DNA from: an uncultured Eubacteriales bacterium
GTDB lineage: Bacteria > Bacillota > Clostridia > Christensenellales > CAG-138
Direction of reading: 5' to 3'
DNA: 62,746 nt
NCBI GenBank assembly: GCA_902786465.1
Contig: CADACQ010000011.1
Span: 1 to 62,746 of the forward strand
Notes under the pieces: generated by a model
Told to the model about the DNA's origin: nothing
Seen by the model: only the letters and a program-made list of their open reading frames with translations
The model's database searches: none
In this document: piece by piece, positions 1 to 62,746 of the stretch
Position numbering within the stretch: position 1 is the first letter of the stretch
Layout: each line of letters begins with the position of its first letter
Position numbers and translations under genes: made by a program

Positions 1-684
1 CTTCTGGGCGTTGACCTTGACGCCGGGGCCCATGGTGGTGGAAGCCACCAGGCTCTTGATGTAGGTACCCTTGGCGGCGGCGGGCTTGGCCTTGATGATC
101 GCCTCCATGAGGGTGGTCAGGTTCTCGTTCAGCTTCTCGGGGCCGAAGGAAACCTTGCCGATGGGGCAGTGGCAGATGTTGGTCTTGTCCACACGATACT
201 CCACCTTACCGGCTTTGATGTCCTTGATGGCCTTGGCGACGTCCATGGTCACGGTGCCGGACTTGGGGTTGGGCATCAAGCCCTTGGGGCCCAGGATACG
301 GCCGATGCGGCCGACCACGCCCATCATGTCGGGGGTAGCCACGCACACGTCGAACTCGAACCAGTTCTCCTTCTGGATCTTCTGAACGGTGGCCTCGTCG
401 CCGATGTAGTCAGCGCCGGCTTCCTCAGCCTCGTGGGCCTTGTCGCCCTTAGCGAAAACCAACACGCGGACGGTCTTGCCGGTGCCGTGGGGCAGGACCA
501 CCGCGCCACGAACCTGCTGGTCAGCGTGACGGGAGTCGACGCCCAGACGGACGGAGACTTCCACGGTCTCATCGAACTTGGCCTTGGCGGTCTTGCAGAC
601 CAGCTCCATGCTCTCCATGGGATCGTACTGCTTGAGACGATCGACGAGGGCAGCGCTTTCAACGTACTTCTTTCCGTGCTTCAT
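1..684 (-). CDS. rplA: 50S ribosomal protein L1 (3' end cut by window edge)
   Basis: Primary 23S rRNA-binding protein of the ribosomal L1 stalk and, in many bacteria, a translational repressor of its own operon. The start ATG at 684 gives MKHGKKY, and 228 codons are read before the left edge in phase, ending in VNAQK, the usual C-terminal region of L1. Only the stop and at most a few residues can be missing. The family core is clear: the [15 protein letters not shown] stretch and the PIGKVSFG segment. It follows rplK by 15 bases and closes the rpmG-secE-nusG-rplK-rplA series. Confidence 0.96.
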
Positions 685-699
685 CGTATTGCCCCCCTC

Positions 700-1125
700 T
701 TAGTCCACGATGGTGACGCCCATAGAACGGGCGGTGCCCTCGACCATGCTCATAGCGGCTTCCAGGGAAGCGGCGTTCAGGTCGGGCATTTTCAGCTCCG
801 CGATCTCCTTGACCTGGGCCTTGGTCATGCTGGCGACCTTCTGCTTGTTGGGGACGCCGGAAGCATGCTCCAGGTTGCAGGCCTTCTTGATAAGGACCGC
901 GGCGGGAGGGGTCTTGGTGATGAAGGTGAAGGAACGGTCGGCGTACACCGTGATGACCACGGGGATGACCAGACCGACCTGGTTCTTCGTGCGCTCGTTG
1001 AATTCCTTGCAGAAGCCCATGATGTTCACACCCTGGGAACCGAGGGCGGGGCCTACCGGGGGGGCCGGAGTGGCCTTGCCGGCATTGATCTGCAGTTTGA
1101 CATAACCGGTGATCTTCTTTGCCAT
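700..1125 (-). CDS. rplK: 50S ribosomal protein L11
   Basis: L11 binds the GTPase-associated region of 23S rRNA and is needed for factor-dependent GTP hydrolysis and for RelA-type stringent signalling. The 141 residues match the family length. The N-terminal domain holds the proline-rich linker [17 protein letters not shown], and the C-terminal RNA-binding domain ends in [10 protein letters not shown]. An AGGAG ribosome binding site precedes the ATG. The 65-base gap behind nusG contains a short GGCGAAAGCC hairpin followed by five T on the minus strand, possibly a weak attenuator, but the stem is too short to call. Confidence 0.97.
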
Positions 1126-1190
1126 TGCTGTTTCTCCTATCTAAAGATTTTTTGCTGCCCGCCTATCCAAAAAGGCTTTCGCCTGTTGGA

Positions 1191-1778
1191 TCAGAGTTTC
1201 TGGACCTGGATGAAATCCAGCTCCACAGGGGTGTCCCGGCCGAACATGGACACGGTGAGCTTGACCTTCTGCCTTTCGGGGTCCAGCTTCTCCACCCGGC
1301 CGATGAAGTTCTCCAGGGGACCGGAGACCACGCGCACGTTCTCGCCTACCTCGATGTTGAGGATGATGGGGATGCGCTCCACGCCCATGGCCGTGACCTC
1401 CTCGTCCGTGAGGGGCACGGGCTTGCTGCCGGGGCCCACGAAACCGGTGACGCCGCGGGTGTTGCGTATCACGTACCAGGCCCGGGGGTTCATGACCAGC
1501 TCCCGGCTGACGCCGCCGCCGCGCTCCGCGGGGCGCTCCTTCTCCACCACGTCCACCAGCATCTTCACCATGACGTAGCCGGGGAAGACCTTGCGGGTCG
1601 TGGTCTTGCGCTTGCCGGTGGGCAGGATCTCGATGGTCTCCTCCGTGGGATACTTGACCTCCAGGATGATGTCTGCGAGGCCCGCGTTCTCCACGGACTT
1701 TTCCAGGTCCTCTTTTACCTTATTCTCGTAACCGGAATAGGTATGGACCACATACCACTTGGCTTCCTGCTGGCTCAT
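1191..1778 (-). CDS. nusG: Transcription elongation/termination factor NusG
   Basis: NusG binds RNA polymerase through its N-terminal NGN domain and, in bacteria with Rho, can link the polymerase to Rho or the ribosome through its C-terminal KOW domain. The 195-residue protein opens with EAKWYVVHTYSGYENKVK, which is diagnostic of the NGN domain, carries the PGYVMVKM motif, and ends with the KOW segment NVRVVSGPLENFIGRVEKLD. It is preceded by secE with only four bases between the genes. A rho gene is present at 8723-10519. Confidence 0.97.
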   Translation of the reverse strand: MSQQEAKWYVVHTYSGYENKVKEDLEKSVENAGLADIILEVKYPTEETIEILPTGKRKTTTRKVFPGYVMVKMLVDVVEKERPAERGGGVSRELVMNPRAWYVIRNTRGVTGFVGPGSKPVPLTDEEVTAMGVERIPIILNIEVGENVRVVSGPLENFIGRVEKLDPERQKVKLTVSMFGRDTPVELDFIQVQKL

Positions 1779-1782
1779 GAGC

Positions 1783-2061
1783 TTACTCCGCCGTCTGGCT
1801 GGTGCTGGTGCCAGCGCCGGTCAGCGTGGCAAGGCCCTTGACGCCCGCGGAAAAGCCCAGATCCAGGAGCCAGATCACGGCGGACATGGCCAGCACGACC
1901 ACGAACACCATGGCGGTATGCTTCACAAGGTCGCTGACGGACAGCCAGGTCAGCTTCTTGACCTCGCCCATCATCTCCTTGAGGTACTGCTTCAGGTTCA
2001 GCCTGGCCTTCTTGGCGGGCTTTGCGCCGGTGGCGGCTTTCTTTTCCACTTCTTTAGCCAT
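1783..2061 (-). CDS. secE: Preprotein translocase subunit SecE
   Basis: Small essential membrane subunit of the SecYEG channel. I chose the ATG at 2061 (MAKEVEKK), giving 92 residues; longer readings run back through rpmG and have no support. The N-terminal part is Lys/Ala-rich. It is followed by the family motif LKEMMGEVKKLTWLS and one membrane helix (VKHTAMVFVVVLAMSAVIWLL). The single-helix form is typical of Firmicutes. It lies between rpmG and nusG, its standard position. Confidence 0.95.
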   Translation of the reverse strand: MAKEVEKKAATGAKPAKKARLNLKQYLKEMMGEVKKLTWLSVSDLVKHTAMVFVVVLAMSAVIWLLDLGFSAGVKGLATLTGAGTSTSQTAE

Positions 2062-2072
2062 GGGGAACCTCT

Positions 2073-2222
2073 TTACTTCGCTTCCCGATGGAGGGTCTGC
2101 TTGCGGCAGAACCGGCAATACTTGTTGAACTCCAAACGATCGGGATCGTTCTTCTTGTTCTTGAAAGTATTGTAATTCCTCTGCTTGCACTCGGTGCAGG
2201 CCAACGTGATCTTAACGCGCAT
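2073..2222 (-). CDS. rpmG: 50S ribosomal protein L33
   Basis: A 49-residue protein starting [12 protein letters not shown]. Four cysteines in two CxxC pairs (CTEC and CRFC) mark the zinc-binding form of L33; the ending [11 protein letters not shown] is also typical. The ATG at 2222 is preceded on the minus strand by a GGAG-like ribosome binding site. It is the first gene behind the promoter at 2284-2312 and heads the series with secE and nusG. Confidence 0.95.
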
Positions 2223-2283
2223 GGTATTTCTCCTTCTCGTGGTATTCCATCAAAAACAAGCCCCCTGTGGGGGCACCTTGCAT

Positions 2284-2312
2284 ACATTACCACAGGGGAA
2301 CGGTTTTGTCAA
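2284..2312 (-). promoter_or_regulatory. Sigma-A promoter for rpmG-secE-nusG-rplK-rplA
   Basis: On the minus strand a perfect -35 TTGACA (2307-2312) is separated by 17 bases from TAATGT (2284-2289). Transcription should start near 2277, leaving a leader of about 55 bases before rpmG. Confidence 0.8.
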
Positions 2313-2493
2313 TCAAAATCTTTCGGTTTTTTCGGATTTTTTGGCCAGTCGCCCGGTTCGGCGACGGAAGACAGCATACCACGTTTTTTCCCCGGTTGCA
2401 AGGGCAGGATTCACGGTTTGTTCATGGAAAATACGCGTTTATCTGGCCTTTGCGGTGTATGCTCTTCCTATCAAATCCAAGGAGCGATGGGCT

Positions 2494-3216
2494 ATGAGCG
2501 AATCTAAAGCCATATTGGAATACAACGATAAGGGCGTGACCCTCTGGTCGCTGCGGTACCCCGGGGCCTTCGCCCGGGGAGAGACCGCTGCCGAGGCCGT
2601 CCGCAAGCTCCCCGCCGCCTGCCGCCGCTACCGGCTATGGGCCAAGCTCCCGATCGAGGCGGACGCCGCCGGGGACGAGCAGGTCCGCTGCACCCGGAAG
2701 ATCAAGGTGGACGCCCCCGTGGAGGAGGGCTTCACCGCGGCCCTGTTCCCGGAGGAGAAACTGGCCCTGGACATGGCCCGCTACACGTCCCTCAAGACCC
2801 TGTGCCTTATTTCCGCCCGGGATCTGGAGGCCCTCTTCGCCTCCATCCCCCAGAAGGACCGGGCGCTGCTGAAGTCCCGCAGGACCGTCTACGGCAAGGT
2901 GCCCGTTACCGCCCGGGAGATGCTTTCCCACGTGATCGAGGCGCAGCGGACCTGGTCGACCCTGTTCGGCGTGGACTTGGGCGAAAGCCAGGGGCTGCTG
3001 GCGGACCGGAAGCGGCTCTTCGGGGGGCTGGAGCGCCAGCCGGGGTATCTGGACGGCCGGCTCGTCACGGGGCCTGACGGGGAGCTGTGGACCCTCCGCA
3101 AGCTCCTGCGCCGCCTCCTCTGGCACGACGCCCTCCACGGCCGGGCCCTCTACCGCAAGGCCGTCACGTTCTGGCAGAAGGAACGGATCAAAAACCCCTT
3201 CGGCTTCACGAAATAA
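2494..3216 (+). CDS. DinB-like/four-helix-bundle protein of unknown function
   Basis: A 240-residue soluble protein. The ATG at 2494 was chosen because AAGGAG lies nine bases upstream. Residues 1-60 (MSESKAILEYNDKGVTLWSL...) resemble a small HicB-like beta-alpha domain. The second half has the pattern of a DinB/YfiT-type helical bundle: a first His in TAREMLSHVIEAQRTW and a late WHDALHGRALY segment carrying two more His, positions that bind metal in DinB-like proteins. The fold assignment is inferred from these motifs alone. It sits alone between the divergent rpmG operon and prsW. Substrate and role are unknown. Confidence 0.55.
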   Translation: MSESKAILEYNDKGVTLWSLRYPGAFARGETAAEAVRKLPAACRRYRLWAKLPIEADAAGDEQVRCTRKIKVDAPVEEGFTAALFPEEKLALDMARYTSLKTLCLISARDLEALFASIPQKDRALLKSRRTVYGKVPVTAREMLSHVIEAQRTWSTLFGVDLGESQGLLADRKRLFGGLERQPGYLDGRLVTGPDGELWTLRKLLRRLLWHDALHGRALYRKAVTFWQKERIKNPFGFTK

Positions 3217-3297
3217 GCAAAAAGATGGGCAAATACATATAGGAAATTCCGCCGAAACGTGATACAATATTTTTAAATCCTGTTTCGGAGGTTTATT

Positions 3298-4005
3298 ATG
3301 ATCATCCTGCTCGCCGCCGCCGTGCTGCCGGCCGCCTTTTTGCTGTATCGGGTCTATCAGATGGACACCATCGAGAAGGAGCCCTGGTCCATCCTGCGCA
3401 AGCTCCTGCTGTGGGGCGCCCTCAGCGGCATCCCCGCCGCCCTGGTGGAGAGCTTGCTCACGGGCGTAGTGCAGAACCTGCTCGAGGAGGGCACCCTGCT
3501 CTACAACTTCGTCTTCGGCTTCATCGTGGCGGCTTTGGTGGAGGAGAGCTTCAAGTTCTTCTTCCTCTATAAGTTCACCTTCAAGAGCCCCCATTTCAAC
3601 TACCGCTTCGACGGGGTGGTCTACGCCGTGTTCGTGTCCATGGGCTTCGCCATTTTGGAGAACATTCTCTATGTCTTCCAGGGGGGCCTGGGCGTGGCTA
3701 TTTCCCGGGCGCTGCTGGCCCTGCCGCTCCACGCCGCCTGCGGGGTGTACATGGGCATCGCCTACGGCCAGCAGAAGGTCAACAGCCTCTATAAGCCCGC
3801 CTCCTTCGGGAGCGTGGCCCGGGCCTGCCTGCCCGTGCCCATCCTGATCCATGGGTTCTACGACAGCTGCGCCTTCTCCGCGGAGAAGTATCCCATCTTC
3901 CTCCTGGTCTTCGTAGTGTTCGTGATCCTGGTGTTCATCCTCACCCTGCGGCAGCTCAAGAAGGCGTCCCAGACGGACGCTCCCGTCGGGGAGGTGACCC
4001 TCTGA
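3298..4005 (+). CDS. prsW: PrsW-family intramembrane glutamic protease
   Basis: A multi-pass membrane protein of 235 residues with the conserved PrsW motifs in order: VEESFK in a membrane helix (the EExxK catalytic motif), FDGVVYAVFVSMGFAILENILY, PLHAACGVYMG and HGFYDS. In Bacillus, PrsW makes the site-1 cut in the anti-sigma factor RsiW; the substrate here is unknown and no anti-sigma gene is visible in the window. The ATG at 3298 has GGAGGT five bases upstream. TACAAT at 3263-3268 may be a -10 box, but its -35 is poor. The TGA overlaps the next gene's ATG by one base. Confidence 0.88.
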   Translation: MIILLAAAVLPAAFLLYRVYQMDTIEKEPWSILRKLLLWGALSGIPAALVESLLTGVVQNLLEEGTLLYNFVFGFIVAALVEESFKFFFLYKFTFKSPHFNYRFDGVVYAVFVSMGFAILENILYVFQGGLGVAISRALLALPLHAACGVYMGIAYGQQKVNSLYKPASFGSVARACLPVPILIHGFYDSCAFSAEKYPIFLLVFVVFVILVFILTLRQLKKASQTDAPVGEVTL

Positions 4006-6377
4006 TGCGCGCGAACATCCCCCTCAACAACGACTGGCAGTTCGTCTTCACCTGCACCGACGAGTTCCTCCGGGGAGAGGTCCCCGGCGAACCGGTGCGT
4101 CTCCCCCACACCGTCAAGCTCCTGCCCTGGAAGTGCGCCCGGAAGGAGATGTACGAGACCGTCTGCGGCTATTCGAATACCATCTTCGCCGACCCCGCCT
4201 GGGCGGGCAAGGAGGTGCGCCTCGTGCTGGACGGGGCCTCCCAATACCCCGAGGTGTTCCTGAACGGCGAACCCGTGGCCCCCGAATGGGAGGCCCACTG
4301 CGGGTACACGGCCCAGAGCTTTCTGCTGGAAGGGCTCAAATACGGCGAGGAGAACCGGCTGTCCGTGCGGCTGGACACCCGGGAGACCCTGAACCAGCCC
4401 CCCTTCGGCTACATGATCGACTACCTGTGCTATGGCGGCCTCTACCGGGAGGCCCGGCTGGAGGTCGCGGAGCTCTGCCACATCGCGGACGTGTTCCCCG
4501 TGACCCACGGGGACGGCGCTTCCGAGGTCCGGGTCAAGCTGAACCGAGCCCCCGCGGCGGGGGACGTGCTGCGGCTCGCCCTGCCGGAGCTGGGCGTGGA
4601 CCTCGCCATGGACGCCCAAAGCGAAAACACATTTACCTTTACGGCCGAAAACCCGGTCCCCTGGGGCCTGGACGATCCCCGGTTGTACGATTTGACCGTC
4701 TCCCTGGTCCACGAGGGTCAGGAAGCGGATCGGCGGGCCCTGCGGGTGGGGTTCCGGGACGCGGAATTTAGGGCGGACGGCTTCTACCTGAACGGGCGGC
4801 TGGTCCATCTCCACGGTCTCGACCGGCATCAGAGCTGGCCCTACATCGGCTACGCCGCCCCCGCCGGCATGCAGCGGGACGAGGCCAACTACCTGAAGTT
4901 CGGCCTGGGGCTCAACATCGTCCGCACCAGTCACTACCCCCAAAGCCAGCATTTCATCGACCGCTGCGACGAGATCGGCCTCCTGGTATTCACGGAGATC
5001 CCCGGCTGGCAGCACATCGGCGACGAGGAATGGCAGCGGATCGCCCTGGAGCACGTGCGGCAGATGGTGCTCCAATACCGGCATCACCCCAGCATCGTCC
5101 TGTGGGGCGTGCGGATCAACGAGAGCCAGGACAACGACGAACTCTACACCAGGACCAACGCCCTTTGCCACAGTCTGGACCCCTCCCGGCAGACCGGCGG
5201 CGTCCGGTACCTGCAGCACAGCCACCTTTTGGAGGACGTGTATACCTACAACGACTTCTCCAAGGACGGCACGGGCTACGGGCTGCTGGAAAAAAAGGAT
5301 GTGACGGACACGCCGGACAAAGGTTACTTGGTGACCGAGTGCAACGGGCACATGTACCCCACCAAGAACTACGACGACGAGGTCCACCGGCTGACCCACG
5401 CCCTGCGCCACGCCCAGGCTCAGAGCGACGGAGCCGTCCGGGAGGGCGTGTCGGGCTGCATCGCCTGGTGCATGTCGGACTACAACACCCATACGGACTT
5501 CGGTTCCGGCGATTCCATCTGCTACCACGGCGTATCCGACGGGTTCCGCAACAACAAATGGGCGGGCTGGGTCTACGCGAGCCAGCAGGAAGCCGACCCG
5601 GTGCTGATCGTGGGCACGGACATGAACAAGGGCGAGCGGGCCGGCAGCGTCCTGCACGACGCCTACGTGTTCACCAACGCCGAGAAGGTGCGCCTTTCCA
5701 AGGGCGGCAAGTTCATCGCGGACTTCGCGCCGGACAGGGAGCACTTCCCGGGCCTCGCCCATCCGCCGGTGCACATCGACGACTTTGTGGGCGAGCTGCT
5801 CAAGAGCGAGGAGCATTTCTCCGACGAGATAGCGGACAAAGTGAAGAAGTGCCTGTTCGCCGCCCAGAAATACGGCATGGACAAGCTCCCCCTGCGCGTG
5901 AAGATGACGCTCCTAGACCTGAAGCTCCGGCACAAGTTCACCATGGAGCAGGGCGTGGAGCTGTACAACCGATATATCGGCGGCTGGGGCCAGCAGTCGG
6001 GCCTGTGGCGGTTCACCGCCATCCGCAACGGCGAGGCCGCGGAGTACGTGGAGAAGGGCGATTACAGCAAGCCCTGCCTGGTGGCCTGGGCGGAGCGAGC
6101 GCTCCTCACCGAGGGCGACGCCTACGACATGACCCTGGTGCATCTTGAGTGCCGGGACGAGCGAGGGAACCGGATCCCCACGGCCTTCGATCCCGTCCTG
6201 CTCACCACCGAGGGACCCATCCAGGTGGTGGGGCCCCGGGCCGTGGCCCTGGAGGGCGGCGCTTTCGGCACTTTCGTGCGCACCGTGGGCGAGACCGGCA
6301 CGGGGGTGCTGACCCTCTCCTCCCCCACGCTGGGCAGCTGTAAGCTGACCTTCACCGTCATCCCGGAGGTAAAATAA
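4005..6377 (+). CDS. Glycoside hydrolase family 2 protein (beta-galactosidase/beta-glucuronidase type)
   Basis: A 790-residue cytoplasmic glycosidase with no signal peptide. Domain order is as in GH2: an N-terminal sugar-binding jelly roll (NDWQFVF... LPHTVKLLPW), an immunoglobulin-like domain, then the TIM barrel from about residue 255 (NGRLVHLHGLDRHQSWP). The likely acid/base is E373 in LWGVRINES and the likely nucleophile E445 in LVTECNGHMYP. A C-terminal beta domain resembles those of GH2 beta-galactosidases. The substrate cannot be read from sequence. It starts inside the prsW stop (TGATG), so translation is probably coupled, although a functional link with a protease is not obvious. Confidence 0.87.
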   Translation: MRANIPLNNDWQFVFTCTDEFLRGEVPGEPVRLPHTVKLLPWKCARKEMYETVCGYSNTIFADPAWAGKEVRLVLDGASQYPEVFLNGEPVAPEWEAHCGYTAQSFLLEGLKYGEENRLSVRLDTRETLNQPPFGYMIDYLCYGGLYREARLEVAELCHIADVFPVTHGDGASEVRVKLNRAPAAGDVLRLALPELGVDLAMDAQSENTFTFTAENPVPWGLDDPRLYDLTVSLVHEGQEADRRALRVGFRDAEFRADGFYLNGRLVHLHGLDRHQSWPYIGYAAPAGMQRDEANYLKFGLGLNIVRTSHYPQSQHFIDRCDEIGLLVFTEIPGWQHIGDEEWQRIALEHVRQMVLQYRHHPSIVLWGVRINESQDNDELYTRTNALCHSLDPSRQTGGVRYLQHSHLLEDVYTYNDFSKDGTGYGLLEKKDVTDTPDKGYLVTECNGHMYPTKNYDDEVHRLTHALRHAQAQSDGAVREGVSGCIAWCMSDYNTHTDFGSGDSICYHGVSDGFRNNKWAGWVYASQQEADPVLIVGTDMNKGERAGSVLHDAYVFTNAEKVRLSKGGKFIADFAPDREHFPGLAHPPVHIDDFVGELLKSEEHFSDEIADKVKKCLFAAQKYGMDKLPLRVKMTLLDLKLRHKFTMEQGVELYNRYIGGWGQQSGLWRFTAIRNGEAAEYVEKGDYSKPCLVAWAERALLTEGDAYDMTLVHLECRDERGNRIPTAFDPVLLTTEGPIQVVGPRAVALEGGAFGTFVRTVGETGTGVLTLSSPTLGSCKLTFTVIPEVK

Positions 6378-6378
6378 C

Positions 6379-6798
6379 ATGGAGTTCCGCCGATTCGAAA
6401 ACGCCTATGTGATCCGCATGGACCGGGGCGAGGAGGTCATGGCGACCCTGACCGCCCTGTGCGAGCAGGAGGGCATCCGCCTCGCCTCCGTGGAGGCCAT
6501 CGGCGCCGTGGATCGGGCCGTGGTGGGGCTCTACGACGTGGATAAAAAGGTGTTCCATCGAAAGGAGTTCCAGGAGCCCATGGAGCTCACCAGCCTCCTG
6601 GGCACCGTCACCGAGAAGGACGGCAAGCCTTACCTGCACCTGCACGCTACGTTTTGCGACGCGAATATGCAGACCCGCGGCGGGCACGTGAACGAGCTTC
6701 ACATCAGCGCCACCTGTGAGATGGTCCTGCGGCTTTTGCCCGGCTCGGTGGGCCGCCGTCCGGACGAGGCGACGGGGCTGAATCTGTTCTCTTTCTGA
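6379..6798 (+). CDS. PPC/DUF296 domain protein
   Basis: A 139-residue protein matching the plants-and-prokaryotes-conserved (DUF296) domain over its whole length: FENAYVIRMDRGEEVMATL at the start, the central VEAIGAVDRAVVGLYD strand region, and the HLHATFCDANMQTRGGHV motif, whose clustered His residues form the metal-binding site in crystallised members. Function of the stand-alone bacterial forms is unknown; they are often called DNA-binding by analogy with plant AT-hook fusions, without proof. It begins one base after the GH2 stop and ends at a bidirectional terminator. Confidence 0.82.
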   Translation: MEFRRFENAYVIRMDRGEEVMATLTALCEQEGIRLASVEAIGAVDRAVVGLYDVDKKVFHRKEFQEPMELTSLLGTVTEKDGKPYLHLHATFCDANMQTRGGHVNELHISATCEMVLRLLPGSVGRRPDEATGLNLFSF

Positions 6799-6811
6799 TT
6801 TCACATAATAC

Positions 6812-6841
6812 AAAAGCGCCGCCCCTCGGACGGCGCTTTTT
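6812..6841. terminator. Bidirectional intrinsic terminator
   Basis: AAAAGCGCCG (6812-6821) pairs with CGGCGCTTTT (6831-6840) around a nine-base loop and gives a T-run in both directions. It separates the converging PPC gene and the lipoprotein gene. Confidence 0.85.
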
Positions 6842-6849
6842 CTGCGCTT

Positions 6850-7392
6850 TCACCAATTCGGTTCTCCCGTTCCCAGGAACAACAGCCGATGGGCGGGAAT
6901 GTCTTCAATGGGATATTGGGAGGAAAAGAACTTGTGCATGACCTGCTCGTAGGTGAGGCTGTCGTCCCCGGCAAGGACCACCGCATAGCCGGGCTGCCCG
7001 TTGGTTTCCCCGGAGAGGGTCAGCAAAAAGGGGAACGGCTCGTCCCGCATGTCGAACCCGTCGGAGAAGAAGGCCCGGTACTGGCCGTCCCGGAAGAAGA
7101 CGTCTATGAGACACATCTCCTCCCCGAAGAACTCCGCCACCCGGACACCGGCCGCCTTGCCTTCGCCGGCCCTTTGCAGGAACCGCTGCCAGACCGTGCC
7201 GTTCTCCTGGATCGCCAGATCCTCCAGGACTACCCAGCCGTAGAGCCTGGCCGCCTGGCGGGTATACCCCTCCTCCACCCAGTCGAAGCCCGTATAGTTC
7301 CCGCCTTCGTCCAGCGTAAAGGATACGGGCCGCCCCATGCAGCCCGTCAAAAGCAGTATTACCAGCAGGATAGCGAGGGCCCTACCCTTCAT
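6850..7392 (-). CDS. Hypothetical lipoprotein
   Basis: A 180-residue secreted protein. The first 18 residues (MKGRALAILLVILLLTGC) form a signal peptide with a lipobox LLTGC, so Cys18 should be lipidated and the protein anchored on the outer face of the membrane. The mature part is acidic, with a compact alternating pattern (FGEEMCLIDVFFRDGQYRAFFSDGFD). I recognise no family. The start codon overlaps the asparaginase stop by 11 bases, so the two genes are co-transcribed. Confidence 0.65.
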   Translation of the reverse strand: MKGRALAILLVILLLTGCMGRPVSFTLDEGGNYTGFDWVEEGYTRQAARLYGWVVLEDLAIQENGTVWQRFLQRAGEGKAAGVRVAEFFGEEMCLIDVFFRDGQYRAFFSDGFDMRDEPFPFLLTLSGETNGQPGYAVVLAGDDSLTYEQVMHKFFSSQYPIEDIPAHRLLFLGTGEPNW

Positions 7393-8395
7393 GGGGCAGC
7401 TCCTCGGTATAGAGCATGTCGTGGGAGATGCTGCCGTAAAAGAGGCGGCTGATCTCGGCGTGGTCCCGGGTCTGCCCCAGTATCCACATGAGCTTGGCCA
7501 CCACGGCCTCGGTGGTCATATCGTAGGCCTCCAGCACGGGCAGGTCCTGCTTGAGCTTGTGGCCCACCCGGTACACGGTGAGATCGCTCCCCTCATTGGG
7601 CACCTGGGTGGTCATGACCACGGTCTTCCCCGCCAGCACGCCCCGGCGGATGGCCGCATAGAACCGGCTGCCCTCGCTGGGCACGCCGCCCACGCCGAAG
7701 CTCTCCACCACCAGGGCGTCCTTGCGGCGGAGCATGTAGGAAATCACCTCCGGCCCCATGCCGGGGATCAGCTTCACAAGGCCCACGCTGTCGTTGAGCC
7801 TGTGGCTGAACACGGGGGGCTTCTGGTAGTTGAGGTAGATATACCGCAGCACCCGCCCCTCTCGGACGGAAGCGAGCTCCGGGTAGTTGATGCTGGAGAA
7901 GGCGGAAAAGCTCTTGGACCGGACTTTCCGGGCCCGGGTGCCCAGGATCACGGACCCGTTGAACACGATGACCACGCCGCAGCTCCCCGGCGAGCAGGCG
8001 TAGGCGAAAGCGTCCAGCAGGTTCACCTGGGAGTCCGTGTTCTCGGAGTGGATGGGCTTCTGGGCACCCGTGAGCACGATGGGCTTGGGCGAGCGCCGCA
8101 CGAGATAGCTGAGGGCCGCCGCCGTATAGGCCATGGTGTCCGTGCCGTGGGCCACCACGAAGCCGTCGTACTCGTCGTAGTGCCGTTCGATGGCCCCGGA
8201 GATCACCAGCCAGTCGGCGGGCGTCATGTCCGTGCTGTCCAGGTTCAGGACCTGGATGGCGTGGGGCTCGCAGATGTTCTTCAACCCCGGGACGCTCTTT
8301 AAGAGCTCCTCCCCGGAGATGGTGGGCGTGAGCCCGCTGTCCGTATTTCCGGAGGCGATGGTCCCCCCGGTGGCGATCAACAATATCTTCTTCAT
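7382..8395 (-). CDS. ansA: Type I L-asparaginase
   Basis: Hydrolyses L-asparagine to aspartate and ammonia. The 337-residue protein begins MKKILLIATGGTIASG, with the first catalytic Thr in TGGTIAS; the second catalytic centre is in HGTDTMAYTA with the following Lys. DSTDMTPADW and TTQVPNEGSDLTVY are also family features. It has no signal peptide, as expected for the cytoplasmic AnsA type. I chose ATG 8395 because homology begins there. No ribosome binding site precedes it; instead the -10 box lies six bases upstream, so the mRNA is predicted to be leaderless. Confidence 0.92.
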   Translation of the reverse strand: MKKILLIATGGTIASGNTDSGLTPTISGEELLKSVPGLKNICEPHAIQVLNLDSTDMTPADWLVISGAIERHYDEYDGFVVAHGTDTMAYTAAALSYLVRRSPKPIVLTGAQKPIHSENTDSQVNLLDAFAYACSPGSCGVVIVFNGSVILGTRARKVRSKSFSAFSSINYPELASVREGRVLRYIYLNYQKPPVFSHRLNDSVGLVKLIPGMGPEVISYMLRRKDALVVESFGVGGVPSEGSRFYAAIRRGVLAGKTVVMTTQVPNEGSDLTVYRVGHKLKQDLPVLEAYDMTTEAVVAKLMWILGQTRDHAEISRLFYGSISHDMLYTEELPHEG

Positions 8396-8401
8396 GGTTG
8401 T

Positions 8402-8430
8402 AGTATAGCGGAATCCCGGGCTTTTTGCAA
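8402..8430 (-). promoter_or_regulatory. Promoter of ansA placed for a leaderless mRNA
   Basis: TTGCAA (8425-8430), a 17-base spacer and TATACT (8402-8407) on the minus strand. The expected +1 is 8395, the A of the start codon. Confidence 0.75.
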
Positions 8431-8438
8431 GAAATACG

Positions 8439-8469
8439 AGAAAAAGAAAATCTCCCGCGAACGGGAGAT
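8439..8469 (-). terminator. Intrinsic terminator after rpmE
   Basis: On the minus strand ATCTCCCG, a TTCG tetraloop and CGGGAGAT are followed by a T-rich run. It ends the rpmE transcript just upstream of the ansA promoter. Confidence 0.8.
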
Positions 8470-8511
8470 CGATTCTTTTGGTTGTGGGGTTGGAGTGGTT
8501 CAGAGGGGAAC

Positions 8512-8630
8512 TTACATGCCGTACCGCTTCTTGAAGCGATCGACCCGTCCGCCGCTGTCCACCAGCTTCTGCCGGCCCGTGAAGAACGGATGGCACTTGC
8601 TGCAGATTTCGGTTGGATATCTTTCTTCAT
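8512..8630 (-). pseudogene. rpmE: Ribosomal protein L31, internally deleted and out of frame
   Basis: The gene starts normally: AAAGGAGTG, then ATG at 8630, then MKKDIQP, the L31 N-terminus. The frame then jumps to [32 protein letters not shown], the L31 C-terminus, ending at TAA 8512. About 26 residues between them, holding the first half of the zinc site (CxCG), are missing, and the junction is out of frame by about 79 bases relative to a typical L31. Translation from the normal start would not give L31. It may be a real deletion or an assembly collapse at a short repeat. An ATG at 8703 opens the C-terminal frame but lacks the L31 N-terminus. Confidence 0.8.
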
Positions 8631-8722
8631 GTATTATCACTCCTTTGTCGTGTAATGCATTACCGTTTGCCATTATACCATGGCGAATCGAAAATGCAAG
8701 CACTTTTTTCAGGAAATTTTGG

Positions 8723-10519
<1,797 letters not shown>

Positions 10520-10593
10520 TTGCTTCCTCCAAAGAAATATGGATTTGTATTTGTGGGATGGTCGAACAGACGGAATCGATCTCGTATGGCTGT

Positions 10594-10623
10594 ATTGTAG
10601 GGCTTTGGACCCATTTTTGTCAA
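10594..10623 (-). promoter_or_regulatory. Sigma-A promoter of rho
   Basis: TTGACA (10618-10623), an 18-base spacer and TACAAT (10594-10599) on the minus strand. It predicts a leader of about 68 bases before rho. Confidence 0.75.
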
Positions 10624-10721
10624 GGCATTTTGCAAAATCAGTGCAAATCATCCCCCTTCTCTCCCCCTTTGCGGCATACCCTCGGGGACGGGCACATAGG
10701 CTGTTGACAGGAGGTGGACCT

Positions 10722-11009
10722 ATGGATAAGACCGGAACCCTGGTGGAGTACGTGCCCGACGCCCATCAGATCGTCGTCGAGGGCCAGCGCCACGCCCGCA
10801 TCACGGGGGTAGTGGACGTAGAGAGCTTCCACGAGGAGGAGGCCGCCATCCTGACCGAGGCGGGCATGCTGATCCTGTCGGGGGAGCAGCTCAAGCTCAC
10901 CCGGCTGGACCCGGACAGCGGCCAGGTCATCGTGGACGGGCGGATATTGTCCCTGGAGTACGAGCAGCCCGCCGCCAAGCGAAGTTTCTTCAGCCGCATC
11001 CGGGGATGA
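10722..11009 (+). CDS. yabP: Sporulation protein YabP
   Basis: A 95-residue member of the YabP/YqfC family, needed in Bacillus for mother-cell steps of spore cortex formation. The ATG at 10722 follows AGGAGGTGGACCT. The family pattern is visible: the repeated beta-strand segment HARITGVVDVESFHEEEAAILTEAG, GMLILSGEQLKLTRLD and the end GRILSLEYE. The last four bases overlap yabQ, and the yabP-yabQ-divIC order of B. subtilis is kept, which supports the call. In Bacillus this gene is sigma-E dependent; CATACCCT near 10675 only weakly resembles a sigma-E -10 box. Confidence 0.9.
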   Translation: MDKTGTLVEYVPDAHQIVVEGQRHARITGVVDVESFHEEEAAILTEAGMLILSGEQLKLTRLDPDSGQVIVDGRILSLEYEQPAAKRSFFSRIRG

Positions 11010-11326
11010 TCCGGGACGTGTTCAGCCAGCCCCACCAGGCCATGGTCATGCTGTTCTTCGGCCTGGTCGGCGGGCTCGGGTACGAGCTCGTGCGGCTCCC
11101 GCGCCTTAGGGCCGGGCGGGTCGGGGCGGCGCTCTGGGACCTCCTTGCCCTGGTGCTGCTGCAGGCGTGCCTGCTTTTGGGGCTCATGCTGTCCACCCGA
11201 GGGGAGGTCCGGCTCTACGGCCTGGTCCTGTTTTTCGGCGGCATGGCCCTCGTTCGTTGGGCGTTTCGGCCCCTGTTCACAGAAATACTCCAAAAGATAC
11301 GCAAAAAACTGTTCCCCTCTTGCTGA
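11006..11326 (+). CDS. yabQ: Spore cortex biosynthesis protein YabQ
   Basis: A 106-residue membrane protein with three hydrophobic segments (QAMVMLFFGLVGGLGYELV; WDLLALVLLQACLLLGLML; LYGLVLFFGGMALVRW) and a basic tail, the YabQ layout. In Bacillus it localises to the outer forespore membrane and is required for cortex formation. It is assigned from its topology and its position between yabP (four-base overlap) and divIC rather than from strong motifs. Confidence 0.8.
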   Translation: MIRDVFSQPHQAMVMLFFGLVGGLGYELVRLPRLRAGRVGAALWDLLALVLLQACLLLGLMLSTRGEVRLYGLVLFFGGMALVRWAFRPLFTEILQKIRKKLFPSC

Positions 11327-11331
11327 AAGTC

Positions 11332-11340
11332 TGCTATACT
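11332..11340 (+). promoter_or_regulatory. Extended -10 promoter of divIC, leaderless arrangement
   Basis: TGCTATACT (11332-11340) is an extended -10 (TGn plus TATACT); the -35 region is weak. The expected start at about 11347 is one base before the GTG of divIC. Confidence 0.55.
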
Positions 11341-11347
11341 GCTTTAC

Positions 11348-11671
11348 GTGAAAAAACGTGCCCGCAAAAAAAAGGTTTACTTCAAGCCCATACACTTTCT
11401 CCTGCTCCTGGCGGTGGACGCGGTGATCCTGGCCGGCGTCATCATCCCCCAGCGCACCAACCGGGAGAACGCCCAGCTGCTTCTCGAGCAGAAGCGGTCG
11501 GAGCTGAACGCCATCAAGATCGAATACGAGCGGGAGCAGGCGAACCTGGATTATATGCAGACCGACGAATACAAGCTCCAGCAGGGGTCCGTCCGCTACG
11601 GCTGGCACTACACCGACGACTCCATCATCCTGGACGAGGACGACGCGTCCCTGGCGGGAGGCAGCCAATGA
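11348..11671 (+). CDS. divIC: Septum formation initiator, DivIC/FtsB family
   Basis: Bitopic division protein: a basic cytoplasmic N-terminus (MKKRARKKK), one membrane helix (FLLLLAVDAVILAGVII), then a heptad-rich coiled coil (NRENAQLLLEQKRSELNAIKIEYEREQ) and the usual short C-terminal part, 107 residues in all. In Bacillus, DivIC acts with FtsL and DivIB at the septum. The GTG at 11348 is the only start that keeps the basic N-terminus and it has no ribosome binding site. The position after yabPQ is canonical. The stop overlaps the ppx ATG. Confidence 0.85.
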   Translation: MKKRARKKKVYFKPIHFLLLLAVDAVILAGVIIPQRTNRENAQLLLEQKRSELNAIKIEYEREQANLDYMQTDEYKLQQGSVRYGWHYTDDSIILDEDDASLAGGSQ

Positions 11672-12555
11672 GCGCGCCCGTGGCCGTACTGGATATCGGC
11701 AGTAACTCCGTCCGCTTCGCCATATTGGAGCGGGGTCAGGAAGGCGCTTTTTTTGTGCCCGGCGGGCGCAAGGAGATCTGCACCACCCGGCTCGGGAAGG
11801 GGCTCGACAAGACCGGCCGCCTCTCCCCCGTCTCCATGGCGGAGACCGTCAAAGCCTGCCGCCTGTTCTGCGACAAGGCCCAGGCTGCCGACGCCCGGGC
11901 CTACGCCTACGCCACCAGCGCCGTCCGGGACGCCTCGAACCGGCAGGAGCTGCTGGACGCGCTGAAGGCCGCCTGCCCTGAGATGCAGGTGTTCCTGCTC
12001 TCCGGCGAGGAGGAGGGGCGTTTGGCCTACGAGGGGGCCATGGGCGGCCAGGCGGGGACGCTGTTGGACATCGGCGGGGGCAGCGCCCAGGTGGTGACGC
12101 CCACCTGGTCCGTCAGCTTCCCCACGGGCTGCGTCCGGGCCCAGGACCTGTGCCCGGAGGACGCCCTCGAACGGATGCGGGACGTCATCTACACCTGGCT
12201 CAACGGCCGCGTCACTCTGCCAGGTTCTGCGTCGGCGCCCTTCGTCGGCGTGGGCGGCACCATCACCACCCTGGGGGCCCTGCTCCTGCAGCAGGAACGC
12301 TACGACGGCAGCCAGCTCTCCACCCTTCGGATCACGCCGGAGCTGCTCAATGCGCTTTTGCAGCGGCTCTCGGCCCTGGGGGACGAGAAGCGGGCCCAGA
12401 TGCCGCTGCTTATCCGCCGCCACGATGTGATCCTCCAGGGGGGCCTGATCCTCAGCTGGCTCATGGAGAACCTGTCCATCAAAGCCCTGACCCCCACGGA
12501 CCGGGGCGGCATGGAGGGCTTCGCCGGCTGGCTCTTTGAGAAGGGGATCGTATAA
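11668..12555 (+). CDS. ppx: Ppx/GppA-family phosphatase
   Basis: A 295-residue one-unit Ppx/GppA phosphatase (exopolyphosphatase or pppGpp phosphohydrolase). It shows the ASKHA-fold nucleotide motifs: DIGSNSVRFAILE at the start, YATSAVRDASN, the EEEGRLAYEGAM catalytic region, LLDIGGGSAQVV and GVGGTITTLGALLL. It lacks the C-terminal HD-like domain of longer enzymes, so the substrate preference is open. The ATGA overlap with divIC implies coupled translation; the same neighbourhood occurs in other Clostridia. Confidence 0.88.
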   Translation: MSAPVAVLDIGSNSVRFAILERGQEGAFFVPGGRKEICTTRLGKGLDKTGRLSPVSMAETVKACRLFCDKAQAADARAYAYATSAVRDASNRQELLDALKAACPEMQVFLLSGEEEGRLAYEGAMGGQAGTLLDIGGGSAQVVTPTWSVSFPTGCVRAQDLCPEDALERMRDVIYTWLNGRVTLPGSASAPFVGVGGTITTLGALLLQQERYDGSQLSTLRITPELLNALLQRLSALGDEKRAQMPLLIRRHDVILQGGLILSWLMENLSIKALTPTDRGGMEGFAGWLFEKGIV

Positions 12556-12567
12556 ACGATTTCTTTT

Positions 12568-12603
12568 GTTCCTTTTTCTCTTCAGGAGAAGAGAAAAAGG
12601 AAC
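12568..12603. repeat. Perfect 16-bp inverted repeat
   Basis: GTTCCTTTTTCTCTTC (12568-12583) and its exact complement (12588-12603) around a four-base loop. The stem is pyrimidine on one side. No T-run follows on either strand, so it is not a standard terminator. Confidence 0.7.
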
Positions 12604-12627
12604 CGAAAAAGAGAAGCCAAGAAATAT

Positions 12628-12666
12628 AAAAAGACCGCTATGGAACACATCGGTTCCGTAGCGGTC
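12628..12666. terminator. Intrinsic terminator between ppx and the CD1247-type gene
   Basis: A 14-bp stem GACCGCTATGGAAC / GTTCCGTAGCGGTC (one wobble pair) with a six-base loop. A run of five T follows on the minus strand, and CTTCTTTT on the plus strand. It serves the converging genes. Confidence 0.85.
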
Positions 12667-12683
12667 CTTCTTTTCTGTGTGAG

Positions 12684-13088
12684 TTATTCCTCGTCCTTCT
12701 TGTCGGGGATGTTGATCTCGATGGGCTCGTTGCAGTTGGGGCAGATGAGCCCGTCAGGATTGTCCAGCATATCCTCGTCGAAGTAGATGGTCTCGCCGCA
12801 GTTGGGGCAGACGACCTCGAAGAAATCATCGTCGTCGTCCACGTCCTCGTCCTCGTCGTCCTCGTCCTCGCCGTAGAGGATCTCATCGTAATCGTCCATG
12901 TCATCGTAGATCTCGTCGATGGAATCGTTGAGTTCCTCAATGGCATCGTCGTGATCGCTCAGCTCCTCCGCGATGGAATCCAAAGCGTCGATGATGGCGT
13001 TGAACAGCTTCTTCTGCTTGGCGTCCTCGATCTCCAGCCCCTCCATGAGGCCGTCCAGATACGCGACCTTTTCCGAAATCCTGCTCAT
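12684..13088 (-). CDS. CD1247-type acidic zinc-ribbon protein
   Basis: A 134-residue protein widely conserved in Clostridia and often mislabelled as an AraC regulator. Residues 1-50 form the helical CD1247 N-terminal domain (VAYLDGLMEGLEIEDAKQKKLF). A very acidic middle (EDEDDEDEDVDDDDD) follows, then a C-terminal zinc ribbon with two CPNC pairs (VCPNCGETIYF; LICPNCNEPIEI). No HTH is present. The acidic tract may mimic nucleic acid or bind basic partners, but that is inference. It is downstream of efp. Confidence 0.72.
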   Translation of the reverse strand: MSRISEKVAYLDGLMEGLEIEDAKQKKLFNAIIDALDSIAEELSDHDDAIEELNDSIDEIYDDMDDYDEILYGEDEDDEDEDVDDDDDFFEVVCPNCGETIYFDEDMLDNPDGLICPNCNEPIEINIPDKKDEE

Positions 13089-13123
13089 ATGCTCCTCCTT
13101 GTTTCCTTTGGTGTTACTATGGC

Positions 13124-13681
13124 TTAGATGCGCTCCATGTATTCGCCGGTACGGGTATCCACGCGGATCTTGTCGCCCTGGTTCACGAACAGGGGCACGG
13201 CGATGTGGTAGCCGGTCTCCAACACGGCGGGCTTGGTGGTGCCGGTGGCGGTGTCGCCCTTGAAGCCGGGCTCGGTGTCGGTGACCTCCAGGACCACGAA
13301 GTTGGGGGCCTGGACGGCGAAGGGGGAACCCTTGTAGGAACGGACGGTGACGGTGTCGTTCTCCTTGATGAAGTCGATAGCGTCCTCCACCTGCTCATGG
13401 TTCAGGGGGATGAGATCGAACGTCTCGCTGTCCATGAAGTAGTAGAGATCGCCGTCGGAGTAGGAATAGGTCATCTCCTTGGTCTCGATGCGGGCCTCGG
13501 GATACTTGTCCGTGGGGCTGAAGGTGCGCTCCAGCACCGCGCCGGTCATCGCGTTCTTGAGGCGGGTACGGACGAAGGCCGCGCCCTTGCCGGGCTTCAC
13601 ATGCTGAAAGTCCACAACGGACCAAACGTTGCCGTCGATCTCGACCGTGGTGCCTTTACGAAAATCGCCTGCCATTACCAT
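13124..13681 (-). CDS. efp: Elongation factor P
   Basis: Rescues ribosomes stalled at polyproline motifs. It has 185 residues and three OB-like domains. The modification loop is [19 protein letters not shown], with Lys at the usual tip; the C-terminal signature [23 protein letters not shown] is intact. A GGGAGG ribosome binding site supports the ATG at 13681 (MVMAGDF), although the ATG two codons later is possible. It follows the M24 peptidase gene, the standard pepQ-efp pair of Firmicutes. Confidence 0.96.
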
Positions 13682-13732
13682 AGTTTTCTTTTCCTCCCTG
13701 TAATTACTGGTTTCGTTCTGTATGTTATATGG

Positions 13733-14800
13733 TCAATCCACGCTGAGAAGCTCTTTCGTAGAGCTGACCAGGTCGATCTTTCCCTCTTTCGTGACGACGC
13801 AGCAATCCTCGATGCGCACGCCCAGCTTCCCTTCGATGTAGATGCCCGGCTCCACCGTGATGGTCATGCCCTCCTCCAGCGTCCACTCGCTGGCGGTGGA
13901 GGCGTTGGGCGCCTCGTGGATCATGAGGCCGAAGCCGTGGCCAAGGCTGTGGCCGAAGGTCTCGCCGTAGCCCTGGGAGGCGATGTAGTCCCGGGCGATG
14001 GCGTCCAGCTCCCGGCCGGTGATGCCCGCCTTCAGGGCGTCCAGGGCCTTCTGCTGGGCGGTGCGGACGATGTCGTAGATCCGCTTGGAGAAGTCGTCCA
14101 CCTGGCCTACGGCGAAGGTCCGGGTCATGTCGCTGTGGTAGCCGTTGAAAACGCAACCATAGTCCAGCACCACCAGATCCCCCTTCTGGAGCCGACGGTC
14201 CCCGGGGATGGCGTGGCACATGGCGCCGTTGGGGCCGGAGCCCACGATGGTGTCGAAGGAGGGGCACTCGCTCCCCAGCTTGGCGTTGATATAGTCCAGC
14301 TCCGCCGCCACTTCCTTCTCGGTCATGCCGCTGCCGATGCGGGTCAAGAGCTGCTTGAAGCCCTCGTCCGCCATGTTCTGGGCCCGCTGTAGGCTGGCGA
14401 TCTCGTCCGCCGTCTTGATGAGCCGGGGCTTGTTCATCTCCTCGGAGAAGGGGACGAACTCATAGTCCAGCGCCTTGTACTTCTCAAAGGTGGCCACGGT
14501 CATGGTGTGGTTTTCAAAGGCCACCCGCTTGCAGCCGTCTTCCTTCAACAGCCTGTCCACCGTGGGGAGCAGGGCGCCGCGGCCCACCTCCACCACGTCA
14601 AAATCCGGGCTCTGTTCCTTGGCCTGGATGGTGTAGCGAAAATCCGTCAGGAGCGATGCATGGGCGCCGGTGACGACCAGAGCCGCCTCATCGCTGGTGA
14701 AGCCGGAATAATACCGGATGGCGGTGAGACCGGTGACCAGCGCCGCGTCCAACCCGTTGTCGCCCAGGAGCTTGCGCAGCTTTTCCACACGCTCTTTCAT
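13733..14800 (-). CDS. pepQ: M24 family Xaa-Pro peptidase (PepQ/aminopeptidase P-like)
   Basis: Cleaves the bond next to proline in short peptides. The ATG at 14800 (MKERVEKLRKLL) gives 355 residues: a creatinase-type N-terminal domain (residues 1-125), then the pita-bread catalytic domain. The five metal ligands are readable: the two Asp in VLDYGCVFNGYHSDMTRTF, the His in GHSLGHGFGLMIHE, and the two Glu in TITVEPGIYIEGKLGVRIED. It is transcribed from the promoter at 14849-14877 and runs into efp. Confidence 0.92.
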   Translation of the reverse strand: MKERVEKLRKLLGDNGLDAALVTGLTAIRYYSGFTSDEAALVVTGAHASLLTDFRYTIQAKEQSPDFDVVEVGRGALLPTVDRLLKEDGCKRVAFENHTMTVATFEKYKALDYEFVPFSEEMNKPRLIKTADEIASLQRAQNMADEGFKQLLTRIGSGMTEKEVAAELDYINAKLGSECPSFDTIVGSGPNGAMCHAIPGDRRLQKGDLVVLDYGCVFNGYHSDMTRTFAVGQVDDFSKRIYDIVRTAQQKALDALKAGITGRELDAIARDYIASQGYGETFGHSLGHGFGLMIHEAPNASTASEWTLEEGMTITVEPGIYIEGKLGVRIEDCCVVTKEGKIDLVSSTKELLSVD

Positions 14801-14848
14801 GCCTTGATTCCTGTCCTCCCTGCAAAGTCCTACCCAAAATGTCATTGT

Positions 14849-14877
14849 ATTATACCATGGTGTTTCACATATCACAA
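14849..14877 (-). promoter_or_regulatory. Sigma-A promoter for pepQ-efp
   Basis: TTGTGA (14872-14877), a 17-base spacer and TATAAT (14849-14854) on the minus strand. The -35 overlaps the 3' end of sigK. Confidence 0.75.
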
Positions 14878-15594
14878 GTCTTTTTTTCCGGGGCCGCTCT
14901 CCTCCTCCAGAAGGGCCAGCCGGAGCTTCAGCACCGCCTTCTTCTCGATCCGGGAGATGTAGGACCGGGAGATGCCGATGCGGTCCGCCACCTGCTGCTG
15001 GGTCAGGGGTCCTTCCCCTGAAAGGCCGCAGCGCAATGACAGCACCAGCTTCTCCCGCCGCCGCAGCGTCCGGGCCATGAGGGCACGGAGCCGCTCCCCC
15101 TCCAATCGGCGGCTCACCTCCTCGAAGAGCTCCGAGCCGTCGGTGCCTACGAGATCCAGCACCGTCCGCTCGTTCCCCTCCCTGTCCCGACCCAGGGGCT
15201 CCTCCATGGACACCTCCCCCACCAGCTTCTTCTCCGTCCTCAAGCTCATGCGGATCTCGTTCTCGATGCACCGGGAGGCGTAGTTCGACAGGCTCCCCTT
15301 GTCCGGGGAGAAGGTGTCCACCGCCTTGATGAGGCCGATGGTGCCGATGGAGATAAGGTCGTCCAGCTCCCGGCGCCGACTTAGCTTCCCCCGGGCGGCG
15401 TACTTGCCCGCGATATGGGCGCAGAGCCGGAGGTTGTGGAGGATCAGCCTATCCCTTGCCCCTTCGCTCCCCGCCCGAAGCTCCTCCAGGGCCTGCCGCT
15501 CCTCCGCCGGGTCCAGGGGCTTGGGGAAGGAGGCGCTCTTCACGTACCCGGCGAAGAACAGCCCCCGCAGCAGCTCCAGCAAAAACAACAGCAT
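14872..15594 (-). CDS. sigK: Sporulation sigma factor SigK (uninterrupted)
   Basis: Late mother-cell sigma factor, 240 residues. The N-terminus MLLFLLELLRGLFFAGYVKSASFPKPL matches the hydrophobic pro-sequence and the VKSxSFPxPL processing region of pro-sigma-K. Region 2 carries LILHNLRLCAHIAGKY and DDLISIGTIGLIKAVDTF; region 4 has the HTH TQQQVADRIGISRSYISRIEK. The gene is continuous, so no skin-type element interrupts it. Pro-sigma-K is normally activated by a SpoIVFB-type M50 protease after SpoIVB signalling; an M50 protease (37653-38297) and SpoIVB (42503-43681) are both in the window. Confidence 0.9.
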   Translation of the reverse strand: MLLFLLELLRGLFFAGYVKSASFPKPLDPAEERQALEELRAGSEGARDRLILHNLRLCAHIAGKYAARGKLSRRRELDDLISIGTIGLIKAVDTFSPDKGSLSNYASRCIENEIRMSLRTEKKLVGEVSMEEPLGRDREGNERTVLDLVGTDGSELFEEVSRRLEGERLRALMARTLRRREKLVLSLRCGLSGEGPLTQQQVADRIGISRSYISRIEKKAVLKLRLALLEEESGPGKKDL

Positions 15595-15627
15595 AGCTTC
15601 ACCCCCTACGGGATCAGGCTATGCTGT
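15588..15627 (-). promoter_or_regulatory. Inverted repeat over the sigK start codon
   Basis: ACAGCATAGC (15588-15597) and GCTATGCTGT (15618-15627) are perfect 10-bp arms with a 20-base loop. One arm contains the sigK ATG and the loop contains the ribosome binding site. It could fold in mRNA or act as an operator. Confidence 0.55.
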
Positions 15628-15629
15628 GA

Positions 15630-15651
15630 TTCGACAAAATATCCCTTCGCT
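15630..15651 (-). promoter_or_regulatory. Spo0A-box match and sigma-E-like promoter upstream of sigK
   Basis: The minus strand carries TTTGTCGAA (15630-15638), an exact match to the Bacillus 0A box. It overlaps the start of a sigma-E-like -35 (GGATATT); a weak -10 (CATAGCCT) lies 14 bases further downstream in the dyad arm. Both assignments rest on consensus matching only. Confidence 0.4.
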
Positions 15652-15688
15652 TGCGCCAAAGGCGCCAATTCAGCTCCACCGCAGGCGC

Positions 15689-16822
15689 TTACTCCCAGAA
15701 CGGGGAATACTTCAGCACGTTCTGCTGGTGCTCCTTGTAGGTCTTGCTGAACACCAGGCGGTTGGTCTGCTTGGGGTTCATGTTGCAGAAGTAGAGATAC
15801 CCTTCGCTGAGATACTCCTCCGAGGGGTAGAGAGCCGCCTGGATGGCCGCCCGGCCCGGGTTGCAGATGGGCCCCACAGGCAGGCCCTTGTTCCGGTAGG
15901 TGTTGTAGGGGGACACGGTGGAAAGCTCCGTATCCGTGAAGGTGTACTTCTTCACCCCCAGGGCGTAGGATAGCGTGGCGCAGGATTCGAGAGGCATCCC
16001 CTGCCGGAGCCGGTTGTGGAACACCGCCGACACCCGGGCGAAGTCCTCGTCCGCCGCGGCCTCCTTCTCGATCATGGAGGCGAGAGCGATCACCTGATCG
16101 GTGGTCAGGTTCAGGGACCGGGCCCGCTCCGCGTCCTCCTCGGAGAACACCACGGCGAACCGGTTCAGCATCTTCTTCAGGATGTCCGCGGGGGCCGCGT
16201 CCTCATAGACCTCGTAGGTGTCGGGGAACAGATACCCCTCCAGGGCGTAGCGCCGGTCGGAGGCGTTCTGGATCCCATCGAGATACCCTGCGGACAGGAG
16301 CGTGCCGTCCTTGCAGAGGGCCAGGAACTCCTCCTGCTCCTCCAGGATGCCCGCCTCATAGAGGGCCTGAGCGATCTCCGCCGCCGTGTAGCCCTCGGGG
16401 ATGGTGAAGCGGGTGACCCGCCGGGCCTCGTTCCCGGCGCAGAGGATGTTCACGATCTCGGGGATGGTCATATTCCGGGAGAGCACGTAGGTGCCCGCCT
16501 TCAGGGCGTGGGCCTTGCCCGTGAAATCCACGTACACCTTGAAGGAGGCGGTGCTGACGATGAGCCCCGGCTCGTCCTGGCCTCGGACGTTGTAGAGAAT
16601 GGAGGCGATGCGGGAGGCGGAGGAACCGGAGGGGATCACCACCTGGATGGGGGTGTTGTCCTCCGCGTCCACGGGGTAGACGAAATGGCTCAGCACGTAG
16701 CGGATGGCCCCGATCATGGCGAGGGCCACCAGGCCCAGGCTCAGCAGGGCCGCCGCGATGGGGCGCAGTATCCGCCATACCTTTTCCCGGCGCACCGCCA
16801 CCGGGTCCTTCCATTGAGTCAT
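15689..16822 (-). CDS. mltG: Endolytic murein transglycosylase MltG (YceG family)
   Basis: Membrane-anchored enzyme that cuts nascent glycan strands. The protein has 377 residues: a cytoplasmic tail, one membrane helix (ALLSLGLVALAMIGAIRYVL), a LysM-like domain (IQVVIPSGSSASRIASILY), then the YceG catalytic domain with LEGYLFPDTYEV, the catalytic Glu in ALASMIEKEA, YNTYRNKGLPVGPICNPG and a tail ending SKTYKEHQQNV. All key motifs are intact. It begins one base after the ylbF stop. Confidence 0.93.
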   Translation of the reverse strand: MTQWKDPVAVRREKVWRILRPIAAALLSLGLVALAMIGAIRYVLSHFVYPVDAEDNTPIQVVIPSGSSASRIASILYNVRGQDEPGLIVSTASFKVYVDFTGKAHALKAGTYVLSRNMTIPEIVNILCAGNEARRVTRFTIPEGYTAAEIAQALYEAGILEEQEEFLALCKDGTLLSAGYLDGIQNASDRRYALEGYLFPDTYEVYEDAAPADILKKMLNRFAVVFSEEDAERARSLNLTTDQVIALASMIEKEAAADEDFARVSAVFHNRLRQGMPLESCATLSYALGVKKYTFTDTELSTVSPYNTYRNKGLPVGPICNPGRAAIQAALYPSEEYLSEGYLYFCNMNPKQTNRLVFSKTYKEHQQNVLKYSPFWE

Positions 16823-16823
16823 G

Positions 16824-17165
16824 CTATCTCCCCCACTCGGAAAAGTCTATCCCGACGCCTCGTGCGATGGCGTCGTAGGTGTCCGTCAACAGCTTGTTCA
16901 AACTATACTCCGCCAGCAGGAAGTCGGCGGCATCCGGGGAAAACTGCAGCAGCTCCGCCAGCTTTTTGAGTTCCTCTTCCTCCGTCCCGGCCTCTCCCCC
17001 GGCCATGCGCCGGGCCTGGACCGTCATCTGCAGCTTATGGAAGCGCTTCAGGAGGGCGGCGGTCTGCTCGTCCGCCAGGGCCTTCTCCTTGGCAGCAACA
17101 TAGGCTTCGTATTCTTTGCTGCGGCGGATCTCGGCCGCCAGCTCCTTAGCCAAGGTCTCGATCAT
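16824..17165 (-). CDS. YlbF/YmcA-family regulator
   Basis: A 113-residue all-helical protein of the Com_YlbF family: an N-terminal helix (AKELAAEIRRSKEYEAYVAAKEKAL), a middle helix (LLKRFHKLQMTVQ) and a C-terminal helix (FLLAEYSLNKLLTDTYDAIARG). In Bacillus, YlbF, YmcA and YaaT form a complex that promotes mRNA maturation with RNase Y and influences competence, biofilm and sporulation. Here the gene overlaps the RNase J gene by 20 bases, a fitting neighbour for a role in RNA processing. Confidence 0.78.
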   Translation of the reverse strand: MIETLAKELAAEIRRSKEYEAYVAAKEKALADEQTAALLKRFHKLQMTVQARRMAGGEAGTEEEELKKLAELLQFSPDAADFLLAEYSLNKLLTDTYDAIARGVGIDFSEWGR

Positions 17166-18822
17166 AGGTCTCTCCCTCGATGACGATGGGGATGATGAGG
17201 GGCGTCCGCTTGGTCCGGCTCTTGAAGAAGGACTTGAGCTTGCTCTTGACGGCGGCCTTGATGTCGCCGTAGTTGGCCTTATTCTCGGTTTCGAACCGCT
17301 TGACCTCGGGCGCGATGATCTCCGCCGCCTCGCCCATGAGCTCGTCCGATTCCTTCATGTACACGAACCCCCGGGAGATGAGCTCCACCGGGGCGATCTC
17401 GCGGCCTGTCTCCTTGTCCACGGAGATCACCGCCACCACCAGGCCCTGGCTGGACAGCTCCCGCCTGTCCCGGATGACCGCGTCCTCGATGCTCTTGCTG
17501 CCGTCCACCATGACGGCGCCCGAGGGCACCTCCCCGGCCTTGGCCGCGCCCTTCTTGGTGAAGGTCACCGCGTCGCCGTTGTTCAGCACGAAGATGTTCT
17601 CCTCCGGGATGCCCATATCCAGGGCCAGCCGGCCGTGGGTCATGAGATGCCGGAACTCCCCGTGGGCGGGGACGAAGTATTTGGGCTTGGTGATGTGGAG
17701 CATGAGCTTGAGCTCCTCCCGGCAGGCGTGGCCGGACACGTGCACGTCCGCCATGCGGTCGTAGACCACGTAGGCTCCCTTCTCGAAGAGGCCGTCGATG
17801 ACCCGGCCCACGCCCACCTCGTTGCCGGGGATGGCGGAGGCGGAGATGATGACCGTGTCGCCGAAGCCGATGTTGATCTTGTGGGAGGCGTTGGCCATGC
17901 GATAGAGACCGCTCATGGGCTCGCCCTGGCTGCCGGTGGTGATGATGCAGACCTTGTCGTCGTGGAACTTGCCAAGGTCGTCCACCTTCACGATCCGATC
18001 CTGGGGGATGTGCATGTAGCCCAGGTTCTGGGCGTAGGCCACGATCTGCTCCATGCTCTTGCCCGCGAAGCAGATGACCCGATCGTGCTCGATGGCCACG
18101 TCCGCCACCTGCTGAAGGCGATAGACGTTGCTGGCGAAGGAGGCCACGATGATGCGGCCCTTGGCCAAATCGAAGTAGTGCTCGAAGGTCTTGCCGATCT
18201 CCCGCTCGGACTGGGTATACCCCGCCCGCTCCACGTTGGTGGAGTCGGAGAGGAGGCACAGGACCCCCTTGCTGCCGTAATACGCCAGGCGATTGATGTC
18301 GATGGGCTGGCCGTCGAGGGGTGTCAGATCGATCTTGAAGTCGCCGGTGTGGAGGATCACCCCCAGGGGCGTGGTGATGGCCAGGGCCACCGCGCCGGGG
18401 ATACTATGGCTGGTCTTGATGAACTCCACCTTGAAGCAGCCCAGCTCTACCGTGTCCCCGGGCTTCACCGTATTCAGCGTGCCGGTGACGTGCATCTCCT
18501 GGAGCTTGTGCTCGATCAGGGCCACGGTCAGATCCGTGCCGTACACGGGGGCGTCGAACTTCTGCAAAGCATAGGGCACGGCGCCGATATGGTCCTCGTG
18601 GCCGTGGGTGATGACGAAGCCCCGGAGCTTCTCCCGGTTCTCCTCCAAATAGGTCATGTCCGGGATCACCACGTCGATGCCCGGCATATCGTCGTCCGGG
18701 AACGCCAGTCCGCAGTCGATGACCATGATGTCCTCCCCGTACTCGAGGAGGGTCATATTCTTTCCGATCTCGCCCATGCCCCCCAGGGGGATGAGCTTCA
18801 GTTTGTTTTCTTTCTTTCTCAT
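17146..18822 (-). CDS. rnj: Ribonuclease J
   Basis: 5'-3' exo- and endoribonuclease central to Firmicutes mRNA decay. The ATG at 18822 (MRKKENKLKLIPLGGMGEIGKN) was chosen over an upstream start because the family begins here and AGGA lies just upstream; length 558. The metallo-beta-lactamase motif is FVITHGHEDHIGAVPY, followed by the beta-CASP domain (SDSTNVERAGYT; TGSQGEPMSGLYRMA; HVSGHA; YFVPAHGEFRHL) and a C-terminal domain. It lies downstream of trmFO and upstream of the YlbF-like gene. Confidence 0.95.
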   Translation of the reverse strand: MRKKENKLKLIPLGGMGEIGKNMTLLEYGEDIMVIDCGLAFPDDDMPGIDVVIPDMTYLEENREKLRGFVITHGHEDHIGAVPYALQKFDAPVYGTDLTVALIEHKLQEMHVTGTLNTVKPGDTVELGCFKVEFIKTSHSIPGAVALAITTPLGVILHTGDFKIDLTPLDGQPIDINRLAYYGSKGVLCLLSDSTNVERAGYTQSEREIGKTFEHYFDLAKGRIIVASFASNVYRLQQVADVAIEHDRVICFAGKSMEQIVAYAQNLGYMHIPQDRIVKVDDLGKFHDDKVCIITTGSQGEPMSGLYRMANASHKINIGFGDTVIISASAIPGNEVGVGRVIDGLFEKGAYVVYDRMADVHVSGHACREELKLMLHITKPKYFVPAHGEFRHLMTHGRLALDMGIPEENIFVLNNGDAVTFTKKGAAKAGEVPSGAVMVDGSKSIEDAVIRDRRELSSQGLVVAVISVDKETGREIAPVELISRGFVYMKESDELMGEAAEIIAPEVKRFETENKANYGDIKAAVKSKLKSFFKSRTKRTPLIIPIVIEGETYDRDLG

Positions 18823-18876
18823 TCTCTTTCCTATGTAACGGCCGCCCGCCTCCGCGGGAGCCGTCAAAATTCAGTA

Positions 18877-20181
18877 TTATTCTATGGTGGGAGACAGCAG
18901 CGCCTTCTTCTCCCGGACCATGGCGAGGGCCCGTTCCGACAGGAACAGGTTCTTTTGCTGCTTGCCCTTGAAGCGCCGGCCCGCGGGGGCCATGATGCCG
19001 AAGGTCACGTTCATGGGCTGGAAGTCGTGGCCCACGTACTCCGCCACGTAGTGGCCCAGGGCGCCAATGGCTGTCTGGTCCGTGAAGTCCACGGGGGCCT
19101 TGCCCAAAAGCTTTTCATGGAGGGCCAGGGCGGTGAGAAGGCCGCTGGCGGCGCTCTCCACGTACCCCTCCACGCCGGTCATCTGCCCGGCGAAGCACAG
19201 CAGGGGATTGGTTTTCAAGGAGTAGTCCCAGTTCAGCAGGCCCGGGGAGGGCAGGAAGCTGTTCCGGTGCATGACCCCGTAGCGCACGAACTCCGCGTGT
19301 TCGAGGCCCGGGATCAGACCGAAGACCCGCCGCTGTTCGGGAAACTTCAGGTTGGTCTGGAAGCCCACGATGTTGTAGAGGCGGCCGTCCTTGTCGTCCT
19401 GCCGCAGCTGGACCACGGCGAACGGCATCTTCCCCGCCACCTCCAGGCCCACGGGCTTCAGTGGACCGTAGGCCAGGGTCATTTCGCCCCGCTTGGCCAT
19501 GACCTCCACGGGCATGCAGCCCTCGAAGACCCGGGGGGTCTCGAAGGAGTGGAGCTCCGCCGTCTCCGCCTCGATGAGGGCGCGATAGAAGGCGAAGTAC
19601 TCCTCCTTGGTCATGGGGCAGTTGAGATAATCCTCCCCCCGTCCGTAACGGGAGGCGGCGAAGACCTTGGAAAAGTCCAGGCTTTCCTTGGTGACGATGG
19701 GCGCCGCCGCGTCATAGAAATGGAGGGGCTGCCCCACCAACGCGGAGATGCGCTCGTAGAGGGCGCCGGAGGTCAGAGGGCCCGTGGCGATGACGCAGGG
19801 AGTATGGGGGATGTCCGTGACCTCCCCGGGGATATAGGTCAGGTTAGGAAGGTCCAGGAGCCGTTTCGTCACCAGCTGGGTGAACCCCTCCCGGTCCACG
19901 GCCAATGCGCCGCCGGCGGGGACCCGCGTCTCGTCGGCGCAGCTAAGGATCAGGGAATCCAGCGTCCGAAGCTCCTCCTTGAGGAGCCCCACGGCGTTCT
20001 CCAGCCGGTCGGACCGGAGGGAGTTGGAGCAGACCAGCTCCGCGAAGGTGTCCCGCTGATGGGCGGGGGACCGCTTCTCGGGCTTCATCTCCCGCAGGGT
20101 CACGGCATGGCCCCGGCGGCACAGCTGATAAGCAGCCTCCGCCCCCGCCAATCCTGCTCCCACCACGGTAACGTTCGCCAT
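18877..20181 (-). CDS. trmFO: Methylenetetrahydrofolate-tRNA-(uracil-54) methyltransferase TrmFO
   Basis: Folate/FAD-dependent enzyme that makes ribothymidine 54 in tRNA. The ATG at 20181 (MANVTVVGAGLAGAEAAYQL) gives 434 residues and begins with the FAD-binding GxGxxGxE motif. Further family stretches are FAELVCSNSLRSDRLENAVGLLKEE, SRYGRGEDYLNCPM and QMTGVEGYVESAASGLL. It starts two bases after the topA stop, the common topA-trmFO order in Firmicutes. Confidence 0.95.
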   Translation of the reverse strand: MANVTVVGAGLAGAEAAYQLCRRGHAVTLREMKPEKRSPAHQRDTFAELVCSNSLRSDRLENAVGLLKEELRTLDSLILSCADETRVPAGGALAVDREGFTQLVTKRLLDLPNLTYIPGEVTDIPHTPCVIATGPLTSGALYERISALVGQPLHFYDAAAPIVTKESLDFSKVFAASRYGRGEDYLNCPMTKEEYFAFYRALIEAETAELHSFETPRVFEGCMPVEVMAKRGEMTLAYGPLKPVGLEVAGKMPFAVVQLRQDDKDGRLYNIVGFQTNLKFPEQRRVFGLIPGLEHAEFVRYGVMHRNSFLPSPGLLNWDYSLKTNPLLCFAGQMTGVEGYVESAASGLLTALALHEKLLGKAPVDFTDQTAIGALGHYVAEYVGHDFQPMNVTFGIMAPAGRRFKGKQQKNLFLSERALAMVREKKALLSPTIE

Positions 20182-20182
20182 C

Positions 20183-22273
20183 TTACACCTGCTCCTTTTC
20201 TTTGTCCTTCTTGCCTCGCTGGATATATCCGCAGTTCCGGTCGCCGCAGGCAATGAAGGGGCCGTTCTGACCCATGCGCTGGACCAGGATGCCGCCGCAC
20301 TTGGGGCACTTGCCGGGCACGGGCTTATCCCAGCTCACGAAATCGCAGGCGGGGTAGTTGGCGCAGCCGTAGAAAATCTTGCCCTTCTTGGTGTGGCGCT
20401 TGAGGATGTCCCCGCCGCACTTGGGGCATTGGACGTCCAGCTTCTCCACCAGGGGCTTGGTGTTCCGGCATTCGGGGAAGTTGGGGCAGGCCAGGAACTT
20501 GCCGAACCGGCCCGTCTTGATGACCATCATGGCCCCGCACTTGTCGCAGGGCACGTCGGACACGGGATCGGGCAGTTTCACCTTGTCGATGTTGGCGCCG
20601 GCGGCCTCCAGTTCTTTGGTAAAGGGGCCGTAAAAATCTGATATGACCTGCTGCCAGGGGACTTCGCCCTCCTCCACCTTGTCCAACTTCTCCTCCATGT
20701 CAGCAGTAAAATCCACGTCTACGATGTCGTTGAAGTTGTTCTTCATAAGCCGCGTGACCAAGAAGCCCAGATCCGTGGGCAACAACGATTTCTTCTCCCG
20801 AAGCACATAGCCTTTTTCAACTATGTTGGTGATGGTGGGCGCGTAGGTGGAGGGGCGGCCGATGCCCTTCTCCTCCAGGGTCTTCACCAGGGTGGCCTCG
20901 GTGTACCGGGCGGGGGGCTGGGTGAACTTCTGCTCGGGGGTGATGGCCTTAGGCTCGAAGCTGTCCCCCTCGTGGATGGGCGGCAGCTGGACCTCCTTCT
21001 CCCCCTGGTCGTCCCGGCCCTCGGTGTAGATCACGGTGAAGCCCGCGAACAGGGTCCGGACCCCGGCGGACTTGAAGGTGACCCCGTTCACGTCGAAGGC
21101 GGCGGTGGTGGTCTCCAGGACCGCTTCGCTCATCTGGCTGGAGAGGAAGCGCTCGTAGATCAGCTTATAGAGCTTGTACTGCTCGGCGCTGAGGCTGGCT
21201 TTCAGCTCCTTGGGGCTGTTCTTCAGGTCCGTGGGCCGAATGGCCTCGTGGGCGTCCTGGGCGTTGCTGCGGCCCCGGTACACGTTGGGTTGGGCGGGCA
21301 CGTACGCCGCCCCGTAGTTGGCCTCGATGAACGACAGCGCCGCGGCCTGGGCCTCCTTGCTGATGCGGACGGAGTCGGTACGGATGTAGGAGATCAAGCC
21401 CACGGGCCCCTTCCTGCCGATGTCCACGCCCTCGTAGAGCTGCTGGGCCACCTGCATGGTCCGCTTGGCGGTGAAGTTGAGCTTTCGGGACGCCTCCTGC
21501 TGCAGGCTCGACGTGGTGAAGGGCGGTGCCGCGTGGCGCTTCTTCTCGCCGGTCTTCACCTCCACGGCCACGAAGGGCTTCCCGTCGATGCGGCTCAAGA
21601 CCTGCTTGGTCTCCGCCTCGGTGTGGAGCTCCTTCCGATCGCCCCAGTTGGTGAACTTCGCTTCGAAGGGCTTCTTGCCCTGGAGCTGGGCGGTGATGGT
21701 CCAGTACTCCTTGGGGACGAACTCGTTGATCTCCTCCTCCCGGTCGCAGATGATCCGGGTGGCCACGGACTGGACCCGCCCGGCGGACAGGCCCTTGCGC
21801 ACCTTGGCCCAGAGGATGGGGCTGATCTTGTAGCCCACCAGCCGATCCAGCACCCGGCGGGCCTGCTGGGCGTCCACCAGGTCCATGTTGATGGGCCGGG
21901 CCTTCTTGAAGGAGCCCTTGACGGCGGCGGACGTGATCTCGTTGAACTCTATCCGGCACTTGCTCTTTTCGTCCAGTTTCAGGACTTCGGCAAGATGCCA
22001 GGAGATAGCCTCCCCCTCCCGGTCAGGGTCGGTGGCGAGGTACACCTTGTCCGCCTTCTTCGCTTCCTTGCGGATGGTCTCCAAAACCTCCTTCCGGCCA
22101 CGAAGGGCGATATAGGAGGGCTCGAAGCCGTGCTCCACGTCCACGCCCAGCTTGGACTTGGGCAGATCCCGGATGTGGCCCTGGCTGGCCACCACCTTGT
22201 ACTTGCTCCCTAAAAACTTCTCTATGGTCTTCGCCTTGGCGGGCGACTCCACGATCACCAATGATTCGGCCAT
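20183..22273 (-). CDS. topA: DNA topoisomerase I
   Basis: Type IA topoisomerase that relaxes negative supercoils, 696 residues. The Toprim domain opens with LVIVESPAKAKTIEKFLG and holds ATDPDREGEAISWHL. The active-site Tyr is in GLISYIRTDSVR. Three C4 zinc fingers at the C-terminus (from PCDKCGAMMV, QCPKCGGDIL and KCPKCGGILV) are followed by a Lys-rich end. It is one gene in the comM-dprA-topA-trmFO series. Confidence 0.97.
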   Translation of the reverse strand: MAESLVIVESPAKAKTIEKFLGSKYKVVASQGHIRDLPKSKLGVDVEHGFEPSYIALRGRKEVLETIRKEAKKADKVYLATDPDREGEAISWHLAEVLKLDEKSKCRIEFNEITSAAVKGSFKKARPINMDLVDAQQARRVLDRLVGYKISPILWAKVRKGLSAGRVQSVATRIICDREEEINEFVPKEYWTITAQLQGKKPFEAKFTNWGDRKELHTEAETKQVLSRIDGKPFVAVEVKTGEKKRHAAPPFTTSSLQQEASRKLNFTAKRTMQVAQQLYEGVDIGRKGPVGLISYIRTDSVRISKEAQAAALSFIEANYGAAYVPAQPNVYRGRSNAQDAHEAIRPTDLKNSPKELKASLSAEQYKLYKLIYERFLSSQMSEAVLETTTAAFDVNGVTFKSAGVRTLFAGFTVIYTEGRDDQGEKEVQLPPIHEGDSFEPKAITPEQKFTQPPARYTEATLVKTLEEKGIGRPSTYAPTITNIVEKGYVLREKKSLLPTDLGFLVTRLMKNNFNDIVDVDFTADMEEKLDKVEEGEVPWQQVISDFYGPFTKELEAAGANIDKVKLPDPVSDVPCDKCGAMMVIKTGRFGKFLACPNFPECRNTKPLVEKLDVQCPKCGGDILKRHTKKGKIFYGCANYPACDFVSWDKPVPGKCPKCGGILVQRMGQNGPFIACGDRNCGYIQRGKKDKEKEQV

Positions 22274-22291
22274 GGTCTCTTCCTTCTTTTC

Positions 22292-23416
22292 CTACACGAT
22301 AGTCGTTTGCAGGGGGTCCAGCGCGTAGACGCTCCCCGGCAGTTGCTTTATTATTCCCGAAAAAGTCAGTCCTGTCAAGGTGGGAATGAGCTCGTCCACC
22401 CCGCCGCCGCAGGTTTCCAGCAGCTCGTCCTCGTTTTTCTCCCCCGTCTCGAGGGCCTTTACGATCCGCTGCTCCAGGGGTGAGAGGTCGCTGAAGGCCA
22501 CCTGCTGAGCCTCCTCCCCGAAGCCGCCCTCGCCGAACTCCTCCAGGATGTCCGATAGGCCCGTGACCAGCTTCGCCTCCCCCCGGCGGATCATGCCGTT
22601 GGTGCCTGCGCTCATGAGGTCCGTGATCCGGCCCGGCACGGCGAACACCTCCCGGCCCTGTTCGAGGGCCAGCCGGGCCGTGATGGACGCGCCGCTTCGC
22701 TCCCCCGCCTCCACCACCAGCACGCCCAGGGACAGGCCGCTGATGATCCGGTTCCGGAAGGGGAAGTTTTGGGGCAGGGCCGGCGTCTTGGGCAAGAACT
22801 CCGTGACGAGGCACCCCCGTTCGGCGATGGCGGCGTACAACTTCTCGTTGCCCTTGGGGTAGACCACATCGATGCCGCAGCCCAGCACCGCCACGGTGGG
22901 GTCCTGGGCTCCCTCCACGCTGAGGGCGCCCAGGGCGGCGTAGCCGTCGATGCCTGTGGCGAGGCCCGATACCACGGTGCCGCCGGCCTTCACCAGCTCC
23001 CGGCCGAAGGTCTTGGCCACCTCCTTGCCGTAGTCCGTGCAGCGGCGGGTGCCCACGATGGCCAAAGGGAGCTGCATGTCCTCGTTCAGATTCCCCTTGC
23101 AAAAGAGCACCGGCGGCGGATCGGGGATCTCCTTCAACAGGGCCGGATACCGGTAGCTGGAAGCGGTGACGACGCTCACCCCGTTCTTGTCCAGCCAGCG
23201 GACGTACCGGTCCATGAACCCGTCGGCCGCCGCCTCTTTGAGCCGCTTGCGGCTCTCCTCGGAGAGCATGGAAAGGCGCCCCATGCGCCCCTTCTGCACG
23301 TCCTCCCAGGCCTCCTCCAAATAATAGTATTCCTCCCGCACGGCCGAAAACTGCCGATATCGGGTGCTGGTGGCGTAGTGGAGCCACAGCTCCAGGCGGT
23401 CGGTATCGTCGATCAT
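22292..23416 (-). CDS. dprA: DNA-processing protein DprA
   Basis: Binds incoming single-stranded DNA and loads RecA in natural transformation. It has 374 residues: an N-terminal helical part, the Rossmann core (LAIVGTRRCTDYGKEV; VVSGLATGIDGYAA; VAVLGCGIDVVYPKGN; FPFRNRIISGLSLGVLVVEAGERSGA) and a C-terminal winged-helix-like domain. The ATG overlaps the comM stop by four bases. The rest of an uptake apparatus is not in the window, so transformation is not proven. Confidence 0.94.
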   Translation of the reverse strand: MIDDTDRLELWLHYATSTRYRQFSAVREEYYYLEEAWEDVQKGRMGRLSMLSEESRKRLKEAAADGFMDRYVRWLDKNGVSVVTASSYRYPALLKEIPDPPPVLFCKGNLNEDMQLPLAIVGTRRCTDYGKEVAKTFGRELVKAGGTVVSGLATGIDGYAALGALSVEGAQDPTVAVLGCGIDVVYPKGNEKLYAAIAERGCLVTEFLPKTPALPQNFPFRNRIISGLSLGVLVVEAGERSGASITARLALEQGREVFAVPGRITDLMSAGTNGMIRRGEAKLVTGLSDILEEFGEGGFGEEAQQVAFSDLSPLEQRIVKALETGEKNEDELLETCGGGVDELIPTLTGLTFSGIIKQLPGSVYALDPLQTTIV

Positions 23417-24877
23417 AGCTCGTTCTCCCCCAGGATGGACAGACTCCGGTAGCGGATGGCCTCGGCTAAATGCTTCTCCAGTATCTCGTCGGACCCGTCC
23501 AGGTCCGCGATGGTCCTGGCCACCTTCCTGAGCCGCTGGTAGGCCCGGGCGGACAGGTTCATGCGCTTAAAAGCCCGCTCCATCAGCGATTGGCAGCCGC
23601 TGTTCAGGTGGCAATAGGCCTCGATCTGTTGGATGCTCATGCGGGCGTTGGTGCGGATGCTGTCCCCGAAGCGCTCGGCCTGCCGCTGCCGGGCGGCCAC
23701 CACCCGCTGGCGGATGACCTTGGATGGCTCCCCCGCCGCCTTCCCCTTCAAATCCTCGAAGGGTACGTCGCTCATCTCGATGAACAGGTCGATGCGGTCG
23801 AGGAGGGGCCCCGAGATGCGCCGGGCGTACCGCTGGATCTGGCTGGGCGTGCAAGTGCAGGCCTTGGTCCTGGAGCCCCGATTGCCGCAGGGGCAGGGGT
23901 TCATGGCCGCCACCAGCATGAAGGACGCCGGATAGGTGCAGCTGGTCCGGGCCCGGGACACGGTGACGATCCCGTCCTCCAGGGGCTGGCGCAGGCTTTC
24001 CAGCACGTCCCGATGAAACTCTGAAAACTCGTCCAGGAACAGCACGCCCATGTGGGCCAGGCTGATCTCCCCGGGCATGGCGTTGGGCCCGCCGCCGGTG
24101 ATGGCGGCTGCCGACGCCCCGTGATGGGGGGATCGGAAGGGACGGGCGGCCACCAGTCATGGGCGGCAGGATGGAGGGCAGGGCCCGGGCCAGCATGGTC
24201 TTGCCGGAGCCCGGGGTGCCGGACAGGAGCAGGTTGTGGCCGCCCGCCGCAGCGATCTCCGCCGCCCGCTTGGCCGTGGCCTGGCCCTTGATGTCCGCAA
24301 AGTCCCAGGGATAGGCCGCCTCCTCGGGGACGAACACTGTGGGCGGCTGGGGCTCCATGCCCCCGTCGCCCTGCAAGAAGGTCACCAGTTGTTTCAAATT
24401 ATCTACGGGGAATATCCGGACCCCCTCCACGCAAGCGGCCTCGACGGCGTTCTCCCGGGGCACGAAGAACACGTCCTCCCCCATCTCCCGGGCGGAGATG
24501 ACCATGGGCAAAACCCCGTTCACCCCCCGCACGTCCCCGTTGAGGGCCAGCTCTCCCAGATACACGGCCCGGGTAAGGGGCGCCTGCTTCAGCACCCCCT
24601 CCGCTGACAGCAGCGCCAGGGCGATGGGCAGATCGTAGACGCTGCCCTCCTTGCGCACGTCCGCCGGGGCCAGGCTCACCGTCACGTGCAGGTCCCCGGG
24701 GAAGTCGAACCCGGCGTTCTTCATGGCGGAACGGACCCGCTCCTTGGACTCCTTCACGGCGGCGTCGGGGAGTCCCACCGTTTCATAGGCGTGGAGCCCG
24801 CCGGAGATATAGGCCTCCACCTTCACGGGGAAGCCGTTTAATCCCGTGAGACCGAAGCTGTTCGCCTGAGATAGCAT
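23413..24877 (-). pseudogene. comM: ComM/YifB Mg-chelatase-like AAA ATPase, frameshifted by an internal deletion
   Basis: The 5' part (ATG 24877, MLSQANSFGLTGLNGFPVKV) encodes the Lon-like domain and the AAA start with Walker A GTPGSGKTMLARALPSILPPMT. The 3' part, in another frame from about 24153, resumes at ARPFRSPHHGASAAAITGGG and continues to the normal end (Walker B VLFLDEFSEF; NPCPCG). Relative to typical YifB, about 20-25 residues between PPMT and RPFRSPHH are lost, with a frame change near 24150-24157. The intact protein would be about 510 residues. It may be a real lesion or an assembly error; a GTG at 24153 could start only a fragment. Confidence 0.82.
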
Positions 24878-24889
24878 GTTGCCTCCTTA

Positions 24890-26686
24890 TCACACCCACC
24901 CGTAATAGAGGATGGATGCGGGTAAAACGTTCTCCAGGAAGCCCGCGTAGCCGTAGCTGGTGGGCAGGCCCGAGATGGCGGGATAGAGCAGGATGAAGTA
25001 CACCACGGCGAGGCCCAGCCAGGCCCACTTGATCCAGGCGATCCGCCGATTCTCCTGCTCCAGCAGGAAGAAGAGGTACACCGTGGACAGCAGCAGGAAG
25101 GGCACCGTGGCGAAGAAGTGGTAGAGGAACACGCAGCGAGTCACCAATATCCAGGGCAGGTAGTTGGCTGCCACGCCCACGAACAGGATGGCATGGACCG
25201 GGTTTCTCTTCACCTTCCCCAGCACCCATTCGAGGAACAGGCACACGGCCCCCACGGCGCTGACCCACCACACGGCGGGGTTGCCGGTGCTGGCGATGTT
25301 GGAGATCCGCTCCCCGTCGCCGGACACGTAGAACCAAACGCTCTTGAAGGTGAAGGGCCACTGGTACCACATGCTCTGGCACATATGGGTGGCGGTGAGC
25401 TGGCTGTGGTAGTTGTACATGTCCTTCTGGTTCTTGATGAGGGTGTCGAACATGTCCTTCAACCCGTAGCTGGGGCGGAGGGACGCCTCGTACCGGTAGT
25501 AGGGGAAGTAGGAGATGAAGTAGATGAGACCCGGTACCACCAGGAACCAGACGCAGCACCAGCCACCCGTGATCAGGAGCTTCTTCCAGAACAGGGCGCG
25601 CCTTTGCGCCGCCCCCTTGTCGTGGCCCTTGTAGGCCTCGAACAGGGCCGAGAACAGGTGGTAGAAGAGGACCACCGCCAGGCCCGCCCCGGCGTAGCAG
25701 CCGATCCACTTGCTGGCGCACCCAAGACCGAAGGCCACGCCCGAGAGGGCCAGAGGCTTGAGCTTGTCCATGAGGGGCGCGGTGTAGAAGTCCTGCCGCA
25801 CGTACTCATACATGAAGAAGAACATGAGCAGGATGAAAAACACCCCGTACACGTCGATGGTGGCGATGCGGGTCTGGGTAAAGTGCATGCAGTCGAAAGC
25901 CCAGAGGCCCGCCGTGATGAACGCGAAGTCCGTGCGCTTGAAGATGCGCTTGGCGAACACGTACAGGAGGGGGATCATCCCCACGCCGAAGAGAGCTCCC
26001 ATGATCCGCCAGCCGAAGGGCTTCATGCCGAAGATCAGGATGCCCAGGGCGATGATGAGCTTGCCGAGGGGCGGATGGGTCCACTCGTAGATGGACATGT
26101 TGTGGATGTTCTCATAGGCCGTGCGGGCGTGATAGATCTCGTCGAAGATCATGCCGTTAAAATAGCTGGGCGATTCCGGCACCGTGTCCTGCTCGTCCAC
26201 CAAGTTCAGCACCGTCTGGTTGTCGTTGATCACCTCCAGCACCGTGACGGGCAGCAGCTGGCCTTCCGAGAAGAAGGCCACCTCGTTCATGGCCACGGCC
26301 CTATCCTTCACGCTGACGTACAGATACCGGGTAGTGAGGTTCACGTCCCCCATCTGCCACTTGAACATGTTCCCCTGGTCCATGACGTACTGCTCCGCGG
26401 AACCGTCATCCCCCAGGAAGCGAATGGTCCCCTGGGCAACGTTCCCGTTGAACCAGATCTCGTCGATGTACACCGTCTCGCCGAAATCCAGGGTAAACCG
26501 GTCCCCGGGTTCCCCCTCGTAGACCGTGGTGGGAAAGGACAGGGTGCCCAGGTTCAACAGGGCGATGACGGCGTAGACGAGGGTGAGCGCCCACAGCAGG
26601 AGCTTGTCCAGCTTCAGCAGCTTTTCGTTCTGCCCCTTCTCGAAGAGGCTCAAGATCTCATATTTTGAAGAGGCGGTTTGCTTCAT
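24890..26686 (-). CDS. PMT-type (GT39) protein O-mannosyltransferase-like membrane enzyme
   Basis: A 598-residue GT-C glycosyltransferase with about ten membrane helices. The ATG at 26686 (MKQTASSKYEIL) overlaps the upstream stop. After the first helix comes an extracytoplasmic beta-rich insert of about 120 residues (SFPTTVYEGEPGDRFTLDFG... ARFFSEGQL-like), unusual for bacterial PMTs. The catalytic loop follows: FDEIYHARTAYE with the acidic pair, then EWTHPPLGKLIIALGI, the PMT signature. Further on, FDCMHFTQTRIATIDVYGVFF and GLGCASKWIGCYAG match the family. It uses a polyprenyl-phosphate sugar, probably mannose (inference). Partner: the adjacent GT-C gene. Confidence 0.85.
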   Translation of the reverse strand: MKQTASSKYEILSLFEKGQNEKLLKLDKLLLWALTLVYAVIALLNLGTLSFPTTVYEGEPGDRFTLDFGETVYIDEIWFNGNVAQGTIRFLGDDGSAEQYVMDQGNMFKWQMGDVNLTTRYLYVSVKDRAVAMNEVAFFSEGQLLPVTVLEVINDNQTVLNLVDEQDTVPESPSYFNGMIFDEIYHARTAYENIHNMSIYEWTHPPLGKLIIALGILIFGMKPFGWRIMGALFGVGMIPLLYVFAKRIFKRTDFAFITAGLWAFDCMHFTQTRIATIDVYGVFFILLMFFFMYEYVRQDFYTAPLMDKLKPLALSGVAFGLGCASKWIGCYAGAGLAVVLFYHLFSALFEAYKGHDKGAAQRRALFWKKLLITGGWCCVWFLVVPGLIYFISYFPYYRYEASLRPSYGLKDMFDTLIKNQKDMYNYHSQLTATHMCQSMWYQWPFTFKSVWFYVSGDGERISNIASTGNPAVWWVSAVGAVCLFLEWVLGKVKRNPVHAILFVGVAANYLPWILVTRCVFLYHFFATVPFLLLSTVYLFFLLEQENRRIAWIKWAWLGLAVVYFILLYPAISGLPTSYGYAGFLENVLPASILYYGWV

Positions 26687-28812
26687 TTCTTCAGGCCCTC
26701 CTCGATGATAGCATAGAGTTTGGAGGGTTCCTTTATCTCCTCCCGGTGGAAGGCCCCCTTGATCCGTCCAGCGAGATCGTGGAGCATATCCGCCGTCACA
26801 TAGCCGAAATAGAGGCACACCAGCACCTCCGCCCCGGACCAGAACCGAAGCACCGTGTTGTGTTCCCGGCCGCCCCGGATGACGCTCATGGCCTCGTTGC
26901 TCACCACGTACTGGGCCATCATCTCGTTGAGGAAGGTGGTCACGGTGAACAGCAGCGCCACCAGCAGCAGGCGCTTGTCCTTATAGAAAGCGTAGGCGAA
27001 CAGGAGCATGACCAGGATGGGCACCACGTACCGCTCGTGCATATAGTGACCGAAGGTGAAGATCAGCGCCATGGTCAGGGAAGCCGCCAGGAACAGGAAG
27101 CCCCTGTCCTGGTCCAGGGATCGGTCGAGCCGCCGCTGGGCCTGGTTCCGGCGATAGATGGTCATGAACCCGCAGAGGATGGCGAAGACGATGGCGATGG
27201 TGCCGAACTGCTTGTAGGTCAGGAGCTTGGGCACGATGTACTCCCCCGCCCGCTTCCAGTTGGCGCCACAGAAGGCAAAGTAGTTGTAGGCCTCCACGGT
27301 GGCGTAATCGTAGTGGGAGGAGGCGGTCAAGAACCGCTCCACGAACCACAGCAGGCTTTCGTCACCCTTGAAGGGCAGGGAGATGAGCAGCAGGACCGCC
27401 ACGGCGGAGAGGGCCGCCAGCGCCGTATCCCGCAGATCCTGCCAGGCTTCCTTCTCGCCCCAGCGGACCAGGAACAGGTGGGCGAAGGCGTACACCGGCC
27501 CGAACATGAGGGCCTGCCACTTGGTCATGACGGCCAGGCCGAAGACGGCGCCGGAGAGGATGCGGTTCCGATCCAGGGTCCCCGGCTTCCGGTCGAGAAG
27601 CAGCAGGAAGCTGATGGTGAGCCACAGGGTCAGGATGGAGTCGATCTGGCCCCAGGCCCCCGTGAGGAACAGCAATGCCGGGTTCAGGAACACCAGGCCG
27701 CCCAGGATCAGGGCGCCGGAGTTGTTGATCCGCTGCTTCCGGGCGTAGCTCATGAGGAGCAGACTTAAGGCGAGGTCCGCCGCCACCGCGGGGAGCATGT
27801 AGAGAAAGATGCCGAGGACGCTGCCCGTGTCCACCCGAAACAGGTTCAGCACCGCCGAATACCCGCCCAGGAACAGCATGTAGCCCGGGGGATAGTCGTA
27901 CCAGTCGTGGCCCGCCGCCCAGTAGAAGGACCGGGTGCCGTTGCGGGCGATGTCCTGGCCCCAGCCGATGAAGCAGCCCATGTCGCTGTCGTGGCCCCGG
28001 AACAGGGCGCACAGGACCAGCCGGAGCAGCAGTCCCACCACCACGATGAAGGCGAAGCCGCCCCAGTAAGCCCTGTCGGGCAGGGTCTTGCCCGTGAGCA
28101 GCCGCCGGTTGCGATAGACCCCGAAGATCAGCAGGACGCCGGAGAGCACCGCCGCCCAGACGATGACGGCAAAGAAGGATTTGTAGTGCTCCTCGTCCCG
28201 AAAGGCGTCGTCCCTGTCGTCGTCAGAGCCGCCCCAGGCTTCCAGCAGCTGGTACCGGCCCTCGTCCGCCGCCCCGGAGCGCAGAGAGACGTTCCGAAAG
28301 CGGACCGTGCCCCGGCTGGCCTCGGAGTAGCCCCCCAGCCGCAGGGCCAAGATGACCTCGGTCTGGCCCGGCTTGGTCTCGAAAAACAGCTTTTCCTCCA
28401 CAAAATCGTTGTCGCCCTGGAGGCCCGCGGTATAGACGCAGCTTCGATCCAGGCCGTAGTTGTCGATGGACAGGGAGGCGCCCCGGCCCTCCGCCACATC
28501 CTCCGTGGCGATCTCGCCGGTGAGCACGTAGAGGGAGCCCTCCTCCACCTTCACCTTCTTGCAGAGCCTGAGATCGTCCGCCACGTCGGAACGGAGGGTG
28601 ACGATGCCGGAGCCGTCCCCGTAGGCCTCGTACTGGTTCTCATAGGAGTTCACGTACCAGCCCTCGGGCAGGCCTCCGGGCTCGCTGGTCAGGTCGTAGA
28701 CGGCCGAAAGGGAGGCCCCGCCGCCCCGATGCTTTTTGAAATAGAACCCCGCCACGACGATCACGGCCACAGCCAGCACCGCCACGATGGCGCTCAGCGT
28801 TTTCTTCTGCAC
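26683..28812 (-). CDS. GT-C membrane glycosyltransferase with extracytoplasmic N-terminal domain
   Basis: A 709-residue protein starting at GTG 28812 behind GGAGGATAG. One membrane helix (residues 7-25) is followed by an outside beta-sandwich-like domain to about residue 210 (GIVTLRSDVADDLRLCKKVKV; LYVLTGEIATEDV), then many membrane helices. In the GT-C core, RGHDSDMGCFIGWGQDIA carries the acidic motif and DYPPGYMLFLGGYSAVL the family loop; GAWGQIDSILTLWLTISFLLLL is typical of GT87/mannosyltransferase-like proteins. It overlaps the PMT gene by four bases. The pair probably decorates a cell-surface polymer or proteins; the acceptor is unknown. Confidence 0.78.
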   Translation of the reverse strand: MQKKTLSAIVAVLAVAVIVVAGFYFKKHRGGGASLSAVYDLTSEPGGLPEGWYVNSYENQYEAYGDGSGIVTLRSDVADDLRLCKKVKVEEGSLYVLTGEIATEDVAEGRGASLSIDNYGLDRSCVYTAGLQGDNDFVEEKLFFETKPGQTEVILALRLGGYSEASRGTVRFRNVSLRSGAADEGRYQLLEAWGGSDDDRDDAFRDEEHYKSFFAVIVWAAVLSGVLLIFGVYRNRRLLTGKTLPDRAYWGGFAFIVVVGLLLRLVLCALFRGHDSDMGCFIGWGQDIARNGTRSFYWAAGHDWYDYPPGYMLFLGGYSAVLNLFRVDTGSVLGIFLYMLPAVAADLALSLLLMSYARKQRINNSGALILGGLVFLNPALLFLTGAWGQIDSILTLWLTISFLLLLDRKPGTLDRNRILSGAVFGLAVMTKWQALMFGPVYAFAHLFLVRWGEKEAWQDLRDTALAALSAVAVLLLISLPFKGDESLLWFVERFLTASSHYDYATVEAYNYFAFCGANWKRAGEYIVPKLLTYKQFGTIAIVFAILCGFMTIYRRNQAQRRLDRSLDQDRGFLFLAASLTMALIFTFGHYMHERYVVPILVMLLFAYAFYKDKRLLLVALLFTVTTFLNEMMAQYVVSNEAMSVIRGGREHNTVLRFWSGAEVLVCLYFGYVTADMLHDLAGRIKGAFHREEIKEPSKLYAIIEEGLKK

Positions 28813-28857
28813 GAACTATCCTCCGATCCCTTCGCAGGGATATATTTCCTCATATGT

Positions 28858-28887
28858 ATGATAGCACAAAGGCCCAGCATATTGCAA
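28858..28887 (-). promoter_or_regulatory. Promoter of the glycosyltransferase pair
   Basis: TTGCAA (28882-28887), an 18-base spacer and TATCAT (28858-28863) on the minus strand, about 45 bases upstream of the GTG. A TTGACA lies ten bases further up but at the wrong spacing. Confidence 0.55.
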
Positions 28888-28943
28888 TCCATTGTCAAAA
28901 AGGGTTCACATTGTGCGCGGATACGACAGAAATATAGCCATGC

Positions 28944-28975
28944 AAAAAGCACCTTCTCTCCCGGAGAAAAGGTGC
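28944..28975 (-). terminator. Intrinsic terminator after yraN
   Basis: GCACCTT/AAGGTGC arms with a GGAGA/TCTC inner stem, followed by five T on the minus strand. It ends the ffh-to-yraN operon. Confidence 0.8.
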
Positions 28976-28991
28976 CGGCGAGCATGCTTCA

Positions 28992-29333
28992 TCAAAAGGC
29001 GCTGGGGATATGGACGACGCGCAGGGGGCGGGTGTAGACCTCCACCACGTCGAAGCGGGTGCGGGCATCCGGGTCCCGATGGGTCTTCAGATACCCCTGG
29101 GCGGCCCGGGTGAGAAAGAGCTGCTTTTTCGGCGTCACGGCGTCCCGGGGCAGGCCGTGATCCGTGGAGGACCGGGTCTTGACCTCCACGAAGATGAGGA
29201 CGCCGGTCCGGCGCTCCCGGGCCACGATGTCGATCTCGTAGGGGCCGTAGCGCCAGTTCCGATCCAGTATGCGGCAGCCGTGGAAAAAGAGATACCAGGC
29301 GGCCAGCCTTTCCCCCCACTTGCCCGCGTTCAT
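28992..29333 (-). CDS. YraN/UPF0102 family endonuclease-like protein
   Basis: A 113-residue restriction-endonuclease-fold protein. The N-terminal GKWGERLAAWYLFFHGCRILDRNWR, then EIDIVARE with the catalytic Asp, then IFVEVKTRS with the Glu-x-Lys pair, form the PD-(D/E)xK site. The function in cells is not settled. The start overlaps the rnhB stop by four bases, the usual position after rnhB. Confidence 0.9.
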   Translation of the reverse strand: MNAGKWGERLAAWYLFFHGCRILDRNWRYGPYEIDIVARERRTGVLIFVEVKTRSSTDHGLPRDAVTPKKQLFLTRAAQGYLKTHRDPDARTRFDVVEVYTRPLRVVHIPSAF

Positions 29334-29962
29334 GGGACGAAGTGGCCGATGAAGCTGCGGCGGTGGATGGGACAGGGGCCGTACTCCCTCAGGGCGGCGA
29401 TATGCTCCGCCGTGCCGTAGCCCTTGTTCCGGGCGAAGCCGTACTGGGGATAGAGGGCGTCCTGCTCGATCATGTACCGGTCCCGGGCCACCTTGGCGAG
29501 GATCGACGCGGCGCCGATGGAGTAGGTGAGGGCGTCGCCGTGGATCAAAGGATGCTGCCGGGCGGGGATGTCCAAGCCCCGCAGGGCGTCGATGAGCACG
29601 TCGGTGACGGGGACGCCGATCTTGGAAAACGCCTCCGCGAAGCCCCGCTTGGTAGCCTCCAGAATGTTGATCTCGTCGATGACCTCCGGCCCCACCCAGG
29701 CGGTGGCATGGGCCAGGGACGTGGCCAGGATCTGCTCGTAGAGGGCTTCCCGGCGCTTCTCGGAGAGCTTCTTGGAATCGTTGACGTAGGGGAGCAGGGG
29801 CTCCGGGGGCATGACCACGCAGCCCACCACCACGGGCCCGGCCAGGGGGCCTCGGCCCACCTCATCCATGCCGGCCAGAACGACGCCCGGCTGGTCCCAA
29901 TAAGTTTTATCGATTTTGGAAAGCTCTGCAAGGCGCAGAAGCTCCTTTTCACTGATCTTCAT
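29330..29962 (-). CDS. rnhB: Ribonuclease HII
   Basis: Removes ribonucleotides from DNA-RNA hybrids. It has 210 residues. The catalytic residues are in VLAGMDEVGRGPLAGPVVV (Asp-Glu-Gly), the middle Asp is in VLIDALRGLDIP, and the last acidic centre is in SIGAASILAKVARDRYM. GGAGG lies 13 bases before the ATG. It follows rbgA by three bases. Confidence 0.96.
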   Translation of the reverse strand: MKISEKELLRLAELSKIDKTYWDQPGVVLAGMDEVGRGPLAGPVVVGCVVMPPEPLLPYVNDSKKLSEKRREALYEQILATSLAHATAWVGPEVIDEINILEATKRGFAEAFSKIGVPVTDVLIDALRGLDIPARQHPLIHGDALTYSIGAASILAKVARDRYMIEQDALYPQYGFARNKGYGTAEHIAALREYGPCPIHRRSFIGHFVP

Positions 29963-29965
29963 AGC

Positions 29966-30850
29966 CTATGCCTCCGGGACGGTGTCCAGGGTGACTTTGG
30001 CGATCTTCCCGCCTCTGAATTCGTCCAGGACGATCCGGGCCGCCCGCTCTGTGTCCAACACGCCGCCGGACAGGAGGAAGCCGCGGCTCCTCGCCACCGC
30101 CTCCAACAGCTCGTTTTCGGGGGTGTCGGCGGTGATCTTTTTATACCGCTCCGTCAAAGCCTGGGGCGCCAGCTCCCGCAGCCGGGCCAGGAGCTTTTGC
30201 GATAGCTCCTCCCCGTCCAGGATGTCGTCGTTAATGGAGCCCAGGAAGGCCAGCGACAGGGCCTTGTCCTGGTCCTCCAGCTTGGGCCAGAGAAGGCCCG
30301 GGCTGTCCATGAGCTCCAGATAGGCGTTGACTTTCACCCATTGCTTCGACCGGGTAACGCCGGGGGTATCGCCGGTCTTTGCCCGGTTCTCCCCCGCGAT
30401 CCGGTTGATGAAGGTGGATTTGCCCACGTTGGGGATGCCCACCACCATGATCCGGACGGTCTTCCTGACCCCCTTCTCCTCCATTTGTTTGACCTTGTCG
30501 GCCACGGCCCGCTCCATGAGGGACACGGCCTGCTTCTTCCCGGCGGCCCCGGTGGAGACAATGGGCGCGGCCAAAAAGCCCCGGCCCTTGTAATACTCCA
30601 CGAACCGGCGAGTCATGGCTTCGTCGGCAAGGTCCGCCTTGTTGAGGAGGATCAGCCTGGTCTTGTTGGCGAACAGGGCGTCAAAGTCCGGGTTCCGGGA
30701 GGCTTCCGGCGCTCGGGCGTCCACGATCTCCGCCACCGCGTCCACCAATTTCAAGTTTTCCTGGAGCATCCGTTTGGCCTTCGCCATGTGCCCCGGATAC
30801 CAGTTAATTCCGACCTTAGTTAACTTTTCATCGTTATTACTTTTCTCCAT
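29966..30850 (-). CDS. rbgA: Ribosome biogenesis GTPase RbgA (YlqF) with a new N-terminal extension
   Basis: Circularly permuted GTPase needed for late 50S assembly, 294 residues. Canonical RbgA begins about at INWYPGHMAKAKRM. Here 14 extra residues precede it (MEKSNNDEKLTKVG), written in AT-rich codons unlike the rest of the gene. The G motifs occur in permuted order: LNKADLADE (G4), then VGIPNVGKSTFINR (G1) and DSPGLLWP (G3), followed by the C-terminal helical domain. The AAGGATG ribosome binding site upstream lies in the AT-rich island, so translation signals seem to be borrowed from it. Confidence 0.93.
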   Translation of the reverse strand: MEKSNNDEKLTKVGINWYPGHMAKAKRMLQENLKLVDAVAEIVDARAPEASRNPDFDALFANKTRLILLNKADLADEAMTRRFVEYYKGRGFLAAPIVSTGAAGKKQAVSLMERAVADKVKQMEEKGVRKTVRIMVVGIPNVGKSTFINRIAGENRAKTGDTPGVTRSKQWVKVNAYLELMDSPGLLWPKLEDQDKALSLAFLGSINDDILDGEELSQKLLARLRELAPQALTERYKKITADTPENELLEAVARSRGFLLSGGVLDTERAARIVLDEFRGGKIAKVTLDTVPEA

Positions 30851-30871
30851 AAAAAAACATCCTTATATCAC

Positions 30872-31609
30872 TCACTTTAATATTTTAATTTTATTATTTT
30901 CATTGATTTTTTTAATTTTACCTTTTTTTAATAAATATGCTTCACCATATAAATAGTTATTATCATCTATTAATATGTAAGAACCATTATTAATTCCATA
31001 TACTGTTCTAGTATTTGTATCAGGCAAAACTATATCCTCAATAAATCTTTTTCCATCCAACATAAAATTATTAAATTCATCATAATGAGGTAGAATACTA
31101 ATATTAGTTAATCCTAATCCTTTTAGTGTTCTATTAAAATTTGGGTCTAAAGATTCTCCTTCTAATTCCGGAATACAATATACACTATCAGCCATATTCA
31201 TTGCACCAGCACTTCCACCTATAATAAATGCTTTTGTATTTTTTATTTTTTCTCTTAGTTTTATGTTATTAAAAAACTGATTTTGTGTAGACAAATGACC
31301 TCCACATAGGAAAATTAAATCTGCTCGATCTAATAAAAAATCAATTTTATCTTCTGTTCTTGAATCTAAAATATAATATTTTTTAAATGGTAATGTTAAA
31401 TCAAATGATTTGAATGTAACATCTGCATAAATATCAGTTTCCTCGTTATTAAATTCGTTACTTGCAACAAATAAAAAGTTATCATATTTTTTTACATACT
31501 TTTTTATATTATCCAATATATAATTCTCATTGCCAAAATTCTTAGCAATTTTATTACAATTTTCGTCCTTATCATATAAATCTAAATAACTTGTCAAAAT
31601 ACATTTCAC
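30872..31609 (-). CDS. Peptidase family S51 (dipeptidase E-like)
   Basis: A 245-residue protein, start GTG 31609 behind TAGGTGA. The S51 features are LIFLCGGHLSTQNQFF, the nucleophile elbow FIIGGSAGAMNMA with Ser133, and SILPHYDEFN with His175. Classical peptidase E cleaves Asp-Xaa dipeptides; close paralogues in low-GC Firmicutes have no known substrate. Codon use (ATT, AAT, AAA, TTA) differs completely from the flanking genes, implying recent acquisition from a low-GC bacterium. The stop is 22 bases from the rbgA start. Confidence 0.83.
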   Translation of the reverse strand: MKCILTSYLDLYDKDENCNKIAKNFGNENYILDNIKKYVKKYDNFLFVASNEFNNEETDIYADVTFKSFDLTLPFKKYYILDSRTEDKIDFLLDRADLIFLCGGHLSTQNQFFNNIKLREKIKNTKAFIIGGSAGAMNMADSVYCIPELEGESLDPNFNRTLKGLGLTNISILPHYDEFNNFMLDGKRFIEDIVLPDTNTRTVYGINNGSYILIDDNNYLYGEAYLLKKGKIKKINENNKIKILK

Positions 31610-31711
31610 TATATCACCTACTTATAACTTTATATTATAAATGGATTCGTAGCATAAGTCGGAACTTACCAGTTTATGTTAGTTATACTCTTATTCATTT
31701 GACAACTTCTT

Positions 31712-32233
31712 TTATTTTATGTCTAACATCATTATTTGATTAAACGGATAATTAATTATATCTATTTTATCAACGGTTGCTTTAATAGGTAACTTAATTA
31801 TTTCTTTTAAAAATTTTATGCCTTTAAGTAATTCTTCATCAGATAATCTAATAGCTATTGTACAATGTGGCATCCATTTATTAATATCATAATATTGATT
31901 TAATTCTCCATCAAAATCTTTCATGTATTCAATAAATCTCTTATGAACATCAAATAATTCATCAGTCATAACAGGTTCAAAGAATAAAACATTTTCCTTT
32001 GTCATAAATGTACCTACTGATACCAGTGACAATTCAAAAGGTTTAATAGTTTTGGAAAATTCGATTACCCGATTTTTTAACTCTTCGATATTATCTGATT
32101 TATAATCTCCAATAGAAACATGATTCAATTTTACAGCTTCATCATGTACTCCATTATTATTTAATTTTGTTCTTAATTCATTTATTACTTTTTGACTTTC
32201 GTCATCGAAAACTAGTTCAATAGCATAATTCAT
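31712..32233 (-). CDS. 2H phosphoesterase / 2'-5' RNA ligase superfamily protein
   Basis: A 173-residue protein with the two catalytic HxS/T motifs of the 2H superfamily: LNHVSI (His38, Ser40) and MPHCTI (His123, Thr125), spaced as usual. Members act on 2'-5' or cyclic phosphate bonds of RNA or nucleotides; the substrate here is unknown. I chose ATG 32233 (MNYAIELVFDDES) for its AGAGGT ribosome binding site; the frame stays open upstream to 32281. AT-rich like its neighbour, and the first gene of the island in the direction of transcription. Confidence 0.8.
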   Translation of the reverse strand: MNYAIELVFDDESQKVINELRTKLNNNGVHDEAVKLNHVSIGDYKSDNIEELKNRVIEFSKTIKPFELSLVSVGTFMTKENVLFFEPVMTDELFDVHKRFIEYMKDFDGELNQYYDINKWMPHCTIAIRLSDEELLKGIKFLKEIIKLPIKATVDKIDIINYPFNQIMMLDIK

Positions 32234-32314
32234 TTTGTACCTCTTTCTTTTATTGGCCTCGATCAAATCAATCTCAACCATTGGATGGTCAATCGTCCCT
32301 CCTCGCTGAAAAAC

Positions 32315-32341
32315 AAAAAAGCCCCGTGCTTGGCGGGGCTT
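32315..32341 (-). terminator. Intrinsic terminator after rplS
   Basis: AAGCCCCG (read on either strand as 8-bp arms at 32319-32326 and 32334-32341) with a seven-base loop, followed on the minus strand by a run of six T. It isolates rplS from the AT-rich island. Confidence 0.85.
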
Positions 32342-32348
32342 GGGGTCC

Positions 32349-32702
32349 TTATTTGGTGACGATGCGCTCGCGGATCTTGGCAGCCTTGCCGGAACGCTCG
32401 CGGAGGTAATAGAGCTTCGCCCGGCGAACGACGCCGTGACGGACCACCTCGATGCGGCCGATGCGGGGGCTGTGATAGGGGAAGGTACGCTCCACGCCCA
32501 CGCCGTAGGAGATACGGCGGACGGTGAAGGACTTGCGGATGCCGCCGCCCTCCATCTTGATGACGATGCCTTCGAAGTTCTGCAGACGCTCGTGGGTGCC
32601 TTCCACGACCTTCACGTACACCCGGACCTGATCCCCGATCTCGAGCTCAGGCAGGTCGGTACGCAGCTGTTCTTTTTCCAATTCCTTGATGATGTCGGAC
32701 AT
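32349..32702 (-). CDS. rplS: 50S ribosomal protein L19
   Basis: A bridge protein at the 30S-50S interface, 117 residues. Typical stretches are [68 protein letters not shown] and the Arg-rich end [17 protein letters not shown]. The 128-base gap behind trmD holds its own promoter and a leader, so it can be expressed apart from trmD. Confidence 0.97.
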
Positions 32703-32792
32703 TTTGATTTTCTCCTCTCGTTCAATTCCTTTGAGCGATACGGGCGTTCATGACCGCAAAAAGCATGACAGTGGACCGTCCATTGCCGCAAC
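32703..32792 (-). promoter_or_regulatory. Possible structured leader of rplS mRNA
   Basis: The ~90 bases between the predicted transcription start and rplS contain a GGACGGTCC palindrome and the repeated GCCCGTTGCGG / GCGGTCATGAACGCCCG segments. Firmicutes L19 genes often have an autoregulatory leader (Rfam L19_leader). I cannot confirm the fold by eye. Confidence 0.35.
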
Positions 32793-32798
32793 GGGCGT

Positions 32799-32827
32799 AT
32801 TATAGCATGGATGATTTGGGAATGCAA
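32799..32827 (-). promoter_or_regulatory. Extended -10 promoter of rplS
   Basis: TGCTATAAT (extended -10; TATAAT at 32799-32804) with TTGCAT (32822-32827) 17 bases upstream on the minus strand, directly behind the trmD stop. Confidence 0.7.
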
Positions 32828-32830
32828 GCC

Positions 32831-33532
32831 CTATTTTCCCTTATTTTCGTAGTATTTTCCGAAGGTGCCGAGAAGCTCCGGCCGGTTCTCCCTAGTCTTC
32901 TCCAAGGCTTGTTCGTGCCGCCATTTCTCGATGTTGGCCGCGTGTCCGGAAAGGAGCACCTCCGGCACGGCCATGCCCCGAAAGTCGGCGGGCCGGGTGT
33001 ACTGGGGGTACTCGAGAAGACCTTTGGAGAAGCTCTCCTCCTCCGCGCTCTCGCCCTTGCCCAACACGCCGGGGACGAAGCGGCTCACGCAGTCGGTGAG
33101 CACCATGGCGGGCAGCTCCCCGCCGGTGAGGATATAGTTGCCGATGGACACTTCCTCGTCCATCAGGGCCATGACCCGTTCGTCCACCCCCTCGTAGTGG
33201 CCGCAGAGCAGCAGCAGCCGGGGGCATCGGGCCAGTTCCCGGGCCCGGGCCGTGGTCAGGAGCTTCCCCCGGGGGGTCAGCAGGACCCGGTTAGCTTCAT
33301 GGTCGGGGTCCACGGCTTCCACGGCGTCGAAGATGGGCTGGGCCATCATGACGAGGCCCGCCCCGCCGCCGAAGGGATAGTCGTCACATTTGCTGTGCTT
33401 GTTGTCGGCCCAGGCGCGGATGTCGTGGACGGCGATGGACAGGAGCCCATTCTCCTGGGCCCGGCCCAGCATGGACTCCGAGAAGGGCCCGGCGAACATC
33501 TCCGGGAACAGGGTCAGGATGTCAATCCGCAA
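32831..33532 (-). CDS. trmD: tRNA (guanine(37)-N1)-methyltransferase
   Basis: SPOUT-class enzyme making m1G37, which prevents frameshifting; 233 residues. Starts MRIDILTLFPEMFAGPFSESMLGRA and carries DDYPFGGGAGLVMMAQPI, LLCGHYEGVDERV, and the AdoMet knot SIGNYILTGGELPAMVLTD, all intact. It overlaps rimM by 11 bases. Confidence 0.97.
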   Translation of the reverse strand: MRIDILTLFPEMFAGPFSESMLGRAQENGLLSIAVHDIRAWADNKHSKCDDYPFGGGAGLVMMAQPIFDAVEAVDPDHEANRVLLTPRGKLLTTARARELARCPRLLLLCGHYEGVDERVMALMDEEVSIGNYILTGGELPAMVLTDCVSRFVPGVLGKGESAEEESFSKGLLEYPQYTRPADFRGMAVPEVLLSGHAANIEKWRHEQALEKTRENRPELLGTFGKYYENKGK

Positions 33533-34037
33533 AGAGACCCACCTCCCTCAATACGTCCGCCTTGAACACCATCTCGCCGCCCGCTACGTCCACCTGCTCG
33601 ATGACCTTTTTGAGGGCGGGGACCATGAGCTTGCCGTCGTCGACGACGTACACGTCGTTGGCGCCGGTGGACAGCACGTCCGTCACCTTGCCGTAGGCCT
33701 TCCCCTCCGTGTCGGAGACGCGAAGGCCGATCAGGTCCGCGATGAAGTAGGTGTACTCCGGCAGCTGGGCCGCGTGGGCCCGATCCACTGAGAGGAACCC
33801 GCCCCGCAGGGTCTGGGCATCCTCCACGGTATCGTAGCCCTCCAGGTGCACCACCACCGCATCCGGCCGGACGGAAAGCACAGAAAGCCGCACAGGGACA
33901 TGGTCCCCGTGCAGCTCCAGATACCCTTCCTGCATGCCTTTAAACCGGGTCACATCGTCGGTCAGGGGGTCCAGCTTGACGGCCCCCTTGAGGCCGTGAG
34001 GCCGGGCGATGAACCCGACGCGCAGGTATTCCGTCAC
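33522..34037 (-). CDS. rimM: 16S rRNA processing protein RimM
   Basis: Assists 30S head assembly with S19. It has 171 residues. The N-terminal domain starts LRVGFIARPHGLKGAVKLDPLTDD, a RimM hallmark; the C-terminal PRC-barrel part contains YFIADLIGLRVSDTEGKAYGKVTDVLSTGANDVYVV and MVPALKKVIEQVD. It overlaps khpA by four bases and trmD by 11. Confidence 0.95.
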   Translation of the reverse strand: MTEYLRVGFIARPHGLKGAVKLDPLTDDVTRFKGMQEGYLELHGDHVPVRLSVLSVRPDAVVVHLEGYDTVEDAQTLRGGFLSVDRAHAAQLPEYTYFIADLIGLRVSDTEGKAYGKVTDVLSTGANDVYVVDDGKLMVPALKKVIEQVDVAGGEMVFKADVLREVGLFAD

Positions 34038-34261
34038 AGGATGTCCACCACGTACTTCTTGGGGGCGTCCACGGAGGCCGCCTTCACGATGGTGCGGATG
34101 GCCTTGGCGATGCGGCCCTGCTTGCCGATGACCTTGCCCACGTCGGAGGGGTCCACGGAGAGCTCGATGACGAAGGCGTCGTCATCCTCCCGCATCTCCA
34201 CCTTCACGGCGTCGGGCTGGTCCACCAGGCTCTTCGCGATAAACAGTACCAGCTCGTCCAT
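34034..34261 (-). CDS. khpA: KH-domain RNA-binding protein KhpA (YlqC)
   Basis: A 75-residue single KH domain with the family sequence ELSVDPSDVGKVIGKQGRIAKAIRTIVKAAS, holding the GxxG loop as GKQG. In other Firmicutes, KhpA pairs with KhpB and binds many transcripts. It sits between rpsP and rimM as usual. Confidence 0.93.
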   Translation of the reverse strand: MDELVLFIAKSLVDQPDAVKVEMREDDDAFVIELSVDPSDVGKVIGKQGRIAKAIRTIVKAASVDAPKKYVVDIL

Positions 34262-34264
34262 GGC

Positions 34265-34507
34265 TTACTCGATGGCGCCGGACTTCTTGAGCAGGGCGCG
34301 GACGGTGTCGGTTGGCTGGGCGCCGTTCTTCATCCAGGCGGCGGCCTTCTCGTTGTCGACCTTCAGCTCCACAGGCTCGGTGCCTGGATTGTAGTAACCC
34401 AGCTCCTCCACGAAGGCGCCGTTGCGGGGCGCGCGGGAGTCGGCCACGATGATACGGTAGAAGGGGGCTTTCTTGGCGCCCATGCGGCGCAGTCTGATCT
34501 TCAGCAT
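34265..34507 (-). CDS. rpsP: 30S ribosomal protein S16
   Basis: An 80-residue protein: [41 protein letters not shown] is the S16 core. It lies 72 bases downstream of ffh and three bases upstream of khpA, the standard order in Firmicutes. Confidence 0.97.
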
Positions 34508-34579
34508 TGTTTGTTTTCTCCTTGTTTTATGTTTCTTATTTGATGTATGAAAAACGGGTCCTCCCCATTTTTTCTGTTC

Positions 34580-35902
34580 TTAGAATCCGAAGGGGAAGCC
34601 GCCCCGGCCGGCCCGCTTCAGGAACTTTTTGTTGGTCATCTGCTTCATGAGCTGGCGGCTCTGGTTGAACTGGTTCATGAGCCGGTTCACCTCCTGGACG
34701 CTGGTGCCGCTGCCCTTGGCGATGCGTTTCCTCCGGCTGGCATTCAGCAGGTCCGGGTTCGCGCGCTCCGCCTTGGTCATGGACTGGATGATGGCCTTGG
34801 TCCTCGCCAGCTGCTTCTCGTCCACCTGGACGTTCCCCAGCTTGGAGGCCCCGGGGATCATCTTCAACATGTCCTCCATGGAGCCCATGTTCTGCATCTG
34901 CTCCATCTGATCGAGGAAGTCGTTGAGATCGAAGGACGCGGTCCGCATCTTCTTCTCCATCTCGGCGGCCTTCTTCTCGTCGAAGGCCTGCTGGGCCTTC
35001 TCGATGAGGGTCAGCACGTCGCCCATGCCGGCCATGCGGTCCGGATGGAAGGGCTCGATGTCGGTGAGCTTTTCGCCGGTGCCCGCAAACTTGATGGGCT
35101 TGCCGGTGACCGCCTTCACGGACAGGGCCGCGCCGCCCCGGGTGTCGCCGTCCAGCTTGGTGAGGATCACGCCCGTGAGGGGCACCGCCTCGTGGAAGGC
35201 CTTGGCCGCGTTCACCGCGTCCTGACCGGTCATGGCGTCGATGACCAGGAGCACCTCGGCGGGGTTCAGCAGGTCCCGGAGCTTTTTGAGCTCTGCCATC
35301 ATGTCCTCGTCCACATGGAGGCGGCCCGCGGTGTCCACGATGAGCACGTCGTAGAAGTTCCGACGGGCGTACTCCACGGCCTCCGAGGCGATCTTCACCG
35401 GGTCGATCTGGCCCTTCTCGAAGACAGGCACCCCGGTCTTCTCCCCCACGATCTTCAGCTGGTCGATGGCGGCGGGCCGGTACACGTCGCAGGCGCACAA
35501 GAGCGGGTTCTTGCCGTACTGCTTCTTGAGGAGCATGGCGAGCTTCCCGCACATGGTGGTCTTGCCCGCGCCCTGAAGGCCGGCCATGAGGATGATGGCG
35601 GGCTTGGTGGAGCCGAAGTCCAGCTTGGCGTTGGTGGCGCCCATGAGGGCCGTCATCTCTTCGTTGACGATCTTGATGATCTGCTGGCCCGGGGTCAGGC
35701 TTTCCAGCACGTCCGCGCCCACGGCCCGTTCGGTGACCTTCTTTACGAAGTCCTTCACCACCAGGTAGTTCACGTCCGCCTCCAAAAGGACTAGACGGAT
35801 CTCCCGCATGGCGTCCTTCACGTCCTTCTCACTGAGACGCCCGCGGCCTGTCAGCTTTTTGAAGATGTTCTGAAGACCACCCGAAATGCCTTCGAATGCC
35901 AT
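34580..35902 (-). CDS. ffh: Signal recognition particle protein Ffh
   Basis: GTPase of the SRP that targets membrane proteins, 440 residues. N domain first (MAFEGISGGLQNIFKKLTGRG), G domain with GLQGAGKTTMCGKLA, VDTAGRLHVDEDM and LTKLDGDTRGGAALS, then the methionine-rich M domain (DFLDQMEQMQNMGSMEDMLKMIPG; SRRKRIAKGSGTSVQEVNRLMNQF) that binds SRP RNA and signal peptides. Starts three bases after ylxM. Confidence 0.97.
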   Translation of the reverse strand: MAFEGISGGLQNIFKKLTGRGRLSEKDVKDAMREIRLVLLEADVNYLVVKDFVKKVTERAVGADVLESLTPGQQIIKIVNEEMTALMGATNAKLDFGSTKPAIILMAGLQGAGKTTMCGKLAMLLKKQYGKNPLLCACDVYRPAAIDQLKIVGEKTGVPVFEKGQIDPVKIASEAVEYARRNFYDVLIVDTAGRLHVDEDMMAELKKLRDLLNPAEVLLVIDAMTGQDAVNAAKAFHEAVPLTGVILTKLDGDTRGGAALSVKAVTGKPIKFAGTGEKLTDIEPFHPDRMAGMGDVLTLIEKAQQAFDEKKAAEMEKKMRTASFDLNDFLDQMEQMQNMGSMEDMLKMIPGASKLGNVQVDEKQLARTKAIIQSMTKAERANPDLLNASRRKRIAKGSGTSVQEVNRLMNQFNQSRQLMKQMTNKKFLKRAGRGGFPFGF

Positions 35903-35905
35903 TCT

Positions 35906-36256
35906 TTATTCCTCCCAAACGCTTTCCACCGTGTCCAGGCCCTGCTGCAGCAGCTCCTTCTCCCGGTCCGTGACGTGGCTCTCCTTCACCAGCAGCCGCA
36001 TGGCGGCCATGAGCTTCTCCTGGCGGTTGAACTTCTCCACCAGCTTCAGAGCCTTCTCATACGCCCGCAGCTGCTCCTCGGCCCGCTTCAACGTGTCCCG
36101 GACCCCCTGGCGGGAGATGCCCTCCCGTTCGGCGATCTCGGAGAGGGAGCAATTTTCGTTGGCGTACTGAGCCATGATCTCCCGCTGCTTCTCGGTCAGC
36201 AGGAGGCCGTACCAGTCCAAAAGCTCGCCCAGCTCGATCAATTTCTCCATACGCAC
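35906..36256 (-). CDS. ylxM: YlxM/UPF0122 family HTH protein
   Basis: A 116-residue sigma-70 region-4-like HTH protein: LTEKQREIMAQYANENCSLSEIAEREGISRQGVRDTLKRAEEQL. YlxM (p13) is always beside ffh; the streptococcal member modulates SRP assembly and GTPase activity. Here it is the first gene of the operon, behind a strong promoter and a 5'-terminal hairpin. Confidence 0.92.
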   Translation of the reverse strand: MRMEKLIELGELLDWYGLLLTEKQREIMAQYANENCSLSEIAEREGISRQGVRDTLKRAEEQLRAYEKALKLVEKFNRQEKLMAAMRLLVKESHVTDREKELLQQGLDTVESVWEE

Positions 36257-36265
36257 CTCAGCAAA

Positions 36266-36295
36266 AGGCTGTAAAGTATTTTTACTTTACAGCCT
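36266..36295 (-). promoter_or_regulatory. Perfect hairpin at the 5' end of the ylxM-ffh mRNA
   Basis: Arms AGGCTGTAAAGTA and TACTTTACAGCCT (13 bp, no mismatch) around a four-base loop at 36279-36282. The predicted +1 is about 36293, so the transcript would begin within the first base pairs of the stem. Four T follow the stem, so it may instead attenuate. Confidence 0.75.
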
Positions 36296-36299
36296 ACGT

Positions 36300-36328
36300 A
36301 GTATACCCTATGGAATTGGAATTGTCAA
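36300..36328 (-). promoter_or_regulatory. Sigma-A promoter of the ylxM-ffh operon
   Basis: TTGACA (36323-36328), 17 bases, TATACT (36300-36305) on the minus strand: nearly full consensus. Confidence 0.85.
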
Positions 36329-36335
36329 TAAATAT

Positions 36336-36857
36336 TTACACCGTCTCGAACAGTTCCTGAGGGAGCTGGGGGAGCTCGTCGAGACTGGTCAGGTTGAACT
36401 TATGCAGGAAGGTGTCCGTGGTCACCAGCAGCATGGGCCGGCCGGGTACGTCCTTGCGGCCGGAGACGGCGATGAGGCCCAACTTCAGGAGCCGCTCCAC
36501 CGCGTATTCGCAGCGGACGCCCCGGACCTCCTCGATCTCGCCTCGGGTCACGGGCTGGCGATAGGCCACGATGGCCAGGGTCTCCAGCACGGAGTTCGAC
36601 AGGCTCCGCTGCTGGGTGGGGTTCAGCACCGCTTCCACGGCGTCGGCGTTCTCCGCCGCGGTGGTAAGCTGAGCGGTGTCCGCCGTGGTGAATAGCCGAA
36701 GGCCCCGATCGTCAGCCTCGTAGGAGAGCTGCAGCTCGAAGAGCTTCTGCTTCAGCTCCCCTTCGGTAAGCTCCAATCCCCGGCAGAGCTCGCTCAAGAG
36801 CACCGGCTCCCCGGCTACGAACAGTATGCTTTCTATCTTTGACGTGATCCGATCCAT
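36336..36857 (-). CDS. scpB: Segregation and condensation protein B
   Basis: A 173-residue kleisin-interacting KITE protein with two winged-helix domains: ITSKIESILFVAGEPVLLSELCRGLEL and SVLETLAIVAYRQPVTRGEIEEVRGVR, ending GRPMLLVTTDTFLHKFNLTSLDELP. It joins SMC and ScpA in the condensin complex. Starts three bases after scpA. Confidence 0.95.
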   Translation of the reverse strand: MDRITSKIESILFVAGEPVLLSELCRGLELTEGELKQKLFELQLSYEADDRGLRLFTTADTAQLTTAAENADAVEAVLNPTQQRSLSNSVLETLAIVAYRQPVTRGEIEEVRGVRCEYAVERLLKLGLIAVSGRKDVPGRPMLLVTTDTFLHKFNLTSLDELPQLPQELFETV

Positions 36858-36860
36858 AGT

Positions 36861-37652
36861 CTATCGCGCCCCATCGGTGGGCAGCGCTTCCTCCTCGTCC
36901 ATGTACACCGTGTCCTCCCCGTCCTCCCGAAGGGTCCGCATGTGGATGCGGATGGGGGCGAAGGTGTCCCCCTGGGTGATGTGTATCTCCCCCCGGTTCA
37001 TCATCTCCAGCACCGCCATAAAGGTGACCACTACCTCCATACGGGTGGGCGCTTCGCTGAGCAGCTCCCGGAAGGACAGGTGCTGCTTCTCCATGAGCTT
37101 CTTGCGAATGAGCCCGGACCGCTCCCGGACGGTGTAGGTGTCCTGGCGGACCCGCTGCTCCCGCCGCCCCTCCGCCGGCTCCCGGGCCCCCGCCAGGGCC
37201 TGCAGAAAGGCTTTGAGGAGCCCCTCCGCCGTGGCGTCCGGTAGGTCCGCCTCCTCCTTAGGGGGCGGCAGCTCCTCCGGCAGTCGGACGAACCGGAGCC
37301 GGGCCTGCTCGTAGAGCTCGTTCAATTCCTCGCCGGCGGCCTTGTAGATCTTATACTCCTTCAACCGGCGGATGAAGGCCTCCTCCGGGTCCTCCTCCTC
37401 CCCCTCCTCCAGAGGCGCGGGCCGGGGCAGCAGGTGCCGGGACTTCAAATATACCAGCTGGGCCGCCACGGTGAGAAAGTCGCTGGCCGCGTCCAGCTCG
37501 TCCTCGGTGAGGTCCTGCATGTATTCCAAATACTCCGCCGTGATTTCGGACACGAAGATATCCTCGATGTTCACCTCCGCCTTTTCGATCAGGTGCAGGA
37601 GCAGATCGAGGGGTCCGTCGAAATCCTGGATGTGTACCCGATACCCGTCCAT
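36861..37652 (-). CDS. scpA: Segregation and condensation protein A
   Basis: The kleisin subunit of SMC-ScpAB, 263 residues. N-terminal motif YRVHIQDFDGPLDLLLHLIEKAEVNIEDI, then EYLEYMQDLTEDELDAASDFLTVAAQLVYLKSRHLLP, an acidic Pro-rich linker, and a C-terminal winged helix (EVVVTFMAVLEMMNRGEIHITQGD). It starts on the base following the stop of the M50 gene. Confidence 0.95.
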   Translation of the reverse strand: MDGYRVHIQDFDGPLDLLLHLIEKAEVNIEDIFVSEITAEYLEYMQDLTEDELDAASDFLTVAAQLVYLKSRHLLPRPAPLEEGEEEDPEEAFIRRLKEYKIYKAAGEELNELYEQARLRFVRLPEELPPPKEEADLPDATAEGLLKAFLQALAGAREPAEGRREQRVRQDTYTVRERSGLIRKKLMEKQHLSFRELLSEAPTRMEVVVTFMAVLEMMNRGEIHITQGDTFAPIRIHMRTLREDGEDTVYMDEEEALPTDGAR

Positions 37653-38297
37653 CTACGCCACCAGGAGCTTGCCGATGAGGCCGAAGACCCAGTTGTGGGC
37701 CCAGGAGATGGGGTAATCCAGTATCCCCAGCCACAGCAGGGCCAAGAGGATATAGCGGCCGTACTGGTGGAGGAAGGCCCAGACCCGGTAGGGCACGCGG
37801 CGGGCCAACAGGTTCTCCGCCACATGGCTGCCGTCCAGGGGCGGGATGGGGATCAGGTTGAAGATGATGAGGGTGGTGTTGATGCCGATCAGGTTCAGGA
37901 AGATATAGTAGAAGGCGTCGTTGAAGAACAGCCTATTGTCCCACCGGACCAGGAGGATAAACAGGGCGGAGAAGAAGACCACCTGCAGCAGGTTCATAAA
38001 CACCCCGGCCAGGGAGACGATGATGTCGTCCCGCTTGAAGTTCTTGAAGTTCCGGGGGTTCACCGGCACGGGCTTGGCCCAGCCGAAGCCCAAAAACAGC
38101 AGGCACAGGGTGCCCAGGATGTCGAAATGATCCAGGGGGTTCAGGCTCATGCGGCCCAGGTTCCGGGCCGTGGGGTCGCCGCAGCGATAGGCCGCGTAGG
38201 CATGGCCCCACTCGTGGAGGGTCAGGCCCAGCAGCAGGGCGGGCAGCATGTAGAGGAGCTGTAATGGATTGTCGATAAAATAGCGGATTCTGCTCAT
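37653..38297 (-). CDS. M50 (site-2) membrane metalloprotease
   Basis: A 214-residue membrane protease. Active-site HEWGH at residues 28-32 (LGLTLHEWGHAYAAYRCGD); the third ligand Asp is in NLIPIPPLDGSHVAEN. About five membrane segments, no PDZ or CBS domain; this compact form is common next to scpAB in Firmicutes (YdiL/YwhC-like) and is distinct from RseP. Its substrate is unknown; processing of pro-sigma-K cannot be excluded. ATG 38297 (MSRIRYFIDN) was chosen because a TATAAT box ends six bases upstream, which predicts a leaderless mRNA. Confidence 0.85.
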   Translation of the reverse strand: MSRIRYFIDNPLQLLYMLPALLLGLTLHEWGHAYAAYRCGDPTARNLGRMSLNPLDHFDILGTLCLLFLGFGWAKPVPVNPRNFKNFKRDDIIVSLAGVFMNLLQVVFFSALFILLVRWDNRLFFNDAFYYIFLNLIGINTTLIIFNLIPIPPLDGSHVAENLLARRVPYRVWAFLHQYGRYILLALLWLGILDYPISWAHNWVFGLIGKLLVA

Positions 38298-38303
38298 GGG
38301 GCC

Positions 38304-38333
38304 ATTATAGCCCATGCAGGCCCCCTTTGGCAA
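38304..38333 (-). promoter_or_regulatory. Promoter for M50-scpA-scpB, leaderless arrangement
   Basis: TTGCCA (38328-38333), 18 bases, TATAAT (38304-38309) on the minus strand. The expected +1 is 38297, the A of the ATG. Confidence 0.75.
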
Positions 38334-38343
38334 GCCCCACCTG

Positions 38344-39477
38344 TCAGCCGGCCCGGCGGAGGTAATCGGCGCCGATACGCTTCAGCAGGTCCAGGAGGGA
38401 GTGGGAGATCACGTCTGTCGCCGGGTACAGGGCCACGGTGTAGACCTCCTCCCCGCCCAGGGTGAACACGGCATTGCCCACGGGGTCCTCCGTAAACAGG
38501 GGCGCGATCAAAGGATCGGGCACGTCCAGCCGCCGGTCCACCTTCCCCGCCTGCTTGGCAAGGAGCAGGGAGGCGTCCTCGTGGGCCACCAGGTCCACCG
38601 CGTCCCGATCCCCGTAGAGCACGGGCCAGTCGGGGGCCACCACCTCCTGCGCCCCCGTAATGCGCACGGGCTGGAAGGTGGCGAAGGCGTAGTCGAACAG
38701 GGCCCCGGCAGCGGCGAAGCGAGCTTCGCTGGACTTGGCGCCGATAATTGCGGCCACGTAGACCACCTCCTGTCGCTTCACGGCGAAGACGCCGGTGTAG
38801 CCCTCCTCCTTCTGGGAGCCGGTCATGAGGCCGAAGCAGCCGGAATAGCTGCGGATCATGCGGTTGGCATTGACGAGCTCCGTCTCCCGGCCGCCGGCGT
38901 GGACGATATGCTCCATGTACTGGCCGGACCAGCGGCAGAAATGCTCGCTCTTCACGGCGGCGGTGCCCAAGGCGCACAGGTCCCGGGCGGAGAAAGCCAC
39001 CCCCGTGCCCAGGCAGTCGGTGAGGACCCGGTCCACGCCCAGCTCCTTCAGGGTGACCTGGATGTTATTGAGGAACACGCTCTCGGAGCCGAAGGCATTC
39101 TCCCCCAGGGTCACGATGGCATCCCCGGCGGAGATCATGACGGCGGCCATCAGCAGGGACCCCGCGTCGATCCTTTCCCCGGATTCCAGGAAGGCCGTGG
39201 GCCCCGGGATGGACGCGGCGTGCACCTGCATGCCGGTGCTTTCAGAGATCAGCCCCTTGTCGAAGGCCCGGCAGAGGGTCAGCACGGCGGGGAGCTTGCG
39301 AAGCCCCGCCACGGCCATGGCTTCGCTCCCCTTCTTGTCCAGCATGGGCTCCTCCCGGCCCGGCAGGGACAGGCAGTAGGCGGGCACGTTCACCGACACA
39401 GGGTCCTGGTCCCCCCAGGTCCCCAGGGGCATGAGCAGAATGAAAACGGTCAACAGCACAGAAAGAAAACGGCGCAC
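38344..39477 (-). CDS. DacF-like S11 penicillin-binding protein homologue, catalytic motifs lost
   Basis: A secreted 377-residue homologue of D-alanyl-D-alanine carboxypeptidases. GTG 39477 was chosen for its GGAGGG site and signal peptide (MRRFLSVLLTVFILLMPLGTWG). The S11 outline is clear (FLESGERIDAGSLLMAAVM; FDYAFATFQPV; C-terminal beta domain), but SxxK is GLRK (58-61), SxN is SAG (116-118) and KTG is MTG (218-220). Thus the nucleophile Ser and both partner motifs are gone and activity is unlikely. In Bacillus, dacF lies next to deoB and spoIIA; here it follows deoB, so this is probably the DacF orthologue turned pseudoenzyme. Confidence 0.82.
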   Translation of the reverse strand: MRRFLSVLLTVFILLMPLGTWGDQDPVSVNVPAYCLSLPGREEPMLDKKGSEAMAVAGLRKLPAVLTLCRAFDKGLISESTGMQVHAASIPGPTAFLESGERIDAGSLLMAAVMISAGDAIVTLGENAFGSESVFLNNIQVTLKELGVDRVLTDCLGTGVAFSARDLCALGTAAVKSEHFCRWSGQYMEHIVHAGGRETELVNANRMIRSYSGCFGLMTGSQKEEGYTGVFAVKRQEVVYVAAIIGAKSSEARFAAAGALFDYAFATFQPVRITGAQEVVAPDWPVLYGDRDAVDLVAHEDASLLLAKQAGKVDRRLDVPDPLIAPLFTEDPVGNAVFTLGGEEVYTVALYPATDVISHSLLDLLKRIGADYLRRAG

Positions 39478-39538
39478 AGGCGAATCCCTCCAAACCTCTT
39501 TTGGGATAAGCCTATGCGCCGATGGGGGCAAAGATGAG

Positions 39539-40708
39539 TTACTTAAGAATATCCTTCAGGAAGGAAGTGCCCGCATGCCAGGGGGCGCCGGTCAGGTAGT
39601 CGTAGATGGTGGCGGCGATGTCCGCAAAGCTCTTGCGGACGCCCAGGTCCACGCCGCCCTTCACAGGCTTGCCCCAGACCAGCAGGGGGATGTGCTCCCG
39701 GGTGTGGTCCGTGCCGTGATGGGCCGGATCGCAGCCGTGGTCGGCAGTGATCATGAGGATGTCCTCGTCCTTCATACGACCCATGATATCCGGGAGCTGC
39801 TCGTCGAAGCGCTCGAGAGCCCTGGCGTAGCCCTCCACGTCCCGGCGGTGGCCGTAGAGCATGTCGAAGTCCACCAGGTTGGTGAAGATGAAGCTGCCCG
39901 TGCCCTCGGCGATAAAGCGCTCCGTGGCCGCCACGCCGGTCTCATTGTTCTTGGTGTGGTCCACCACGTCGATGCCCCGGTGGCAGAAGATGTCCTCGAT
40001 CTTGCCGATGGCCACCACAGGGAGGCCCTTTGCGTGGAGCCCGTCCAGGATGGTGTCCTCGAAGGGCGGGATGGCGTAGTCCTTCCGGTTCTCCGTGCGG
40101 ACGTACTTGCCGTCCTTCTTCGTGAAGGGGCGGGCGATGACCCGGCCGACGAGATACTCGCCCTGGAGCATCTCCCGGGCGATCTCGCAGATGCGGTAGA
40201 GCTCCTCCAGGGGGATGATCTCTTCACAGGCCGCCACCTGGAACACGCTGTCCGCGGAGGTGTAGACGATGGGCTTGCCGGTCTTCACGTGCTCGTCGCC
40301 CAAACGCTCGATGATCTCGGTGCCGCTGGCCACCTCGTTGCCCAGGGTGCCCCGGCCGATCTTCGCTTCGAATTCGTCCATGAGAGCCTGGGGGAAGCCG
40401 TTGGGGAAGGTCTTGAAAGCGGTCTTCTGGATGAGGCCCGCCATCTCCCAGTGGCCGCAGGTGGTGTCCTTGGCGTGGGTCACCTCCATGCACTTGCCGT
40501 AGGCGCCCTCCACGGGGCCCTCCCACTTGGGCAGGGGGCTGCCCTCGATGTGGCCGATGCCCAGGCGGCGCATGTTGGGGATATGCAGGGGGTGGCGCTC
40601 TTGGATGTGCCCCAGGGTGTTGGCCCCCACGTCGTCGAATTCCGCCGCATCGGGCAGGGCGCCGATGCCTACGCTGTCCAGAACGATCAAAATAGCTCTC
40701 TTGCTCAT
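39539..40708 (-). CDS. deoB: Phosphopentomutase
   Basis: Interconverts (deoxy)ribose 1- and 5-phosphates in nucleoside salvage. It has 389 residues of the alkaline phosphatase-like fold. N-terminal metal/nucleophile segment ILIVLDSVGIGALPDAAEFDDVGANTLGHI; DTTCGHWEMAGL; C-terminal metal ligands in ILMITADHGCDPAHHGTDHTREHIPLLVWG. It has its own promoter inside the end of the upstream gene and GGAG before the ATG. Confidence 0.96.
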   Translation of the reverse strand: MSKRAILIVLDSVGIGALPDAAEFDDVGANTLGHIQERHPLHIPNMRRLGIGHIEGSPLPKWEGPVEGAYGKCMEVTHAKDTTCGHWEMAGLIQKTAFKTFPNGFPQALMDEFEAKIGRGTLGNEVASGTEIIERLGDEHVKTGKPIVYTSADSVFQVAACEEIIPLEELYRICEIAREMLQGEYLVGRVIARPFTKKDGKYVRTENRKDYAIPPFEDTILDGLHAKGLPVVAIGKIEDIFCHRGIDVVDHTKNNETGVAATERFIAEGTGSFIFTNLVDFDMLYGHRRDVEGYARALERFDEQLPDIMGRMKDEDILMITADHGCDPAHHGTDHTREHIPLLVWGKPVKGGVDLGVRKSFADIAATIYDYLTGAPWHAGTSFLKDILK

Positions 40709-40737
40709 ACGCTATGCTCCTGTTCCCATATTTGCTA

Positions 40738-41526
40738 TCAGTATATCAAATCCTGGGCCGATTGACAACCGTTTGGGGCCATATCCCGTTCATTGATCCG
40801 GCGCAGCTCCCGCAAAAAGGCGTCCCGGCCCCGATCGTAGGGCAGCAGGAGCTTCACGTGCTCGTAGACGGCGAAGAGGAACTCCCCGTTGGTGGGCATG
40901 CCCTGCTTGTCCTGGGCGCTGTAGCCGAAGTATTGGCGCTGGACGGCCTTCCCCGCCAGCCGCCAGCAGCTCTCCACCCCGTGGCGCATGGCCCGGTCCA
41001 CCATGACCGGGGAGGAGTTGTGGCGCTGGGACAGGGCGGGATAGAGCTGCTGCATGAGCTTGATCCGGGAGGGGTACGGCATCTCGGACAGCAGGCCAAC
41101 CCCGTCGGAGAAGTAGCGGAAGGCCAGCAGGTGACGGGGCACGCTCAGTGCGTCCAACGAGCACTGGGCCTGGAGGGTGAACCAGCCCTGGCGGCCGCCC
41201 TCGTCGTCCGTTTCCCCCAGGAGCAGGGCGATCCGCCGCAGCACCAGCTCCAGCACCAGGGGCTTATAGAACACGAAGGCGGCGTCCAGGCCCTCGGCCC
41301 GAGCGCTGTCCCGCTCCGCCAACAAAAACAGGGGTACGCTTGCTGACAGGCATCGGCTCGTCAGCGCCTCCGCCGGGCGGGGCAGCAGCTCCTCCTCCGC
41401 TAAAAGAAAGCAGGTGTCCTGGTCCAGCCGGTCCGTCACGGCCATGCCCCGGCCGGTGAGGTAGGCCGCCGCCCGGGCCCTCTCCTGGGGCCGGAGCAGG
41501 AGGCAGGCGTTCTTCCTTTCGCTCAT
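40738..41526 (-). CDS. Divergent Spo0A paralogue with a pseudo-receiver domain
   Basis: A 262-residue protein translated from an ATG overlapping the spo0A stop (ATGA). Residues about 115-230 align with the Spo0A effector domain: LSVPRHLLAFRYFSDGV, IKLMQQLYPALSQRHNSSPVMVDRAMRHGVESCW, QYFGYS, PTNGEFLFAVYEHVKLLL. Residues 1-105 look like a decayed receiver: the region equivalent to the phosphorylated Asp is LLAEEEL and no acidic pair is seen at the N-terminus, though K88 (FYKPL) is kept. So it is probably not phosphorylated. It may be a co-regulator or antagonist of Spo0A; this is inference. Confidence 0.8.
   Translation of the reverse strand: MSERKNACLLLRPQERARAAAYLTGRGMAVTDRLDQDTCFLLAEEELLPRPAEALTSRCLSASVPLFLLAERDSARAEGLDAAFVFYKPLVLELVLRRIALLLGETDDEGGRQGWFTLQAQCSLDALSVPRHLLAFRYFSDGVGLLSEMPYPSRIKLMQQLYPALSQRHNSSPVMVDRAMRHGVESCWRLAGKAVQRQYFGYSAQDKQGMPTNGEFLFAVYEHVKLLLPYDRGRDAFLRELRRINERDMAPNGCQSAQDLIY
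40740..40768 (-). promoter_or_regulatory. Sigma-A promoter of deoB
   Basis: TTGTCA (40763-40768), 17 bases, TATACT (40740-40745) on the minus strand, inside the 3' end of the Spo0A-like gene. Confidence 0.75.
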
Positions 41527-42314
41527 GCTCTCAGCGCCTCCTCCCGCAGGGAAAGGCCCTCGCCCCAGGGGCTGTCCATGCGCATGCGGACCCGGTCCGC
41601 CACCATGTAGATGAAGGCGGAGTTGGAGGGCGTGTCCCGGTGGGCCTCCACCGTGTAGCCGAAGAAGGTCTGGATGGTGTTGATGTCCGCCCGCATCCAG
41701 GCGCACTCAATGGCGTGGCGCATGGCGTGCTCGGCCATGGACACGGAGGTGCCGCAGAGCCGGGCGGTGGCGGGATAGATGTCCTTCATGACGGAGAGCC
41801 GGGCCGGGTGGTCGGCGCAGTTCACCAGCTTGATGGCCTCCCGCAGCAGGTGATACCCCTGCAGATGGGGCGGCACCCCCAGGGAGAAGAGGGTGCGGGT
41901 CACCAGGTATTCCACATATCCGTAATCGGGCCGGACCACAGGCGCTTCGCCCCGGGTCAGGGCATAGAGCTGGGCGGCTGCCTTCTTGGGGTCCAGAGGC
42001 TTCAAAAAGCAGTAATCGATCTCATCCCCCATCCGTTCCAGCACGGACGAGGTGCCCGCCCCAGCCATGACGAACAGCTGGGGCCGACGCAGTATGGGCA
42101 GGGACGAAACGGCTTCCACGATCTCCAGGCCGTCGATGCCCGGCAATTCCAGGTCGATGAGCAGCACGTCCGTGCGCTCCTCCATATACCGTTCCAAAAG
42201 CTCTCTGCCGTCCCGCAAAATCGGCAAAACACGAAACTGCTTGTTGCGGATCAGCATGGTTTGCAGGCCTTCCGCCGCCTCCATGTCCGCGCTGACGATA
42301 CGAAGTGTCTTCAT
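41523..42314 (-). CDS. spo0A: Sporulation master regulator Spo0A
   Basis: A response regulator of 263 residues directly downstream of spoIVB, the orthologous location. Receiver: D10, phospho-acceptor D54 in DVLLIDLELPGIDGLEIV, K105 in CFLKPLD; the conserved Thr is replaced by Ala in VMAGAG. Effector domain: LFSLGVPPHLQGYHLLREAIKLV, MKDIYPATARL, AMRHAIECAWMRADINTIQTFFGYTVEAHRDTPSNSAFIYMVADRVRM. The recognition helix, SRVERAIRH in Bacillus, reads SMAEHAMRH, so two base-contacting Arg are changed. GGGAGG precedes the ATG. Confidence 0.92.
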   Translation of the reverse strand: MKTLRIVSADMEAAEGLQTMLIRNKQFRVLPILRDGRELLERYMEERTDVLLIDLELPGIDGLEIVEAVSSLPILRRPQLFVMAGAGTSSVLERMGDEIDYCFLKPLDPKKAAAQLYALTRGEAPVVRPDYGYVEYLVTRTLFSLGVPPHLQGYHLLREAIKLVNCADHPARLSVMKDIYPATARLCGTSVSMAEHAMRHAIECAWMRADINTIQTFFGYTVEAHRDTPSNSAFIYMVADRVRMRMDSPWGEGLSLREEALRA

Positions 42315-42385
42315 ATGCCCTCCCGATGTAGAAATGAATAGATATGAATAAATATGAAACCGGATTATTCCCCGGTTCGATTAGA

Positions 42386-42414
42386 ATAATACACGTATTT
42401 TCTCTGTATTTCAA
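42386..42414 (-). promoter_or_regulatory. Sigma-A promoter of the spo0A pair
   Basis: TTGAAA (42409-42414), 17 bases, TATTAT (42386-42391) on the minus strand. An AACCGG/CCGGTT inverted repeat lies in the ~65-base leader. I saw no convincing sigma-H site or 0A box in this gap (42315-42502). Confidence 0.7.
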
Positions 42415-42502
42415 GACGCGGACTGTCAAAAATCGCGCAAAATGTATGAATAATTTATGAATATTACGAAATTCTGCAATTTTGCATATATTTCGCTTTT
42501 TT

Positions 42503-43681
42503 CTAAAACAGCTTTTCCAGCATCCACTGGGCATAGACGCAGTAGCCCCTTTTGGGCTCGTTGACGAACACGTGGGTCACCACGCCTACCAGGCGGCCGT
42601 TTTGGACCACGGGGCTGCCGCTCATGCCCGGCACGATGCCGCCGGTGAGGGCAAGCAGGTCCGGGTCCGTGACCTCGATCATCATGCCCTGGACCCCCGG
42701 GGCGCTCTGGACCTTCAATCGGATGATCCGGCAATCGTACCCCTGCCAGGCCCCGTCCGCCGCAGAGTAGAGGGTGGCGTCCCCCGTCTGGACCTGAGCC
42801 GCCGCGGCCAAGGGCACCTCCGTCCCCCAAAGGCTCCCGCCGCCCAGGTAGGGCCCGGCCACGCCGTAGTCCCCGTTGACATCCACGGTCCCCACAGCGT
42901 CGCTCTCCCGGGTGGAGAACTCCCCCGCCAGCTCCCCCACCCGACCCGCCTCCGCCTTCAGGGCGGCGGTGACGGCGGCAGGGGTGATATAGCCCCGCTC
43001 CGTCAGCAGGGTGAGACCCGTGTCCACGTCCGCCACCCCGTGGCCCAGGGCGCAAAACCTGTCCCCCTTCAGAAAGGACAGGGTACCGATGCCCGAGGTG
43101 CTCTCCCGGACCCAGGCCCCCAACTTCCGCGCGCCCGTGTCCCGCTCCAGGGCCGTATGCAGGGACAGGGTCAGCCGTTCCCCGCCCCGCTGGACGGTCA
43201 GCTCCGCCTGGGCCCGATCCTGCAGAAGCTTTGATAGCCCCGCCGCCCCCGATACCGGCTGGCCGTCCACGGCCAAGATGGCATCCCCCTTTTTGAGCCC
43301 CGCGGCAGAAGCGGGCGACAGGGCCCCCTCCGCCGTCTCCACCGCGGTGAGGCCCACCACCTGGACCCCCTTTGTGTACAGGATCACGCCCACAGCCTGT
43401 CCTCCCAGCCGCACGGTGGGAAGGCTTGGGGCCGTTTGGACCGTCCTCAGGGGCACCAGTCCCAGGAGGGCGTAGGTCCGCTCCCCGCCCGGCAATCGCT
43501 CGTCCCCGCTGGAGCGGACGGGGCGGGCCTCGATCAAAGGACCTGCTGCCGCCGCCGTCCCCGGCTCCACCGCCTGGGGAATGGCCCGCAGGGCTACCAT
43601 CCCCGGAGAGAAATACCAGAAAAACAGCAGGGCGCTGAGCCCCGCTGCCATGGTCTTCTTCACGCGCTGCTTCATGGCCAT
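42503..43681 (-). CDS. spoIVB: SpoIVB peptidase (family S55)
   Basis: Forespore-secreted serine peptidase that signals activation of pro-sigma-K in Bacillus. It has 392 residues: an N-terminal membrane anchor (ALLFFWYFSPGMVAL), a PDZ domain (ASAAGLKKGDAILAVDGQPV), then the catalytic domain with His in DRFCALGHGVADVD and Ser in GGIVPGMSGSPVVQNGRLVGVVTHV. The ending EPKRGYCVYAQWML is family-typical. The order spoIVB-spo0A matches Bacillus. The ATG at 43681 lacks a strong ribosome binding site; ATG 43675 is an alternative. Confidence 0.93.
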   Translation of the reverse strand: MAMKQRVKKTMAAGLSALLFFWYFSPGMVALRAIPQAVEPGTAAAAGPLIEARPVRSSGDERLPGGERTYALLGLVPLRTVQTAPSLPTVRLGGQAVGVILYTKGVQVVGLTAVETAEGALSPASAAGLKKGDAILAVDGQPVSGAAGLSKLLQDRAQAELTVQRGGERLTLSLHTALERDTGARKLGAWVRESTSGIGTLSFLKGDRFCALGHGVADVDTGLTLLTERGYITPAAVTAALKAEAGRVGELAGEFSTRESDAVGTVDVNGDYGVAGPYLGGGSLWGTEVPLAAAAQVQTGDATLYSAADGAWQGYDCRIIRLKVQSAPGVQGMMIEVTDPDLLALTGGIVPGMSGSPVVQNGRLVGVVTHVFVNEPKRGYCVYAQWMLEKLF

Positions 43682-43711
43682 AGGATGGCCGCCCAGAGCC
43701 CTTCCTATTCT

Positions 43712-44539
43712 TCAGGGCCGCTTCCTGGCCTGCTGGATGCCGTTGTTGTCGATGGAGGTCTCTCCGGAGAGCAAAAGCTCGCTGACGGTGACGAAGGTGA
43801 ATCCCTTCTGCTGGGCGGTCTCGATGAGCACGGGGAGATAGGTCTCGATCTTATAGCCGTTGTTGTGGCAGAGGATGATGTCGCCGCTTTGGAGCTTTTT
43901 CAGGACCCCGTCCAGGATGGTTTGGGCGCTCCGGTCCTTCTTCCAGTCCACCGTGTCCCGGGACCACTGGATCACCTCGTAGCCCGCCTCATGGGCGGCC
44001 TTGATGACCGTGTCGTTGTACTCGCCGAAGGGAGCCCGAAAGAGGGTGCTGCGCTTGCCCGTCAGCTCCTGGAGCATGTCGTCCAGGTCGGAGAGCTCCT
44101 TCTGGATGGCGATGGTGTCCATGCGGCTCATATGGGGATGGGTCAGGCTGTGGTTGCCGATCTCGTGGCCCCGCCGGGCGATCTCCTTCACGTAGTCCGG
44201 GTACTGCTTGACCCACACGCCGCAGAGGAAGAAGGTGGCCTTTACATTGAATTTATCCAGGGTGTCCAGGATGAAGGGGGTCTTGTCTGCATCCCAGGCG
44301 GCGTCGATGGTGAGGGCGATCCGATCGTCGCTTCGCCCCACCCCGTACACGGGCAGCTCCCGGCTCTTCATGGGCAGCACGTTCAGCTCGTAGTTCTCCA
44401 CCGGGGCCATGACGGCGGCGGTCTCCCCCGTCTTCGGCGTCTCCCGCAGCCGCAGCCACAGGAACAGGCCCCCTACCAGCAGCGCCACGCATGCGAGAGC
44501 GATGAGCAGGTTTTTCTTCGTCAGCACGATGATCGGCAT
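43712..44539 (-). CDS. Polysaccharide deacetylase, PdaB-like
   Basis: A membrane-anchored NodB-fold protein; ATG 44539 (MPIIVLTKKN) follows GGAGGTG, giving 275 residues. After one helix (LLIALACVALLVGGLFLWL) the NodB domain reads IALTIDAAWDADKTPFILDTL, VKATFFLCGVWV, EIGNHSLTHPHMS (His-x3-His metal site), FRAPFGEYND and DIILCHNNGY. TIDAAWD in place of TFDDGP is typical of the PdaB/sporulation subgroup, as is its place upstream of spoIVB. It may modify cortex peptidoglycan. Confidence 0.82.
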   Translation of the reverse strand: MPIIVLTKKNLLIALACVALLVGGLFLWLRLRETPKTGETAAVMAPVENYELNVLPMKSRELPVYGVGRSDDRIALTIDAAWDADKTPFILDTLDKFNVKATFFLCGVWVKQYPDYVKEIARRGHEIGNHSLTHPHMSRMDTIAIQKELSDLDDMLQELTGKRSTLFRAPFGEYNDTVIKAAHEAGYEVIQWSRDTVDWKKDRSAQTILDGVLKKLQSGDIILCHNNGYKIETYLPVLIETAQQKGFTFVTVSELLLSGETSIDNNGIQQARKRP

Positions 44540-44596
44540 GTTGCACCTCCGTGAAATCATGGTACAACCTATGACCGAGGCGGCGCTTGTATGCAA

Positions 44597-44626
44597 AAAG
44601 GAACGGAGCAGATCCGTTCCTTTGCG
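44597..44626. terminator. Intrinsic terminator after the 44643 gene
   Basis: AAAGGAACGGA (44597-44607) and TCCGTTCCTTT (44613-44623), perfect 11-bp arms around a five-base loop; the minus-strand transcript runs into five T. It separates the peptidase/mscS operon from the deacetylase gene. Confidence 0.85.
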
Positions 44627-44642
44627 GCAGGCATGGGGTTTA

Positions 44643-45752
44643 TCAGTAGTCGATGAACTTGGTATCCGTTTTCGTGTGGTTGGCATAGTGGATCAGCCGG
44701 CGTCCAAGCGTGATCTCCGCCTTGCCGTGCTCCGGGAAGGAATCGGGCCGGGGCATAACGAAGGCGTATCCGTACAGGGTGCCTTGACCGCTCACGATCT
44801 CTGTTTTAATAAGGTAGCAGCTGTCGGCCGGGATCTGCTGTCCATCCACCGTTACCGTGACGAAAACGTCTCCGGGCTGAAGCTCCAAGCCCTCCCCGTA
44901 GTAGATATTCAGATCTCCATAGGGCGTGGGATCGATGCGAACCACGAAGCAGCCCGGGTACGTGGTCTCCTCCATGAAGTAGTAGAGGAAATCCTCCGCC
45001 TGATTGTCAAGATCATAGCGGGCGCTGACCCACAGCTCATAGGCGGGGTCGGCCTGCTTGGTGACGGTCTCCTCTATCCCGTCATCGGTGCGGGCGGTAT
45101 AGGTGACCTCCAGGACGGGGTCCGGCTCGTAGCCCTGCCGGATCAGGTCCATGTGGGCTTTGACGTACTCCTCGCCATAGAGATTGAAATCGGAGAGATA
45201 ATACCAGCCAAAGCTGATCTCTTCCTCCGTGAAGACGTGCTCCCAGATGATCTCTTTATTGTTCCCCCGGTCTACCATGCGGGCCGTGACGGAGCTGATC
45301 TTCTCCTGGGCCTCCAGCATGATCTGCAGATGGTATACCTCGCTGGTCCGATAGAAGACCAGCCGCGCATCGGGGTTGATGGCCGGCGTCGGCGTGGGCT
45401 TGGGCGTCTCGGTGGGTTCGGGGCTGGGCGTCGTGAGCACCGGGCTGGGGGACGGTGTGTGATCCGGCGTGGGTTTCGGGGCGGGCGTGGCCGCAGCCGC
45501 CGCGGCGAAGGGCGTGGGAGAAGCGATAGGCTCCGCGATCGCCTCCTCGATGCCGCTGAACATGGCCACGGTGGAGAGAAGGCCCGCCGCCACAGCCGCC
45601 GCCAGCCAATGAAACTTCCGCTTCTTCTTCCTTGCGGGCGCATCCTGCCCGCCGCTGCCGAATTCCTCCGGCGGCGGGGTCATTTGGGCGGCAGGAGCGG
45701 GGAACTCCTCCGGCGGCCGCCAGAATTCGTTGTCGCTGCTGATACGGCGCAT
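44643..45752 (-). CDS. Membrane-anchored protein with Pro/Thr-rich stalk, unknown function
   Basis: A 369-residue protein. A cytoplasmic segment of about 50 residues, ending in basic RKKKRKFH, precedes one membrane helix (LAAAVAAGLLSTVAMFSGI). A Pro/Thr/Ser stalk follows (residues 75-127, repeats such as TPSPEPTETPKPTPTP), then an extracellular domain of about 240 residues rich in aromatic and acidic residues with beta-strand pattern. I recognise no family. It is the last gene of the M3 peptidase-pepT-mscS operon, seven bases after mscS. Confidence 0.65.
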   Translation of the reverse strand: MRRISSDNEFWRPPEEFPAPAAQMTPPPEEFGSGGQDAPARKKKRKFHWLAAAVAAGLLSTVAMFSGIEEAIAEPIASPTPFAAAAAATPAPKPTPDHTPSPSPVLTTPSPEPTETPKPTPTPAINPDARLVFYRTSEVYHLQIMLEAQEKISSVTARMVDRGNNKEIIWEHVFTEEEISFGWYYLSDFNLYGEEYVKAHMDLIRQGYEPDPVLEVTYTARTDDGIEETVTKQADPAYELWVSARYDLDNQAEDFLYYFMEETTYPGCFVVRIDPTPYGDLNIYYGEGLELQPGDVFVTVTVDGQQIPADSCYLIKTEIVSGQGTLYGYAFVMPRPDSFPEHGKAEITLGRRLIHYANHTKTDTKFIDY

Positions 45753-45758
45753 GGGGGC

Positions 45759-46592
45759 TTACTTGCTGTGCACGTCCACCTGGGGGAAGGGGCACTCCAC
45801 GCCAAGCTTGCGGAAGCCCAGCCACAGGTCCCGGTTGAGGATGCGGGCCCCGGCATAGATGTCCTTCTCCGCCACCTCCACCACGAACCGCAGCACCACG
45901 GAGGAATCCGCCAGCTGCTGGACGCCCAGATACTGCGGCGCGGCCAGCATCACGTCGGCACGCTGGGCATAGATCGCCTGCATGAGCTCGGGGATCTTGG
46001 CTTCCAGGGTCTCCAGGTTCGTCTCGTAAGGGATAGCGATGTCGCTGACCGCCCGGGAAATGTTGTCGGACCGGTTCAGGATGTTCTTCATCTCGGAGTT
46101 GTTGATGATCTTGATGTTGCCGCCCACGTCCATGATGGAGGTGGTGCGGATGCCGATCTCCTTCACCGTGCCGCGGAAGCCGTTGACCTCCACGATGTCG
46201 CCTACGTTGTACTGGTTCTCGAAGATCAGGAAGATGCCCGTGACCACGTCGGCCACCAGGCTCTCTGCGCCGAAGCCCACGATCAACGCCACGATCCCCA
46301 CGCTGGCCACGATGGCGTTCACGTTGACGCCCAGGATGGAGAGCCCCCAGCAGAGGATCACCAGGGCCGCCACGTAGCGAAGGAGGCTGGAGAGCAGGGA
46401 GATGAGGGTCAACCCCTTGCGCTCCTTGGGCTTGATGAGGCTCAGCAGCAGCCGCAACAGCTGAGCTGCGAACAGGACCATGGCCGCCATGGCCAGCACC
46501 TCGATGATGGGATGGGCGAAGAGGAACCGATTGATGAGGGCAAAGACGACGAATGCCACCAGATACGTGAGCAGGGGTTTCAGGTTTTTCAT
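45759..46592 (-). CDS. mscS: Small-conductance mechanosensitive channel, MscS family
   Basis: A 277-residue channel protein: three membrane helices, with TM3 in the Gly/Ala-rich form (LGVNVNAIVASVGIVALIVGFGAESLVADVVTGIF), then the beta domain (YNVGDIVEVNGFRGTVKEIGIRTTSI; NNSEMKNILNRS) and an alpha/beta C-terminus. It releases solutes on hypo-osmotic shock. AAGGAG precedes the ATG. It lies 23 bases downstream of pepT. Confidence 0.92.
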   Translation of the reverse strand: MKNLKPLLTYLVAFVVFALINRFLFAHPIIEVLAMAAMVLFAAQLLRLLLSLIKPKERKGLTLISLLSSLLRYVAALVILCWGLSILGVNVNAIVASVGIVALIVGFGAESLVADVVTGIFLIFENQYNVGDIVEVNGFRGTVKEIGIRTTSIMDVGGNIKIINNSEMKNILNRSDNISRAVSDIAIPYETNLETLEAKIPELMQAIYAQRADVMLAAPQYLGVQQLADSSVVLRFVVEVAEKDIYAGARILNRDLWLGFRKLGVECPFPQVDVHSK

Positions 46593-46614
46593 GGGTATCT
46601 CCTTTTCGTTTGGT

Positions 46615-47835
46615 TCAGTTGGCGTAGGCTTTGACCAGGTTCAAGGCGATCTCGACGCACTGGTCCATCTCCTCCACGCACACGTGCTCGAAGGGACCGT
46701 GGCAGGCGTAGCCGCCGGTGCCGAGATTGGGGCAGGGCAGGCCCATGAAGGACAGGGTAGCCCCGTCGGTGCCGCCCCGGATGGGCTGGATGATGGGCTT
46801 CACCCCCGCCTGCTCACAGGCGGCTATGGCGTTCTCGATCAGATGGTAGTTGTGGGGCCGGATCTTCTCCACCATGTTCCGGTACTGGTCCCGGAGGACC
46901 AGCTCGCAGGTGCCGGAGCCGTACTTCTCGTTGAGGTACGCCTCCAGATGCTGGAGGGTGGCCTTGCGGCTGTCGAACCGGGGGGCGCTGTGGTCCCGGA
47001 CGATGTAGGACAACGTGGCCTTCTCCACGTTCCCGCTCATGTCGGTCAGGTGGAAGAAGCCCTCGTATCGATCCGTGTGCTCGGGCCGCTCCGCCCCAGG
47101 CAGCAGGCCGTTGAACTCCATGGCCACCTGCAGGGCGTTGATCATGACGCCTTTGGCGGCGCCGGGGTGCACGTTCCGGCCGTGGATGGTCACCTTGGCG
47201 GCGCAGGCGTTGAAGTTCTCGAACTCGATCTCCCCCGCCTTGCCCCCGTCCAGGGTGTACCCGAAGTCGCAGCCGAAGCCCTTCACGTTGAAGCCGTCGG
47301 GGCCGTGACCGATCTCCTCGTCGGGGGTGAAGGCCACGCCGATGAAACCGTGGGGGATATCATTCTTTTGGAGGATCTCCACCAGGGTCATGATCTCCGC
47401 CACACCCGCCTTGTCGTCGCCGCCCAAGACGGTGGTGCCGTCGGTGGTGATGAGGGTCTTGCCCTTCAGCTCCAGGAGGCTGGGGAAATCCTTGGGGGAC
47501 AGGACGCGGCCGGAATCCCCCAGGGGGATGTCGCCGCCGTCGTAGTCGTGGACCAACGTGGGTTTCACGTTCTCCCCGGAGAAGTCGGGGATGGTGTCCA
47601 TGTGGGCGATGAAGCCCAGCCTGGGCTTGTTCTCGTAGCCGGGGGTGGCGGGCAGGGAGCCGTAGACGTAGCATTTGTCGCTGACCCGGGCGTCCTTGAC
47701 GCCCAGTTCCTGAAGCTCCTTCACCAGGAGCCTAGCGAGGTCGAACTGGCGCTCCGTGGAGGGGTTCTGCACGAACTCCTCGCTGCTGGCGGTATGGATC
47801 TTGGCGTAGGTGATGAATCGTTCGTAGGCGCGCAT
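46615..47835 (-). CDS. pepT: Peptidase T (tripeptide aminopeptidase)
   Basis: An M20B zinc peptidase of 406 residues. Motifs: GFIAHMDTIPDFSGENVKP (first metal His and Asp), ITTDGTTVLGGDDKAGVAEIMTLVE (bridging Asp), VAFTPDEEIGHGPDGFN (catalytic Glu pair), and the C-terminal IRGGTDGATLSFMGLPCPNLGTGGYACHGP with the last His. AGGAGG precedes the ATG. Releases the N-terminal residue of tripeptides. Confidence 0.95.
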   Translation of the reverse strand: MRAYERFITYAKIHTASSEEFVQNPSTERQFDLARLLVKELQELGVKDARVSDKCYVYGSLPATPGYENKPRLGFIAHMDTIPDFSGENVKPTLVHDYDGGDIPLGDSGRVLSPKDFPSLLELKGKTLITTDGTTVLGGDDKAGVAEIMTLVEILQKNDIPHGFIGVAFTPDEEIGHGPDGFNVKGFGCDFGYTLDGGKAGEIEFENFNACAAKVTIHGRNVHPGAAKGVMINALQVAMEFNGLLPGAERPEHTDRYEGFFHLTDMSGNVEKATLSYIVRDHSAPRFDSRKATLQHLEAYLNEKYGSGTCELVLRDQYRNMVEKIRPHNYHLIENAIAACEQAGVKPIIQPIRGGTDGATLSFMGLPCPNLGTGGYACHGPFEHVCVEEMDQCVEIALNLVKAYAN

Positions 47836-47845
47836 GGGGTCCTCC

Positions 47846-49546
47846 TTATTTGATCTTGGTCATGTCACAGCCGTCCAGCCACTGGGCCGCCGTCTCGCAG
47901 GCGGCGCGCAGGCCTTCGGGCTCGAAGGGATCGTTGAGCCCCGCGGCGGCCACCAGCTCCCGATAGGTCCGGGTGCCGGCCAGCTTCACCAGCTTGTAGT
48001 ACCGCTGCCAGGCTTCGGCCCGATCCTGCTGCATGAGGGCCCAGAACTGGAGCGCCACGGACTGAGCCAGGCAGTAGTCGATGTAGTAGAAGGGGGCCTC
48101 GTAGATGTGGCTCTGGCGCTGCCAGGCCTTGCCCTCGCCCCAGAAGGGCATGTCGCCCAAGCGTATCCAGGGCATGTAGATCTTCGTCAGCTCCGCCCAC
48201 TTCTCGTGGCGCTCATCGGGGGTCAGGTCCGGCTGCTCGTAGACGATGTGCTGGAAATGGTCCACCATGGTGCCGTAGGGGAGGAACGTGAGGGCTCCCG
48301 CCAGGTGGGCGTAGCGGTACTTGTCCGCCTGGTCGCCGAAGAAGTCCTCCGCCCAGGGCCAGGCGAAGAACTCCATGCTCATGGAGTGGATCTCGCAGCT
48401 CTCCAGGGTGGGGCTCTGAAGTCCCCCGGGGAAGATGTCCCGGGCGGTGTAGCCGGCGAAGGCGTGGCCGCCCTCGTGGGTCAGCACCTCCACGTCCCCC
48501 TGGGTGCCGTTGAAGTTGGCGAAGATGAAGGGCACCTTGTAGTCGGGGATGCCGGCGCAGTAGCCGCCCCCCTGCTTGCCCTTGCGGCTCAGCACGTCCA
48601 TGAGCTCGTCCTTGAACATGACGTCGATGAACGCGGCCGTCTCCGGGGACAGCTCGTGATAGAACTTCTTCCCGGCGGCCAGGATGTCGTCCGCCGTGCC
48701 CCGGGGCTTGGGGTTGCCGGAAAGGAACAGGGGGGCCGTGTCCGCGTAGCTCAGCGGGTAGGCCACGCCCAGGCGCTCCGCCTGCTCCCGGAAGAGACGG
48801 TCCGCCACGGGCACCACATAGTTGACGATGGCCTCCCTAAACTTCTTCACGTCTGCCTCCGTGTAGCAGTTGCGGCACATGCGGTCGTACCCCAGGGGCA
48901 CGAAGTTCTCGTAGCCCATGGCCCGGCCCATCTTGGTCCGTAGGGCGGTGAGTTTGTCGTAGATGTCGTCCAGCTCCGCCTGGTGCTCGACGTAGAAGCC
49001 CGCCTGGGCCAGCCAGGCCTTTTTGCGCATGGCGGGATCGGGGCTCTCCTTGTAGGGCCCCAGCTGGGCCAGGTTCAGCACCTGTCCCTCGAAGGAGATC
49101 TGGGCGGAGGCGATAAGCTTGGCGTAGGCGGTGGTGAGCTTGTTCTCCTCCTGCATGTCCGGGATCAGCTTGGGATCGAAGGAGCGCAGCTTGATGGTCA
49201 TGTTCCTGAACAGGAGGGAGCCGTATTTCCGTTCGAAATCGGGCCGCCAGGGGGAATGGTACAGGACCAGGCAAACGCTCTGCTGGATCTCCTGGAGCTC
49301 GGGGGAGAACTCGTCCAAGTACTCCTGCTCCGCGGCGTAGAATTCGTCCTCCGTGTTCACGGAATGGCGGATATAGCACAGGGTCATGGCGGTCTCCACC
49401 CCGGAGAAGGCCTTCTCCAGGGCCACGTAGGCCCGGTCAGCTTCGGCAAAGCTCTGGGCGTTCTTCAGCTCCTCGGTGTGCTCCTCGATCTTCTCCCTGA
49501 GAAAATCCACGTCCGGGCGAACATAGGGCATGTCGGAAAACAGCAT
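47846..49546 (-). CDS. M3 family oligoendopeptidase
   Basis: A 566-residue thimet-type zinc oligopeptidase. ATG 49546 (MLFSDMPYVRPDVDFL) follows AGGAGTG. The zinc motif is VLTHEGGHAFAGYTARD (HExxH), with the third ligand Glu in LESCEIHSMSMEFFAWPW. It has the mostly helical fold of the family and no signal peptide, so it degrades cytosolic oligopeptides. It heads an operon with pepT and mscS and is divergent from the DUF1846 gene. A second, distant M3 enzyme lies at 55790-57559. Confidence 0.9.
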   Translation of the reverse strand: MLFSDMPYVRPDVDFLREKIEEHTEELKNAQSFAEADRAYVALEKAFSGVETAMTLCYIRHSVNTEDEFYAAEQEYLDEFSPELQEIQQSVCLVLYHSPWRPDFERKYGSLLFRNMTIKLRSFDPKLIPDMQEENKLTTAYAKLIASAQISFEGQVLNLAQLGPYKESPDPAMRKKAWLAQAGFYVEHQAELDDIYDKLTALRTKMGRAMGYENFVPLGYDRMCRNCYTEADVKKFREAIVNYVVPVADRLFREQAERLGVAYPLSYADTAPLFLSGNPKPRGTADDILAAGKKFYHELSPETAAFIDVMFKDELMDVLSRKGKQGGGYCAGIPDYKVPFIFANFNGTQGDVEVLTHEGGHAFAGYTARDIFPGGLQSPTLESCEIHSMSMEFFAWPWAEDFFGDQADKYRYAHLAGALTFLPYGTMVDHFQHIVYEQPDLTPDERHEKWAELTKIYMPWIRLGDMPFWGEGKAWQRQSHIYEAPFYYIDYCLAQSVALQFWALMQQDRAEAWQRYYKLVKLAGTRTYRELVAAAGLNDPFEPEGLRAACETAAQWLDGCDMTKIK

Positions 49547-49593
49547 GGTCACTCCTCCTTTTGGTCGTTCCCCATTCCTTCGGGTAGTAAAAT

Positions 49594-49622
49594 AGTATAC
49601 ACCTTTCAAAATCGAAAGACAA
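49594..49622 (-). promoter_or_regulatory. Promoter of the M3-pepT-mscS operon
   Basis: TTGTCT (49617-49622), 17 bases, TATACT (49594-49599) on the minus strand; its -35 is four bases from the -35 of the divergent promoter. Confidence 0.65.
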
Positions 49623-49626
49623 GTTC

Positions 49627-49655
49627 TTGAAAAAAAGGGGGAAGTTGTATATAAT
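49627..49655 (+). promoter_or_regulatory. Sigma-A promoter of the DUF1846 gene
   Basis: TTGAAA (49627-49632), 17 bases, TATAAT (49650-49655), with GGGGAGG just upstream of the ATG at 49684. Confidence 0.8.
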
Positions 49656-49683
49656 GTGCTGTATATTTGGGGAGGTATGGTAC

Positions 49684-51168
49684 ATGCAGCGCATCGGTTT
49701 CGACCACGACAAATACGTGCAGCTCCAGTCCGAGCATATCCGCCAGCGGATCAGCTCCTTCGGCGGCAAGCTCTATCTGGAATTCGGCGGCAAGCTCTTC
49801 GACGACTATCACGCGTCCCGGGTCCTGCCCGGCTTCCAGCCCGACAGCAAGATGCAGATGCTCCGCTCCCTCAGCGACCAGGTGGAGATCCTCATCGTCA
49901 TCAACGCTTCGGACATCGAAAAGAACAAGGTGCGGAGCGACCTTGGCATCACCTACGACCAGGACGTGCTGCGGCTCATCGACATCTTCCGGGACTTCGG
50001 CCTGTACGTGGGGAGCGTGGTCATCACCCGCTACGCCCGGCAGCGGGCCGCGGTGAACTTCTCTAACCGTCTGGAGGCTTTGGGCGTCAAGTGCTATCAC
50101 CACTACTCCATCCCCGGCTATCCCGCCGACGCCCAGCTCATCATGAGCGATCAGGGCTGCGGCAAGAACGACTACGTGGAGACCAGCCGGCCTCTTGTCG
50201 TGGTCACCGCCCCCGGCCCCGGCAGCGGCAAGATGGCCACCTGCATCTCCCAGCTGTACCACGAGAACCTTAGGGGCGTGAAGGCGGGCTACGCCAAGTT
50301 CGAGACCTTCCCCATCTGGAACCTGCCCCTCAACCACCCGGTGAACCTGGCCTACGAGGCCGCCACCACGGACCTTAGCGACGTGAACATGGTGGACCCC
50401 TTCCATCTGGAGGCCTACGGCAAGATCGCCGTCAACTACAACCGGGACATCGAGATCTTCCCCGTGCTCAACGCAATGTTCGAGCAGATCTACGGGGAGT
50501 CCCCCTATAAGTCCCCCACGGACATGGGCGTGAACATGGTGGGCTTCTGCATCAGCGACGACGAGGCGGTCCGCTTCGCCGCCCAGCAGGAGATCATCCG
50601 TCGGTACTTCGCCGCCCAGATGAGCAAGAAGAAGGGCTTTTCCACCGACGACGAGGTGGACAAGCTCCGCATCCTCATGAAGCAGGCGGGCCTGAAGCCC
50701 GAGGATCGGCCCCCGGTGGGTCCCGCCCTGCAGCGGGCTCAGGAGACCGGCGGTCCCGCGGCGGCTATCGAGCTGCCCGACGGCCGGGTGGTCACAGGCA
50801 AGTCCTCGCCGCTGCTGGGCGCCGCGTCCGCTATGCTGCTGAACGCGCTCAAGGAGCTCGCCGGCATCCGCCACGACATGAAGCTCATCTCCCCCGTCAT
50901 CATCGAGCCCATCCAGCATCTGAAGGTGGACCATCTGGGAGGCCACAACCCCCGGCTCCATACGGACGAAACGCTGCTGGCCCTCTCCATCTGCGCCGCC
51001 ACCAACCCCACGGCGGAGCTGGCCATGGAGCAGCTCAGCAACCTGCAGGGCTGCGAGATGCATTCCACCGTCATCCTGGCCGAGGTGGACGTGAACCTGC
51101 TTCGGAAGCTGGGCGTCCACTTGACCTGCGAGCCCGTGTATCAGACGAAGAAGCTGTATCATAAATGA
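49684..51168 (+). CDS. DUF1846 family protein
   Basis: A 494-residue protein conserved in Firmicutes and other anaerobes. It starts MQRIGFDHDKYVQLQSEHI and contains FGGKLFDDYHASRVLPGF, VVTAPGPGSGKMATCISQLYHE (a P-loop-like nucleotide site), GYAKFETFPIWNLPLNHPVNLAYEAATTDL and KLISPVIIEPIQHLKVDHLGGHNPRLHTDE. Structures exist for the family, but its reaction is not established. I chose ATG 49684 for its GGGGAGG site; an upstream in-frame start lies inside the promoter. Confidence 0.88.
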   Translation: MQRIGFDHDKYVQLQSEHIRQRISSFGGKLYLEFGGKLFDDYHASRVLPGFQPDSKMQMLRSLSDQVEILIVINASDIEKNKVRSDLGITYDQDVLRLIDIFRDFGLYVGSVVITRYARQRAAVNFSNRLEALGVKCYHHYSIPGYPADAQLIMSDQGCGKNDYVETSRPLVVVTAPGPGSGKMATCISQLYHENLRGVKAGYAKFETFPIWNLPLNHPVNLAYEAATTDLSDVNMVDPFHLEAYGKIAVNYNRDIEIFPVLNAMFEQIYGESPYKSPTDMGVNMVGFCISDDEAVRFAAQQEIIRRYFAAQMSKKKGFSTDDEVDKLRILMKQAGLKPEDRPPVGPALQRAQETGGPAAAIELPDGRVVTGKSSPLLGAASAMLLNALKELAGIRHDMKLISPVIIEPIQHLKVDHLGGHNPRLHTDETLLALSICAATNPTAELAMEQLSNLQGCEMHSTVILAEVDVNLLRKLGVHLTCEPVYQTKKLYHK

Positions 51169-51181
51169 TCGCACACGAACA

Positions 51182-51212
51182 GAAGCCGCTGCTTTCGGGC
51201 AGCGGCTTCTTT
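51182..51212. terminator. Intrinsic terminator after the DUF1846 gene
   Basis: GAAGCCGCTGC (51182-51192) pairs with GCAGCGGCTTC (51199-51209), six-base loop, then TTT on the plus strand. Confidence 0.85.
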
Positions 51213-51222
51213 GCGCTCACGA

Positions 51223-51819
51223 TTAAATAGCCTCGATGGCAGTTGTCAACGCGGTGACGATCTGATCCAAAGTCAACGTGGGCAGATCCTTCCCCTCCGC
51301 CAGCTCCGGCGTGGCGGGCACGTGAATGAAGGCGGCGGGAACGGGATCGTCCGCCTGCTCCAGGCGATACAGAACTGAATAGAGGAGGGCGTTGCACACG
51401 AACCGGCCCGCGCTATCGGAGAGCCGGGCGGGGACGCCGGCGGAGAGGATGGCCTCCGTCATGTCCTCCACGGGCAGAGTGGAAAAAAGGGCCTCAGGCC
51501 CGCCGGGGATGACGGGCTCGTTCTGGGGCTGGTTCCCCTCGTTGTCGGGGATCCGGGCCGCCATCTCGTTGACCCCCTGCCGCTCCGGGGTCACCATGCT
51601 CCGGCTGGCGGCGAGACCGACCATCAGCACCGCGTCCGGCTCCGCCTCGTCTACGGCGGCGAACAAAGCTTCAGGCGCGCCCCGGAAGGTGACGGGCAGC
51701 TCCCGCTTCACCAGCTCCCACCCGCCCACGGTGTCGGGCAAAGCCTGGACCGCCTGCCAGGAGGGGTTCACTCTGTCCCCGCCAAAGGGGGCGAAGCCGG
51801 TGATCAGCAATCGCTTCAT
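51223..51819 (-). CDS. pcp: Pyroglutamyl-peptidase I
   Basis: C15 cysteine peptidase removing N-terminal pyroglutamate; 198 residues. Starts MKRLLITGFAPFGGDRVNPSW; the catalytic Glu lies in the conserved MVTPERQGVNEMAARIPDNEG region, the Cys in DSAGRFVCNALLYSVLY and the His in AAFIHVPATPEL. The ATG overlaps the aminotransferase stop by four bases. Confidence 0.92.
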   Translation of the reverse strand: MKRLLITGFAPFGGDRVNPSWQAVQALPDTVGGWELVKRELPVTFRGAPEALFAAVDEAEPDAVLMVGLAASRSMVTPERQGVNEMAARIPDNEGNQPQNEPVIPGGPEALFSTLPVEDMTEAILSAGVPARLSDSAGRFVCNALLYSVLYRLEQADDPVPAAFIHVPATPELAEGKDLPTLTLDQIVTALTTAIEAI

Positions 51820-52991
51820 TTGCCCAGCCCCCGGGCCACGGCGGCCAGCTTGTCCAGGGCCTTTTGGAGGACCCAGGTGGGGCAAGCGAGATTCAGGCGC
51901 TCGAAACCCGCGCCCTCTTCGCCGAACATGGAGCCCTCGTTGAAGAACAGCTCCCCGTCGATCATGGCCTTTTCGAGGCCCTCCTTATCGAGGCCCAGGG
52001 CCCGGCAATCCAGCCACATGAGGTAGGTGCCCATGAGCTCGAAGGGCCGTATAGCGGGGATATGCTCCGCCAAATACTCCTCCACCAGCTTCTTGTTCTC
52101 CCCCAGGACCGTCCGCAGGGCCTCCAGCCAAGGCTCCCCGTAGGTGTAGGCCAGGCGGCAGCTCACGTAGCCCAGGGCCGTCAGCGTGGGATAGTGGCCC
52201 TCCTTCTGCAGCTTCTCCCGCAGCTCCTCGTCCGCCACGAACAGGTTGGAGCACTGCATGCCCGCCAGGTTGAAGGTCTTGCTGGGGGCGGTGCAGAGGA
52301 CGGCGTTCTTCACGTACGGTTCCGGCAGGGTGCCCACGGAGACGAAGGTGTAGCCGGGCAGGATGAGGTCCCCGTGGATCTCGTCGGCCACCATGATGAC
52401 GCCGTTGTTGAGGCAGATTTCGGCGAGCCGCAGCAGCTCCGCCCGGGTCCAGATGCGGCCCACAGGGTTGTGGGGGCTGCACAGCAAAAACAGCTTCACC
52501 TTAGGCTCGGCGCACAGCTTTTCAAACAAGTCGAAGTCGATGTCGTAGGTCCGCTCCCGTTCGATCAGGGGGCAGAAGACCGCCTCCCTCCCCTGCTCCT
52601 GGGCGGCGAAGCGGAAGGGATGATAGACGGGACTCAGCATGAGCACCCCGTCCCCGGGCGCTGTCAGGGCTTTGACGATCTCGTAGAGGGCGGGCACGAT
52701 GCCGGGGCTGGTGATGAACCAATCCTTCTCGGGCCGAAAGCCGTGGCGGCGTTCCATCCAGCTTTGGACCGCTTCGAAATACCCCGCCGTGGGGCCGGTG
52801 TAGCCCAGCACGTTGTGATCGAGATAGTCCTTGAGCCCCGCCACCACCTCGGGCGGGTCCAGAAACTCCATGTCCGCCACGGACAGGGGCACGGCGTCCC
52901 GGGACACGTCCGGCTTCTGCTTCTTCATATGCTCGTACTTGAAGGCGCCCGCGTCCCAGCGGTCGGGCAGGGTGGTGAAATCGTAGATCAT
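51816..52991 (-). CDS. PatB/MalY-type PLP-dependent C-S lyase / aminotransferase
   Basis: A 391-residue fold-type I PLP enzyme. MalY/PatB features: an opening MIYDFTTLPDRWDAGAFKYE, PLSVADMEFLDPPEV, and a PLP-binding Lys in CTAPSKTFNLAGMQCSNLF; LCSPHNPVGRIWTRAEL binds the cofactor. Members split cystathionine or cysteine and some act as regulators; the exact substrate is open. It overlaps pcp by four bases and lies downstream of the zinc-ribbon trio. Confidence 0.9.
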   Translation of the reverse strand: MIYDFTTLPDRWDAGAFKYEHMKKQKPDVSRDAVPLSVADMEFLDPPEVVAGLKDYLDHNVLGYTGPTAGYFEAVQSWMERRHGFRPEKDWFITSPGIVPALYEIVKALTAPGDGVLMLSPVYHPFRFAAQEQGREAVFCPLIERERTYDIDFDLFEKLCAEPKVKLFLLCSPHNPVGRIWTRAELLRLAEICLNNGVIMVADEIHGDLILPGYTFVSVGTLPEPYVKNAVLCTAPSKTFNLAGMQCSNLFVADEELREKLQKEGHYPTLTALGYVSCRLAYTYGEPWLEALRTVLGENKKLVEEYLAEHIPAIRPFELMGTYLMWLDCRALGLDKEGLEKAMIDGELFFNEGSMFGEEGAGFERLNLACPTWVLQKALDKLAAVARGLGK

Positions 52992-53006
52992 GCTCGTCCT
53001 CCTTAT

Positions 53007-53441
53007 TTAGTGGCCCGAGGGGATATCCTCGAGCAGCCGGTCGATGTCGTCGGCGGCGATGGCAAGGGACCCGGAGCCCTTGCGCTCCGTTTCCATGCGG
53101 CGCGCCAGGGCCTCCGCCCGCTCTTGGTCGCCGATGGCCTCATAGAACCGGTGGCGGAAGGCGGCGTCCGCGTACCCCGCCACGTGATAGGCCTCCTCGT
53201 GGGCGCTGGAAAAGGGCGCCACATCATAATACCGATAGTAGTACTGGCGGACCATATCGGCATATTCGCCCTGCTGCAGATAGTATTCAAGGTCGCTGTA
53301 CCGATCCCGGTCGAACGCGCTGCGGAACTCTCCCACCAGGCGGATCAGGGAGATCACCGCCGCCAGGGCCGTGACGACGATGAGGACGTTGAGGAACCGG
53401 ACGATCCCGGACGACCTTTTTCTGAGGTGAGCGTTACGCAT
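53007..53441 (-). CDS. Membrane protein, third member of the zinc-ribbon/TM trio (no zinc ribbon)
   Basis: A 144-residue protein: basic N-terminus (MRNAHLRKRSSG), one membrane helix (VRFLNVLIVVTALAAVISLIRLV), and an outside helical domain (YSDLEYYLQQGEYADMVRQYYYRYYDVAPF). The Y/L-G-x-Y-x-x-hydrophobic and YY patterns recur in the two upstream genes, suggesting a shared fold, but this copy lacks the N-terminal zinc ribbon. The start overlaps the upstream stop by eight bases. No family recognised. Confidence 0.6.
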   Translation of the reverse strand: MRNAHLRKRSSGIVRFLNVLIVVTALAAVISLIRLVGEFRSAFDRDRYSDLEYYLQQGEYADMVRQYYYRYYDVAPFSSAHEEAYHVAGYADAAFRHRFYEAIGDQERAEALARRMETERKGSGSLAIAADDIDRLLEDIPSGH

Positions 53442-54180
53442 CCAACAGCACCTCCTCCAGCAAAGCCGCCTTCCGGTTGGTGGACAGGGTCAAAAATCGC
53501 TCCGCTTCCTCCCCTTCGAGCCCCAGGTACACCTGCAGCATCTCCATCACGTTGCCGCGCATGTCCTCGATATAGGCCCGATGGGCGTCCGACGCCATGT
53601 CGCGGGTCCCCCGCTCCAGGGTATCGAAGAAGTCCTCCAGGGATCGGCACAGCGCCTGGATATCGTCCGGCGCGCGCCTGGCGGCCCACTGCTCCCGATC
53701 CTGGTGAAGATACAGCCGTTCCATCCGCAGTACCACGTCCTTGTAATACTGGGCGACCCACCGGACGCCGTAGTACGCCTCGAAGGGAGAATTGTAGGAC
53801 CGGATGTCGTTGAAGTCCGCGTAGGAGGCGAAGGCCAAGTAATCCCCCTGGGCCAGATACCCCTCCATCACGGCGATGGTGCCTTCGGGGTCCTTCTCCG
53901 CAGCACGGCGGCGCATCTGCTCCGGAAAGGCGTACGCCTTCTCGGCCACCACCGCCATGGCCACGGCGGCGATGAGCAGCACCAGGGCCGCGACGACCCG
54001 AGGGATGATCTGGGCGTACCGTTTGGCCGCGCCGACCACGTTGGCCTCGGTGGCCGCGTAACGCTCCTGATAGTCCGCCATGTTCTGAAAATGGCGGATG
54101 GCCTGCTCGTTGGGCGTACCGCAGTACGGGCAGAACCGTTCCTCCAGCCCGACCTCTCCGCCGCAGTTCCTGCACTTCAT
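53434..54180 (-). CDS. Zinc-ribbon membrane protein, second of the trio
   Basis: A 248-residue protein; ATG 54180 (MKCRNCGGEVGLEERFCPYCG) was chosen because the zinc ribbon with two CxxC pairs begins right there and overlaps the upstream stop (ATGA). A cytoplasmic helix of about 40 residues leads to one membrane helix (VVAALVLLIAAVAMAVVAEKA), then an outside helical domain with GYLAQGDYLAFASYADF and PFEAYYGVRWVAQYYKDVVLRMERLYLHQ. Zinc ribbon inside, helical sensor-like domain outside: function unknown. Confidence 0.62.
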   Translation of the reverse strand: MKCRNCGGEVGLEERFCPYCGTPNEQAIRHFQNMADYQERYAATEANVVGAAKRYAQIIPRVVAALVLLIAAVAMAVVAEKAYAFPEQMRRRAAEKDPEGTIAVMEGYLAQGDYLAFASYADFNDIRSYNSPFEAYYGVRWVAQYYKDVVLRMERLYLHQDREQWAARRAPDDIQALCRSLEDFFDTLERGTRDMASDAHRAYIEDMRGNVMEMLQVYLGLEGEEAERFLTLSTNRKAALLEEVLLDA

Positions 54181-54956
54181 TCTTCCCAGCCCCTTTCCGT
54201 AAAGAATTGCTTGCATGTCTTGATCGGCACGAAACCGTCCCGCGCCAGCGTGCGGCGGAATTCGTCCAACTCCGCCTCTGTCAGCGGGAACCGTTCGGTA
54301 AAATCCCTCAGCAGAGGCTGCCGAAGCTCGTCCAGCAGCGCCCGCTCCTCCTCGCTGAGGTCGTTCATATACTCCAGCCTGTACAGTTTGATCTCGTCAT
54401 AGAAGAGATACAGCCGGCTGCCGGCCTCCCCGACCTGAAGAGAGCTTTGGGCGGCCAGGATCAGATCGTAAAACTCGCAGAAGCTCCAGTGCCGATACTG
54501 CCACACCCGATGCCCTTCGTCGGCAGCCTGATCGTAGAAGGCGACCAGCTCCTCATAGGCTCCGGCGTCGTAGTATTCGTCCATCCGGGCGAAGCCTTCC
54601 CGCTGCCACAGGTATTCCGCCTGTTCGAGGGCCGCTTCCTTCCGCTCCCGGATCAGGCGGACGACCAGGACGGCGGCCACGGCCAGGAGCAGGATCGCCG
54701 CAGCGATCAGCAGCTTCTTCGACAGCCGCCCCGCATGGGCCCGGGTCTCCTTTTTCCTCAGGGCGCCCAGCCCCGCCAGGTCCCCCCGGATGCCTTCCAG
54801 CTTGTTCATATAGGCGGTTTCCGCCGCTGGCAGGTACATGGTGCCGCAATAGGGGCAATTGGGCATGGTCGCGTCGAACTCGGCGCCGCAGGTGTGGCAG
54901 CTCACGGTCTTTCTTCCCGTATCGTCGATACGATCGCTTTTTTCTTCTTCGCTCAC
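54177..54956 (-). CDS. Zinc-ribbon membrane protein, first of the trio
   Basis: A 259-residue protein starting at GTG 54956. A zinc ribbon (SCHTCGAEFDATMPNCPYCGTMYL, residues 19-42, four Cys) is followed by a basic linker, one membrane helix (LLIAAAILLLAVAAVLVVRLI) and a C-terminal helical domain (MDEYYDAGAYEELVAFYDQA; LYLFYDEIKLYRLEYMNDLSEEERALL). Topology is predicted Cys-ribbon in, domain out. It is the promoter-proximal gene of three that overlap in series (ATGA here). Confidence 0.62.
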   Translation of the reverse strand: MSEEEKSDRIDDTGRKTVSCHTCGAEFDATMPNCPYCGTMYLPAAETAYMNKLEGIRGDLAGLGALRKKETRAHAGRLSKKLLIAAAILLLAVAAVLVVRLIRERKEAALEQAEYLWQREGFARMDEYYDAGAYEELVAFYDQAADEGHRVWQYRHWSFCEFYDLILAAQSSLQVGEAGSRLYLFYDEIKLYRLEYMNDLSEEERALLDELRQPLLRDFTERFPLTEAELDEFRRTLARDGFVPIKTCKQFFTERGWEE

Positions 54957-55019
54957 AGGCCCGCCCCCCTTCGCCGGCGTCGACCGGCCCGGACACTATT
55001 GCCCGGTAATTCGATACAC

Positions 55020-55048
55020 AGTATACCAATTCTCCTTCATAAACGCAA
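55020..55048 (-). promoter_or_regulatory. Promoter of the zinc-ribbon trio
   Basis: TGGTATACT (extended -10; TATACT at 55020-55025) with TTGCGT (55043-55048) 17 bases upstream, minus strand. Confidence 0.6.
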
Positions 55049-55085
55049 GTGCGCGAACAGGGCGCGGCCGGCAGGGGCAGAGCTT

Positions 55086-55115
55086 TTGACAGACAAGCCC
55101 CGGGTATGGTATCAT
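55086..55115 (+). promoter_or_regulatory. Promoter of the nucleotide-kinase-like gene
   Basis: TTGACA (55086-55091), 18 bases, TATCAT (55110-55115). The ATG inside the -10 (55114) therefore cannot be the start of the gene. Confidence 0.75.
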
Positions 55116-55149
55116 GGAGCCAGCGTTTCAACCGAAGGGGAGAAAGGAC

Positions 55150-55752
55150 ATGGCGGATCTGATCGTGGTCTGCGGGCCTCAGGCCGTGGGCAAGATGACG
55201 GTGGCGGAGAGCCTCAGGGACAAGCTCAAATACAACATGATGATGAACCACGACAGCATCGAGCTGTCGGACCGGATCTTCGGCTTCGGCACCCCCGCCC
55301 AGCGGGCCTTCAACGAAGCCATCCGCAAAAGCGCCTTCGATCTCGCCGTCCAGCACGGGGTGGACCTGATCTTCACCTACGTCTGCGCCTTCGAGATGCA
55401 GGAGGAGCGGGACTATCTCACGGGGCTCCACGACCTGTTCACGGAGCACGGAGGTCGGTTCTTCTTCGTGGAGCTGAGCGCCAGTTTGGACGCCCGGCTC
55501 CAGCGGAACGAGACGCCCCATCGGATGGAGCGCAAGCCATCCAAGCGGGACGTGGCATGGAGCCGCCGGAACCTTTTGAAGGACGCCCGGGAACACCGGC
55601 TGAACTCCGACGAGGGGGAGGTCTGGTTTAAGCATCACCTGAAGATCGACAACACGGACCTGACCCCCGACGAGGTGGCGGATCGAGTCATCGAAGCCTT
55701 CAGGCTCGTCCCCAACGAGAAGGAAGCATGGGAATACCGCTACGGCGTTTGA
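55150..55752 (+). CDS. P-loop nucleotide kinase-like protein
   Basis: A 200-residue single-domain ATPase. The P-loop is variant: VVCGPQAVGKMTVAESL (GxxxxGKM instead of GKS/T). Lid-like and C-terminal features (HRMERKPSKRDVAWSRRNLL; HLKIDNTDLTPDEVADRVIEAF) resemble shikimate/gluconate kinase-like or chloramphenicol phosphotransferase-like AAA_33 proteins. The substrate is unknown. ATG 55150 was chosen because AAAGGA precedes it and the promoter excludes the upstream ATG. It lies 37 bases before pepF. Confidence 0.7.
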   Translation: MADLIVVCGPQAVGKMTVAESLRDKLKYNMMMNHDSIELSDRIFGFGTPAQRAFNEAIRKSAFDLAVQHGVDLIFTYVCAFEMQEERDYLTGLHDLFTEHGGRFFFVELSASLDARLQRNETPHRMERKPSKRDVAWSRRNLLKDAREHRLNSDEGEVWFKHHLKIDNTDLTPDEVADRVIEAFRLVPNEKEAWEYRYGV

Positions 55753-55789
55753 ATCTATACGAAATCTCATCAGGAAAGGAAGCAACCAA

Positions 55790-57559
55790 ATGAAGCGCAA
55801 GGAAATGGACCCCAAGTATCAGTGGGACTTTACCCACATCTACCCCGACAAGGCGGCTTGGGAAGCGGCCATGGCCGAGGCTGAGCAGGCCGTGGCGGGG
55901 CTCGCCGCCCTGCCTGGGACCCTGAAGGCCAGCAAGGAGGGCTTGAAGAAGGGGCTGGACGCGGCCTATGCCGCCATGGAGAAGGTGGAGCTGCCCTTCA
56001 TCTACGCCAACCTCCACAAGTCCGCCGACGGCAGCGAGCCGGAGCACCAGAACATGGACGCCCGGGCCATGACCCTGCTGGTCAAGGGCATGTCCATGCT
56101 GGCCTTCATGAACCCGGAGATCTTGTCCATCCCCGAAAGCGACCTTAACGCCTGGATGGCTGAGGAGGACATGGCGGTGTACAGGTTCATCGTGGCGGAC
56201 ATCACCCGGGGCCGGGCCCATATCCTGGACGAAGCCCGGGAAAAGATGCTGGCCATGCTGGGCGAGGCGGCCCAGACGCCCTCCAACGCCTATTCCATGC
56301 TCACCAACGTAAACATGAAGCTGCCCCTGGTCCACGACGAGCAGGGAAACGAGGTCCAGCTCACCCAGGGGAACTTCGGCGTGTTCCGGGAGAGCCGGGA
56401 TCGGAAGGTCCGGGAGGAGGCGTTTCGGGCCATGTTCGGCGCCTATCGCCAGTTCGGGGACACCTTCGCGGCCCTCTACGGCGGTGCGGTGAAGATGGAC
56501 AACTTCCAGGCTACGGTCCGGGGGTATTCCTCCGCCTGCGAGGCGGCTCTGGACGGCGGGAACGTGCCCGTCAGCGTGTACGACAGCCTGATCGAAGCGG
56601 TCCACGAAAGTCTGCCCGCCATGAAAAAGTATCTGAAGCTCCGGCAGCGGGTGCTAGGCCTCGAGAAGATCGACATCTTCGACCTGTACACGCCCATGGT
56701 GGAGGACGTGGACTTCCCGGTGCCCTTCGCTGACGTGAAGGCGCTGGTGAAGGGGGCCACCGAGCCCCTGGGCGAGGAGTATGGGCGACTTCTCGATCGG
56801 GCCTTTGCGGAGAACTGGATGGACGTATACGAGAACGAGGGCAAGCGCAGCGGCGCCTTCTCCATGGGCGTGTTCGGCGTGCACCCCTACGTGCTCCTCA
56901 ACTACACGGACACCCTGGACGACGCCTTCACCGTGGCCCACGAGCTGGGCCACTCCATGCACTCCTTCTTCTCCGATCGCACCCAGCCCTACCCCCTCCA
57001 CGACTACAAGATCATGGTGGCGGAGGTAGCCTCCACGGTGAACGAGGTGCTGCTCACCAAGTACCTGCTGAAGACGGAGACGGACCCCAAGCGCCGGGCC
57101 TACGTGCTGAACCACTTCCTGGAGGGCTTCCGCACCACCCTGTTCCGCCAGACCCTGTTCGCAGAGTTCGAGCGCAAGGCCCACGAGCTGGCCGCCGCCG
57201 GCACGCCCTTGACCGCGTCCACGCTCAATAAGGTGTACCACGACCTGGTGGCCCTCTACTACGACGGCGCCGGGATCGACCCGGACATCGACCCCGAGTG
57301 GAGCTATATCCCCCACTTCTATCGGGGGTTCTACGTATACCAGTACGCTACCGGCTTCTCCTCCGCCGTGGCCATCGCGGACCGGATCCTCGCCACCGGC
57401 GACGCCTCCGGGTACCTGAAGTTCCTCACTACCGGCGGCAGCGACTACCCGCTGAACGAGCTCAGGATCGCGGGGGTGGACCTGACGAAGCCCGACACGG
57501 TGAAAAACGCCCTGAAGGTCTTCGCGGATACCGTGGACGAGCTGGAAAAGCTGCTGTAA
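55790..57559 (+). CDS. pepF: Oligoendopeptidase F (M3B)
   Basis: A 589-residue zinc oligopeptidase. Starts KEMDPKYQWDFTHIYPDKAAWEAAM, typical of PepF, with a long helical N-domain. The zinc motif is FTVAHELGHSMHSFFSDRTQP, and the third ligand Glu is in IMVAEVASTVNEVLL; HFYRGFYVYQYATGFSSAVAIA near the end is a family signature. GGAAAGG precedes the ATG. Cytosolic; degrades 7-17-residue peptides in the characterised members. Confidence 0.95.
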   Translation: MKRKEMDPKYQWDFTHIYPDKAAWEAAMAEAEQAVAGLAALPGTLKASKEGLKKGLDAAYAAMEKVELPFIYANLHKSADGSEPEHQNMDARAMTLLVKGMSMLAFMNPEILSIPESDLNAWMAEEDMAVYRFIVADITRGRAHILDEAREKMLAMLGEAAQTPSNAYSMLTNVNMKLPLVHDEQGNEVQLTQGNFGVFRESRDRKVREEAFRAMFGAYRQFGDTFAALYGGAVKMDNFQATVRGYSSACEAALDGGNVPVSVYDSLIEAVHESLPAMKKYLKLRQRVLGLEKIDIFDLYTPMVEDVDFPVPFADVKALVKGATEPLGEEYGRLLDRAFAENWMDVYENEGKRSGAFSMGVFGVHPYVLLNYTDTLDDAFTVAHELGHSMHSFFSDRTQPYPLHDYKIMVAEVASTVNEVLLTKYLLKTETDPKRRAYVLNHFLEGFRTTLFRQTLFAEFERKAHELAAAGTPLTASTLNKVYHDLVALYYDGAGIDPDIDPEWSYIPHFYRGFYVYQYATGFSSAVAIADRILATGDASGYLKFLTTGGSDYPLNELRIAGVDLTKPDTVKNALKVFADTVDELEKLL

Positions 57560-57573
57560 GCTAAAGCGACGTC

Positions 57574-57604
57574 AAAGAGCAGGCAAGTTGCCTGCTCTTT
57601 TGTT
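57574..57604. terminator. Bidirectional intrinsic terminator between pepF and tspO
   Basis: AAAGAGCAGGCAA (57574-57586) and TTGCCTGCTCTTT (57588-57600) form a long perfect stem with a tight loop; T-runs on both sides. Confidence 0.88.
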
Positions 57605-58078
57605 TTAACCGTTCAGTTGGTAGGCCGTGAGATTGAGATAAAAGGCGAAGCACAGCCAAAGGGTGTAGGGCAATTGGAGCCAGGCCGCCGGTTTGCTGAC
57701 GGGCCGGTAGCGGAGCACTGTGCCGATGGCCAGGGCCAGCATGACGAGAAGGGTCACCAGCGCCGCAAGCCGCAGCCCCAGGGCAAAGAACAGCACCGGC
57801 CACAGGAAGTTGAGGAGCAGCGTCCCTGCGTAGAGGAGATGCTGGTCCTTCAAGCCCCGGGGCGGGGCGATGTAGATGAGGGCCGCCGACACGCCCATGA
57901 GGATGTACAGGATGGACCAGACGATGGAGAACACCAGCGGCGGCGGCGTCAGGGTCGACTGGGGCAGGTATTGAAAGGCTTTCATCCCGTCCACGGACAC
58001 CAGGGTGGCGAGGCCTCCTGTCAGCAGCGAGAGGACGATGAAGATGGCGTAGGGCCAAAAGTTGTTTTTACGTTCCAT
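57605..58078 (-). CDS. tspO: TspO/MBR family membrane protein
   Basis: A 157-residue five-helix membrane protein. Family motifs: KAFQYLPQSTLTPPPLVFSIVWSILYILMGVSAALIY (the P-P-x-hydrophobic-FxxVW motif), LNFLWPVLFFALGLRLAALV and LQLPYTLWLCFAFYLN. TspO proteins bind tetrapyrroles or cholesterol-like ligands; the role in Firmicutes is unclear. ATG 58078 (MERKNNFWPY) is the homology start; it lacks a ribosome binding site and has TACAAT six bases upstream, so it is predicted to be leaderless. Confidence 0.88.
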   Translation of the reverse strand: MERKNNFWPYAIFIVLSLLTGGLATLVSVDGMKAFQYLPQSTLTPPPLVFSIVWSILYILMGVSAALIYIAPPRGLKDQHLLYAGTLLLNFLWPVLFFALGLRLAALVTLLVMLALAIGTVLRYRPVSKPAAWLQLPYTLWLCFAFYLNLTAYQLNG

Positions 58079-58084
58079 GGTCCT

Positions 58085-58090
58085 ATTGTA
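58085..58090 (-). promoter_or_regulatory. -10 box of tspO, leaderless arrangement
   Basis: TACAAT on the minus strand; +1 is expected at 58078, the A of the ATG. The -35 (GCATAC near 58108-58113) is poor and lies close to the -35 of the divergent gene. Confidence 0.5.
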
Positions 58091-58117
58091 TGGACTTTCC
58101 GGAAAAAGTATGCTTTC

Positions 58118-58146
58118 TTGACGCGGTCCGGCGGTCATGCTATCAT
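58118..58146 (+). promoter_or_regulatory. Promoter of the 58153 gene, leaderless arrangement
   Basis: TTGACG (58118-58123), 17 bases, TATCAT (58141-58146); +1 is expected at 58153, the A of the ATG. Confidence 0.75.
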
Positions 58147-58152
58147 GGGGGC

Positions 58153-58614
58153 ATGAACGGCTGGAAGATAGCGCTATACCGGCTTTGGCAATGGACCTGG
58201 GGCCTGCCTCAGACTCTGGTGGGCCTTGCCATGGCCATCAAATACCGCCGCTGCCCCCGCAAGCGAGTGGGCGGCGCCGTGGCCACCCTCCACGACGGGA
58301 ACTGGGGCGGCGTGTCGCTGGGCATGTTCATCTTCGTGCCCAAGGGCCTGCGGCCGGAACGGGAAGCGGCGCTCCTCTCCCACGAGTACGGCCACACCTT
58401 CCAATCCGCCCTGCTGGGGCCGTTGTACCTGCTCCTGGTGGGCGTGCCCTCCTTCCTCTGGGCCAACCTGCCCCGGAACGTACGGAAGCGCTCCCTGCGG
58501 CACATCCCCTACGAAGCCCACTATCCGGAGAACTGGGCGGAAAAGCTGGGCCACAAGCATTTTCCCAAGGTCTGGCCCCTCTCCCGCCCCTCAAAACAGG
58601 AGGAACGAGTATGA
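58153..58614 (+). CDS. Small membrane-associated protein with an HEYGH zincin motif
   Basis: A 153-residue protein: N-terminal amphipathic region, then GAVATLHDGNWGGVSLGMFIFVP, the metalloprotease-like AALLSHEYGHTFQSALLGPLYLLLVGVPSFLWANL (HExxH at the entry of a hydrophobic helix) and a basic His-rich tail (HIPYEAHYPENWAEKLGHKHFP). Proteins of this kind occur in many gut bacteria without known function; peptidase activity is possible but unproven. Start ATG 58153 fits the promoter and would give a leaderless mRNA. Overlaps the DUF1294 gene (ATGA). Confidence 0.68.
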   Translation: MNGWKIALYRLWQWTWGLPQTLVGLAMAIKYRRCPRKRVGGAVATLHDGNWGGVSLGMFIFVPKGLRPEREAALLSHEYGHTFQSALLGPLYLLLVGVPSFLWANLPRNVRKRSLRHIPYEAHYPENWAEKLGHKHFPKVWPLSRPSKQEERV

Positions 58615-58886
58615 AATGGATTTTGCTGCTCCTGGCCGCCGTAAACCTCCTCGCCTTCGTCCTCTACGGCGTCGACAAGCTGAAGGCGAAGAAGGGCGCC
58701 TGGCGCATCCCGGAAGCGACGCTCCTGCTGGTGGCCTTCCTGGGCGGCTCCCTGGGCGCGCTCCTGGGCATGGAGGTCTTTCGTCACAAGACGAAGCACG
58801 CCACGTTCAGGATTCTGGTCCCCCTGTTCCTGATATTGCATATCGCCCTGGCCGTATACACGGTCAAGTGCGGGCTGCTGCCCTGA
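58611..58886 (+). CDS. DUF1294 membrane protein
   Basis: A 91-residue protein with three membrane helices. The DUF1294 signature is LYGVDKLKAKKGAWRIPEATLLLVAFLGGSLGALLGMEVFRHKTKH. Function unknown. Translation probably depends on the upstream gene (ATGA overlap); CAGGAGGAACG also offers a ribosome binding site inside that gene. Confidence 0.88.
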   Translation: MKWILLLLAAVNLLAFVLYGVDKLKAKKGAWRIPEATLLLVAFLGGSLGALLGMEVFRHKTKHATFRILVPLFLILHIALAVYTVKCGLLP

Positions 58887-58916
58887 AAAAAGGTTGAAAA
58901 ACCCGCAAAAAAGGCC

Positions 58917-58945
58917 TTGACAGGGACCAGGTCGGTCGCTATAAT
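58917..58945 (+). promoter_or_regulatory. Perfect consensus sigma-A promoter of infC-rpmI-rplT
   Basis: TTGACA (58917-58922), exactly 17 bases, TATAAT (58940-58945). Confidence 0.92.
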
Positions 58946-58951
58946 AAGTAC

Positions 58952-59069
58952 GCTTAAGCAGAGGCGCCCGCCTCTCACCTGCCGATCGAAAAGGATCAGG
59001 CACGGTATGATGGGATTATTTCGTGGTGGGCGCGTTTGCGTCCGCTATTTTTTTAGGAGGTGTTGACCC
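58952..59069 (+). promoter_or_regulatory. infC-rpmI-rplT leader with terminator/antiterminator (L20-leader-like)
   Basis: About 118 bases. A 3' terminator: GGGCGC (59028-59033), GTTT loop, GCGTCC (59038-59043), then GCTATTTTTTT. An upstream AGAGGCG/CGCCTCT hairpin (58960-58975) contains GCGCCCGCC (58964-58972), which can pair with GGTGGGCGC (59025-59033) and so break the terminator. Firmicutes control this operon by L20 binding to such a leader. Confidence 0.7.
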
Positions 59070-59579
59070 ATCGCTACCCAAGAACTGCCTATCAATGAGG
59101 AGATCCGGGACCCGGAAGTCCGTCTGATCGATGAAAACGGCGTCCAGCTGGGCATCATGGATGTCCGGGCCGCCCAGCGTCTGGCCGACGAGCGGGAGCT
59201 GGATCTGGTCAAGCTCTCCAACGCCAATCCCCCCACCTGCAAGCTCATGGACTACAGCAAGCACCGCTACGACATGATGAAGCGGGAAAAGGAGCAGCGG
59301 AAGAACCAGAAGATCATCGAGATCAAGGAGATCCGCCTCTCCGCCACCATCGACCAGCACGACATGGAAGTCAAGGCCAAGGCCTGCTCCCGGTTTTTGC
59401 AGGACGGCAACAAGGTGAAGGTGAGCATCCGCTTTAGGGGCCGCCAGATCACCCGGGGCGATATCGGCGAGGAGGTCATGACCACCTTCTACAACATGGT
59501 CTCCGACATGGCCACCCAGGAACGGGCGCCCAAGCAGGAGGGCAGGAACATGTACATGGTGCTGGCACCGAAGAATTAA
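59070..59579 (+). CDS. infC: Translation initiation factor IF-3 (start codon ATC)
   Basis: A 169-residue factor that checks start-codon choice. Homology ([25 protein letters not shown]) runs upstream of the first ATG (59157) to an ATC at 59070. AGGAGGT lies eight bases before it, and an in-frame TGA two codons upstream excludes a longer protein. A non-AUG start is a known autoregulatory feature of infC. N-domain first, then linker and C-domain ([46 protein letters not shown]), ending [10 protein letters not shown]. Confidence 0.95.
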
Positions 59580-59601
59580 AAATCTATCAGGAGGAAAGAA
59601 C

Positions 59602-59799
59602 ATGCCAAAGATCAAGACCCATCGCGGCGCTGCTAAGCGTTTTGACGTGACCAAGTCCGGCAAAATCAAGCGCGGCAAGGCTTACAAGAGCCACATCCTC
59701 ACCAAGAAGACCACCAAGAGGCTGCGCGGCCTGCGCCAGACCGGCTATATCGCCGAGGAAGAGCAGAAGAAGATCCGCGAGCTGATTCCCTATAAGTAA
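59602..59799 (+). CDS. rpmI: 50S ribosomal protein L35
   Basis: A 65-residue basic protein: [46 protein letters not shown] is the full L35 core. AGGAGGAAAG precedes the ATG; it lies 22 bases after infC and 13 before rplT. Confidence 0.97.
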
Positions 59800-59812
59800 G
59801 GAGATGTGAACC

Positions 59813-60172
59813 ATGGCAAGAATTAAGAGAAGCGTCAATTCCATCAAGAAGCGCCGGAAGGTCCTGCGCCTGGCTAAGGGCTATTTCGGAGCCAAGTCCA
59901 AGCAGTATAGGGCAGCCTCCCAGCAGGTGATGAAGTCCATGGCCTACGCCTATGTAGGCCGCAAGAACAAGAAGCGTGAGTATCGCCGCCTCTGGATCGC
60001 CCGTATCAACGCCGGCGCCCGTATCTGCGGCACCAACTACTCCAACCTGATCAACGGCCTCAAGCTGGCCGGCGTCGAAGTGAATCGGAAGGTCCTCGCC
60101 GACCTGGCCGTCACCGACATGAACGCCTTCAAGGCCCTGGTGGACACCGCCCTGGCCGCCAAGAAAGCGTAA
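59813..60172 (+). CDS. rplT: 50S ribosomal protein L20
   Basis: A 119-residue early-assembly protein and the probable repressor of its own operon. [67 protein letters not shown] is typical. Ends in [11 protein letters not shown], followed by a terminator. Confidence 0.97.
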
Positions 60173-60189
60173 GCCGAAAGCGAAAAGAA

Positions 60190-60220
60190 AAAGAGCTTCC
60201 GAACGGAGGCTCTTTTTTCT
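60190..60220 (+). terminator. Intrinsic terminator of the infC operon
   Basis: AAAGAGCTTCCG (60190-60201) and CGGAGGCTCTTT (60204-60215) form a 12-bp stem with one wobble pair and a very short loop, followed by TTTCT. Confidence 0.88.
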
Positions 60221-60512
60221 TTGGTCGTTGCCTCCGGGCGTAGTCCAGGGCCGTGCGAGCGTTGCCCGTCTCGTATGGTGCGTATGCCATCAGAGGATCG
60301 CAGCTGTCCACCATGGCCCCCACTTCCTATCCCAAAGCGAAGCGTTTTTTTCTCTCCCCCCGAAGGGGAGAAAAGGGAGAAAGCATTCCCATGGGGGGGT
60401 GCTCTCTCCTGTCCTTGTCCTTGTCCTTGTCCTTGTCTTCCCCAGATACCTGCCTGTTTCAGATAGATTTCCACCGATACGGACCCGGTACGGGAAGATC
60501 TCTATCCGATAT
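60221..60512. other. Non-coding gap with no gene seen
   Basis: About 290 bases between rplT and the HTH gene. It holds a TTTTCTCTCCCC/GGGGAGAAAA inverted repeat near 60348-60377 without a following T-run, a hexamer tandem repeat, and an AGATAGAT/ATCTATCT pair (about 60460 and 60509). I found no convincing ORF, tRNA or promoter. Confidence 0.6.
60411..60438. repeat. Hexamer tandem repeat
   Basis: GTCCTT repeated four times (60411-60434) followed by a degenerate copy, in non-coding DNA. A possible slippage site; no gene is affected. Confidence 0.8.
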
Positions 60513-61265
60513 CTATCTCAGCAGCGTTTTGAGGGTCTCCTGGGACAGGAAGGGTGCGAAGGGCACCAACTGCTTCCAGGTCAGACCCTTCGCCTGGAGC
60601 CTGTCCATGAGCTTTTCCAGGGTGCTTTCCCCCAGGAACGGAGCGAGGCCCACCAGCTGCTTCACCTCCGGCGCCTCCTGCTCAGCCAGGCTTTCGGCTA
60701 AATCGTTCAATGTCCTTTCCTCCAGGAAGGGCGCCAGGGCGACCAGCGAGCCATAGTCGGTGTCCCGGGCTCGCTGCGCCAGCCGGTCCAGCTCCCCGGA
60801 GGACAAGAACGGGGCCAGGGCGATCACCTTCTTCATATCGGTCTTTCCCAGCTGCTCCGCCATAGCGTCCAGGTATCCTTCATCCAGAAAGGGGGCCAGA
60901 GCCTTGAGGCTGGCAAAGTCCACCTCCTCCCCTGCCTTCGCCCTTTCGGCGTTCTCCCGAATGGTCTCCGGAGGCAGCAGGGACGCCACCTCGGCCACCT
61001 CCTGCACGGTCACCGGCTCCCCCTCCAGCACCTTCTCCACGGTCTTCGTCTCCCGGGAGGGGCCGCCCATCAGTTGCTCGAAGGTGACGCCCAAGAGCTC
61101 GCACAGCTCCGGGAGCTTGGAGATATCGGGCATGGAGTTGCCCCGCTCCCAGTTGGACACGGCCTGGTAGCTCACGCCCATGGCGTCCGCCAGGGCCATC
61201 TGGGTCATGTTTTTCTCGATCCGGGCCTGCCGGATACGGCGGCCCACCTGCATGGTATCGAACAT
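60513..61265 (-). CDS. XRE-family HTH regulator with five-fold APFL repeat
   Basis: A 250-residue protein. Residues 8-65 are a Cro/CI-type HTH (IRQARIEKNMTQMALADAMGVSYQAVSNWERGNSMPDISKL). After a linker, a helical repeat of 27-30 residues occurs five times, marked by APFL at 124, 151, 178, 208 and 237 (consensus LxALAPFLxxxxLxxLAexL). Such repeats could form a protein- or ligand-binding solenoid. No membrane segment. Target genes unknown; the nearest divergent gene is rplT, beyond its terminator. Confidence 0.8.
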   Translation of the reverse strand: MFDTMQVGRRIRQARIEKNMTQMALADAMGVSYQAVSNWERGNSMPDISKLPELCELLGVTFEQLMGGPSRETKTVEKVLEGEPVTVQEVAEVASLLPPETIRENAERAKAGEEVDFASLKALAPFLDEGYLDAMAEQLGKTDMKKVIALAPFLSSGELDRLAQRARDTDYGSLVALAPFLEERTLNDLAESLAEQEAPEVKQLVGLAPFLGESTLEKLMDRLQAKGLTWKQLVPFAPFLSQETLKTLLR

Positions 61266-61337
61266 CGTCTTTTCCTCGTTTCGTCAGATTCGACCGGTCA
61301 TGGCTGCATCATAGCCCACGACGCCCCAAAAGAGAAG

Positions 61338-61375
61338 CAACCGTTCCTTGAGTTCTATTCTGCAAGGAACGGTTG
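61338..61375 (-). terminator. Terminator-like hairpin after the HAD gene
   Basis: CAACCGTTCCTTG (61338-61350) and CAAGGAACGGTTG (61363-61375), perfect 13-bp arms with a 12-base loop; CTTCTCTTTT follows on the minus strand. Confidence 0.75.
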
Positions 61376-61382
61376 AGTGGAG

Positions 61383-62039
61383 TTAAAGCCTGTCCAGGTA
61401 GTCCCCGAGGGCGATAAGGTCCGGGAGGACGGGGACGCCCATGGCCTTGAGGCGCTCCCGGCTCTGGTGGCCGCCCTCCAGGAGCACGCAGGGGCAGCCG
61501 ATGGCGGAGGACACCTCGAAGTCGTGGTCCGTGTCGCCGATGAACAGGGTCCTTTCCCGGGGGATGCCTTGGCTTTCGATGAAGTCCCGCGCGAGGGCCG
61601 CCTTGGAGAAGGCGTAGTGGTCCGTGAGCCCCAGCTTCCGCTCGAACCGGTCCCCCACGCTGCCAAAGGCCGCCACCTGCTCGATGAGCTGATCGTACCG
61701 GGTGGCGGACAGGAGCACCTGCCGATAGCCCGCCCCCTTCAGCCTGTCGAGGAAGGGAACGATGCCGGGCCGCAGGACGGCGTCCCGATAGAGCTTGTCG
61801 TACCAGATGACGAACTCGTCGGCCACGTGCTCGTAGGGCTCGTCCTCCGGGCCGAAGCGGTAGCCCATCTTCTCGTAGTAGCTCTTGATGGGAAAGCCGA
61901 AGACCGCCCGATAGGCGTCCATGTCCGGGAGCGTGGGGATACCCCGCTCGCTGAGCATGATGTTGGCGATGGTCTTGCAGACCAGGGCGTCGTCCAGTAT
62001 GGTGCCGTTCCAGTCCCAGATGATCAGTTCAGGCTTCAT
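61383..62039 (-). CDS. HAD-superfamily hydrolase (phosphoglycolate phosphatase-like)
   Basis: A 218-residue phosphatase. Motif I is LIIWDWNGTILDD (the nucleophile Asp in the variant DWNGT), motif II lies in RQVLLSATRYDQL, motif III around KAALARDFIE, and motif IV is TLFIGDTDHDFEVSSAIG. The helical cap lies between motifs I and II. Substrate not assignable. ATG 62039 follows GGGGAGGGG. Monocistronic between its promoter (62067-62095) and the hairpin at 61338-61375. Confidence 0.88.
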   Translation of the reverse strand: MKPELIIWDWNGTILDDALVCKTIANIMLSERGIPTLPDMDAYRAVFGFPIKSYYEKMGYRFGPEDEPYEHVADEFVIWYDKLYRDAVLRPGIVPFLDRLKGAGYRQVLLSATRYDQLIEQVAAFGSVGDRFERKLGLTDHYAFSKAALARDFIESQGIPRERTLFIGDTDHDFEVSSAIGCPCVLLEGGHQSRERLKAMGVPVLPDLIALGDYLDRL

Positions 62040-62066
62040 AGGCCCCTCCCCATGGATAGTGGATTT

Positions 62067-62095
62067 AGTATACCTGACCTTCCCCCGTATTGCAA
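62067..62095 (-). promoter_or_regulatory. Promoter of the HAD gene
   Basis: TTGCAA (62090-62095), 17 bases, TATACT (62067-62072) on the minus strand. Confidence 0.7.
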
Positions 62096-62146
62096 GAGCC
62101 CACAATTATTCACACTCTATTCACCGGCCCCCGGACCCCGGCGGCC

Positions 62147-62175
62147 TTGTCAAGGGGTAGGCGGGGGTGTATACT
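62147..62175 (+). promoter_or_regulatory. Sigma-A promoter of ftsK
   Basis: TTGTCA (62147-62152), 17 bases, TATACT (62170-62175), about 45 bases before the TTG start. Confidence 0.8.
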
Positions 62176-62227
62176 ATTATAGAAATAATATGGGGTGGTA
62201 TGTACCCCGGCGCAGGAGTGAAACGCA

Positions 62228-62746
62228 TTGGCACAGAAGAAGAAAACCGCCGCTGGCGGAAAGAAGAATACGAAGAAGAGCGCGGCGAAGAAGCCGGCCC
62301 AGCCCAAGCTGACGGCGGCTGAACGCAGGGAGCAGAAGGAGGAAGCCATCCGGGAGGCCACCGTGTCCCAGCGGGTGGGCGCGGAGGTCCTGGGCGTGGT
62401 GCTCATGGCCTTGGGCGTCCTCCTGGGGCTATACCTCTATCGGGCTACGGACGCGCCTTTGGGCGTGGCCCTGCAGAAGGTGCTCTTCGGGGCCGTGGGC
62501 GTGGTGGCCTTCGGGCTGCCGCCGTTTTTGCTGCTCCTGGGCATATTCTCCATCGCCGGGCGCAAGCGGATGCCCGCCTCGGGCCGGCTTCTGGTGTGCG
62601 TGCTGCTGGTGGTGTTCGTGGCGGCCCTCACCCAGCTCTTCACCCATTACAGCGCCCGGGACGCCGAGGGCAAGGCCATCCCCATCGCCAAGTTCATCGT
62701 GGACTGCTTCGATCGGGCAGTCCACGCCATCAGCGCCCCGGAGAAG
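62228..62746 (+). CDS. ftsK: DNA translocase FtsK/SpoIIIE, N-terminal part (cut by window edge)
   Basis: The first 173 codons of an open frame that continues past the window. The start is TTG 62228, behind AGGAG; no ATG is suitably placed. The first 45 residues are Lys/Ala-rich (LAQKKKTAAGGKKNTKKS), then come membrane helices (VLGVVLMALGVLLGLYLY; LFGAVGVVAFGLPPFLLLLGIFSI; LLVCVLLVVFVAALTQLF) as in the FtsK_4TM anchor of SpoIIIE/FtsK. The motor domain is outside the window, so the call rests on this layout. SpoIIIE would fit a spore former. Confidence 0.72.
   Translation, partial: MAQKKKTAAGGKKNTKKSAAKKPAQPKLTAAERREQKEEAIREATVSQRVGAEVLGVVLMALGVLLGLYLYRATDAPLGVALQKVLFGAVGVVAFGLPPFLLLLGIFSIAGRKRMPASGRLLVCVLLVVFVAALTQLFTHYSARDAEGKAIPIAKFIVDCFDRAVHAISAPEK

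Follow-up and report, generated by a model that had tools for sequence, protein, structure and literature searches.

Spo0A triggers spore formation as the master regulator of sporulation, for which it serves as a marker gene, and its domains bind DNA in head-to-tail order at a spacing of about 10 bp. Clostridium thermocellum has two Spo0As in its genome (PMC3804516, PMC4890492), the second of which (Cthe_3087 / Clo1313_0637) is a distant copy beside another; the accessible portions of these papers present it as a single extra gene and mention neither a tandem arrangement nor a partner with a pseudo-receiver nor a DNA site. Among atypical response regulators, the available excerpts on the orphan proteins BldM and WhiI of Streptomyces report a functional heterodimer in development. 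Those on CmrR and CmrT of Clostridioides difficile report co-encoded regulators with OmpR-family effectors, one of them a likely pseudo-receiver, for which the authors judged gene duplication unlikely, and place binding by CmrR in front of the operon that encodes it. Lastly, truncated Spo0A versions with Spo0A_C and no receiver are found on phages, as far as the available text goes (PMC10294663).

The window, i.e. the whole stretch of 62,746 nucleotides analysed here, derives from an uncultured gut bacterium and carries two adjacent minus-strand genes, XA (41523-42314, 263 aa) and XB (40738-41526, 262 aa). Upstream of XA lies spoIVB (42503-43681, minus strand; Peptidase_S55, 208.7 bits), so that XA occupies the orthologous place of spo0A, as the earlier note on this DNA had stated. 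Downstream lies a minus-strand open reading frame (39539-40708) that adjoins the pair in the genus loci and is presumably deoB-like. The stop/start overlap ATGA (41523-41526, minus strand) was confirmed, and comparison within the genus yielded ATGA in eight of nine genomes and GTGA in the remaining one, the overlap thus being present in all nine. XA and XB are 27% identical over 163 residues. In Pfam profile searches, XA matched Spo0A_C with 100 bits and Response_reg with 40.7 bits, and XB (searched as 40738-41523) matched Spo0A_C with 68 bits and had no Response_reg match. With a Spo0A_C (PF08769) cut-off of 25 bits, both proteins belong to this superfamily, and the effector domain previously read in the second gene is genuine. 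Against the Spo0A equivalog TIGR02875, both fell below the cut-off of 200 bits (XA, 149.9; XB, 57.9).

The pair resembles Spo0A in the arrangement of its domains, in the Spo0A_C fold and in its location behind spoIVB, and differs from it in the equivalog scores, the altered recognition helices, the atypical receivers and the presence of an ordinary Spo0A elsewhere. It shares with BldM-WhiI the character of two atypical orphan response regulators and with CmrR-CmrT that of co-encoded regulators with a pseudo-receiver partner, and binding by CmrR upstream of its own operon parallels the autoregulation proposed below; unlike either system, XA and XB derive from Spo0A, and a heterodimer, which the excerpts give as demonstrated for BldM-WhiI, is only proposed for them. 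Whereas the phage-borne versions lack the receiver, XB has a receiver-like domain and a chromosomal place that is conserved in the genus. The earlier note knew of no described two-Spo0A system of this kind, and no published report of such a pair was recognised in searches of the open-licence PMC literature.

The window's own genome (70.8% complete) contains three Spo0A_C matches, the best of which lies on another contig, C45 (G000:C45:6687-7466, or L046:6687-7466). It encodes a 259-aa protein with the receiver residues DD/D/S/K and the helix SKVERAIRH, which scored 269.2 bits against TIGR02875 (cut-off 200) and 82.4 bits against Response_reg. This gene, rather than 41523-42314 as the earlier note had assumed, is the ordinary Spo0A of the genome. 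Since eight near-identical genus copies appear in the full-length tree described below, and a match of comparable strength was found in 11 of the 12 genus genomes (some cut by contig ends), C45 is not a stray contig. The genome thus has three Spo0A-type genes, and XA and XB are diverged paralogues. Of the earlier reading, the two-gene partnership with changed DNA recognition is sustained by joint retention, by the conserved overlap, by the invariance of each helix and by the element retained upstream; the picture of a Spo0A with a helper is not, because a separate ordinary Spo0A exists, both members have diverged and both receivers are atypical. The best explanation is that the working Spo0A is no longer found at its classical position behind spoIVB and that the copy with intact receiver residues sits elsewhere. 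As the gene at the classical place was often not an ordinary Spo0A in the relatives examined, annotation by position or domain can misname it.

Neither receiver has the full set of residues of a typical response regulator (acidic pair, Asp, T/S and Lys). In XA, S8-A9 align at the position of the acidic pair, which is thus absent by alignment, followed by an invariant D10 that a one-residue alignment shift might bring into the pair. D54 and K105 are invariant in the nine genus sequences, the T/S position is T in four and A in five, and the Asp region, as judged by eye, is not conserved in a second genus, g2. Because D54 and K105 are kept, XA may still be phosphorylated. In XB, the acidic-pair position has no acidic residue in any of the nine genus proteins, in keeping with the loss noticed earlier. 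The loss of the phosphorylatable Asp applies to the window, which has Glu, and not to the genus as a whole: this column reads E in five proteins, D in two (L035 and L041), T in one and A in one, and so is variable, with no uniform loss of the Asp. Lys is retained in all nine, as the sole phosphorylation-site residue kept throughout. A model of XB built with nine sequences (pLDDT 75) contained beta-alpha elements in receiver order, followed by the Spo0A_C domain; Foldseek matched the C-terminal part to 1fc3/1lq1 (TM by target 0.80-0.86) and also gave weaker hits to receivers such as 2pkx (0.63). With a predicted receiver-like fold, no acidic pair in any of the nine proteins and Glu at the Asp column in the window, XB is classed as a pseudo-receiver protein. 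The XA model had a pLDDT of 63 overall, with a weak C-terminal half, and was set aside. Invariant columns in XB numbered 81 of 110 in the C-terminal and 34 of 118 in the N-terminal part, the corresponding counts for XA being 97 of 116 and 65 of 130.

The recognition helices SMAEHAMRH of XA (41715-41741, minus strand) and VMVDRAMRH of XB (40981-41007, minus strand) are each invariant in the nine genus genomes, and neither matches the Spo0A pattern S-[KR]-VERAIRH. Residues are numbered as in Bacillus subtilis, with E213 fixed from the alignment with 1lq1 under an assumed construct start. Over three genera, XA has E213 in 17/17, H214 in 16/17 and R217 in 17/17 sequences, and XB has M211 in 17/17 and R214 in 16/17, with E213 lost in 14/17. 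The changes are complementary, in that XA retains E213 and loses R214, and XB mostly does the opposite. The two proteins thus differ, as had been claimed for the base-contacting arginines, at the position of Arg214 (His in XA, Arg in XB), but not at that of Arg211, which is Met in both.

Upstream of XA, a candidate promoter, TTGAAA-17-TATTAT (42386-42414, minus strand), has 10/12 consensus matches; the scan returned two such sites in the window against 0.7 expected, and the genus alignment shows variation within it. Thirty bp before this promoter lies a direct-repeat element, ATTCATAAATTATTCATA (42445-42462, minus strand), which we describe as new here and which was singled out as candidate operator by upstream conservation, a matrix test and a genus scan. 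Its consensus is ATTCAY-3-TTATTCAT, and it is the most conserved 18-mer upstream of XA: the best-conserved 18-mers of the 240-bp upstream alignment of nine genomes fall in it (0.907, mean 0.746). A second repeat, of TATTCAT with 10-bp spacing (42334-42350, minus strand), is located between promoter and XA start and is poorly conserved in the genus. The same interval holds a stem-loop followed by T's (42357-42378), of which one was found and 1.6 were obtained in shuffles.

On the opposite strand the half-site reads GTATGAAT; it has GAA in common with the 0A box TGTCGAA and departs from this box at positions 2 and 4. The available part of a study of Spo0A gives positions 2, 4 and 5 of TGTCGAA as contacted (PMC3485338). 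In the half-site GTATGAA, two of these contacted positions (2 and 4) are altered, in agreement with the altered recognition helices. Autoregulation of XA through an ordinary 0A box was rejected, since a TGNCGAA-type box occurs within 240 bp upstream of XA in only one of nine genomes (G008, TTCGGCA at -197) and the window has none there. TGTCGAA occurs 11 times in the window, a count reached in one of 100 shuffles, but is absent from the XA upstream region.

A matrix of the element, derived from seven of the nine genus sequences after omission of two near-duplicates, was applied to 134 segments lying upstream of frames of 150 aa or more, taken from ten loci of g2 and a third genus, g18. Its four top ranks were all taken by pair genes, namely XA of G028 (17.4), XB of G173 (14.0), XA of G173 (13.3) and XA of G176 (10.7), the next score being 7.2; six of the ten pair-gene upstream regions in these other genera were not at the top (-1.5 to 6.1), and L155, among the top four, is not a clean TTCAY repeat. 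In G173, XA and XB are unlinked and share a 55-bp upstream stretch at -103/-104 (score 23, shuffle maximum 17, 0/500), a likeness that could be a leftover of promoter duplication. Among 11 upstream pairs aligned, only that of G173 reached 0/500; L157/L158 gave 3/500, L042/L158 gave 5/500 and the remaining eight ranged from 22 to 197 of 500, with G172's own pair at 78.

Scanning the 12 genus genomes for ATTCAYNNNTTATTCATR, with one mismatch allowed, returned 19 matches, and the reversed pattern returned none. Eight matches lie before XA, five before orthologues of the gene at 2494-3216, five in a lipoprotein-like gene and one elsewhere; the five inside the lipoprotein-like gene, ATTCAC[CT]TCATATTCATA, were discarded as coincidence. 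Within one mismatch, the element precedes XA in seven of the nine pair-holding genomes of the genus, G008 and G009 being missed. In the window, a further copy, ATTCACGGTTTGTTCATG (2409-2426, plus strand; one mismatch to the pattern), precedes a candidate target gene (2494-3216, plus strand) for a 240-aa protein with no Pfam match up to E 0.1, after which comes a PrsW-type protease gene (3298-4005; PrsW-protease, 119 bits). The 240-aa gene was found in five of the 12 genus genomes, and the element precedes it in all five. No TTCAY repeat was found before spoIIE in 12 of 12 loci, in about four of which the frame picked was not spoIIE, nor upstream of canonical spo0A in four genus genomes.

Spo0A had been taken to be normally a single gene. 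This does not hold for the order, where Spo0A_C matches occur in 55 of 61 genomes (the window's own and 60 relatives) and number two to five in 46 of them, counts that include short effector-only frames; the two Spo0As of C. thermocellum likewise speak against it. Elsewhere in the class, 93 genomes divide into 54 with a single match, 26 with two to four and 13 without any, and spoIVB lies just upstream, within a short flank, in 19 of 30 fetched class loci. The pair itself was surveyed in 20 genomes, 12 of the window's genus, one of g18 and seven of g2, the latter all at least 90% complete. Both genes are present in 17, and G002, G007 and G010 (70-76% complete) have neither, such that every genome with either gene has both (17/17). 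Some of these 17 carry further short or weak Spo0A_C matches that were left unplaced. In g18, 8 bp separate XA from XB, and no spoIVB turned up in the sequence stretch examined. In g2, the genes are in tandem in four genomes, and XA and XB lie on separate contigs in G172 and G173, which indicates that translational coupling is not essential. G175 carries both domains in one 400-aa frame (L152, 3742-4944), a fusion that hangs on a six-G run before the kept ATG and was given little weight owing to a possible indel or assembly error. Because the XB-type part lacks a receiver in five of seven g2 genomes (the four tandem ones and G175), receiver-receiver pairing cannot be general. Eight named records contain XB, six being RUG-numbered MAGs of rumen origin, one coming from sheep jejunum and one from goat reticulum.

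A full-length tree of 107 rows was computed from 95 of the 145 order matches and 12 of the 30 class rows, after exclusion of duplicate loci, seven short or partial rows, the reference row, 18 class rows and unfetched matches. The 47 copies located elsewhere formed one group, whose inner 46 had an SH-aLRT of 98, and a second group of 47 rows (89) included 41 spoIVB-place or pair genes; the spoIVB-place copy of G037 fell outside both groups, and four class rows fell on the wrong side of the root. The nine XA of the genus formed one clade, which was joined by the first gene of G028 and that of G012 (86). The nine XB also formed one clade, which was not sister to XA but arose from an unresolved fork, together with numerous long branches. 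A second tree, of 55 C-terminal domains, took 16 of 24 other spoIVB-place rows with the longest branches mostly omitted, and recovered 17 XA rows (bootstrap/SH-aLRT 99/95) and 17 XB rows (91/90) as two sister clades (92/91). As each clade comprises nine rows of the window's genus, seven of g2 and one of g18, the XA/XB duplication looks older than these three genera. The trees support an old split in the order, with an ordinary Spo0A elsewhere on one side and, on the other, a diverged copy at the spoIVB place, which would have become XA and XB before the three genera separated; a single origin of XA and XB is supported by the C-terminal tree and is left open by the full-length one.

Overall, the best explanation, which we hold with even confidence, is that of a co-retained diverged pair that acts jointly on its own direct-repeat site and regulates itself. 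Following an old duplication, the ordinary Spo0A would have been kept elsewhere, and the spoIVB-place copy would have diverged into XA and XB, which were kept together. Translational coupling may supply both proteins in matched amounts, and they would function jointly and independently of the classic phosphorylation switch, an XA-XB heterodimer being the simplest form. The DNA site of the pair would be a direct repeat upstream of its own promoter, with two TTCAY half-sites at a distance of 11 bp, so that the pair would regulate itself, and the same repeat may serve before one or a few other genes. XA and XB are retained together, under constraint and with a recurrent upstream element; they are most likely co-expressed partners, probably autoregulated, and the heterodimer is put forward as a proposal. 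A more specific version, of an obligate and largely phosphorylation-free two-protein regulator whose complementary helices read the two half-sites and which governs a small regulon beside ordinary Spo0A, is tentative and less likely than not. If the pair does work as proposed, it illustrates how a master regulator may give rise to two dedicated partners that recognise a new DNA site, and the element offers a defined test case for changes in recognition.

The several helix positions at which XA and XB differ, their separation in G172 and G173 and the homodimers reported in the available text for CmrR and for CmrT would also suit neofunctionalised homodimers with targets of their own, which share an operon only for timing. 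We consider this unlikely in view of the joint retention in 17/17 genomes and of an upstream element that is common to both genes even when they are unlinked (G173). Somewhat less probable still is a role for XB as inhibitor, i.e. as a phosphorylation-blind subunit that poisons XA or ordinary Spo0A: the missing acidic pair (9/9) and the receiverless XB-type part in five g2 genomes are what it would predict, but a pure titrator would not need the DNA-binding part to be the most constrained (81/110 against 34/118) or its helix to be invariant. It is improbable, too, that XA remains a phosphorylated, kinase-switched regulator which XB only tunes, since its invariant D54 and K105, and the D10 that a shifted alignment would place in the acidic pair, are offset by S8-A9 at this position as aligned, by the variable T/S position and by the unconserved Asp region in g2. 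Finally, although truncated effector genes of Spo0A are reported on phages (PMC10294663, in the part available), we give very little credence to decaying or phage-derived copies without function. Decay of XB was rejected on dN/dS and the absence of stops: the median values (Nei-Gojobori, 36 pairs) of 0.21 for XA, 0.375 for XB and 0.25 for the C-terminal part of XB are well below 1 and indicate purifying selection, and no stop codon was present in 11 XA/XB pairs checked. Neither of the outcomes that the earlier note had named as refuting was found, as the second protein matches Spo0A_C and relatives carry the pair free of stop codons. A phage origin was rejected because none of the 71 pattern matches in viral contigs could be confirmed as a relative, and gene place and order are conserved in the genus.

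Other arrangements of Spo0A-type genes were recorded among the relatives. In genus g11 (G021 with locus L061, G184 and G185; 92-94% complete), the best Spo0A_C match reached only about 1e-32, and ordinary Spo0A seems to have been lost, leaving a copy of the spoIVB-place type. A separate tandem Spo0A pair follows spoIVB in another order of the class (L160 of G102, 3668-4453 and 4583-5371); both copies have a receiver and a shortened Spo0A_C, and apparently arose by recent duplication. Many relatives (e.g. G018:C3, G024:C32 and G184:C5) also carry frames of approximately 115-150 aa with Spo0A_C only, similar to the published truncated phage versions.
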